From Campylobacteraceae bacterium (GTDB taxonomy: Bacteria; Campylobacterota; Campylobacteria; Campylobacterales; Campylobacteraceae), in contig JAISQB010000049.1 in NCBI GenBank assembly GCA_031274495.1, positions 1 through 34,537 of the forward strand: a stretch of 34,537 nucleotides of DNA, read 5' to 3'. A program made the translations under genes and the position numbers. Below the pieces are notes generated by a model. It saw only the letters and a list, made by a program, of their open reading frames with translations, did not search any database and was not told where the DNA came from. Below, in pieces: positions 1 through 34,537 of this stretch; the stretch's first letter is position 1; each line of letters begins with the position of its first letter.

Positions 1-680
1 CCTCCTGTCAAGTTTTCATCCAAAAGTACCTTCACAAACGCGCTTCCGACTATAACCCCGTCCGCGTGTTTGGCTTTGGCTTTGGCACTCTTTTCGTTTA
101 CGCCAAAGCCCACAAAAAGCGGCGTATCGGAGTAATTTTTAACGGTTTTGGCTATCTGGCTTAGATCCTCATCCTTGCCGCTTCCAGTGATGCCCGCGTA
201 TGCCACGAGATAGATGAACCCCGACGCATCTTTTACTATCTCCTCCACCCTCTGCGCGCTATGCGTGGGCGCTATGAAGTTTACCAGATGCAACCCCATA
301 CCGGACAACATCTGTCTGTAAGGCTTCGCCTCTTCGTAAGGCAGGTCAGGTATGATAAACCCGCTAACTCCCAGCGACAAAGCCTTCGCGCTAAAATAAT
401 CCATACCTTTATGATAAAACGGATTAAAGTAGCCCATCCAGTAAGTCTGCATACTTTTGGCGGTCTCTTTTGATACCTTAAAAAGATCATCCATCCTAAA
501 GCCGTTTTTCAGAGCTTTCAGGTTTGCCTCTTCTATGACCGGTCCGTCCGCTACGGGGTCGGAAAATGGCACGCCAAGCTCCAATATATCGACGCCGCCC
601 TCTTTCAAGGCGCCAACAAGGTCAATAGTAAAATTTACATCGGGAAATCCCGCCGTTATATACGCTACCAATTTTTTCAA
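1..680 (-). CDS. trpA: Tryptophan synthase alpha chain (3' end outside window)
   Basis: TrpA cleaves indole-3-glycerol phosphate to indole and glyceraldehyde 3-phosphate; indole then passes to TrpB in the alpha2beta2 complex. Reading minus-strand from a TTG at 680 gives 226 uninterrupted codons to the window edge. The N-terminus MKKLVAYITAGFPD, the catalytic region ELGVPFSDPVADGP (Glu about residue 37, Asp about 48), and the YLVAYAGITGSG and GFGVNEKS phosphate-site motifs are all present. The family is about 250-270 residues, so roughly 20-40 C-terminal residues are missing only because the window ends. TTG is chosen because GGAGAG lies four bases upstream and translation starts exactly at the conserved N-terminus; no ATG fits. 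It diverges from panB. Function is certain from sequence; start fairly certain. Confidence 0.95.
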   Translation of the reverse strand, partial: MKKLVAYITAGFPDVNFTIDLVGALKEGGVDILELGVPFSDPVADGPVIEEANLKALKNGFRMDDLFKVSKETAKSMQTYWMGYFNPFYHKGMDYFSAKALSLGVSGFIIPDLPYEEAKPYRQMLSGMGLHLVNFIAPTHSAQRVEEIVKDASGFIYLVAYAGITGSGKDEDLSQIAKTVKNYSDTPLFVGFGVNEKSAKAKAKHADGVIVGSAFVKVLLDENLTG

Positions 681-727
681 AAAACTCTCCGCAAACGATA
701 AATTATCTTATATCAATGTAAAAAGGG

Positions 728-737
728 TATAATTGTA
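728..737. promoter_or_regulatory. Overlapping divergent -10 elements for panB (+) and trpA (-)
   Basis: TATAAT on the plus strand (728-733) lies 44 bases before the panB ATG. On the minus strand TACAAT (737-732) overlaps it by two bases and points at trpA, 52 bases before its TTG. The core TATAATTGTA is close to symmetric. No -35 is clear on either side, as is usual for sigma-70 promoters of Campylobacterota. Transcription from either element is inferred. Confidence 0.55.
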
Positions 738-776
738 CCATTTATTTGAAAAAAATTGTTCATACGAGGAGAGAAA

Positions 777-1559
777 ATGCAGACAATTTCATCTATCAAG
801 AAGTGTAAAAACCAAGAAAAACTTGTTATGATAACAGCTTACGACGCGCTTTTTGCCGCACTTTTTAACAATAAAGTCGATATGATATTGGTAGGCGATA
901 GTCTTAATGTAAGCCACAACCGCGCCATCGATACCCTCTCCGCCTCTATGGATATGATGATTTACCACACAAAAGCCGTCTGCAAAGGCGCGCCTGAGAC
1001 TTTTGTCGTTACGGATATACCCTTTGGCGCCTATTTCGACGAAAAAAGTGCGCTTAAAAAGTGCGCGAGAGTTTATCAAGAGACCAACTCCAATGCCGTC
1101 AAGATAGAGGGCGGGCGTGAACGAGCTCACATCGTAAAAGCTCTCACGCAAAACTCTATAGCGGTCGTGGGACACATAGGACTTATGCCCCAATTTGCCA
1201 GAAGCGAGGGGGGATTTAAGATAAAAGGCAAAAACGAAGATGGTATACAAAAACTCATAGACGATGCGCGCGCCATCGAAGACGCGGGGGCTTTTTGTAT
1301 AGTGTTGGAAGGGGTGAAAGAGGATGCGGGAAAGGCTATCAGCGAGGCTGTAGATGTGCCCATCATAGGCATAGGCGCGGGTAGATACACGGACGGGCAA
1401 GTGCTCGTTTGGAGCGATATGCTGGGCTTTTTTGAGGATTTTCAGCCAAAATTTGTCAAGCGCTATCTAAACGGCGCAGATTTGGTGCGGGACGCGGTCA
1501 AGCAGTATGCCAAAGAGGTCAAAGAGGGCTTGTTTCCAAGCAGTGAATTTATATATTAA
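777..1559 (+). CDS. panB: 3-methyl-2-oxobutanoate hydroxymethyltransferase
   Basis: PanB transfers a hydroxymethyl group from 5,10-methylene-tetrahydrofolate to alpha-ketoisovalerate, the first committed step of pantothenate and coenzyme A synthesis, in the cytosol. The 260-residue product shows the TIM-barrel family motifs in order: VMITAYDALFA (18-28), ILVGDSLN (37-44, Mg ligand Asp41), DIPFGAY (80-86, Asp80), AVKIEGG (107-113, Glu111), VVGHIGLMPQ (130-139), the catalytic Glu of VLEGV (about 178) and IIGIGAGRYTDGQVLV. Length is normal. ATG 777 is preferred over an in-frame ATG at 756 because GAGGAGAG lies just before it. First gene of an apparent operon with ruvB (9-base gap) and two further genes. 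Confidence 0.96.
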   Translation: MQTISSIKKCKNQEKLVMITAYDALFAALFNNKVDMILVGDSLNVSHNRAIDTLSASMDMMIYHTKAVCKGAPETFVVTDIPFGAYFDEKSALKKCARVYQETNSNAVKIEGGRERAHIVKALTQNSIAVVGHIGLMPQFARSEGGFKIKGKNEDGIQKLIDDARAIEDAGAFCIVLEGVKEDAGKAISEAVDVPIIGIGAGRYTDGQVLVWSDMLGFFEDFQPKFVKRYLNGADLVRDAVKQYAKEVKEGLFPSSEFIY

Positions 1560-1568
1560 GAAAGAGTT

Positions 1569-2588
1569 ATGGAAAGAATAGTTGAAATAGAAAAGATGAA
1601 AATCGAGAGCGAATACGAAAACTCTCTGCGCCCCAAAACTTGGAACGACTACATCGGACAAGATAAAGTCAAAAAAAACTTGCAAGTCTTCATAGAAGCC
1701 TCCAAAAGAAGGAACGAAAGTTTAGACCACGTGCTTTTTTTCGGACCTCCCGGACTTGGCAAAACCACGCTGGCGTATCTCATCGCAAGCGAGATGGGGG
1801 CAAATATCAAAATGACAGCCGCCCCGATGATAGAAAAGAGCGGCGATTTGGCGGCGATATTGACAAATCTCACGGAGGGCGATGTGCTTTTTATCGATGA
1901 GATTCATAGGCTTTCGCCTGCCATCGAAGAGGTGTTGTATCCGGCGATGGAGGATTTTAGGCTTGATATCATCATAGGAAGCGGACCTGCCGCACAGACG
2001 ATAAAGATAGATTTGCCGCGCTTCACGCTTATAGGCGCGACCACGAGGGCGGGTATGATAAGCGCGCCTTTGCGGGATAGATTTGGTATGCACTTTCGCC
2101 TTCAATTTTACTCAAACGACGAGTTGGCGCGCATCATCAAAAAAGCCTCTTTGAAACTTAATATCGCCTGCAAAGACGACGCGGCGGATGAGATGTCAAA
2201 AAGATGTCGAGGGACACCAAGAATCGCCCTTAGACTCTTAAAGCGCGTGCGGGATTTCGCGCAAATCCACAATGAGCATTCCATCTCACAAGAGCGCGCC
2301 AAATACGGACTTGACGAGCTTGGCGTGGATGAGCAGGGCTTTGATGAGATGGATTTGAAATTTTTAAATATCCTCTTAAACGCCAAAGGTCGCCCGATAG
2401 GCTTAAACACGATAGCGGCGGCTTTGAGCGAAGATGAGGGGACGATAGAGGATGTCGTGGAGCCCTACCTCATCGCTACGGGCTACATCGAAAGAACGGC
2501 GCGCGGACGCGTGGCGACACCCAAATGCTACGAACTATTTAAACTCTCACCTCTAAATTTGGGGCTTTTCGCGCAAAAAGACAGTTAG
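1569..2588 (+). CDS. ruvB: Holliday junction branch-migration ATPase
   Basis: RuvB is the hexameric AAA+ motor that, with RuvA, drives branch migration of Holliday junctions during recombinational repair. The 339-residue product has a short N-terminal extension, then Walker A GPPGLGKT (59-66), Walker B FIDEIHR (about 108-114), sensor-1 IGATTRAG (about 155-162), the PLRDRFG arginine-finger region (167-173), and a winged-helix C-terminus with the typical [24 protein letters not shown] stretch (quoted in part: [15 protein letters not shown]). Length is standard. The start lies nine bases after the panB stop with a weak AAGAAAGAG ribosome site, so translational coupling to panB is likely. Position next to pantothenate synthesis reflects operon shuffling, not shared function. 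Confidence 0.97.
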
Positions 2589-2615
2589 GCATTTTACACA
2601 AAAAGGAGATGGTAG

Positions 2616-3653
2616 ATGAACGGTAACAGGCTTTTTCTATTTGGCGTTTTAGTTTTAACGCTTTATGCGATGTTTCGGCTCTATTTGCCGTTTTTGATGG
2701 ACATAACGATAGCGTCGCTACTGGCCGTAGCGATGTCCAACATCAACCTCCTCATCCAAAAAGTCGTCAAATATCCGCTCATCTCGTCCATCATCACGAC
2801 GCTTTTGCTGCTCGTACTCTTTTTCGCGCCCATAGGCTACACACTCACCACCCTTACAAATTCGCTCATACATATAAACGCAGATTTTGTCGAAAGAGTC
2901 GTGGCATTTCTATCAAATCTAAAACTCCCGCTGCCGGAGTCATTAAACTTTTTAGAACCCGATATAGAAGGGTACTTTGCAAATTTAGACAAAGCTGCGA
3001 TCGCAGCCAAACTGGTATCTTACGCGACGCTTGCGGGCAAGATGAGCGCGGGCTTTGTGAAAGATATGGTTTTGGTAGTTATATTTTTCTTTTTCGCAAC
3101 ATATTACGGCAAAAGCTTGAGTGTCTATTTTCAAAGCATAATGCCCATAGACCAGAAGGAGACGAGCATTATATTTTTGGAAGTGTCCAATGTGATGAGC
3201 GTGGTGCTCTACTCTATCGTTTTGACCGCTATCTTGGAAGGGGTGCTCTTCTCGTTTGTGGGTATGGCTTACGGGTACAACGGGTTGATGCTTGGCATAT
3301 TGTACGGCTTTGCCTCGTTGATACCAATCATAGGCGGCACGCTCGTGTGGCTTCCCTTGTCGCTCTTGGAACTCTCCAACGGCAACACAACCGCGGCAGT
3401 AGTGATAGCCATATACTCATTTTTGGGCATCGGCGCAGTAGATAACTTCATAAAACCGCTCATCATCAAATATGTCAACAAACTGCTCTTAAAAACACCC
3501 GTCTACTTTAACACGCTTTTGATATTCTTCTCCATTATCGCAGGGCTCGCGTCATTTGGATTTTGGGGTATGATATTAGGTCCCGCGCTTACGACATTTT
3601 TCATATCGCTTTTGAAGCTATACCGCCTTTTGAAAGAGAAAGGCTATGAGTGA
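2616..3653 (+). CDS. AI-2E family (PF01594) membrane transporter
   Basis: A 345-residue polytopic inner-membrane protein of the AI-2E/UPF0118 family. Hydrophobic pairs at about 5-45 and 55-85 are followed by a soluble segment (about 90-135), then helices at about 145-165, 195-225 and 225-255, and a long C-terminal hydrophobic stretch. The family signatures LYGFASLIPIIGGTLVWLP (about 230-248) and the closing FGFWGMILGPALTTF are clear. Members include TqsA-like exporters and Na+/H+ antiporters, so the substrate cannot be read from sequence. AGGAG precedes the ATG; the gap to ruvB is 27 bases and the 3' end overlaps the next gene by 8 bases. LuxS is encoded 2 kb away but divergently, so a link to autoinducer-2 is not supported by context. 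Confidence 0.88.
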   Translation: MNGNRLFLFGVLVLTLYAMFRLYLPFLMDITIASLLAVAMSNINLLIQKVVKYPLISSIITTLLLLVLFFAPIGYTLTTLTNSLIHINADFVERVVAFLSNLKLPLPESLNFLEPDIEGYFANLDKAAIAAKLVSYATLAGKMSAGFVKDMVLVVIFFFFATYYGKSLSVYFQSIMPIDQKETSIIFLEVSNVMSVVLYSIVLTAILEGVLFSFVGMAYGYNGLMLGILYGFASLIPIIGGTLVWLPLSLLELSNGNTTAAVVIAIYSFLGIGAVDNFIKPLIIKYVNKLLLKTPVYFNTLLIFFSIIAGLASFGFWGMILGPALTTFFISLLKLYRLLKEKGYE

Positions 3654-4044
3654 AGAATTTTTGGCGTTCATCAAAAAACACCACGTCTTAAACCTCTGCA
3701 CCTGCGTGGATAATACCAGCTGGAGCAGCTCCTGCTTTTACGCATTTGACGGCAGCGTCTTTATCTTCGCCTCAGACAACAAAACGCGCCATATGCAAAA
3801 TATCGCCAAAAACCCCTCTATCAGCGGCACTATAGCACTCGAGACAAAAGAGGTGGGACTCATACAAGGGATACAATTTGAAGGAGTAGTAAAAAAAGCC
3901 TCCGCGGTAGCCAAAAAATGCTATTTCAAAACCTACCCATTCTCCCGCGCACTATTTCCGACACTCTGGGAAATAGAGATAACTTACGCCAAACTAACCG
4001 ACAACCGCCTCGGCTTTGGCAAAAAGCTGGAGTTCAGGAGATAG
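3646..4044 (+). CDS. YhbP/UPF0306-like pyridoxamine-5'-phosphate-oxidase-fold protein
   Basis: A 132-residue soluble protein resembling E. coli YhbP (UPF0306), a single-domain split-barrel relative of pyridoxamine phosphate oxidase. Seen: the N-terminal helix FIKKHHVLNLCTC, the strand pair around CFYAFDGSVFIFASDNKTRHMQNI, GTIALETKEVGLIQGIQFEGVV, and the C-terminal LWEIEITYAKLTDNRLGFGKK, which matches the family's LGFGKK ending. Flavin binding is usual for the fold but unproven for this subfamily. It overlaps the upstream transporter gene by 8 bases (ATGAGTGA), and its last 11 bases overlap the convergent gene ending at 4034. Probably translationally coupled to the transporter. Biological role unknown. 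Confidence 0.8.
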   Translation: MSEEFLAFIKKHHVLNLCTCVDNTSWSSSCFYAFDGSVFIFASDNKTRHMQNIAKNPSISGTIALETKEVGLIQGIQFEGVVKKASAVAKKCYFKTYPFSRALFPTLWEIEITYAKLTDNRLGFGKKLEFRR

Positions 4045-4663
4045 GCTCATTCGCCTCTTTTTGGGCTTTTTTCTCTTCAAAAGCCGTATGCGCGCAGTAT
4101 GCCGCATATATAAATAATACAAACAGCACAACCAAGCGTATATATAGAACTACTCTGTCAAAACGACTTAAAATGCTATTTTTCACCCCATTTAGCGCGG
4201 ACGAGGCACTAATGCGCCCGTTATCCAAAAAGTCTTTAAAAAACTCCGCGTCTTTTTCGCGTAAAAAATCAAAAGAGGATTTTAACAGATATCCGTATGC
4301 TGCGTCTGCTACCACGCTAAAGATCCCGTAGTCACCCGGGATTTTACTCGGCACGATACGCTCTAACTCTTTTAAAGCTTTTTGGGCGCTTGATATATCG
4401 TAGCCCTCTTTTAAAAGCTTGGCGTTTGGGCTATTTTTTATGATAAAACGCTCGAGCAAGACAACATTTTCTTCTATAAATTGATCTGTTTTATACTCCG
4501 CAAAATCACACAAAAAGATAGCTGCAGAAGCTACAACAAACAAAAACACCGTTACGATACGCGCCGCCGTTCTAAGCTGTTTTGGAAAATTTTTTACAAA
4601 AAGCTTATTGACCGCCACGGCAACGACGATACCGATGGCAATATAGACAAAAAACGGCGTCAT
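4034..4663 (-). CDS. Unknown membrane protein, three predicted TM segments
   Basis: A 209-residue protein I do not recognise. Two N-terminal hydrophobic helices (about 4-18 and 37-55) are followed by an amphipathic, charged region (about 56-165, rich in Lys, Glu and Asp) with no Cys pairs or catalytic motif, then a third helix (about 171-190) and a short charged tail KKAQKEANEPIS. Topology would place the charged middle between helices 2 and 3 on one side of the membrane. It is the last gene of a three-gene minus-strand operon: its start overlaps the stop of the middle gene by 4 bases, indicating coupled translation. Its 3' end overlaps the convergent YhbP-like gene by 11 bases, so the two transcripts must run into each other. 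Function unknown. Confidence 0.7.
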   Translation of the reverse strand: MTPFFVYIAIGIVVAVAVNKLFVKNFPKQLRTAARIVTVFLFVVASAAIFLCDFAEYKTDQFIEENVVLLERFIIKNSPNAKLLKEGYDISSAQKALKELERIVPSKIPGDYGIFSVVADAAYGYLLKSSFDFLREKDAEFFKDFLDNGRISASSALNGVKNSILSRFDRVVLYIRLVVLFVLFIYAAYCAHTAFEEKKAQKEANEPIS

Positions 4664-5076
4664 TGGTAACTCTCGTTGATATAAATTACTGTTTTAGAGG
4701 GGCTTATACTCTCTTTTAGGTTATCCAAAAGCGATTTTTTATATATCAAAAGCTCCTTGTATCGGCTCTTTTTTCCAAGCCGCTTTAGCACAAATCTTAC
4801 CAAAAGCCTTGAGCAGGGCGCTTGCATATATACTTTAAACGATTCGGGACGAAATTCTACGCTATTTTTTCTCATCAAAATTTTGATAATCCTCCTCTTT
4901 TCGCCCCACGCCGAAAAGAGTCTGCACGAGAGCATAAAGCACTTAAGGGATATGATAAGCTGGATGATTAGCAAAAACGGGGTTATCTTGTAGAGCGGCA
5001 CCAAAAGAGTGCACGCGCCCAGCAAAATAAGCAGTATTGCATAACTATTCAGATAGATAAACCTCAGTGCTTTCAT
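4660..5076 (-). CDS. Unknown small membrane protein, two TM segments
   Basis: A 138-residue protein with two close hydrophobic helices at the N-terminus (about 9-28 and 32-52), forming a hairpin, then a strongly basic, soluble C-terminal part containing WGEKRRIIKILMRK and LKRLGKKSRYKELLIYKKS. No family was recognised. The basic tail would be cytoplasmic by the positive-inside rule. It sits between two other unknown genes: 14 bases after the upstream gene, and ATGA-type 4-base overlap with the downstream gene. The tight spacing suggests the three products work together, but nothing shows at what. Confidence 0.68.
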   Translation of the reverse strand: MKALRFIYLNSYAILLILLGACTLLVPLYKITPFLLIIQLIISLKCFMLSCRLFSAWGEKRRIIKILMRKNSVEFRPESFKVYMQAPCSRLLVRFVLKRLGKKSRYKELLIYKKSLLDNLKESISPSKTVIYINESYQ

Positions 5077-5090
5077 ATGGCGGTAAAGTT

Positions 5091-5522
5091 CTATTTATAT
5101 GAGATAGCTTTATAAAAAACATCAACTACTTTTTGCGCTTCAGCTTCGTCGCCGTTGGGCAGCAAAAACGAGGTTGATTGGGTGTAGCCCTCATAATATA
5201 TATGGTACGCGGCGCAACAAATGCCGCAGGTAGCGCGTTTGTAATAGCCTATCTCTTTGATGCCGCTTGGGAGTAGATATTTGATGATCTTTCCGGTATT
5301 AAAAACATAGCAGCTGTATTTCTGATACGACTCTACGACGCGTTTGTCCGTAATGACGACAAAGCCTTTTTGTCTAAAACCAAAAATCTTCGCGATAAAT
5401 CTTTTAAGTCCGCCAAATAGGCGTGACAACGGGTCTGAGGCTGACGCCCACAACTCTGCTTCAATCTCCAAAACAAGGGTTTCATCTTGACTTAAGATAA
5501 CGCCCGACTTTGTTCCTGCCAT
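5091..5522 (-). CDS. Unknown soluble protein, possible PH-like fold
   Basis: A 143-residue soluble protein, first gene of the three-gene operon. The middle has a run of predicted strands, GFVVITDKRVVESYQKYSC, which resembles the ITDKRV signature of bacterial PH-like domains; this is a weak resemblance, not an identification. An amphipathic basic segment (LFGGLKRFIAKIFGFRQKG, about 35-53) could touch membrane. A cluster of four cysteines (Cys71, then CGICC near 98-102) and a Tyr-rich stretch follow. AGGGG lies before the ATG. No strong promoter was picked; upstream 5523-5677 is AT-rich. Together with two membrane genes it may form a small membrane-associated module. Confidence 0.65.
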   Translation of the reverse strand: MAGTKSGVILSQDETLVLEIEAELWASASDPLSRLFGGLKRFIAKIFGFRQKGFVVITDKRVVESYQKYSCYVFNTGKIIKYLLPSGIKEIGYYKRATCGICCAAYHIYYEGYTQSTSFLLPNGDEAEAQKVVDVFYKAISYK

Positions 5523-5677
5523 AAAGTACCCCTATAAAAAATTTGTTCTTAGAATAATAATTTACTCTAAATCGCTTATGTTACAACTATTTTTCTTATG
5601 TTGTTATAAATTTATAGCACCGTTTGACGAAAAGTATCGGCGACTTTCAAACTACTCTCTACAAACTTATGTTTATC

Positions 5678-6169
5678 TTATTTACTAAGTTCCAACTCGC
5701 TATTTTTTGCCGTTACTATGCCACTTTTAAGTACATTTTTGGCTATCTTTTTGGCCTGTTTTAAGGAGTGCATTTTGTAGGTGCCACATTGGTAGATGTT
5801 GAGTTCGGGGATCTCTTTTTTACCTTTAACTTTTAATATATTTTTCATAGACTCTATCCACGCTTTTGCCACATCCTGCTCTTTGGGGCTTCCTATCAAA
5901 CTCATATAAAATCCCGTCCTGCAGCCCATAGGTGAAATGTCTATGATCTCCGCATTTTCACCGTTCAAATGCTCCCTCATAAATCCCGCGTACAGGTGCT
6001 CCAGCGTGTGCGTTCCTTTTGAACTCATTATCTCCTCGTTTGGCTTGCAAAAGCGCAAATCAAATACTGTTATGATGTCACCTTTTGGAGTTTCCATCGT
6101 CTTTGCAACTCGCACGGAGGGGGCAGGCATCTTTGTGTGGTCAATCTTAAAACTATCTAAAAGCGGCAT
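5678..6169 (-). CDS. luxS: S-ribosylhomocysteine lyase
   Basis: LuxS splits S-ribosylhomocysteine into homocysteine and DPD, the precursor of autoinducer-2, as part of the activated-methyl cycle. The 163-residue product has the Fe/Zn-binding HTLEH (His54, His58) with Cys128 in YQCGTYKMH, the substrate-site Arg39 in DLRFC, and the catalytic Cys83 in [12 protein letters not shown]. Length matches the family. The ATG at 6169 is chosen over an upstream ATG (6211) because AAGGAGAG lies 5-10 bases before it and the N-terminus [14 protein letters not shown] is the family start. Monocistronic by spacing; a TATAAT lies 32 bases upstream. All catalytic residues are present, so activity is expected. Confidence 0.97.
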
Positions 6170-6200
6170 AATCTCTCCTTTTTGTAAAAAAATTTCATAT

Positions 6201-6206
6201 ATTATA
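6201..6206 (-). promoter_or_regulatory. -10 element of luxS
   Basis: TATAAT on the minus strand, 31 bases before the luxS ATG, in an A/T-rich tract typical of campylobacterotal sigma-70 promoters. No -35 is visible. Start site about 6194 is inferred. Confidence 0.55.
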
Positions 6207-6237
6207 ACCAAAAAAGAGCTATTTAACTTATTTTTGT

Positions 6238-6243
6238 TATACT
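6238..6243 (+). promoter_or_regulatory. -10 element of the universal stress protein gene
   Basis: TATACT on the plus strand, preceded by TTTTTGT, 37 bases before the ATG at 6281. It is divergent from the luxS -10, with about 30 bases between them. Confidence 0.5.
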
Positions 6244-6280
6244 AAAACAGTTTAAAAACTTCCTACATAAGGGGCAGAAA

Positions 6281-7099
6281 ATGAAGCATATAATCGCAGC
6301 TCTTGCAATGCACGAAAGCGATATACACGTGATAGATAAGGCTGAAGGGCTGGCAAAAAAGACAGGCGCAAAACTCACCTATCTACACGCCATAGACACG
6401 CCGTTTTTTGACTTTTTCAACTCTAAAAATGTTGACAAAGAGAAGGTGGAGGAGGAGCTTGTAAACTCCATCAAAAAACACTCCAAAACCACAAAAGCAG
6501 ATGTCATAGTAGCCCTCTCGAAAAGTTGGGAGCTTATCTTAAAAACCGTCAAAGAACAAGGCGCCGACCTCGTAATACTGGGCAATATGAGCAAATCGCA
6601 CGCAGTCGTCTACATCGGCTCGACCGCGAAAAGAGTGCTTGAAAATATAGGCATCCCCGTACTTATCGCGCGCGACCAGCCTATCGACGGAAAGATACTT
6701 ATCCCCACAGACCTTGGGCAATATACAATGAGTGCCTCCAAAGTCAAAGAGTTTCTCAAATCCGACTCCGAAATCACCTACCTTTACGCGAACGCGGCGT
6801 CATTTGGCGTTGCCGTTCCTTACGCTACTTTAGCGGTGCAATCTTTAGAGTTTGTGCAAGAGGAGATCGAAAAACAGGTAGAAGAGTTCAAAAAAGAGAG
6901 AACTGACGCGAAAACGGTCATCATAGAGGCTGAAATTGTATCCGAAGCAGTGAGGGATTACGCGCAGCAAAACGGCTACACGACAGTTGTTTTGGCCTCC
7001 AGAAATCTGTCTGGGTTAAACCCCATCATATTCGGCAGCACGGCATCCAAAATCGCGCAGATAGCAAACGCGAACCTGCTTTTGACATTTGTAGAGTAA
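6281..7099 (+). CDS. Tandem-domain universal stress protein (UspA family)
   Basis: A 272-residue cytosolic protein made of two Usp domains. Domain 1 (about 1-132) starts with MKHIIAALAMHESD, and ends with DLVILGNMSKSH..YIGSTAKRVLENIGIPVLIAR; domain 2 (about 139-272) starts with GKILIPTDLGQYT and ends with VVLASRNLSGLNPIIFGSTASKIAQIANANLLL. Both retain the GST phosphate-binding end of the ATP motif G-x2-G-x9-G-S/T, but the first GxxG is altered in each, so nucleotide binding may be weak. Tandem Usp proteins of this length are common. The ribosome site AAGGGGC lies seven bases before the ATG. Monocistronic; a weak hairpin follows at 7132-7149. Ligand and stress are unknown. Confidence 0.88.
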   Translation: MKHIIAALAMHESDIHVIDKAEGLAKKTGAKLTYLHAIDTPFFDFFNSKNVDKEKVEEELVNSIKKHSKTTKADVIVALSKSWELILKTVKEQGADLVILGNMSKSHAVVYIGSTAKRVLENIGIPVLIARDQPIDGKILIPTDLGQYTMSASKVKEFLKSDSEITYLYANAASFGVAVPYATLAVQSLEFVQEEIEKQVEEFKKERTDAKTVIIEAEIVSEAVRDYAQQNGYTTVVLASRNLSGLNPIIFGSTASKIAQIANANLLLTFVE

Positions 7100-7131
7100 A
7101 AAGATGGAAAAGTATCAGTTTGCATAATTTT

Positions 7132-7152
7132 AACGCTTTTTTGGGCGTTTCT
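7132..7152 (+). terminator. Weak hairpin after the Usp gene
   Basis: AACGC (7132-7136) pairs with GCGTT (7145-7149) across an 8-base loop, followed by TCTTTAT. The stem is only 5 bp, so termination here is a guess. Confidence 0.3.
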
Positions 7153-7229
7153 TTATCAAACTTCCCAAAATTAAGCGCTCTAAAAGTGCGATTTTGGCGG
7201 CTATTTTTACAGCTTTGCAAATGTTTTGT

Positions 7230-7243
7230 TAAAATGGTATCAT
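7230..7243 (+). promoter_or_regulatory. Candidate -10 region of the two-component operon
   Basis: TAAAAT (7230-7235) and TATCAT (7238-7243) are both possible -10 boxes about 30-37 bases before the GTG at 7272. They lie between two copies of CAAATGTTTT (7218-7227 and 7246-7255), 28 bp apart. Which box is used cannot be told from sequence. Confidence 0.35.
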
Positions 7244-7271
7244 TACAAATGTTTTTTCGTAAGGCTGGGGA

Positions 7272-9005
7272 GTGGGTACGATAAAAGAATTTTTCAAGAA
7301 TATTGAAAATTATAAAATATATAATCTTATATTGGTTGCGACCGTAGCGTTTATCATAATGCTTGTAATCAATTTTTTCGGTATTAGAAACGAGTTCAAA
7401 GCGCTCGCGGAACAAAACCGCATTCTTACGGTCAATGATATCCGCTATACGATAGAGTCGTGGATATTAGAACGCATAAACAGCCTTGAAATCACCGTCA
7501 AATACTTCGACGAGTACTACGATGACGAAGCGAAAATACAGGATTTTTTGCATATATATTTAAAAGGAAATAAAAATTTTGACGCCGTGCAGCTTTTGAT
7601 ACCCGATATGTATTTTTATGTCAATGACCAAAAAATGGACGACTACGCGGAAGGCTATACATACGCTTACGGCGATAAGCGTTACTACGAAAACGGCGAC
7701 AGCAAGTGGTATCTTGATACGAAGTGGTTCAGCAACACAAAAGCGCAGCTTGAGCCTACGATAGAAAATATGGAAGAGCACGGGTTATTTCGCGAGTCTA
7801 CATTCAACATTTGTATGCCAGTTTTGCACGAACAAGAGTTCAAGGGGGTCTTTTGCGGCGTTATCAAGGCGGCGCTATTGTTCGACAAGATACAAGCCCT
7901 TAATGTGCCCGAACATATATACTATTTTATAGGCGAAGAGGGTAATGTCTTAGCGCAGGGCGGGGGCACGCGAACTACGCTTGATTACAAGTTGGCAAAG
8001 ATCCGCGAGCAAAGACTGCAGGGTGGCGGTTATCTGACACCCAGCGATATGCACATCGAAGATGATATCGTTGCTATCGATAAAATCGCCAATTTCAACT
8101 GGTACATAGCTGTCGGTATGGACGGCAAAGAGATAGACGGCAAAATTTTACAACTCTTTTTCAAACGCGCTTTGGTAGTGTTTTTTTGCTTTGCGGCATT
8201 TATCCTTGTGATAAACGGCTCATACGCATTTTTGCACACAAGGGCGGAAGCAAAAAGAAGAGAGTATGAGAAGCTTTTGGCGTACAATTCGCGCATGAGC
8301 GAAGTAGGCGAATTGGTATCGGCGATCAACCACCAACTGCGGCAACCTCTAAATGCCCTGTCGCTTATCATCAGCAACACATTGCAGCTTTTAGACAAGG
8401 CAGAAGCGGACAAAGATAGCATAAAAGACAACCTCCAACTATCGCAGCGCTCTATCTCGATAATGGATAAGACGATAAATATCTACCGTAATTTTTACAA
8501 AAGTTCGGGCAATATAAGCAAATTTTCACTGGTCGAGTGCGTGGAGAGCTTGCTTTATGTGATGCATATGAATCTTTTGCAAGAAAACATTATGACAAAT
8601 ATAGACAGAAGGAAGGTTTCAAGGCTTCACATATACTCTTCGGAAAATTTCATACAGCAGATTTTACTGGTACTCATCCAAAACGCCAAAGATTCTATAG
8701 CCGCTATGCCTGTCAATAAAAAAGAGCTTAATAATAGAAGGATAGAGATAAGATTTGGTACCGACAAGGAAAATGTAACGATTTTCGTTGCGGATTTTGG
8801 TGGTGGTGTCTCGCGTAAAGTTTCAAGCAGGCTCTTTTCACCGCTAAGCCGCTCGCGCAAAGCAAACGGATTTGGAATGGGGCTCTTTTTTGCCAGAAAA
8901 TTGGCGAGAGAGAAGTTGATGGGCGATGTGGAGTTGGTGCAACACGCCAACCCTACGATATTTGCCTTAAGAATCAAAAAAGACATTAGGGAGAAGAAAA
9001 AATGA
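7272..9005 (+). CDS. Sensor histidine kinase with periplasmic sensor domain
   Basis: A 577-residue membrane kinase. A first TM helix (about 19-37) and a second (about 299-320) enclose about 260 residues of periplasmic sensor with dCache-like features (YFDEYYDDEAKIQDFL, and the Tyr-rich DKRYYENGDSKWYLDTKWF typical of the YxxxxxxW ligand region). The cytoplasmic part has the HisKA helix MSEVGELVSAINHQLRQPLNAL with phospho-acceptor His354, then a HATPase: N box LIQNAKDSI (Asn471), G1 ADFGGGVS (507-514) and G2 NGFGMGLFFA (532-541). The periplasmic domain suggests sensing of a small external ligand. GTG at 7272, preceded by GGCTGGGGA, is the only sensible start; no ATG lies nearby. It overlaps the response-regulator gene by 4 bases (ATGA). 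Confidence 0.9.
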   Translation: MGTIKEFFKNIENYKIYNLILVATVAFIIMLVINFFGIRNEFKALAEQNRILTVNDIRYTIESWILERINSLEITVKYFDEYYDDEAKIQDFLHIYLKGNKNFDAVQLLIPDMYFYVNDQKMDDYAEGYTYAYGDKRYYENGDSKWYLDTKWFSNTKAQLEPTIENMEEHGLFRESTFNICMPVLHEQEFKGVFCGVIKAALLFDKIQALNVPEHIYYFIGEEGNVLAQGGGTRTTLDYKLAKIREQRLQGGGYLTPSDMHIEDDIVAIDKIANFNWYIAVGMDGKEIDGKILQLFFKRALVVFFCFAAFILVINGSYAFLHTRAEAKRREYEKLLAYNSRMSEVGELVSAINHQLRQPLNALSLIISNTLQLLDKAEADKDSIKDNLQLSQRSISIMDKTINIYRNFYKSSGNISKFSLVECVESLLYVMHMNLLQENIMTNIDRRKVSRLHIYSSENFIQQILLVLIQNAKDSIAAMPVNKKELNNRRIEIRFGTDKENVTIFVADFGGGVSRKVSSRLFSPLSRSRKANGFGMGLFFARKLAREKLMGDVELVQHANPTIFALRIKKDIREKKK

Positions 9006-9688
9006 TACACAAATCAACATTGGAGATGCTCAATACTTTCTCAATTTTAGTAGTGGAAGATGACGATATAGCGCGGGCTATGATAAAACAAGGGTTAAAA
9101 GAGCATTTTGCGGCGTATTATGACGCCAAAGATGGGCTTGAGGGGCTTGATTTATTTAAAAAATATCGCGTAGATATCGTCGTGGCAGATATCCATATGC
9201 CCAAATTAAACGGATTTGAGATGATAAAGGAGGTGTTCACCCTAAAACCCACACAGCCGTTTATTATGATCACCGCCTATGATACCGACCAAAATATCGT
9301 GAGCAGCATCCAAAGCGGGGTGTTGAGCTTTTTGAGAAAGCCTTTAAATATTCAGGATTTGCAGACGGCTATTTTACTGGCGCTCTCCAAAAAGATAAAG
9401 CAAAAACATATTCGTTTGAGTCCTACCGTGACCGTTGATATGAACAAAGAGATCATCTACAAAAACGACGAGCCGCTCTTTTTGACGCAGGTAAACAACA
9501 AAATCTTTTGGCTGCTTTGCTATAACTTCAACCGTCTTGTGAGTTACGATATGATAGAGGATTATGTATATTACGGCGATAGTATCAATAAAAGTACGAT
9601 ACACACAGCGATGTTGCGCATCAAAAAACAGTTGAATGATGTAAATATAGAAAATGTCTCGAATGCGGGCTATATCATAAAAATATAG
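9002..9688 (+). CDS. OmpR-type response regulator
   Basis: A 228-residue DNA-binding response regulator. The receiver domain (about 13-125) has the acidic pair Asp20/Asp21 in VVEDDD, the phospho-acceptor Asp63 in VADIHMP, Thr91 in MITAYD and Lys113 in LRKPLN. The C-terminal winged helix (about 140-228) keeps the OmpR-family pattern, with FLTQVNNKIFWLLCYN, the recognition region STIHTAMLRIKKQL and the final hairpin VSNAGYIIKI. It is translationally coupled to the sensor kinase (ATGA overlap) and is surely its partner. Targets are unknown; no other gene in the window carries an obvious matching site apart from the direct repeats before macA, a link that is only speculative. Confidence 0.93.
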   Translation: MIHKSTLEMLNTFSILVVEDDDIARAMIKQGLKEHFAAYYDAKDGLEGLDLFKKYRVDIVVADIHMPKLNGFEMIKEVFTLKPTQPFIMITAYDTDQNIVSSIQSGVLSFLRKPLNIQDLQTAILLALSKKIKQKHIRLSPTVTVDMNKEIIYKNDEPLFLTQVNNKIFWLLCYNFNRLVSYDMIEDYVYYGDSINKSTIHTAMLRIKKQLNDVNIENVSNAGYIIKI

Positions 9689-9735
9689 ACTCTCCAGCAC
9701 CAAAATCCGCATTCGAGCATCTATAAAGCATAGAT
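9658..9735. terminator. Inverted repeat spanning the regulator stop codon; convergent terminator candidate
   Basis: CTCGAATGCGG (9658-9668, inside the last codons of the regulator) is a perfect 11-bp inverse of CCGCATTCGAG (9707-9717), with a 38-base loop that contains the stop codon. A second small hairpin ATCTAT/ATAGAT (9719-9724/9730-9735) follows, then a T-run near 9750. The region separates two convergent genes. Confidence 0.4.
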
Positions 9736-9745
9736 CAAACGCTAT

Positions 9746-10897
9746 CTACTTTTTGACAAAATCACTCACACACATAGTGCCATATTGCGGATGTCGTCCC
9801 ACGCTCACCCCGACCAAATTATAATCCGTATTCAATATAGTCTCCCTATGTCCGCGTGTTGGCACGCCATCATCTATCAAAAGCCCCGCAACTATTGCTT
9901 TGGCACTATTTGGACCATAAGCTATATTTTCCGCGGCGATTGAAAAGCCGCTCAAATATTTTGACATCCTATCAATAGGACTACTCTTATCGCTCCCCTC
10001 GTGCCCCAAACGTCCGCTCTTTTCTTGGTCGCTCGTGTGTTCTTTCGCGGCTTTAAAAAGGGCTCTGCTGGGATACAAAAGCGGTACCGCAGAGGCGCGC
10101 ATCATCGCGTCGTAACACTCTTGCACGGCTTTTATCCCCTCTTTTGTTTGTGTCGGCAACTCGCCATCCTCTTCATACGCAAGAGATTTGAAGCGTTCAA
10201 GGCGCGGTTTTATGTAGAGCTGGGCATATTTTTTCGGGTCGCTTCGCGCTTTATTCATCTCGAAAATGACATCTTTTTCTATCGCGCTCATATAATTTGC
10301 ATCCCACGCCGTATCAAGCGCTCTATCCCAACCATCCACGGACGCGGCGCGCTCTTTTAAAATCGGCGCGTGGTAACTCACCGCTACATCCGTCCACTCA
10401 AGAGTTGACGCGTCATATCGGCGCTCAAAGTTAAACTTTACGGTATGGTACTCACTTTTACTCTCTATGCTCTGCTCCTTGTCCCACCTCCAAAGAAGCG
10501 TTCCGATGTTATTCACCGCCCCTTTTTTCAGTTCAAAAAACAGAGATAGTCTAAAAGTATAAAAAAGCTCGAAGCGCACACTGTTCTTCTCATAATGAAG
10601 CTCCGTTATCTCATAAACGCCATCGGGGATATTTTGTAGAAAAAAGATACCGTTTTTGTCGCTCACGCTCTCATAAATTACGCCCCCACTTCTTATCTTT
10701 AGCCGTATGCCCTCGCTATCTTCGTAAGTTTCGTTTTCATATTGCGCGTTAAATGAGATTTTGCCCACCAGTAGCGTGTCGGATTGGAGGGCTGTTTTTT
10801 GGGGAGATATGGGTTTACTTTCGCCTTTTTGCGAAAAGATGATACCACCAGCAATTAGCAAGATGAAAAAGATAAGCGTGTAGGCGAGATATTTCAT
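9746..10897 (-). CDS. Secreted or membrane-anchored CAP (SCP/PR-1) domain protein
   Basis: A 383-residue envelope protein. Residues 5-21 are a hydrophobic signal/anchor (LAYTLIFFILLIAGGII) without a lipobox Cys. Residues about 43-110 look like a Cna-B/carboxypeptidase-regulatory beta-sandwich (IRLKIRSGGVIYESVSDKNG, then FFLQNIPDGVYEITE). Residues about 205-383 form a CAP domain: FEMNKARSDPKKYAQ, then His287 in AKEHTSDQ, Glu323 in AAENIAYG, His350 in RGHRETILN, and YNLVGVSVGRHPQYGTMCVSDF at the end. The His/Glu cavity residues are intact. Bacterial CAP proteins are extracellular and of mostly unknown activity. No operon partner; the closest upstream gene, ahpC, ends 180 bases away across two hairpins. 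Confidence 0.85.
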   Translation of the reverse strand: MKYLAYTLIFFILLIAGGIIFSQKGESKPISPQKTALQSDTLLVGKISFNAQYENETYEDSEGIRLKIRSGGVIYESVSDKNGIFFLQNIPDGVYEITELHYEKNSVRFELFYTFRLSLFFELKKGAVNNIGTLLWRWDKEQSIESKSEYHTVKFNFERRYDASTLEWTDVAVSYHAPILKERAASVDGWDRALDTAWDANYMSAIEKDVIFEMNKARSDPKKYAQLYIKPRLERFKSLAYEEDGELPTQTKEGIKAVQECYDAMMRASAVPLLYPSRALFKAAKEHTSDQEKSGRLGHEGSDKSSPIDRMSKYLSGFSIAAENIAYGPNSAKAIVAGLLIDDGVPTRGHRETILNTDYNLVGVSVGRHPQYGTMCVSDFVKK

Positions 10898-10954
10898 AGC
10901 TGTTATCCCAAGCGTTTTTGGGTATTGTACTTAAATTTGGTTTAAAACGAAATC

Positions 10955-10986
10955 TTTGGCGGCTTTTGGTTTTGAAAGCCGCCAAA
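10955..10986. repeat. Perfect 12-bp inverted repeat upstream of the CAP gene
   Basis: TTTGGCGGCTTT (10955-10966) and AAAGCCGCCAAA (10975-10986) are exact inverses with an 8-base loop, then A5T5. It could end read-through from ahpC on the minus strand or form an operator. No clean U-tract follows on either strand. Confidence 0.5.
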
Positions 10987-11044
10987 AAAATTTTTAGTGG
11001 AGCAAAGGCGCGATAGGTAATTACCGCGCTACAAAGTGTAAAGT

Positions 11045-11061
11045 GCCCGCTTTATGCGGGC
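11045..11061 (-). terminator. Probable ahpC terminator hairpin
   Basis: GCCCGC (11045-11050) pairs with GCGGGC (11056-11061) around TTTAT, starting 16 bases after the ahpC stop on the minus strand. Only a short ACTTT follows, so termination strength is uncertain. Confidence 0.45.
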
Positions 11062-11076
11062 TGTTGTGTGCAAATT

Positions 11077-11673
11077 TTATAACTTTTGTGCGTTTTTAGC
11101 CAGATAATCCGCGATGCCTTTTGTGTTGGCTTTGATGCCCTCGTCACCTTTATTCCAGCCTGCGGGGCAAACTTCGCCGTACTCATTTGTGAATAACATA
11201 GCGTCTATCACTCTTATCAATTCGTCGATATTTCTTCCAAGCGGAAGGTCGTTGATGACAGCGTGTCTTATCGTGCCGTCTTTGTCTATTAAAAACGAAC
11301 CGCGAAGCGCTACGCTCTCATTCAAAAGCACATCAAAATCACGCGCTATTTGCTTTGTGATATCAGCCACAAGCGGATAACGGACATTGCCGATACCGCC
11401 CTCTTTAACATCCGTGCTTTTCCACGCGAAGTGGGTAAATTGAGAGTCCACAGAGACACCGATGACATTGATACCGCGCGCTTTAAATTCATCAAGTCTG
11501 TGGTCAAACGCTATAATTTCAGACGGGCAGACAAAAGTGAAGTCCATCGGATAGAAAAATACCACCGTTCCTTTTTCGCCGAAATTTTTGTAGAGATTGA
11601 AATCTCCGACTATTTGATTGTCGCCTAAAACTGCCGCCGCTGTAAAATCGGGCGCTTTTTTTGTTACTAACAT
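11077..11673 (-). CDS. ahpC: Alkyl hydroperoxide reductase AhpC (typical 2-Cys peroxiredoxin)
   Basis: AhpC reduces hydrogen peroxide, alkyl hydroperoxides and peroxynitrite in the cytosol. The 198-residue product has peroxidatic Cys49 in FYPMDFTFVCPSE and resolving Cys169 in YGEVCPAGW, with the catalytic Thr46. It keeps a GGIG motif (92-95), but the C-terminal YF motif that favours over-oxidation reads YL (IADYLAKNAQKL). No AhpF is nearby; in Campylobacterota a thioredoxin system usually supplies electrons. TTGGAGAAG precedes the ATG. The gene diverges from fdxA, an arrangement I know from Campylobacter. Confidence 0.96.
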   Translation of the reverse strand: MLVTKKAPDFTAAAVLGDNQIVGDFNLYKNFGEKGTVVFFYPMDFTFVCPSEIIAFDHRLDEFKARGINVIGVSVDSQFTHFAWKSTDVKEGGIGNVRYPLVADITKQIARDFDVLLNESVALRGSFLIDKDGTIRHAVINDLPLGRNIDELIRVIDAMLFTNEYGEVCPAGWNKGDEGIKANTKGIADYLAKNAQKL

Positions 11674-11708
11674 AGCTTCTCCAAGTAATAAATTTTATTA
11701 GTTCGGAA

Positions 11709-11728
11709 ATTATATCGTCAAAATTATA
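11709..11728 (-). promoter_or_regulatory. Two candidate -10 boxes for ahpC
   Basis: On the minus strand TATAAT occurs at 11714-11709 and again at 11728-11723, within 36-55 bases of the ahpC start. The intervening AT-rich DNA could carry a PerR or Fur site, but I see no convincing consensus. Confidence 0.45.
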
Positions 11729-11775
11729 AGTAATTGTTTAATTTTTGAAAAAATGCGATATTTTTTATCTTATTC

Positions 11776-11886
11776 TATAATATTCGCCAATTTGGGCTTT
11801 GAAAAACAAAAAAGCAACATCAAAAGTTGCAATTTATAATGAACTTATCCCTTTTAATAGCCATTTAAATAAGAGTTCGGTATAGT
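11776..11886 (+). promoter_or_regulatory. Candidate promoters and leader hairpin of fdxA
   Basis: Three possible -10 boxes face fdxA: TATAAT at 11776-11781, TATAAT at 11835-11840 and TATAGT at 11881-11886. Between the first two lies a small hairpin GCAAC-N7-GTTGC ending at 11830. The last box is the best placed (29 bases before the ATG). The others imply 70-130-base leaders. Confidence 0.4.
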
Positions 11887-11914
11887 TAAATCCACTTTTT
11901 TACAGGAGAATAAA

Positions 11915-12199
11915 ATGGCAGTTAAAATTACCGATTTGTGTATATCTTGCGGTTCATGTATTGACGAATGCCCCGTTGAAGCTATTGTTGACGATAGCGA
12001 CAATCCAACCGGAGAGGGGATATATTATGTCTATTCAAACAAGTGTGTTGAGTGTGTAGATCACCACGACCATCCCGCCTGTGCGGCAGCCTGTCCGACG
12101 GATGGCTGTATCGTGTGGAGTACGACGGACGACGGTCAACCGTTCCGCGCTGAAATCGGCGCCGACCAACGCAAAGGCGACACTTCCGCCGCTTCATAA
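11915..12199 (+). CDS. fdxA: 2[4Fe-4S] ferredoxin
   Basis: A 94-residue low-potential electron carrier. Cluster I is bound by Cys9, Cys12, Cys15 and Cys19 (CISCGSCIDECP); cluster II by Cys44, Cys47, Cys56 and Cys60. The spacing Cys47-x8-Cys56 is wider than the usual x2, an insertion containing DHHDHPA, and a ~30-residue C-terminal tail follows; both are features of the Allochromatium-type group. AGGAG lies before the ATG. It opens a run of genes leading to fabH and is divergent from ahpC, as in Campylobacter, where the equivalent fdxA is linked to iron and aerotolerance. It may be a partner of the PFOR encoded at 27973-31521; that is inference. Confidence 0.93.
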   Translation: MAVKITDLCISCGSCIDECPVEAIVDDSDNPTGEGIYYVYSNKCVECVDHHDHPACAAACPTDGCIVWSTTDDGQPFRAEIGADQRKGDTSAAS

Positions 12200-12206
12200 A
12201 GTGGCA

Positions 12207-12237
12207 GCGCGCTTGAATTTTTAAAGTTTAAGCGCGC
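12207..12237 (+). terminator. Hairpin after fdxA
   Basis: GCGCGCTT (12207-12214) pairs exactly with AAGCGCGC (12230-12237), loop 15 bases, 8 bases after the fdxA stop; AATTTAAC follows. The T-run is weak, so this may only attenuate. Confidence 0.5.
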
Positions 12238-12266
12238 AATTTAACAAAAATGAAAAAAATTTCTGC

Positions 12267-12272
12267 TATAAT
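12267..12272 (+). promoter_or_regulatory. -10 element of the ndk-fabH operon
   Basis: TATAAT preceded by TTCTGC, 55 bases before the ndk ATG. It would give the ndk-DUF177-rpmF-plsX-fabH genes their own promoter downstream of the fdxA hairpin. Confidence 0.55.
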
Positions 12273-12326
12273 CTCACCCTTTGTTTATTTTAAAAGAAAA
12301 TACTATATGTCAAGGAGCGCCAATTT

Positions 12327-12740
12327 ATGGAGCAGACACTATCTATCATCAAGCCCGACGCGGTTGAAAAAAATGTCATCGGAAAGATTATCGACAGATT
12401 TGAAAGTAATAATCTTAGAATAGCGGCCCTAAAAAAACTGCAACTATCACAAGAAGACGCGGGTAAATTTTACGCCGTGCATAAAGAGAGAGCATTTTTT
12501 GGTGATTTGGTCAAATTTATGACAAGCGGACCGGTGGTCGTTATAGTACTTGAAGGCGAAAACGCGGTAGCTAAAAACCGCGAGCTTATGGGTGCGACAA
12601 ATCCGAAAGAGGCAAAGCCGGGCACTATCCGCGCTGATTTCGCGCAAAGCATCGACGCAAACGCAGTTCACGGAAGCGACAGTTTAGAGAATGCCGCGAT
12701 AGAGATAGCATTCTTTTTCAGCAAAAGAGAGTTAGCTTAA
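12327..12740 (+). CDS. ndk: Nucleoside diphosphate kinase
   Basis: Ndk equalises nucleoside triphosphate pools by passing phosphate from ATP to NDPs through a phosphohistidine. The 137-residue product has the start [33 protein letters not shown], the [18 protein letters not shown] nucleotide-binding stretch and the active-site His115 in [10 protein letters not shown]. Length is normal for bacteria. CAAGGAGC lies nine bases before the ATG. First gene of a compact operon; the next gene starts two bases after the stop. Confidence 0.97.
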
Positions 12741-12742
12741 CA

Positions 12743-13096
12743 TTGGAGATAGCTTTTAGGAAAATCGCCAAAGAGGCTTTAGACTTTGAGCTTACAAAAG
12801 AGAATATAAAGCTTTTCGGCAAGGTCTTTAGAAAGTCTTCTAATCTAGTTTTGCTTAAAGCCGACTTAGTTGGGCAGCTTGGTCACATCTGCGACAGATG
12901 TGGCAAGGATTTAAATGTAGAGATAAATGAACCGCTTGAGATACTTCTTTCAGACGGGATTTATAAGGACGAAATGGATAAGATTGATGTCGTAGAGTTT
13001 TACGGCGGAGCTATCGATTTTGATGAAATTTTGCAAAGTGAGATAGAGTCTATCAAGAGCGGCTATCACTATTGCGACATATGTAAAAATTTGTAA
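12743..13096 (+). CDS. DUF177/YceD-family protein
   Basis: A 117-residue soluble protein directly before rpmF, the conserved position of DUF177/YceD genes, whose E. coli member affects 23S rRNA accumulation. Two CxxC pairs, Cys50/Cys53 (HICDRCGKD) and Cys111/Cys114 (HYCDICKNL), suggest a zinc-binding unit. The CDRC-dLxV(e)l pattern is the family core. The only available start is TTG at 12743, two bases after the ndk stop and with no clear Shine-Dalgarno, so it probably relies on coupling with ndk. The gap to rpmF is 14 bases. Function in ribosome assembly is family inference. Confidence 0.82.
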
Positions 13097-13110
13097 AGGA
13101 GAACAATACA

Positions 13111-13257
13111 ATGGCAGTACCAAAAAGAAGAGTGAGCAAGACAAGAGGCGCAAAACGCAGAACTCACTACAAAGTTACTTTACCAATGCCCGTAAAGGCA
13201 AGTGACGGAACTTGGAAATTACCACATCGTATCAACAAAAACACAGGCGAATATTAA
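13111..13257 (+). CDS. rpmF: Ribosomal protein bL32
   Basis: A 48-residue basic ribosomal protein of the large subunit: [20 protein letters not shown] at the N-terminus and [12 protein letters not shown] at the end, both characteristic of L32. It lacks the CxxC pairs of the zinc-binding form, as is common in Campylobacterota. A strong AAAGGAG lies 9 bases before the ATG. Located between the DUF177 gene and plsX, the widely conserved arrangement joining ribosome and lipid synthesis. Confidence 0.97.
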
Positions 13258-13266
13258 GAAACGCTG

Positions 13267-14259
13267 ATGTTGAAGATCGCTATTGACGCAATGGGCGGGG
13301 ACTTGGGTTTTGCCCCTATCATAGAAGGAACCATCAAGGCTTTGACGGAGAGAGAGGATTTTGAGGCGATATTGGTCGGTAAGACGGACGCTATCAAGCC
13401 GCTTATCTCACCCGCTATGCAAAGCAGAGTGACATTTATAGAAGCGGACGATGTATTTGATATGCACGAATCCGCCACGGATGTTTTAAAGCGCAAAGAG
13501 TCCACGATATATAAAGCCGTGGATTTGGTCAGAGAAGGCAAAGCGGACGCTATCGTCTCAGCCGGACACAGCGGCGCTACGATGAGTTTGGCGACACTTC
13601 GCGTAGGACGCCTTAAAGGTGTATCAAGACCCGCTATCGCCACTTTGATGCCGACCGTACAAAACGGCGTCTCTACGCTTGTTTTGGATGTGGGGGCGAA
13701 TGTGGACTGTAAAGCCGAGCACCTGTTTCAATTCGCCGTAATGGGCGAGTGTTACGCCAAAAATGTGATGGGCATCAAAAAACCCAAAATCGGACTTTTA
13801 TCAAACGGCGAAGAGTCAGGTAAGGGCAACGATGTGACCAAAGAGGCGTATGAGATAATGGCGAAACTAAACGCGTTCGTGGGCAATGTCGAGGGCAACA
13901 ATGTCTTTGACGCTTCCGTTAATGTCGTCGTTTGCGACGGATTTGTCGGCAATATTTTACTAAAAACAAGCGAAGGCATTGCCGAGTCCATCACCAATAT
14001 CATAAAAATGAATGTCAAAAAGTCTCCCTTGGCGATTGCGGGTGCGGCTTTAATGAGAAAAGTCTTCAAGATACTCAAAAAACAGGTAGATTACGCAGAA
14101 TATGGCGGCGCACCTTTGATGGGCGTAAAAAAATGCGTCATCATAAGCCACGGCAAAAGCAACGCTAAAGCCATCAAAAACGCCATATTTCAAGCTCTCA
14201 AATTCGCCGATTCACACGTAACACAAGCCATAGAAGAAGAGATCGCGGCTTTTGAGTAA
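13267..14259 (+). CDS. plsX: Phosphate acyltransferase PlsX
   Basis: PlsX makes acyl-phosphate from acyl-ACP, feeding PlsY in phosphatidic acid synthesis at the inner face of the membrane. The 330-residue product begins [19 protein letters not shown] and contains [50 protein letters not shown] and [13 protein letters not shown] (each quoted within the family's conserved blocks), then [15 protein letters not shown]. Length is normal. It follows rpmF by 9 bases, and its stop overlaps the fabH start by 8 bases. Confidence 0.97.
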
Positions 14260-15241
14260 AGTTTTCGCGTGCTTCAAATCTATCGGCGCTTACGCCCCTA
14301 AAAAAGTTTTGAGCAATGAAGATTTGGAAAAAATGGTCGAAACCACGGACGAGTGGATACTTCAGCGCACCGGCATAAAAGAGCGAAGATTGGCATCCGA
14401 GGATGAACTCACAAGCGACCTAGGACTAAAAGCCGCCAAACTTGCCATCGAAAGAGCGGGCATAAAAACGGATGAGATAGACGCTGTCATCTGCGCTACG
14501 CTTACGCCTGATTTTTTGTGTATGCCGGCGACCGCGTGTCTTATAGCCTCAAAGCTTGGCATCAAAAATGTCTTGGCGTTTGATGTGAGCGCGGCTTGCA
14601 GCGGGTTTGTATATATACTCTATCTCGCAAAATCCCTCATCGAATCGGGACTTCACAAAAATATACTCATCATCGGCGCGGAAAAGCTAAGCTCGGTGGT
14701 GGATTATACCGATAGAGGCACTTGTATACTGTTCGGCGATGGCGGCGGGGCGGCTATCATCGGCACCACTACGGATAAAAACGAAGCCATCGCGGATATA
14801 CAGATAAGCGCGGACGGCGACTATGCGCATCTTTTAGTAGCACCTCGCTCCAGAGTTACGCACCCAAAAGATGACCGAACGCTTGAATATCTACAGATGG
14901 CGGGCAATGAAGTCTTCAAAGTGGCGGTTAAAACGCTCACAAACGATGTCGTGGAAATCTTGCAAAAAAACGGCATAAGCGCCGATGAGATAGACCACTT
15001 CATACCTCATCAGGCAAATCTGCGCATCATAGAAGCTGTGCGCGAAAAGCTCAATTTCTCGCACGAAAAAACAGTCTTAACCGTCCACAAATACGGCAAC
15101 ACATCAGCCGCCTCAATACCTATGGCGATGAATGACGCTTACGAAGAGGGCAGAATTAAACACGGCGATTTGATACTACTCGACACATTCGGCGGCGGCT
15201 TTACATGGGGCAGCGCCCTACTACGCTTCGGCGGCAAATAA
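14252..15241 (+). CDS. fabH: 3-oxoacyl-ACP synthase III (FabH)
   Basis: FabH condenses acetyl-CoA with malonyl-ACP to begin fatty-acid synthesis. The 329-residue thiolase-fold enzyme has the catalytic triad Cys116 (DVSAACSGF), His253 ([10 protein letters not shown]) and Asn283 (KYGNTSAAS). The N-terminus [17 protein letters not shown] and the C-terminal [13 protein letters not shown] are typical. A TTG start at 14252, overlapping plsX by 8 bases, is required to include the first strand; coupling with plsX is likely. The final ~50 bases and following terminator are repeated twice more downstream (see 15192-15615), which is highly unusual. Confidence 0.96.
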
Positions 15242-15413
15242 GTTTTATTTAAAAACCAACGCGAACATCAAAATCTCTTTTTATCATTTCTGATAGCAAA
15301 ATAACGAGGATGGTTTTTACCCGCAAATGTTATCCTGCGGCGGATTCACATGGGGCAGCACCCTATCACTTCGGCAATAAATAGGTTTTAAAACGCCGCA
15401 TAAATATAAAAAT

Positions 15414-15458
15414 CTCTTTTTTGTCGTATCTGATAGCAAAATAAAAAAGAGCTTTTTT
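15414..15458 (+). terminator. Terminator hairpin in repeat unit B
   Basis: CTCTTTTTT (15414-15422) pairs with AAAAAAGAG (15443-15451) and is followed by CTTTTTTG, an intrinsic-terminator shape that also works in reverse. The loop is 20 bases. Confidence 0.6.
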
Positions 15459-15554
15459 GCCTGCAAATGTTATTCCGCGGCGGTTTTACGCAGGATAGCG
15501 CCCTGCTACGCTTCGGCGGCAAATAGATTTTAAACACCGTGCAGCCATAAAAAT

Positions 15555-15598
15555 CTCTTTTTTTCGCTCCTGCAAGCGAAAAAAAGAGTGGCTTTTGC
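15555..15598 (+). terminator. Strong hairpin in repeat unit C
   Basis: CTCTTTTTTTCGCT (15555-15568) and AGCGAAAAAAAGAG (15575-15588) form a perfect 14-bp stem with loop CCTGCA; TGGCTTTTG follows. The loop side differs from unit B, yet pairing is extended, so the structure appears maintained. Confidence 0.65.
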
Positions 15599-15626
15599 CT
15601 GCATGAGTATATTCCTAATTTTTTAT

Positions 15627-15676
15627 CTTGTTGCGCTCGTGTTCTTTGTATTCCCGCATGCACGGGAGTGACGAAA
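15627..15676 (+). repeat. Solo end of the dispersed palindromic element
   Basis: TTGCGCTCG..TTTGTATTCCCGC followed by ATGCACGGGAGTGACG resembles the right end of the elements at 20801-20989 and 23014-23200 (CGCTTCGCTTGTTTTGGATT, then CCCGC..GCGGGAAT). ATTCCCG pairs with CGGGAGT. The rest of the element is absent. The remaining gene-free stretch 15677-15838 shows only AT-rich DNA and a TTAATC-type dyad. Confidence 0.45.
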
Positions 15677-15838
15677 AAAAAGGGTTTGCCGCACCTCTTT
15701 GTAATTAATCCTTTTTTTAATCACACTTTTTATAAAACGGCGGAAAAGAATATATCGCAACCCTCATCCGTCCGCTTTATGCCACTCATCAGCGTTTCAT
15801 ATTTTTCTTGATAAAGCCTATTGGCGTTTCGATTTCAC

Positions 15839-16072
15839 TTACGAGTTATTCTCCAAAAGTATCTTTTCGCACTTTTTTATCTGCTCGTCGACTACTTGGA
15901 TTATCTCCTTTAACTCTTTGGCTTTCTCCTCGTCAGCTTCACTTAGTTCCGATTTTAAGGCGCCCCTTCTTGTGTGTAGCTTATCTATCAAAGAGGAGAG
16001 GTTTTCATTCTCATCTTTTTGAAGCCCCAACATACTCTTAAGCCCCTCTAAAAATCCGCTTTTGTTCTCCAT
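15839..16072 (-). CDS. Small charged coiled-coil protein
   Basis: A 77-residue hydrophilic protein with no recognised family. The N-terminus MENKSGFLEGLKSMLGLQK may be amphipathic. From about residue 25 to 73 it is Leu/Glu/Lys-rich with heptad-like spacing (NLSSLIDKLHTRRGALKSEL, then KAKELKEIIQVVDEQIKKCE), a probable coiled coil. ATG 16072 is preferred because GAAGGAG lies 8 bases before it; a GTG at 16081 overlaps the stop of the upstream transporter gene. Six bases separate the two genes, so it is surely co-transcribed and may bind the transporter's PhoU-like domain. Confidence 0.65.
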   Translation of the reverse strand: MENKSGFLEGLKSMLGLQKDENENLSSLIDKLHTRRGALKSELSEADEEKAKELKEIIQVVDEQIKKCEKILLENNS

Positions 16073-16077
16073 TTTTA

Positions 16078-17859
16078 TCACTCCTTCACCCCGTTATCTA
16101 CTGAAAGCACCGCTTGCATCGTCTCTTTTTGCCCGATATCTTTGTGGATAAAGAGTATCTTCGCAGCATCCGTGAGGGATTTTGAGATGTGCAAAGCGTA
16201 TGCGTTGTCATTCATCAAGGAGCTCCCCATAAGCGGCGATACGCTCCCGGCTTTTAGCAGCGCTCCAAGCGTAAGCGAAGCGTTCTTGTCGAACTTTTCG
16301 CTAAGCATTTCAAGCTGCGCTATCAGCACCACCGTGAGGTCCCCCTCATCACTCTCAAAAACCCTCTCCAATATCCTAAGCTGCGTCAAAAGGTGCTCCC
16401 TTATAGAGTTGTAACCGCTTTTGATGCCGTCGTTGTGGCTTGTCATATATTTGGTCAAATTCTTTTGCAGATGCTTGACATCTTTTAGCGCTTCAACGAT
16501 ACTATGAGCCGCTTTTTGCAACTGCGCCAAATCATTGACGATATCGCCATTATCACTCATACTCTGCGATATGACGATGAAGTTTACTATCTTGCCGTAG
16601 ATGGTCTTTATCTTCTTTTGGTACATCTGCTCATAGTCAAAATCCAGCGCCTTTGAGCGCAGCTTCACCGTCTCCTCCACGCTTCTTTCGGAGTGCAGGT
16701 CGGCGACCTTCACGTGCACGCCAAGAGCCATAATATCCGCGGCGTTTTGATAGAGATGGCAAATCTCCTTTCGCGCCACTTCTCTCATCGCTTTTTCGTG
16801 TGTGATGGAGCTGTTTAGATACAAGACATCATCCCCCGCGTCCGTCTTTTGGCGTATGATTTTTTGCGCGAGTGCGGCGATATTTTCTATGAACGGATAC
16901 AAAAACATAACGCCCAAAGTGTTTATCGTAGTGTGAAACAGCGCCAATTTCAGGGCGTAATTACTCTCGCCGATGCCAAGCACGATAGCTTCGTATTTGA
17001 TGAGTATTATCAACTGATATATAAAAACGATGGACAAAAAGCAGATAAATATATTAAAAGAGAGATATAAAAGTGCGAGCCTCTTGCCCTCTACATTGGA
17101 GCCCAAAGAGCTGATGAGTCCCGTTAGCGTCGTGCCAAGATTTGCCCCTATGATGACGCCCAAAGCGTTCACATAGCTTACCTGTTCCGCGTCTAAGGCG
17201 GCTATGGTGAGCACTATCGTGGCAAGTGAGGATTGCGTGATGATGGCGATGATGATGCCAAGGGCGAAAAACGCAAATACGCCGGGCATACCCTCGATGG
17301 AGTATTGCGCGAGGTTAAAGTCATTCCCCAGCGCCTCAAATCCGTCTTTTATATACGCCACTCCCAAAAACAAAAAGCCGATACCGATAAGAACCTGCCC
17401 CGCACTCTTTAGCGTTTTGGAGGATTGAAGCAAAAATATAACGCCAAATATAATGATAGGCATCGCATATTTGGCGATATCCACTTTAACGCCAAGACCT
17501 GCCACTAACCACGCGCCCGAAGTCGTGCCGATCTGAGCGCCAAACAGTATGCCCGTACCTTGCACAAGGCTGATAAGCCCCGCACTCAAAAATGAGATGC
17601 TAAGAAGGGAGACGAGCGTGGAGGATTGCATAATGGTCGTGGCGGCTATACCGAAGATGATACTTTTGAGTTTTGTGGAGGTCTGGCGGCGCAAAAACAG
17701 CTCCAACGCCCCGCCGCCCGAACTCTTAAAGCCCTCGCCCATCGTCACCATACCGAAGATAAAGATGGCGATACCGGCGCTTAAGAGCAGTATATTTTCG
17801 CTTCTGAAAAAAAGATATGAGAGTACGGACAATCCCGCTATCAAAAAGACTCTTTGCAC
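16078..17859 (-). CDS. Na/Pi-cotransporter family protein with PhoU-like domain
   Basis: A 593-residue inner-membrane protein. The transport half (about 1-335) has two inverted repeats, each with the QSS signature: TTIMQSSTLVSLL (Gln78-Ser80) plus GAQIGTT (107-113), and AIITQSSLATIVL (Gln209-Ser211) plus GANLGTT (238-244). At least eight hydrophobic segments are visible. The C-terminal half (about 350-590) is a helical, charged PhoU-like region. This is the YjbB/NptA-like architecture for sodium-coupled phosphate transport, often proposed as efflux. AAGGACG lies before the ATG. It heads a two-gene operon with the small coiled-coil gene. Phosphate as substrate is family inference. Confidence 0.88.
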   Translation of the reverse strand: MQRVFLIAGLSVLSYLFFRSENILLLSAGIAIFIFGMVTMGEGFKSSGGGALELFLRRQTSTKLKSIIFGIAATTIMQSSTLVSLLSISFLSAGLISLVQGTGILFGAQIGTTSGAWLVAGLGVKVDIAKYAMPIIIFGVIFLLQSSKTLKSAGQVLIGIGFLFLGVAYIKDGFEALGNDFNLAQYSIEGMPGVFAFFALGIIIAIITQSSLATIVLTIAALDAEQVSYVNALGVIIGANLGTTLTGLISSLGSNVEGKRLALLYLSFNIFICFLSIVFIYQLIILIKYEAIVLGIGESNYALKLALFHTTINTLGVMFLYPFIENIAALAQKIIRQKTDAGDDVLYLNSSITHEKAMREVARKEICHLYQNAADIMALGVHVKVADLHSERSVEETVKLRSKALDFDYEQMYQKKIKTIYGKIVNFIVISQSMSDNGDIVNDLAQLQKAAHSIVEALKDVKHLQKNLTKYMTSHNDGIKSGYNSIREHLLTQLRILERVFESDEGDLTVVLIAQLEMLSEKFDKNASLTLGALLKAGSVSPLMGSSLMNDNAYALHISKSLTDAAKILFIHKDIGQKETMQAVLSVDNGVKE

Positions 17860-18000
17860 ATTCGTCCTTCTGGTTTTTCCGTTAGGATATCATATTTTTT
17901 GCCAAATTACGCTTATCTGGGTTTTTGTCGCGGCGGATATTTTTATAAAATTCTATATTAAATCTATAGATATACTATTGTATATTTTAAAAAAATGTGC

Positions 18001-18063
18001 TACAATTACTTTTTTTGTGTGAGGAACAAAAAAATGTCGAAATGCGTTGATAATAGTTATTAA
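18001..18063 (+). other. Possible promoter and 9-codon leader ORF
   Basis: TACAAT (18001-18006) is a plausible -10. It is followed by GAGGAA and an ATG at 18034 that opens a 9-codon frame MSKCVDNSY ending at 18063. It lies 68 bases before the DUF2325 gene and upstream of its Fur box. A leader peptide is possible, but such short frames are common by chance. Confidence 0.22.
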
Positions 18064-18087
18064 AATAAGCTCTTTTTCAGGTTTTTT

Positions 18088-18106
18088 ATTTATAATAATC
18101 ATTATC
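18088..18106 (+). promoter_or_regulatory. Fur box overlapping a -10 element
   Basis: The 19 bases here match 15 of 19 positions of the classical Fur consensus, with the right half AATCATTATC perfect. A TATAAT (18091-18096) lies inside it, 36 bases before the ATG at 18132, so bound Fur would block the promoter. This predicts iron repression of the DUF2325 gene, its unknown neighbour and fldA. Confidence 0.72.
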
Positions 18107-18131
18107 AGAAATTATTACAGAGGGAGTTAGA

Positions 18132-18458
18132 ATGTCCGTACTTGTTATAGGCGCTGATGAGATAAATCCGATCAGGGCAGTGCTGAATGATCTTGGGGCA
18201 GATGAGGTGGTGCATTGGGACGCCAGAAAAAAGAGCAGTGTAAATAGGAAGATTATTCCGCAGAACACTCAGTGTATAGTGATGTTGACAAGTTTTCTTA
18301 ACCACAACACGATGAAGCTCTTCAAATCCGAAGCCAAAAAACGCAATATTCCGGTAGTTTGCGCGAAAAGAAGCGTGAGCTGCGTCTACAGCGAATACTG
18401 CAAAGTGTTCGGGTTGAACAAGGATTATGATTGCGGCGAATGCCAAAAGAGTTTTTAA
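18132..18458 (+). CDS. DUF2325 family protein with Cys-rich C-terminus
   Basis: A 108-residue soluble protein of the DUF2325 family. It has the Rossmann-like start MSVLVIGADEINPIRAVLND, VVHWDARKKSS, the IVMLTSFLNHNTMKLFKSEAK core and the CAKRSVS motif. Cysteines at 77, 84, 90, 101 and 104 crowd the last 32 residues, ending YDCGECQKSF, an arrangement that could bind metal or an iron-sulfur cluster. GAGGGAG lies before the ATG. It is the first gene after a Fur box and is followed, three bases later, by an unknown gene and then fldA. Biochemical role unknown; iron-responsive expression inferred. Confidence 0.8.
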   Translation: MSVLVIGADEINPIRAVLNDLGADEVVHWDARKKSSVNRKIIPQNTQCIVMLTSFLNHNTMKLFKSEAKKRNIPVVCAKRSVSCVYSEYCKVFGLNKDYDCGECQKSF

Positions 18459-18461
18459 CAA

Positions 18462-19193
18462 ATGCTTTTTGGTTTCGAGCGGATAGACGGGAGATGGGTA
18501 GAGAGAGTGCCAACGCTATTTCAATCTTTCTCGCCCAAAGAGCAGCGCGAGTTTTTCATCAACCAATACAACTGTTGCGTCGGCAAAGATGAGCGTGTCG
18601 CTTTTAGGAAGGGTTTTGGCTCTTTAACTCTTTTTGAGATTTTCAAAAGCAAGATACTCTCAAGGCTAAAGGTCAAAAACAGGCTCCGTAAAAACGAGCT
18701 TAAAACGTTTGACCCCTACTCCGCTGTGTTAATCGCGCTTTTTATCAAAGGGGATTATGAGGAGCTAAAAAGGGTGATAGAGGCAAACGCGTTTTTACCC
18801 AAAATCTCTCAGGCGATGTTGATTTTTAGGATATTCTCGTCTGCAAATTGCGGGATAGTATTTGACGCGAAGACTCTTTTTTCGGAGTTTGTGCTGGAGA
18901 AGATTACACGCAAAAACCCCGACAAAGAGGTCTATTTTAAAGATGGCTTGATTGCGGTTGAAAAAGACGGCGAGTGTCTTTTAAATATTATGTTGTGTTT
19001 TAAAAAATTTGACAAGGATAAGATTTATCTCGTCAAAGATGAGATAGATGAGGCTTGGAGAAAGGTCGCAAAGGGCAATATCAGGTCTTTGTATATCGTT
19101 TTTCCTAAAAATAGCGCGTTTAAGCGCCATATAGAGGTGAAAAACCCCTGCTTTACCAACTCTTTGGTGAAGCTTGTTCCATATACCATTTAA
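18462..19193 (+). CDS. Unknown protein in the fldA operon
   Basis: A 243-residue soluble protein I do not recognise by domain. No TM segment or signal peptide is present. It starts MLFGFERIDGRWVERVPTLF, has an Arg/Lys-rich stretch about residues 66-82 (KILSRLKVKNRLRKNELK), and scattered cysteines (Cys38-Cys39, then about 133, 176 and 230). From memory, a similar unlinked-by-function pair of genes precedes fldA in Campylobacter. The start follows the DUF2325 stop by three bases with only a weak AAGAG, so coupling is likely; fldA follows after 14 bases. Iron-limited expression is inferred from the shared Fur box. Function unknown. Confidence 0.68.
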   Translation: MLFGFERIDGRWVERVPTLFQSFSPKEQREFFINQYNCCVGKDERVAFRKGFGSLTLFEIFKSKILSRLKVKNRLRKNELKTFDPYSAVLIALFIKGDYEELKRVIEANAFLPKISQAMLIFRIFSSANCGIVFDAKTLFSEFVLEKITRKNPDKEVYFKDGLIAVEKDGECLLNIMLCFKKFDKDKIYLVKDEIDEAWRKVAKGNIRSLYIVFPKNSAFKRHIEVKNPCFTNSLVKLVPYTI

Positions 19194-19207
19194 ATTAGGA
19201 GATACAA

Positions 19208-19702
19208 ATGTCAATAGCTATAGTTTTCGGAAGCAGCGGCGGCAACACGGAGGGCGTTGCCAAACTTATCAAAAAAGGTCTTGGCAAAGAGGCTGACTTG
19301 ATAGATATCGGCAAGGCTGACGCGAGTAAGATAAACAGTTACGATAAGCTGATTTTGGGTACGTCGACTTGGTATGAGGGCGAACTGCAGGATGATTGGG
19401 ATTCGTTTGATAAAGAGTCGCTTGAGCTTGAAGGCAAAACAGTCGCGCTCTTCGGACTTGGCGACCAAGAGGGTTACGGCGGCGAATTTGCCGACGGCGT
19501 GGGGACTTTATACCACTTGAGCTTGAAAAAAGGCGCTAAGATAGTTGGTGATAAAAACTCTACCGAAGGGTATAATTTTGAAGAGTCAAAAGCGGTAGTA
19601 GACGGCAAATTTGTAGGTCTTATCGTTGATGAAGACAACCAAAGCGACTTGACGGCGGAGAGAGTCGAAAAATGGGTCGAGAGCATAAAATCCGCTTTTT
19701 AA
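19208..19702 (+). CDS. fldA: Flavodoxin (canonical copy)
   Basis: A 164-residue long-chain FMN flavodoxin that carries low-potential electrons, typically for PFOR, in place of ferredoxin when iron is scarce. Phosphate-binding loop GSSGGNT (8-14); the 50s loop GTSTWYEGELQDDW with flavin-stacking Trp55; and the 90s loop LFGLGDQEGYGGEF with Asp86 and stacking Tyr90. All FMN contacts are standard. AGGAG precedes the ATG. As third gene of the Fur-box operon it is probably iron-repressed. A diverged paralogue follows 228 bases downstream. Confidence 0.94.
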   Translation: MSIAIVFGSSGGNTEGVAKLIKKGLGKEADLIDIGKADASKINSYDKLILGTSTWYEGELQDDWDSFDKESLELEGKTVALFGLGDQEGYGGEFADGVGTLYHLSLKKGAKIVGDKNSTEGYNFEESKAVVDGKFVGLIVDEDNQSDLTAERVEKWVESIKSAF

Positions 19703-19719
19703 ATTCATAAATTTAAGGT

Positions 19720-19743
19720 TAGTTTTGCTTCGAAGCAAAACTA
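19720..19743 (+). terminator. 24-bp perfect palindrome after fldA
   Basis: A perfect palindrome centred on TTCGAA (arms TAGTTTTGCTTC and GAAGCAAAACTA) starts 18 bases after the fldA stop; CCTCTTTTG follows. Shape and place fit a terminator, though it could also bind a protein. The TTTTGC..GCAAAA arms recur inside the 185-bp dispersed elements. Confidence 0.55.
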
Positions 19744-19865
19744 CCTCTTTTGCCCATTCTTGATAAAAACCATAAATTTTAAGTGTGTCAAATCCTCCCA
19801 CAACAACCAAATTTAAGAGAAAAATGGTACGAATAGTATGGATTTCTTACCCCCATTTAAAAAAA

Positions 19866-19884
19866 TAGGATAAGATATATCCTA
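19866..19884 (+). promoter_or_regulatory. Dyad operator candidate before the second flavodoxin
   Basis: TAGGATA (19866-19872) and TATCCTA (19878-19884) are exact inverses around a 5-base centre, 46 bases before the ATG. No matching Fur consensus is present, so this copy seems to have a different regulator from fldA. A small hairpin CCGC-N6-GCGG (19887-19900) follows in the leader. Confidence 0.45.
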
Positions 19885-19929
19885 ATCCGCTTCAACGCGG
19901 TTTATCAAAACAAATAACAAGGAGAAAAA

Positions 19930-20427
19930 ATGTCTTTGGCTATAGTTTACGGAAGCACAAAAGGCACGACGGCAAGGGTGGCTGAGCTCATAAAGAGCAG
20001 GTTTGAAGGGGCTGATTTGATAAATATCGCACAAGCTAAACCCGACGAACTAAACAGATACGACGGATTTATTTTCGGCACATCTACTTGGTATGACGGG
20101 GAGTTGCAGGATGATTGGGAAGAGTTCGACAAAAACGCCATCAAAGTCGAAGGCAAACCCGTCGCGCTCTTTGGCATAGGCAACCAAAAAAGACACGGCG
20201 AAACATTTTCCAACGGCATCGGCATTTTGCACGAGCTATTTTCAAAAAACGGCGCGAAAATCATAGGCGACAAAAATCCAACTGACGGATATGTCTTCGA
20301 AAAATCAAAAGCGGTAGTAGACGGCAAATTCGTAGGTCTCATCATCGACCAAGAGTTCCCTGATGATCTTGCAAAAGAGTATGTCGCCAAATGGACAAGC
20401 TCGATAAAAGACAATTTCGCAATATAA
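19930..20427 (+). CDS. Second, diverged flavodoxin
   Basis: A 165-residue flavodoxin paralogue of fldA. The phosphate loop is GSTKGTT (8-14) and Trp54 is kept in GTSTWYDGELQDDW. The 90s loop reads LFGIGNQKRHGETF: the Asp of GxGDQ is Asn85 and the stacking Tyr is replaced by His89. In flavodoxins these residues pack on the isoalloxazine ring and set its redox potentials, so this protein should have shifted potentials. AAGGAG lies before the ATG; a terminator follows at 20438. It has its own upstream region and dyad, so it is expressed apart from fldA. Function as an electron carrier is likely; partner unknown. Confidence 0.9.
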   Translation: MSLAIVYGSTKGTTARVAELIKSRFEGADLINIAQAKPDELNRYDGFIFGTSTWYDGELQDDWEEFDKNAIKVEGKPVALFGIGNQKRHGETFSNGIGILHELFSKNGAKIIGDKNPTDGYVFEKSKAVVDGKFVGLIIDQEFPDDLAKEYVAKWTSSIKDNFAI

Positions 20428-20437
20428 ACGCACAATC

Positions 20438-20472
20438 ATAGGACGGCATTGTAAAATCCCGTCCTATCTTTT
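20438..20472 (+). terminator. Intrinsic terminator of the second flavodoxin gene
   Basis: ATAGGACGG (20438-20446) pairs exactly with CCGTCCTAT (20459-20467), loop 12 bases, followed by CTTTTG and later GTTTTG. It begins 11 bases after the stop. Confidence 0.7.
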
Positions 20473-20498
20473 GTAGTTTTGCAAAAACGGGACAGCTT

Positions 20499-20800
20499 TT
20501 ATAGATAGGTTACGCGTTTATCTATCCAAATATCTTCATCACGCCAAGCGACAATAACATATCCTACTTCGCCATATCACATTATTATGTGAACTGTACG
20601 CTTTTGCGCTCGCATGAACAACAGCAACGCATTTTGCCCCTATCGCTAAATCTCCAAAAACAATATTCTCAAAAACAGCTACCCAATTTTATGCGAAATA
20701 TTCCCTCTTCATCATGCCTTTGGGCTACAAAACAATCCGCGACAATTTTTCACGCTCTTCACTCGTAGCGATGTAAATCGCAAAAATACGAATCCAAACC
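20499..20800 (-). pseudogene. Decayed unidentified reading frame
   Basis: The minus strand reads protein-like segments in shifting frames: VWIRIFAIYIATSEEREKL (about 20800-20740), ENIVFGDLAIGAKCVAVVHA (about 20680-20600), then YGEVGYVIVAWRDEDIWIDK and RVTYL with a stop at 20501-20499. At least two frameshifts and several stops separate them. I cannot name the parent gene. Its upstream end abuts the element at 20801-20989. The call rests only on the protein-like look of the segments. Confidence 0.3.
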
Positions 20801-20989
20801 CTCTTCCATCATTCCCGTGAAAATAAGCGAAGCGTCTCTTTTGTTAAAAGTCGTATTGAATTTATGGATGATTTCCAATCAGATATCTTCTTTGACTTGT
20901 TATGTTTTTTAGTTTCAAGGAAACATTTTGCTGAAGCAAAAACGCTTCGCTTGTTTTGGATTCACGCTTTCACGGGAATGACGGGAGAG
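20801..20989 (+). mobile_element. Copy 1 of a ~185-bp element with terminal inverted repeats
   Basis: The left arm (about 20801-20834: ATTCCCGTGAAA..AAGCGAAGCG) and the right arm (20943-20989: CGCTTCGCTTGTTTT..TTTCACGGGAATGACGGGAG) are inverse, with ~13 extra bases in the right arm. The interior has two small hairpins, GTTTC/GAAAC and TTTTGC/GCAAAA. A run of about 60 bases near 20904-20962 is identical in copy 2 at 23014-23200. There is no coding capacity. This looks like a non-autonomous, MITE- or REP/Correia-like element. Confidence 0.7.
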
Positions 20990-21560
20990 AATGGATTTGC
21001 GCGTTTTGTGCTGTCGTAGTGGGGAAACGACGAAAAATGGGGGGGTTGTTTTTGTGAAAAAACGGTACGAACCGTCTCTTTTGTTTCCTATAATTACACA
21101 TAAAAATCATCAATGTTAAAAAAACAATACATATACAAAACAGATATGCATTAGCCAAGAACGCCTAAAATAGCATTTTTTTAGCTATTTTATTACCTAA
21201 GCTTTATTGTATTGTTTAAAATCATTATGATATAAAATAACCGCACCTTCCCGATAAACTAAAAACAATAGACAAAAAAGTTTGGCTTCGGCGCCCCACT
21301 TTCACATCTGTTTAAAGCCTTAAATGCCCCTTATTTTTGATAAATTCCTTAAAAAGCAGCATTACAAATCGCCTCGCTTTCGCCAATATAAATCCCAGCT
21401 TAAGCAAAATCGTCAAATTTACGATAGATTTATTTAGTCATTAAATACCATTTGTCAAATTATCTTAAAAAATAAAATATCAGTTCTATATACATCGCAA
21501 AACTTTAATTTTACTTTGCTTTAGTTAGTATGGGTGCAGATTATAGGTAAGGAGGCGGGC
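20990..21560. other. AT-rich gene-free stretch with one hairpin
   Basis: No gene is seen. TAAAATAGC (21166-21174) and GCTATTTTA (21184-21192) form a 9-bp hairpin with a T-rich loop, which could terminate transcription in either direction. ATCATTATGAT near 21220 resembles half of a Fur site but is too poor to call. The rest is AT-rich without repeats I could detect. Confidence 0.4.
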
Positions 21561-21923
21561 ATGCTGAAGCTCGCATTGAACGGTTGTAATAGTGTCCATG
21601 TTGGTTTGGGCAACGGCTGCAAACATAGCTGCGCCCTCACTCTCAATGCCTTTTTGCGCGATTTGGCTATGATGGATGCCATATCCAAACAAAACTATTT
21701 TACAAATCGGCAAAAAGGCAGAATGGACGAGAGGATATGTCGCTCTTCTCATATATTTAGCTATCGCCCCAATGGAAGTGTGGACACGAAAAGGTGTAGG
21801 GGTCCATCCCAAAGCTTTCGTGAAAATCCGCCGCGCAAAGCGTCGATTATGAAGATAGGCGGCAGTCCGCCCGCGCATTTCGACCGACAGACAACTCCCC
21901 CATATGCGGGTATCCAAACTTGA
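21561..21923 (+). CDS. Doubtful 120-residue ORF
   Basis: An open frame with a very good AAGGAGG ribosome site five bases before the ATG, in a region otherwise lacking genes. The product, MLKLALNGCNSVHVGLGNG.., has no recognised domain, becomes Arg/Pro-rich, and ends TTPPYAGIQT, which is merely the translation of the palindromic repeat at 21890-21990. An antisense frame (22004-21525) is also open. Either may be chance; the last third is repeat DNA. Treat as unverified. Confidence 0.25.
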   Translation: MLKLALNGCNSVHVGLGNGCKHSCALTLNAFLRDLAMMDAISKQNYFTNRQKGRMDERICRSSHIFSYRPNGSVDTKRCRGPSQSFRENPPRKASIMKIGGSPPAHFDRQTTPPYAGIQT

Positions 21924-21990
21924 ACATACATAGCACTCCGTGTTGTGAGACTCCTTTATTCCCGGATACCCACTTATGGGGGGAATGGTG
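21890..21990. repeat. ~100-bp palindromic repeat element, copy 1
   Basis: Minus-strand GGATACCCGCATATGGGGGA (reading from about 21915) faces plus-strand GGATACCCACTTATGGGGGG (21964-21983), separated by about 45 bases. Each arm is itself a short palindrome of the CCCGC-N-GCGGG type often seen as REP-like repeats. A further CGGGAAT/ATTCCCG pair (21993-21999/22040-22046) follows. Confidence 0.5.
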
Positions 21991-22037
21991 CAACGGGAAT
22001 CCACCCCTCTTCCGTAGCATCATCCCCCATTTTTCCG

Positions 22038-22238
22038 CTATTCCCGAGGACTGGGTCTCCGAAAAAAAGTGAAAGCTATTTTTTGGAGCAAGTCATACGG
22101 GAGTTCAAATCGCCTTAACAAAACATTTCCCACGCGAAGCGCTTTCGCCTCGGCACGACATTTTATCAACAACAATATCTCATCAAAAGTTTTCAAAACA
22201 CGACAAGCAATGATCTGTCCCTTGTCGTATTCATGCAT
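22038..22238 (-). CDS. Doubtful 66-residue ORF
   Basis: A minus-strand frame, MHEYDKGQIIACRVLKTFDE.., with TAGGAG five bases before its ATG. The product is Leu/Lys/Arg-rich, looks helical, and has no signal peptide or known domain. The ribosome-site bases belong to the palindromic repeat at 22239-22333, and the gene lies among pseudogenes and repeats. It could be a small real gene, a remnant, or chance. Confidence 0.3.
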   Translation of the reverse strand: MHEYDKGQIIACRVLKTFDEILLLIKCRAEAKALRVGNVLLRRFELPYDLLQKIAFTFFRRPSPRE

Positions 22239-22333
22239 ACAACTCCTACATAGGCGGCTATCCGAAGCGTCAAATATCTTTGAATAAAATTTTATATTTC
22301 CCTTGGATATCCGTCTATGGCGGAGAGCGCGCA
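22239..22333. repeat. ~95-bp palindromic repeat element, copy 2
   Basis: Minus-strand GGATAGCCGCCTATGTAGGA (from about 22263) faces plus-strand GGATATCCGTCTATGGCGGA (22305-22324) across about 40 AT-rich bases. It has the same head-to-head layout as the copy at 21890-21990, including the shared GGAGTTGT beside one arm. Confidence 0.5.
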
Positions 22334-22343
22334 AGGAGTACCC

Positions 22344-23017
22344 ATGCCAAAGCTATTAACATTCTTAGCTAAAGTCCTATTCACCATCTCATCTCATTTT
22401 TCTTCTTAGCAGGTTGCGGTGAATGGGAAGGAGACGATGTCTATGTTGTCACATTTGAGGGCAGTGTTGTACATGAGTTAGAAGTTCCCATTGGAGAACC
22501 ATTAATTATTCCGCCCCCTCCTTTCAAACAAGACCATACCTTTATGAGTTGATTGGAGGTAGACAGTATCGTGATGATAGCTGCGGGAGTTACCTCATAT
22601 ACTCCTACAAGAGATATGAGCTTTAAAGCATTGTTTGTTCTAAATAGTGCCTCTATATATGGTCATATTTCTTGATTATGATGATAGTGCGATAAAGTCT
22701 CTTAATGTAACCTCGGGCTCTTCCATACCGTTACCTCCAACTCCCCCAAAGGAAAGATTACACCTTTATAGGCCGGCTTGATGCAGGTAGTATCGGTATG
22801 ATACCCAATGGTACATCTGTCTTTACTCCAAGTGACCATATAGTCTTTAAAGCTATCTTTCTTGATGAGAGCGACAATATCATACGAGAGTTTAATGTCA
22901 CTAAGGGTAAATCATTGATTGTTCCTATAGCAACTGTCAAATAAGATTACACTTTTATGGGTTGGGTAGAGGTGAACGGTACTAAGATGATAACAAAAGA
23001 TGTAATTGTACAATTCC
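22344..23017 (+). pseudogene. Decayed lipoprotein with InlB/Flg_new-type repeats
   Basis: AAGGAG precedes ATG 22344, and MPKLLTFLAKVLFTI is a signal start. After a frameshift comes a lipobox, FFLAGCGEWEGDD. Three related ~70-residue repeats then follow in changing frames: HELEVPIGEPLIIPPPP..HTFM, NVTSGSSIPLPP..DYTFIG, and NVTKGKSLIVPIA..DYTFMGWVEVNG. The DYTFxGW and xxFKAxF spacing is that of bacterial InlB B-repeat/Flg_new domains of surface proteins. Damage: at least three frameshifts, a Trp-to-TGA stop near 22550 and a TAA near 22942. The reading ends DVIVQF at the left arm of the element at 23014, so the 3' part is lost. Once probably a surface lipoprotein. Confidence 0.75.
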
Positions 23018-23200
23018 AGCGCGGGCGGGAATCCAAACTAAGCAAAGCGTTCTTTTTGTCAAAAACCGTATGAATTTATGGATGATTTCAAATCCGATAT
23101 TTTCCTCAATTTGTTGTGTTTTTTAGTTTCAAGGAAACATTTTGCTGAAGCAAAAACGCTTCGCTTGTTTTGGATTCCCGCTTTAGCGGGAATAGCGAAG
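23014..23200 (+). mobile_element. Copy 2 of the ~185-bp terminal-inverted-repeat element
   Basis: Left arm 23014-23049 (GGGCGGGAATCCAAAC..AGCAAAGCG) is inverse to the right arm 23157-23193 (CGCTTCGCTTGTTTTGGATT then CCCGC..GCGGGAAT). The interior aligns with copy 1 from GAATTTATGGATGATTT through the identical ~60 bases containing GTTTCAAGGAAAC and TTTTGCTGAAGCAAAA. It begins where the lipoprotein pseudogene stops, which suggests insertion into that gene or deletion next to it. Confidence 0.72.
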
Positions 23201-23237
23201 AAGGGAGGCGTGTCTTGGGATTGTACAGCAATTCGTG

Positions 23238-23284
23238 AGAATCCTAACGGTTGAGCCCATAAGATAGGCAACCGTTAAGATTCT
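23238..23284. repeat. Long hairpin between the element and the efflux operon
   Basis: AGAATC (23238-23243) with GATTCT (23279-23284), and TAACGGTTG (23245-23253) with CAACCGTTA (23269-23277), form a 16-bp stem with one C-A mismatch and a 15-base loop. It starts 40 bases after the end of the outer-membrane-factor gene (minus). No U-tract, so a terminator role is uncertain. Confidence 0.6.
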
Positions 23285-23323
23285 TCGTCGCTTTGCTCCA
23301 TCAGAATATGGATGGGGAACAAC

Positions 23324-24697
23324 CTACTTAGCACTCCAGCCGCCGCCCAAGACTTTGTAGAGGGTGACTAAGGCGTTTAGGTGGTTTAGTCTTTGCGTTG
23401 CTAATGAATCGCGGGATGAGAAGTATTTGTTTTGCGCGTCCAAAAGCGTGGTTAAGTCTGTGGAGCCGTGTCTGTACTGTATGCTTGCGATATCTAAAGA
23501 GCGTAGGGACTCTTGTGCGATTTGCTCTTGTAAGGTTTCTTGCGAATCTTGATGAGCGACATTTAACAGCGCGTCATCACTCTCTTGCAGAGCCGTCAAG
23601 ATGGCCTTATTGTAGCTTTGTACCGCCGCTTTTGTCTTTGAAATCTCTATTTCGGTCAAATCTTTCAGTCGCCCTCCGTCAAAAAGCGTAAATGCCGCGT
23701 TGAGTGCCAAAGAGAGCAGTGATGTGGGGTCTTTAAACGATAAGAGCGTGTCGCTTGAGAATCCGCCGCTGCCGCTTAAGGAAAAGCTTGGAAATCTATC
23801 CGCGTTTGTCGATCTGACCGCCGCGTTTGAAGCGTCTAAGTTCGCACGGGCACGGGCGATGTCTGGTCTATTTAAGAGCAGTTCCGAGGGTAAGCCCGCT
23901 TCGACTTTTGGAATATTCAAATCCCAAAAAGAGTCCAGTATCGCCTCAAATCCTTGAGGAGCGCTACCCGTCAAAACTGCCAGAGCGTTTTTTGCTTGCG
24001 CTACTTGAAGCTTGAGCGAGTCCACGCTGGCTTGTTGCGACAGAAGCGACGATTTTTGGCGGCTCACATCCAAAAGGCTCACGCTGCCGCTTTTGTATTT
24101 TGCGTCTACTATCTGCATAAGTTGGGAGCTTATATTGAGGTTGTCTTGGGCGATTTTGAGCCTCTCGTTTGTGCTAAGAAAGCTAAAATAGCTCTGCGCC
24201 ACAGAGGCGTACAAAGAGAGAATTACCGCGTCCGCGTCGTATTTGGTCGCGTCAAACCTTGCTTGCGCTTGGTCGTTGTTTGCCGCTATCTTGCCCCACA
24301 AATCTATCTCGTAGCTTATTCTTAGTGTTCCGCTCGTTGATTTAGAGGTGCGTGCAATGCCGTTGTAGGGCTCATTTCTGCTCTCGCTTGTGCCCGCGCT
24401 CACGGAAGCTTGCGGCAGATACGCATCTTCACTGATACCAAGCTGTAAGCGCGCTTGGACTATATTTTCGTAAGCTATAAGCACATCGGGGTTATGGCTA
24501 AGCGCCTTTTGTATAAGCTGATTCAAGGTCGGCGAATTAAAATTTTTCCACCATACGCTTGATATATTGCTACTGTTTGATGTCGCAAGGCTAAATTTTG
24601 GCGGCGCTTCAAAATCGCTTTTGAGCGCGTCGGGGTGTATAAAAGAGCACCCGCCAAGAAAAACCGCAAACACTACCGATAATAATACATACCTCAT
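23324..24697 (-). CDS. NodT/OprM-family outer-membrane efflux lipoprotein
   Basis: A 457-residue TolC-type outer-membrane channel of the NodT subfamily. A lipoprotein signal ends VFLGGC (acylated Cys17). Two repeated helical halves follow (about 60-255 and 275-457), with family blocks WWKNFNSPTLNQLIQKALSH (about 49-68), ISYEIDLWGKIAANNDQA (about 127-144), LLNRPDIARARANLDA and NAAFTLFDGGRLKD. It is the last gene of the macA-macB operon, starting two bases after the macB stop, and should form the outer-membrane exit of the tripartite pump. Having the channel in the operon, rather than using a shared TolC, suggests a dedicated pump. Confidence 0.93.
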   Translation of the reverse strand: MRYVLLSVVFAVFLGGCSFIHPDALKSDFEAPPKFSLATSNSSNISSVWWKNFNSPTLNQLIQKALSHNPDVLIAYENIVQARLQLGISEDAYLPQASVSAGTSESRNEPYNGIARTSKSTSGTLRISYEIDLWGKIAANNDQAQARFDATKYDADAVILSLYASVAQSYFSFLSTNERLKIAQDNLNISSQLMQIVDAKYKSGSVSLLDVSRQKSSLLSQQASVDSLKLQVAQAKNALAVLTGSAPQGFEAILDSFWDLNIPKVEAGLPSELLLNRPDIARARANLDASNAAVRSTNADRFPSFSLSGSGGFSSDTLLSFKDPTSLLSLALNAAFTLFDGGRLKDLTEIEISKTKAAVQSYNKAILTALQESDDALLNVAHQDSQETLQEQIAQESLRSLDIASIQYRHGSTDLTTLLDAQNKYFSSRDSLATQRLNHLNALVTLYKVLGGGWSAK

Positions 24698-24699
24698 CT

Positions 24700-26658
24700 C
24701 TATTCTCCTGCAAGCGCGGCTACGGGATTCAATCCCGCGGCTTTTCGCGCCGGTAAAAATCCGAAAATAAGCCCCGTAAAAAAGGCACAGCTAAACGCCA
24801 AAATCACCGGCGGTATACTATAGACCACCGACATACCAAAATACTCTATGATAGAGCTTGCCGCCAGCCCTAACAGTATCCCGATAAATCCGCCAAATGC
24901 CGATACTATCAGAGCTTCTATCAAAAACTGCTGCATAATATTTCTCCTCCTCGCCCCCGTCGCGACTCTGATGCCTATCTCTTTCGTGCGCTCCGTTACG
25001 GATACGAGCATAATATTCATCACCCCAATGCCGCCCACCAAAAGCGAGATAGCCGCTATGGAGCCCAAAAGTATCGTAAATGTATTTTGCGTCTGCTCCA
25101 TACTCTCCATCAAAGAGGTCATATTGAGCACACGAAAATCCTCTATACCGTGTCTTTGCACGAGAAGCGCTCTTATGCTCTCTTCCGTTTGCGCAATGAT
25201 ACTAGTATCCTCTACACCGATACGGATATTTCTCAGATACTTTTGTCCGATGATGTGCAAATTGCCCGTAGAGTACGGCGCAAATACGACATCATCCTCA
25301 TCATCCCCCATCACGGACGCCCCTCTTTTGCTCATAACGCCTATGACTTGGAACATAATGTTATTCACCAAGACATATTGACCTATCGGGTCAACATTCT
25401 CGAACAGTTCTCTTGCCACGCTGTCGCCCAAAACAATCACTTTGGCGTAATTTTGCTCATCTTCTTTCGTGAAAAAGACGCCTTTTGCGACGCTCCATTC
25501 GCGTACTTGCGGATATGCCCACGAGTTGGCGTTTAGATTCGTGCTTCTGTCGTTGTTGTTAAAACGCAAAGTCACGGAACGCCTTGCTTCGGGCATCGCG
25601 GCTATGATATTGGGCAGAGTATTTAACGCGTCAACATCGCTTAAGACTAAAGTCTCTATCGAACCGCTGCCGCGGCTGTTGGGCATACCCGGGAAGACCA
25701 TAATCATATTCGTCCCCATAGCGCTTATGTTATTTAGAACGTCTCTCTTCGCGCCGTCTCCGATACCAAGCATAGCTATAACGGAAGCTACACCTATGAC
25801 GATACCAAGCAGTGTCAAAATCGTCCTGAAGATATTCATCCTAAGGGAGCTCACCGCCATAGAAATAGCCTCCGTTATCTCGTACGCAAGAAAACTAAAT
25901 GGTATTTTAGCGGATTTTTTCTGTCTGGTTGGTTGCTTTTGGGTGACATTTTTATCAATATTATCATCTTTTTGCGATATAGGGGTGGGATTTGATAGGA
26001 TTTTGCCGTCTTTTATCTCGATGATTCTATGTGCGTGGGCGGCTACTTTGGCGTCGTGGGTAATTAGGATGATGGTGTGTCCTTGATTTGAGAGCTTCAT
26101 CAATAGCTTCATCACATCTTCGCCGCTTTTGCTGTCCAACGCACCCGTGGGCTCATCAGCTAAGATAATCTGCCCGCCGTTCATCAGCGCGCGCGAGATA
26201 GAGACTCTTTGCTGTTGTCCGCCTGAGAGTTGCGAAGGGAAAAAGTCGAGCCTATCACCAAGCCCCAAAGAGCCCAAGATGGAAGCTGCCCTTTTGCGCC
26301 TCTCCTCTTTTGGCGTGAACGCGTAGATGGAGGGCACTTCGACATTTGAAATGGCTGAGAGCGAATGTATCAGATGGTAGCTTTGAAAGACAAATCCGAA
26401 CGACTCACGGCGAAGGTGCGCCAACTCATCTTTTTTGAAGCCGCTTATATCTTTGCCGTTAAATTTATATACGCCCGAAGTTGGCTTATCGAGGCAGCCT
26501 ATGATATTCATCAAAGTGGTTTTGCCCGATCCCGACGCGCCGATGATGGCGACAAATTCGCCTTTGTTTATCTTCAGACTCACATCATTTAAGACCGTGA
26601 CTTGATTGCCGCCGCTGCCAAAACGGCGGTAGATGTGGGATAGCTCTATCAAACTCAT
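24700..26658 (-). CDS. macB: MacB-type ABC exporter
   Basis: A 652-residue fused ABC ATPase and permease. ATPase domain (about 1-225): Walker A GASGSGKT (40-47), Q-loop in FVFQSYHL, signature LSGGQQQR (144-151), Walker B IILADEP with Glu169, and H-loop His in ILITHD. After a charged linker (about 226-265), TM1 is near 285-305, a large periplasmic domain spans about 310-520, and TM2-TM4 follow ([20 protein letters not shown].., then two more). The [18 protein letters not shown] coupling helix is classic MacB. MacB works as a mechanotransmission pump, drawing substrates such as macrolides, toxins or peptides from the periplasm with MacA and an outer-membrane channel. It overlaps macA by 4 bases. 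Confidence 0.95.
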
Positions 26659-27851
26659 CGCATTATGCCAAATGTTTGAGGACGAGCGGCATTAGCGGCG
26701 CCGCGGGGTAGTTGAGTATTATTACCGTTTGGTCTTTGGAAGCCCACCGCAGGTGGAGTAAAGCTTGAGGCTATCGTGTCGCCCTCTTTTAGTCCTGATT
26801 TTATCTCGACTTGCACGCGGTTGCTGACGCCAAGCTCTACGCGTGTGGGGGCAAATGTGCCGTTTTCGGTTTTGAGCATAACCATAGCGCGTGAAGCGTT
26901 GACATCTCTTCTTGATATCGCGGTTACGGGTACAAGGGTGGCGTTCTTTGTCGATGAGAGCACGAAAAAGACTTGCGTCGTCATAGAATTCATAAGTTCA
27001 CCCGAGCTATTTTCCACATCAAACAGCACTTTGTACAGCACGACATTGTTCGTAACGGTGGGGGTGGGTTCTATCTTGGAGAGTTTCGTGCGCCATACAT
27101 TTGAGCTGCCCAAAGTCTTAAAATATACATCCATACCCCTCTTTAGCTTCGTAACATCGGCTTCGGATACATCAGCGCCGATAGTTACCGTGGAGAGGTC
27201 GGCTATCTGCAAAATGGAGGGGGTGTTGAGGTTGGAGTTGAGCGTTTGCCCTTTTTTGACGCTTAGGGTTGATATCGTACCGCTCATAGGGGCGTATATC
27301 TTGGCGTATTTTAGGTTGGCTTGGTTCTCTTTTAGGGAAGATTCTGTCTGCGCGATTTGGGCTTTTATCATATCGATGCTAGCCTCTGCCGATAGAAGCG
27401 CGGACTCGGCGTTTTCGTAACTCTCTTCGCTCGTGGCATTGTTGGCTAACAGATATTTTTGTCTTTCATATAAGCTTTTGGCTAATGTGAGTTTAGCTTC
27501 TCTATCTTTTAACTGCGCTTTTTGATACGCGAGCTCAGCTTTGCTTGATTCTACTTTTGTTTCAAGTACGGTCGTATCGATCTCCACCAGCAGATCGCCC
27601 TTTTTGACGACATCGCCCACATCAACATATATCTGCATAATCTGCCCTGAAACTTGCGCTCCGACATCGACATATGACTTTGGACTGACCGTTCCCGTGG
27701 CGGTTACGGTATTTTCTATGTCGCCTTTGGTAACTTGTATGGTAGTTAAGCCGACACTAACGGAGGCGGTCGAAAAGAGAGATTTGTAGCCGAAAAATCC
27801 GGCAATGATAAGTAATATCACAACCAAAACAAAGAGCAATTTTTTCCTCAT
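26655..27851 (-). CDS. macA: MacA-type periplasmic adaptor protein
   Basis: A 398-residue membrane-fusion protein. An N-terminal TM anchor (about 5-23) is followed by a split lipoyl domain ([19 protein letters not shown], then [18 protein letters not shown], and [19 protein letters not shown]) enclosing an alpha-helical hairpin (about 95-170, coiled coil), then beta-barrel and membrane-proximal domains ending near 370. A Pro/Asn-rich C-terminal tail follows. It links MacB to the outer-membrane channel. AAAAGG lies before the ATG. First gene of the operon; a direct-repeat promoter lies upstream. Substrate unknown. Confidence 0.94.
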
Positions 27852-27883
27852 TTAAAAACCTTTTAGCGATAAAGATGTGTGAA

Positions 27884-27916
27884 AGTATAAGGCAATGCTG
27901 TTAATGGGCTGTTAAT
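27884..27916 (-). promoter_or_regulatory. macA promoter with 11-bp-spaced direct repeats
   Basis: On the minus strand, ATTAACAGC occurs at 27916-27908 and again at 27905-27897, exactly 11 bp apart, and is followed 7 bases later by the -10 box TATACT (27889-27884). One-turn direct repeats in the -35 position are the standard site for OmpR/PhoB-family activators. The regulator is not identified. Confidence 0.55.
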
Positions 27917-27940
27917 TAGTGAGGAAAAAATTTAATAATA

Positions 27941-27968
27941 GATAGAGCCGTTTTGAAACGGCTCTATC
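27941..27968 (-). terminator. PFOR terminator
   Basis: GATAGAGCCGTTT (27941-27953) and AAACGGCTCTATC (27956-27968) make a perfect 13-bp inverted repeat with a tiny loop (four bases if the last pair opens), just after the PFOR stop. On the minus strand, TATTATTAAATTTTTT follows. It also shields macA from PFOR read-through. Confidence 0.8.
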
Positions 27969-27972
27969 AGCT

Positions 27973-30900
27973 TTACGCCTCGTTAGTGTAGTCGGCTTCG
28001 GAGAGTCTTTTCAGCTGTCTCCACCTTCTTTGCGCGTCGTCTTTGTTGTGTTTTAAAAGCTCTGTGGCGTGCGAAGGATTTAGCTTCTTCAACGATGCAT
28101 AACGCACCTCGTTATTTAAAAACTCTTCATACAGTGACCAATCAGGCTCTTTGCCTGTGATTTTGATAGGGTTTTTGCCCTCTTTTTTCAATCTTGGGTC
28201 GTATGTGTATAAAGGCCAGTATCCGCATTTTGTCGCGAGCGCGGCTTGGTCGCCGGATTTGCCAAGACCACCTTTGATACCGTGAGCGATACACGGCGAA
28301 TATGCGATGATCAAGGACGCCCCGTCATAGTTTTCAGCCTCTTCTATGGCTTTGATGGTCTGAGCTGCGGAGGCGTTGGAGTTAATCTGCGCGATGTAGA
28401 TATTCTCATAAGTCATAGCGATATATCCCAAATCTTTCTTTTGCACCGCTTTTCCCGACGCCGTAAATTGCGCGATGGAGCCTGTGCGTGAAGATTTGGA
28501 GCTTTGACCGCCCGTATTGGAGTAGACCTCCGTATCGAGTACTAAAAGATTGACATTCTCACCGCTTGCCAATACGTGGTCAAGTCCGCCGTATCCTATG
28601 TCGTAAGCCCAGCCGTCGCCGCCGACGATCCATTGAGAGCGTTTCGCGAGGTATGTTTTTAACTTCAATATCTCTTTTACTTCGTCTATATTTTGGTTGG
28701 CTTCAAGTACCGGCACAAGCTTGTTTCTAATCTCCAAGCTCTTGAGCCTATCGTCTTTGAACTCTATCCACTCTTTAAACAGAGCGTCCAGTTCCGCAGG
28801 CACTTTGGCGGATGAATTTATCATAAAATTTTCTATACGGTGGCGTATAGTGTTTGCCGCCACTTGCATACCAAGTCCGAACTCCGCGTTATCTTCAAAG
28901 AGTGAATTTGCCCACGAAGGTCCTCTTCCATCGCTGTTTTTGCGGTATGGCGTGGATGGTGCCGACGCGCCGTAGATAGACGAACAGCCAGTACCGTTGG
29001 CTATGCTCATACTCTCTCCGAACATTCTTGTCACAAGTGTGATATAAGGCGTCTCGCCACAGCCCGGGCACGCGCCGTGAAATTCAAAAAGCGGTTGAGC
29101 GAACCCTACCCCTTTTACGCTGCTTTTGTTTAGAATATTGTCTTTATAAGTGACTTTTTTAAATAGATAATCCGCGCTCTCCTGCTCTCTTGCCTCAAGC
29201 GACTCTTGCAGAGGGATCATCTGCAAAGATTTCTCTTTAGTCGGACACGCCGCTACGCACAGATCGCATCCCGTACAATCCAGAGGCGATACTTGTATCC
29301 TATATTTAAGCCCCTCAACGCCTTTACCTTTAGCGTCTATAGAGTGAGTTTTAACGCCATCAGGCGCTGCCGCAAACTCTTTATCGTCTATTAAAAAGCC
29401 TCTTATAACGGCGTGCGGACACGCAAATACACACTGATTGCACTGGATACAGTTCTCCTCTATCCATTTTGGAACGGTAACGCCAACGCCTCTTTTTTCG
29501 TACTCTGTCGAGCCGTGTTCCATCGAGCCGTCTTCGTAGCCTTTGAAAGCCGAAACGGCGAGTGAATTGCCTCGTGCCGCGTTTACAGGCTTAGCTATCG
29601 TCTCCACATACGCCGTGCCTTTGTAGTTGTCGTTTTGCACCTCAACATCGGGAAGATTTGCCCAAGATGGGTCAACAGGAACTTTTACCAAACCGTTCGC
29701 ACCCAAATCTATCGCCTTATAGTTCATCTCGATGATTTGGTCGCCTTTTTTGGCGTAAGATTTGTAGGCTTGCTTTTTCATAAACTCTTGCGCTTTTGTG
29801 TAGTCGATGATGTCTGCGAGTTTGAAAAACGCTGATTGCATTATCGTGTTGCTTCTATTGCCAAGTCCGATATCGCGGGCTAATTTCGTAGCGTTGATGA
29901 TATAAAAGTTCGCCTCTTGGCGCGCCAGAATTTTTTTAACTTTATTTGGGATCCTTGCTATCGTCTCATCCGCGTCCCAGATGGAGTTTAGCAAAAATGT
30001 GCCGTGTTTTCTGATGCCGTCCACGACATCATACAGGTCTAAGTATGCCGCCACAGAACACGCCACAAAGTGCGGATTGGATACGAGATAGGTCGAGCGG
30101 ATAGGCTTTTTGCCGAATCTCAAATGCGACCTTGTGAAGCCGCCTGATTTTTTGGAGTCATACGCGAAATAGGCTTGCGAATACATATCGGTCTCGTCGC
30201 CTATGATTTTAACGGAACTTTTGTTTGCCCCCACCGTTCCGTCCGCGCCAAGTCCGTAGAAAAGACACTCTTTGGTATCTTTATCGCCAAGATCTTCCAC
30301 TACGACGGGCTCTAATGATTTGAATGTCACATCGTCCGTTATGCCTATCGTGAAGTCCGCTTTAGGATTTTTCTCTTCCAAGTTTTTGTATACCGCCAAA
30401 ATTTGTGAAGGATTGACATCTTTTGAAGCAAGTCCGTATCTGCCGCCTATGATGAGAGGGGCATTGGCTTTGCCGTAAAATGCCGCTTGGATATCCAAAA
30501 AGAGCGGTTCGCCGATACTGCCCGCCTCTTTGGTTCTATCCAAAACGGCTATCTTTTTAACGGTTTTCGGCACAACATCAAATAGATATTTCACGCTAAA
30601 CGGTCTATAGAGGTGCGGTATGATAAGTCCCACTTTTTTGCCTTGCGCGACTAAATAGTCCACGCTCTCTTTAATACACTCCGTCACCGAGCCCATCGCG
30701 ACTATGATATCTTCAGCCTCTTTGTGTCCGTAAAATACAAACGGCGCGTACTCTCTGCCCGTGACTTTTGATATCTCTTTCATATAGTAAGCTACCGTGT
30801 CGGGCAGTGCTTCGTATATCTTGTTTTGCGCTTCGCGTCCTTGGAAATATATATCGTCGTTTTGCGCGCTTCCTCTGGTTTTGGGGTTATCGGGAGACAA

Positions 30901-31521
30901 AGCGGCGTCTCTAAATGCTTGCAAGGCATCTCTATCCAAGAGCCTATCAAACACCGCATAATCCATAACCTCTATCTTTTGCACCTCGTGCGAAGTTCTG
31001 AATCCATCAAAAAAGTGCAAAAACGGCACTCTGCCTCTTATCGCGCTAAGATGAGCCACACCTGCCAGATCCATAACCTGCTGCACAGAGCCTGAGGAGA
31101 GCATAGCAAAGCCCGTCTGCCTACATGCGTAAACATCCTGATGGTCGCCGAAAATCGACAAAGCGTGCGTAGCAAGCGTTCTGGCGCTCACGTGTATAAC
31201 GCCGGGCAAGAGTTGTCCCGCGATTTTGTACATATTGGGTATCTTTAAAAGTAATCCTTGAGAAGCGGTGTAAGTCGTAGTCAGCGCACCCGCTTGCAAA
31301 GAGCCGTGTACGGTGCCCGCAGCTCCGCCTTCGCTTTGCATCTCGACTACTTTTACAGGCATACCGAAAAGGTTTTTTTTACCTTGCGCAGCCCATATGT
31401 CGGTAAAATCAGCCATCGGAGAAGATGGAGTGATGGGGTAAATACCCGCTACCTCCGTAAAAGCGTAAGAGGCATAAGCGGCAGCTTCATTGCCGTCCAT
31501 TGTTCTCATAATTTTAGCCAT
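27973..31521 (-). CDS. nifJ: Pyruvate:ferredoxin (flavodoxin) oxidoreductase, single-chain
   Basis: A 1182-residue homodimer-type PFOR, which oxidatively decarboxylates pyruvate to acetyl-CoA and CO2 and reduces ferredoxin or flavodoxin; it can run in reverse in the reductive TCA cycle. All domains occur in one chain: N-terminal pyruvate domain (IYPITPSSPMAD, 28-39), domain II (about 260-370), gamma domain with GADGTVGANK (426-435), two [4Fe-4S] motifs (Cys691, 694, 697, 701 and Cys749, 752, 755, 759), and the TPP domain with the proximal cluster Cys818/Cys821 (GACPGCGE), Cys846, and GGDGWAYDIGYGG..DTEVYSNTGGQ. AAGGAC precedes the ATG. Stand-alone gene with its own terminator. The two flavodoxins and FdxA in this window are natural partners. 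Confidence 0.96.
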   Translation of the reverse strand: MAKIMRTMDGNEAAAYASYAFTEVAGIYPITPSSPMADFTDIWAAQGKKNLFGMPVKVVEMQSEGGAAGTVHGSLQAGALTTTYTASQGLLLKIPNMYKIAGQLLPGVIHVSARTLATHALSIFGDHQDVYACRQTGFAMLSSGSVQQVMDLAGVAHLSAIRGRVPFLHFFDGFRTSHEVQKIEVMDYAVFDRLLDRDALQAFRDAALSPDNPKTRGSAQNDDIYFQGREAQNKIYEALPDTVAYYMKEISKVTGREYAPFVFYGHKEAEDIIVAMGSVTECIKESVDYLVAQGKKVGLIIPHLYRPFSVKYLFDVVPKTVKKIAVLDRTKEAGSIGEPLFLDIQAAFYGKANAPLIIGGRYGLASKDVNPSQILAVYKNLEEKNPKADFTIGITDDVTFKSLEPVVVEDLGDKDTKECLFYGLGADGTVGANKSSVKIIGDETDMYSQAYFAYDSKKSGGFTRSHLRFGKKPIRSTYLVSNPHFVACSVAAYLDLYDVVDGIRKHGTFLLNSIWDADETIARIPNKVKKILARQEANFYIINATKLARDIGLGNRSNTIMQSAFFKLADIIDYTKAQEFMKKQAYKSYAKKGDQIIEMNYKAIDLGANGLVKVPVDPSWANLPDVEVQNDNYKGTAYVETIAKPVNAARGNSLAVSAFKGYEDGSMEHGSTEYEKRGVGVTVPKWIEENCIQCNQCVFACPHAVIRGFLIDDKEFAAAPDGVKTHSIDAKGKGVEGLKYRIQVSPLDCTGCDLCVAACPTKEKSLQMIPLQESLEAREQESADYLFKKVTYKDNILNKSSVKGVGFAQPLFEFHGACPGCGETPYITLVTRMFGESMSIANGTGCSSIYGASAPSTPYRKNSDGRGPSWANSLFEDNAEFGLGMQVAANTIRHRIENFMINSSAKVPAELDALFKEWIEFKDDRLKSLEIRNKLVPVLEANQNIDEVKEILKLKTYLAKRSQWIVGGDGWAYDIGYGGLDHVLASGENVNLLVLDTEVYSNTGGQSSKSSRTGSIAQFTASGKAVQKKDLGYIAMTYENIYIAQINSNASAAQTIKAIEEAENYDGASLIIAYSPCIAHGIKGGLGKSGDQAALATKCGYWPLYTYDPRLKKEGKNPIKITGKEPDWSLYEEFLNNEVRYASLKKLNPSHATELLKHNKDDAQRRWRQLKRLSEADYTNEA

Positions 31522-31555
31522 ATTTGCAGTCCTTGGTATCGAGATAAAGTAAAGG

Positions 31556-31561
31556 ATTTTA
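31556..31561 (-). promoter_or_regulatory. Possible -10 of PFOR
   Basis: TAAAAT within GATAAAATCC on the minus strand, 35 bases before the ATG. The upstream stretch is T-rich. It is a weak match, chosen only for position. Confidence 0.3.
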
Positions 31562-31657
31562 TCTATTATTTTCTTAATTATCTAAAAAAAAGAGTGGTTT
31601 GGGGTCTTTTATCAAAGTTAGGCGCGATAAGTGTTACCGCTTGTAATTATAAGCCAA

Positions 31658-31680
31658 GCCGCCCCTAAAGCGTGGGCGGC
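31658..31680 (-). terminator. Terminator of the choice-of-anchor-I gene
   Basis: GCCGCCC (31658-31664) pairs with GGGCGGC (31674-31680) around 9 bases, 13 bases after the stop at 31693 on the minus strand. Only short T-runs follow. Confidence 0.5.
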
Positions 31681-31692
31681 GTTAAAAGTTCG

Positions 31693-33249
31693 TTATCTAA
31701 TCTCGAAAACTGCGATAGTCCCCGAAACTTCGTTAGCCGTGAAGAGTATGGGCTTACCTGTCGGACTATCGGCACCATCCACGGCGCAGAGCCCCTCGAC
31801 TCCCAAATCGCCCATATCAGAAATCTCCGTACCGTTAAAATCACGCGTATTGATATAGTCGTAAAATTTAGCATCCGCTGGGGTCGTGATATCGTACATC
31901 ATCACTCCGCCGAAACGCTCAAGTCCGATGAGGGCGTATGTTTTATCTTCTATATTTATAGATGTGATATATTCGGGCTCAGGACCTTTTTTGCCGCTGC
32001 GGCTATCCAAATCGTTATTTGTGTGAGAAGCGTTAAAAAAGGCTGGGTAGTGCTGTGCTATAAACTCTTCAAAATCACTCCCGCTATCATACACTTGCGT
32101 CATATCAAGAGCACTATATATAGAAAAGGAGCGTGCCCCCAAAAGATAATTTTTCGCCGCGTCAAGCCCCTCTTTTTTGCTAACATCAAGAGTGTCTACT
32201 TTTTTGCCATCAATTTCAATGCTCGTTACATCCTTATAACCCTCCCAATCTCTGCCATCCCCTTCGTTAGCGGTCAAAATATACCCCGCGCCGTTCGCCT
32301 CAAAAAAGCTAATCCCATCAGGCATATAAACGCCATATAGATTTTGGGTCGTGATGTTAATCTCATCATTTTTTACAACATCCAGCTTGTTCGCCTCTTC
32401 ATTATGGTCTTTAAACCCAAGCCCTCTTATATCGGTAAAAACACCAAGCGCGATATCAAGTGTGGCTATAGCGTTAGCCTCTTGCAGCGATACATATGCC
32501 TTGTTACCGTCCACCGTGATGTATTCGGGCTCAAGATCGGTTGAAGGCAAAGCATCTTTTGTAAAAATCACACCCCTATCTATCAGGTCGCTCTTTTGCG
32601 TGTCAAAGTCTGTGAAGTCAACAGTTGTTGTAATATTTAACTCTAAATCGACGATAGTAACGGAGCCTTTGGGGTCAATAGCGCCATAGCCTTCTCGCGG
32701 CTCTCCCTCGTTCGCACTTAAGATATATCTACCGTCTTTTGTAAAGCAAATCATATCAGGCTGGACGCCGGCATTATAACTCGTGACATACTCCCCCTCA
32801 TCATCCAAAAGCACGATATAGCCGTTATCGGAGTATACTTCAGCCTGCACGGCAAGCGCAACGGTACCGTTATACACATCGACGCTCGTCACATCGCTAT
32901 ACGAAAAACCATTATCCTCCGCCATCTTTTGTATATCTACGCGCTTATAAAGGGTGAGGTTTGAAAAGCTGTCAGAACGCAGCATATCCACACTCACGAT
33001 ATCGATACTCCCCACCGCGCCGTTGACCATATAAATCTTTTTATTATCTTTATTGTAGGCAACTATCTCCGCCACACCGCCGTCTTCGTTATGTTCGCCT
33101 GTACTGTAAGAGCCGATATACGAGAGGTGTCCGTTATATCCTTTTTGTACGTTTGCCAAAACGGAAGATGCCGAACTGCTATCCGACGAACAACTCGCCA
33201 ACACAACCAAAAACGGTAAAACCGCCGCCGTCTGCTTAAAATAGAACAT
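31693..33249 (-). CDS. Choice-of-anchor I family lipoprotein (beta-propeller)
   Basis: A 518-residue exported lipoprotein with signal LPFLVVLASC (acylated Cys20) and a Ser-rich linker. The rest is a beta-propeller of the choice-of-anchor I type, often found next to alkaline phosphatases. Repeated blade motifs: GGVAEIVAYNKDNKKIYMVN, QPDMICFTKDGRYILSANEGEPREGY, LEPEYITVDGNKAYVSLQEANAIA, YILTANEGDGRDW, GARSFSIY, EPEYITSINIEDKTYALIGLERFGG and GDLGVEGLCAVDGADSPTG. The catalytic side of related esterases is not visible, so enzymatic activity is unproven. The anchor here is the lipid. AGGAG precedes the ATG and lies in an 8-bp inverted repeat. Function unknown; possibly phosphate- or surface-related. 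Confidence 0.85.
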   Translation of the reverse strand: MFYFKQTAAVLPFLVVLASCSSDSSSASSVLANVQKGYNGHLSYIGSYSTGEHNEDGGVAEIVAYNKDNKKIYMVNGAVGSIDIVSVDMLRSDSFSNLTLYKRVDIQKMAEDNGFSYSDVTSVDVYNGTVALAVQAEVYSDNGYIVLLDDEGEYVTSYNAGVQPDMICFTKDGRYILSANEGEPREGYGAIDPKGSVTIVDLELNITTTVDFTDFDTQKSDLIDRGVIFTKDALPSTDLEPEYITVDGNKAYVSLQEANAIATLDIALGVFTDIRGLGFKDHNEEANKLDVVKNDEINITTQNLYGVYMPDGISFFEANGAGYILTANEGDGRDWEGYKDVTSIEIDGKKVDTLDVSKKEGLDAAKNYLLGARSFSIYSALDMTQVYDSGSDFEEFIAQHYPAFFNASHTNNDLDSRSGKKGPEPEYITSINIEDKTYALIGLERFGGVMMYDITTPADAKFYDYINTRDFNGTEISDMGDLGVEGLCAVDGADSPTGKPILFTANEVSGTIAVFEIR

Positions 33250-33254
33250 TATAT

Positions 33255-33285
33255 ATATCTCCTGAAAGTTTTTGGAGATATTGTA
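33255..33285 (-). promoter_or_regulatory. Inverted repeat over the -10 and ribosome site
   Basis: ATATCTCC (33255-33262) and GGAGATAT (33274-33281) are exact inverses around 11 bases. On the minus strand, the first arm overlaps a possible -10 TACAAT (33285-33280), and the second contains the GGAG ribosome site of the 33249 start. It is either a DNA operator or, if transcription starts further up, an RNA hairpin hiding the ribosome site. Confidence 0.45.
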
Positions 33286-33326
33286 TGTCGATTAGGCAAC
33301 AAAGCAGTTACGAAACGGGTGGCTTA

Positions 33327-33974
33327 TTAATATGCCAAGCTTTTGATATACCGCACAGCTTCCAAAGTATCTTTCACGATAAGATGCGTATATCGCGCCA
33401 AATCCTCTTTTTTGCCGTATCCGCATAAAACGCCGATACTATCCACTCCGGCTGCTTTGCCCGCGCCAAGGTCTAAGATGGTATCGCCTATCATCCACGC
33501 GCCCTCTTTTTTGACATCCATCAAAGCAAGCGCTTTTAAGATACCCTCAGGATGCGGTTTGGGGTGCGCCACATCCTCTCTGCCGACAACAGTGTCAAAG
33601 TATTTTAAGATATCAAAATGGTCCAATATCTCTTTTGTGTAAAGTGATGTTTTGGTGGTCACAACGCCAAGCCGCGCAAATTTGTACGCCTCTTCCACCG
33701 CCTCTTTTGAGCCGTTGATGAGGTTGGTCTTTTGCCTCGCGACAGTGCGATAATGCGCCTTATAAGCGCCCACAAACTCCTGCGCGCGCGCCCTTTCGAC
33801 GCCAAGTTTTACAAACATCTCATCAAGCGGATACCCTATCAGCGCCGAAACATTACAGAGCCTATCCGACCCCATCCCAAACGCCCTAAACGCCGCGTCA
33901 AAACTCTCCATAATCGCCTCAGTAGAGTCTATAACTGTCCCGTCCATATCAAATAATAGTGTTAAATTTTTCAT
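33327..33974 (-). CDS. HAD-IA family hydrolase (phosphoglycolate-phosphatase-like)
   Basis: A 215-residue haloacid-dehalogenase phosphatase. Motif I is FDMDGTVIDS (nucleophile Asp9, acid Asp11), motif II VVTTKTS, motif III Lys near KPHPEG, and motif IV GDTILDLGAGKAAG. A helical C1 cap lies between motifs I and II. The C2 pattern VGREDVAHPKPHPEGILKAL is that of Gph/PpaX-like enzymes, so the substrate may be 2-phosphoglycolate or another small phosphate ester. ATG 33974 is chosen over an upstream ATG (34076) because the family begins right here; the ribosome site is poor (GGCGG). A TATCAT lies just upstream, allowing a near-leaderless message. Isolated from its neighbours. Confidence 0.9.
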   Translation of the reverse strand: MKNLTLLFDMDGTVIDSTEAIMESFDAAFRAFGMGSDRLCNVSALIGYPLDEMFVKLGVERARAQEFVGAYKAHYRTVARQKTNLINGSKEAVEEAYKFARLGVVTTKTSLYTKEILDHFDILKYFDTVVGREDVAHPKPHPEGILKALALMDVKKEGAWMIGDTILDLGAGKAAGVDSIGVLCGYGKKEDLARYTHLIVKDTLEAVRYIKSLAY

Positions 33975-34442
33975 CCGCCAATGATAGCAAAATTTAGTTG
34001 AGAGTTGATTGCGGACAAATTTACCCCTCTCATATGAGAAAATATTGATATGCGCAACTTCAAAACCAAACGGCACGCCTTTCTATAGGTATAACAGGAG
34101 CATTGAAAACGCCCCATACATCGAATGTTTCCGCCGCCAAAAACCCCTTATCTCCTCCACTTTGCTTAATTTACCACTCATTAACCGTTTGACCCTATAC
34201 TGCTATTTGACTTTTTATTTAGCTCCTTTTGCGGAAAAAATGGAAGGAACTGCGATTCATTATTACAAAGACATATTTTATTTACGCAGTTCTTTCTTGA
34301 TTTTCCTTATTAAATTTTTCTACCGTCATATATTAAAAAACCTTTCAAAATCCTTTATGCTATAAAATAGATAGGATTTGTTATGATTGCGTAACCAAAA
34401 TTTGTTATAATTATGCACACTTTAATGCTATAAGGAGCAATT
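33975..34442. other. Gene-free stretch before the porin, with promoters
   Basis: No gene is recognised. TATACT (34196-34201) is followed by an inverted repeat GGAACTGCG/CGCAGTTC (34246-34254/34285-34292) and TTTCTT, the layout of a possible ~90-base small RNA. TATAAT (34406-34411) is the likely porin -10, and AAGGAG at about 34431-34436 is its ribosome site. Confidence 0.4.
34406..34411 (+). promoter_or_regulatory. -10 element of the porin gene
   Basis: TATAAT, preceded by TTTGT, 32 bases before the ATG at 34443. The perfect match fits a strongly expressed outer-membrane protein. Confidence 0.6.
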
Positions 34443-34537
34443 ATGAAGTCGACAAAGTTAAGTTTAGTCGCGTTAATCGCGATAGGTGCGTTTGGTACAA
34501 CACTAAGCGCTTCCCCTCTTGAAGAGGCTATAAAAGG
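34443..34537 (+). CDS. Outer-membrane porin, 5' end only
   Basis: Only 31 codons are in the window. The product starts MKSTKLSLVALIAIGAFGTT, a clear Sec signal, with probable cleavage after LSA and a mature start SPLEEAIKG. That mature N-terminus is typical of the major OprD/MOMP-like porins of Campylobacterota, which begin with a short helix just after the signal. AAGGAG and a consensus -10 precede it, suggesting strong expression. The rest lies outside the window, so the call rests on the first 31 residues. Confidence 0.7.
   Translation, partial: MKSTKLSLVALIAIGAFGTTLSASPLEEAIK

Follow-up and report, generated by a model that had tools for sequence, protein, structure and literature searches.

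Two repeats of about 185 bp in a 34,537-nt stretch of Campylobacteraceae DNA (the window) probably represent dimers of REP palindromes assembled as a mosaic, with an independent insertion module, here called B, at the junction between spacer and REP. Module B is most likely non-autonomous and recognised by its structure, with REP loops serving it as landing sites. The pattern of its insertions can be read directly from the repeats, the mechanism is what we infer from that pattern, and movement itself was unobserved. Confidence is high for the anatomy and the range, moderate for the insertion and low for the enzyme.

Two copies of a REP dimer mosaic

A sequence-only reading of the window had pointed to two copies of an element with inverted ends and an identical interior of about 60 bases, and both observations proved real. 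The copies (20801–20989 and 23013–23200) share 86% identity over 143 nt (20837–20979 and 23051–23193) and have in common an identical block of 61 bp (20903–20963 = 23117–23177). The inverted ends measure 22 nt with 91% identity in copy 1 (20801–20822/20968–20989) and 42 nt with 79% identity in copy 2 (23013–23054/23152–23193); they are conserved and reach outward (CTCTCC..GGAGAG). On the plus strand, copy 1 opens with a left palindrome at 20801–20823, a CGTC-1-type REP of which just the tag-side half is kept (CATC ATTCCCGTGAAAA; inverted-repeat search), followed by a spacer repeated in the same genome, module A (20824–20915; genome BLAST and array comparison), and by module B, a three-helix unit ending in TTTT (20916–20957; covariance model R1, 67.0 bits, and covariation). 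It closes with a right CGTC-1-type REP, GGATTCACGCTTTCACGGGAATGACGG, at 20958–20984, with its CGTC tag on the minus strand (inverted-repeat search). Copy 2 comprises a left CGTC-1-type REP (23013–23034, plus strand; inverted-repeat search), spacer module A (23035–23129, plus strand; genome BLAST and array comparison), a module B with the same sequence as in copy 1 (23130–23171, plus strand; R1 67.0 bits and the 61-bp block) and a right CGTC-1-type REP, ATTCCCGCTTTAGCGGGAAT, on the minus strand at 23172–23198, a sequence that has 58 exact copies genome-wide; its CGTC tag is lost on the left side and altered on the right. A solo end had also been placed at 15627–15676; a single CGTC-1-type palindrome, GTATTCCCGCATGCACGGGAGTGACG, does lie there on the minus strand (~15648–15673; sequence comparison and inspection), in a degenerate state. 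The start of copy 2, said to coincide exactly with the stop of a lipoprotein pseudogene, may be less sharp, one frame of this broken coding region continuing into the element. A genome-wide search for further copies, which had been suggested as a check, gave 77 BLAST matches to copy 1 in the genome that holds the window (G000; 1.81 Mb in 97 contigs, 99% complete), the best with E 1.9e-101, which is far above chance, and matches to copy 1 were found in 9 of the 14 genomes of the genus.

Judged by their sequence, the ends of both copies are CGTC-1 REPs, that is, the Neisseria dRS3 palindrome ATTCCC-N8-GGGAAT, which has already been described. The earlier term "REP-like" was therefore correct, since the ends are REP palindromes and more copies were found, and "undescribed" was not, as far as the ends are concerned (PMC3733652, PMC3898611, in their passages on these repeats). 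The dRS3 pattern given in the relevant part of PMC3898611 is ATTCCC(N8)GGGAAT, and its Nf1 subtype is matched by the palindrome here. In the sections of Di Nocera et al. (2013; PMC3733652) that define the class, CGTC-1 REPs have a CGTC tag, an 8-bp stem opening with AT, a 4-nt loop and a CCA-like tail; head-head dimers with the tags outside are the main arrangement, such dimers have conserved spacers, and CGTC REPs are without a dedicated or associated transposase. The palindrome in our arrays likewise spans 20 bp (ATTCCC(N8)GGGAAT) with an 8-bp stem and a 4-nt loop, and the array consensus, CGTCATTCCCGC....GCGGGAATCCAAA, carries an unpaired CGTC tag on one side and a CCA-like tail on the other. 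Tag-outside (head-head) pairs likewise occur, making up 16 of the 27 close neighbours in the own-genome loci, a share that is biased because these loci were picked by similarity. Exact ATTCCCG..CGGGAAT palindromes number 58 in G000 against 0 for the reversed control, 47 of them in the GC-N4-GC form; ATTCCCGCN4GCGGGAAT is present in 8 of the 14 genus genomes, with 0 to 220 copies per genome, and beyond the genus in 3 of 139 other family genomes, with one copy each. The 29-nt core with its flanks is identical at 29/29 nt to a repeat in two N. gonorrhoeae records, at no fewer than 40 places in each, a 30-nt REP probe matched in 21 records of the plasmid collection, those two among them, and in phage and viral DNA the CGTC palindrome was found in one phage record and in nine stretches from five viral contigs. 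The GTAG tag of RAYT-mobilised REPs is absent, the tag here being CGTC and module B having none. The arrays thus resemble CGTC-1/dRS3 in tag, stem ATTCCCGC/GCGGGAAT, 4-nt loop and CCA-like tail, and in forming head-head dimers with a conserved spacer and no dedicated transposase (PMC3733652, PMC3898611, in the parts that describe these features). They differ from CGTC-1 as published there in their host, a member of the Campylobacteraceae (Campylobacter is mentioned 0 times in PMC3733652), in a spacer of this genome only, and in carrying B, either in the loop or where spacer and REP meet.

Across all the own-genome loci compared, the arrays are built of separate pieces in varying combinations: the palindrome CGTCATTCCCGC(4)GCGGGAATCCAAA, a second palindrome CGTCATTGCGGGCTTGACCCGCAATCT, spacer A of ~97 bp, unit B of 41 bp in one to three tandem copies, and a longer module D whose 3' end is common to A. 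The inner lengths of complete tag-outside pairs follow from these pieces, with 96–98 for A, 138–139 for A+B and 176 for A+2B, and with 132–134 and 173–174 when the second palindrome is added; among the 138–139 pairs, L024 has only part of A, and two pairs (inner lengths 70 and 377) match none of the module steps. Spacer A had no convincing match in the relatives' loci examined (best E 0.13) and, by such comparison, appears to be found only in this genome. Each window copy is almost certainly a head-head CGTC-1 REP dimer around spacer A, a REP mosaic of the NIME/BIME kind. As in Neisserial intergenic mosaic elements (NIMEs), dRS3 palindromes alternate with other repeat modules in intergenic arrays, the modules here being A, B and D, which may be distinct from the RS repeats of Neisseria; unlike in NIMEs, B folds into three conserved helices and in some copies stands within the loop of the palindrome, and an IS110-type recombinase is absent from 13 of the 14 genus genomes (one positive).

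Structure and range of module B

Module B is a unit of ~41 nt (range 37–45 nt) with the layout NNNN-GAAACA-[apical stem]-NC-[NN-TTC-NN]-TTGTTTT, in which the outer stem, GAAACA/TTGTTT, surrounds two hairpins, one apical and variable, the other small (NN-TTC-NN). TTTT closes the unit, and conserved terminal inverted repeats are lacking. In 15 ungapped units the three-helix structure pairs 96.7% of cells, with 19 double-change cells against 7.5 in shuffled alignments, and in 97 distinct units it pairs 94.8%, with 98 double-change cells against 23.6 (0/500 shuffles); sliding the partner in the latter set gave at most 10. These slid and shuffled controls are quoted because the alignment was fitted to the structure of the model. 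Among 127 distinct order-wide units, the small hairpin has one pair that reads C-G in 103, A-T in 11, G-C in 2 and T-A in 2; counting wobble, 120/127 are paired, against a mean of 95.9 and a maximum of 104 after shuffling. In the outer stem the variable pair reads C-G in 108, T-A in 9 and T-G in 9, with 126/127 paired (shuffled maximum 122). The second pair proposed for the small hairpin (-14/-8) showed no covariation (106/127 vs 105.4). For the third helix the model initially gave a register that could be improved on, the NN-TTC-NN alternative covarying better at one pair. Apical stems differ widely and are mostly still paired. The folding energy of single units is unremarkable (z -0.95 and -0.76), so that the structural case rests on covariation, which is evidence for structure and not alone for function, given that template-switch correction could also produce it.

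No Rfam 15 covariance model matched, to E 1 in 15000–24000 or to E 0.5 in six B-rich loci, and in the open-licence PMC literature no report of the B end motif was retrieved by sequence-word search; by title, none of the papers listed for a wider set of sequence words concerns this repeat, nor do the listings show one on it in Campylobacter. CsrA sites, integron attC sites and IS91-type targets, weighed by their generally known features, were dropped as identities of B since the corresponding bases are not conserved in it. We are nearly certain that B is a distinct structured repeat family; it was apparently not described before and is nested in a known kind of palindrome.

Of 153 Campylobacteraceae genomes, the covariance model R1 detected B in 27 (8 in the window's genus; 4, 9 and 6 in three other genera), with 51 copies in G000, 46 in G023, 36 in G008 and 16 in Campylobacter majalis (G063). 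An even sample of the order, 398 genomes, contained it in 34, which belong to 10 families and to 18 of the 88 genera; several of the 34 have a single match close to the cut-off. Further units, taken from other families and read by eye, are of the same kind. The R1 control on 95.6 kb of other DNA returned nothing below E 0.27. A strict B pattern was discarded as an estimate of range, since it matched the own genome only (1/398) where R1 found 34 and was therefore too narrow. Among named records, matches to a relative of B came from Campylobacteraceae metagenome genomes and from C. majalis; a plasmid search with the A-B core and two B arrays gave no match, nor did B patterns in viral contigs. 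B and the REPs are independent of each other, one genome (G012) having 220 palindromes and 4 B copies and C. majalis 16 B copies and no such palindrome.

Probable insertion sites and genomic setting of module B

In both window copies B stands at the spacer/REP junction (AGTTT^GGATTCCC). Among 118 distinct B hits, 84 begin an array, and TTT occurs within six bases 5' of GAAA in 78 of these 84 (background 0.197). The association with REPs was counted in 127 distinct arrays with flanks, a set that includes G008 and G023 and from which rows with less than 25 nt of flank or with duplicate flanks were dropped. Sixteen of the 127 lie in the loop of a GGAT..ATGAC REP palindrome, compared with 52 of 20254 control T-run ends (0.26%), and 41 lie at TTT^GGAT, compared with 189 of 20254 (0.93%), these last cases being partly co-amplified and hence not independent; 65 arrays fall in neither class, and two further loop cases (L033 and L040) were missed by the loop pattern. 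The palindromes that host B vary in stem (ATTCCC, ATACCC, ATATCC and ATTGCC types). When palindromes around B were sought by stem score, there was no clear excess (7/118 at >=6 vs 4.9%, 4/118 at >=8 vs 0.85%) because most B sites are beside a palindrome rather than within it; this test was replaced by the pattern count of REP loops and edges given above, in which an excess is seen.

Sites without B exist as paralogous copies. Twenty intact T-loop palindromes were present in the same set of loci. Another repeat, in related genera, gives reciprocal cases: the loci have B at different T-runs, and the T-run that is filled in one has no B in the other (L152/L153 vs L157). In a genome of another family (G370) there is one intact CGTCATCCTGAACTTGATTCAGGATCT against 7 examined copies with B at the same position in the REP loop; the left flank of B is not a T-run there, and its orientation to the REP, constant in the genus, is opposite. 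As all 7 share the same loop, B and its carrier REP seem to have been copied on as a composite in that genome. The flavodoxin gene beside copy 1 was found in 13 of the 14 genus genomes, and no orthologous empty site could be aligned at the DNA level, the relatives being too distant. The TTTT at most B sites could equally be a target duplication or the element's own end. We hold with moderate confidence that B was very probably inserted into pre-existing sites; since the empty sites are paralogous repeat copies, gene conversion or recombination among repeats could also have produced the pattern.

Concerning the genomic setting, 34 of 140 B arrays overlap an open frame of 90 aa or more; these frames measure 90–154 aa in nearly all cases, and two are longer. 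With 30 of the 140 too near an end, 76 were left for the classes of neighbouring genes: the flanking genes are co-directional for 41, convergent for 30 and divergent for 5, so that most arrays are downstream of genes, which is the same setting as that reported for REPs in the pertinent section of PMC3733652. The orientation of B to co-directional genes is unbiased (24 same, 17 opposite).

Explanations for the spread of module B

The Y1_Tnp transposase domain (PF01797) was found in 0 of the 14 genus genomes and, of the 27 B-positive family genomes, 26 lack it and the one exception (G090) contains broken pieces; in the own genome, where both copies have inverted ends, the search for PF01797 and PF02371 gave 0. 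Near-absence from the genomes leaves IS110 (genus) and Y1 (genus and family) unsupported as movers, and the mover would be unnamed or extinct, or spread would proceed via recombination among repeats. The earlier suggestion of mobilisation in trans is unsupported for the dimer; for module B, which has paralogous filled and empty sites, it may hold, though no candidate enzyme was found.

That the ~185-bp unit is an ordinary MITE moved by a DDE transposase from an IS that shares its ends is very improbable. Its inverted ends are conserved and extend outward and its copies are dispersed and mostly intergenic, but no target duplication was detected at 15 complete dimers (direct repeats in the flanks averaged 2.2 vs 2.03 after re-pairing, 69/300 re-pairings reaching the observed value), the units differ by whole modules, and the end palindrome also occurs alone and, in relatives, with other spacers. 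The lack of a target duplication, together with modules that occur separately, makes the element a REP dimer mosaic and not a classical MITE. Movement of B and the REPs in trans by a Y1 transposase (IS200/IS605 or RAYT) acting on single-stranded DNA has more to recommend it, namely the subterminal hairpins of B, its want of conserved terminal inverted repeats, the T-run as its fixed short target and a GAAA that, like a guide, pairs with the terminal TTTT, all features that resemble IS200/IS605 ends; we nevertheless consider it quite unlikely in view of the Y1 survey above and of CGTC REPs being reported, in the part of PMC3733652 concerned, without an associated transposase.

Two further accounts are both judged unlikely. 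B might be a functional structured RNA element under selection, spread by duplication, its position in REP loops being incidental. Strong compensatory changes across the order and the rarity of arrays between divergent genes (5/76) agree with this, whereas the absence of an orientation bias to co-directional genes, sites that differ between species, tandem head-to-tail arrays and the strong preference for REP contexts do not. Alternatively, B and the REP mosaics may have spread without transposition, by homologous recombination and gene conversion among repeats. Quasi-palindrome correction can yield covariation without selection, and its template switching would keep the apical stems of B perfect; the 61-bp block, identical between the window copies while the spacer differs, also fits gene conversion. 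Against this, B is found in palindromes of different stems and, in other genera, in a quite different repeat, with no shared flank, and its outer and second helices covary too.

Pneumococcal BOX elements are modular repeats with a short unit in variable tandem copy number, and B arrays resemble them in this. The same likeness holds for a P. gingivalis MITE, which we take to be the one named BrickBuilt. In that MITE (PMC4596501), a short unit is likewise repeated in tandem in variable number within a modular element. B differs from both in its organisms, in occurring also without other modules and in spanning a whole order. With miniature elements derived from IS200/IS605 and with REPINs it has in common a small size, hairpins, a fixed short target and a head-to-tail or dimeric arrangement; in contrast to them, there is no Y1 in the genus and the fold is of two hairpins inside an outer stem, not a REP hairpin. 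IS1397, ISPsy8 and IS621 are REP-targeting insertion sequences according to the passage of PMC1525189 that treats them, and B, like them, inserts into the interior of REP palindromes. As described in that passage, they are full ISs with a transposase, whereas B, at ~41 nt, is too short to encode a transposase and has no conserved terminal inverted repeats.

Insertion of B into single strands, guided by structure and carried out by an as-yet unnamed enzyme, is put forward tentatively. B would be recognised in its folded, probably single-stranded, form and would insert 3' of T-runs that are exposed within a palindrome or next to one; by supplying its own TTTT end it could insert again behind itself, giving the head-to-tail pile-up, and it may sometimes then be copied along with the REP that carries it. 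The architecture of B resembles that of single-strand transposition. It is conceivable, if doubtful, that B is an exceptionally small structure-guided mobile module which, throughout the order, recognises T-rich palindrome loops as single-stranded landing sites, by means of an enzyme still to be named; three helices in ~41 nt, with neither terminal inverted repeats nor Y1, would then suffice, and the module would be carried onward when its palindrome is copied. The spread of CGTC REPs without a dedicated transposase is left unexplained in the relevant part of PMC3733652, and here a second repeat, with its own fold, uses those very palindromes as insertion sites. Given the covariance model for the family and the catalogue of sites with and without B, this spread becomes testable in genomes that hold from 0 to about 50 copies.

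Genes and gene remnants around the repeats

The fabH-like gene (14252-15241 of the window) is followed by degenerate tandem copies of its own 3' end, which lie at a spacing of about 140 bp in 15187-15563 and whose translations give, in order, a 17-residue segment, CGGFTWGSTL.. and a 16-residue segment, with a AAAATCTCTTTTTT-like tract after each copy. Two neighbouring flavodoxin genes at 19208-20427 encode proteins that are 57-58% identical to each other; among the loci of the genus the first shows 84-90% conservation, whereas the second diverges more and is found beside the first in some genomes only. A broken coding region with a lipoprotein-like start (22345-23012) adjoins at its end copy 2, one of the two REP-dimer mosaics, and contains repeated segments scattered across several frames.

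The CGTC-1 palindrome in viral and phage records

The CGTC-1 palindrome, the dRS3-type REP that forms the ends of both mosaics, recurs without mismatch, together with its flanks, at least 11 times in IMGVR_UViG_3300028837_003179, a 42-kb contig of a viral collection (loci L130, L131, L135, L136 and L138), which may be a bacterial contig wrongly assigned as viral. Microcystis phage MaAM05 (MW495066.1) has 12 places resembling the palindrome.

Other hosts of B and its arrays

A further repeat module of the window's own genome, GAGGGTACCCCGTAGGGGCAGTGTCAACTTT..GGTTACTTTCTTTT..AAAGAAAGTAAC, carries B, the structured repeat of about 41 nt, at TTTCTTT^GGTTAC (^, insertion point) in L002, L004, L017, L024, L058, L060, L061, L063 and L064; at L009 the module lacks B at this point. 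Related genera harbor a larger repeat, GGCGAAGTATTTTGAGATG to CTCAAAAGACAAGCC (L152, L153, L155, L156 and L157), with B at one or other of its terminal T-runs. In the B-rich genome G023, the true arrays are probably longer than the assembled ones, since five contigs (L175, L176, L179, L181 and L193) break inside arrays of at least three B units.
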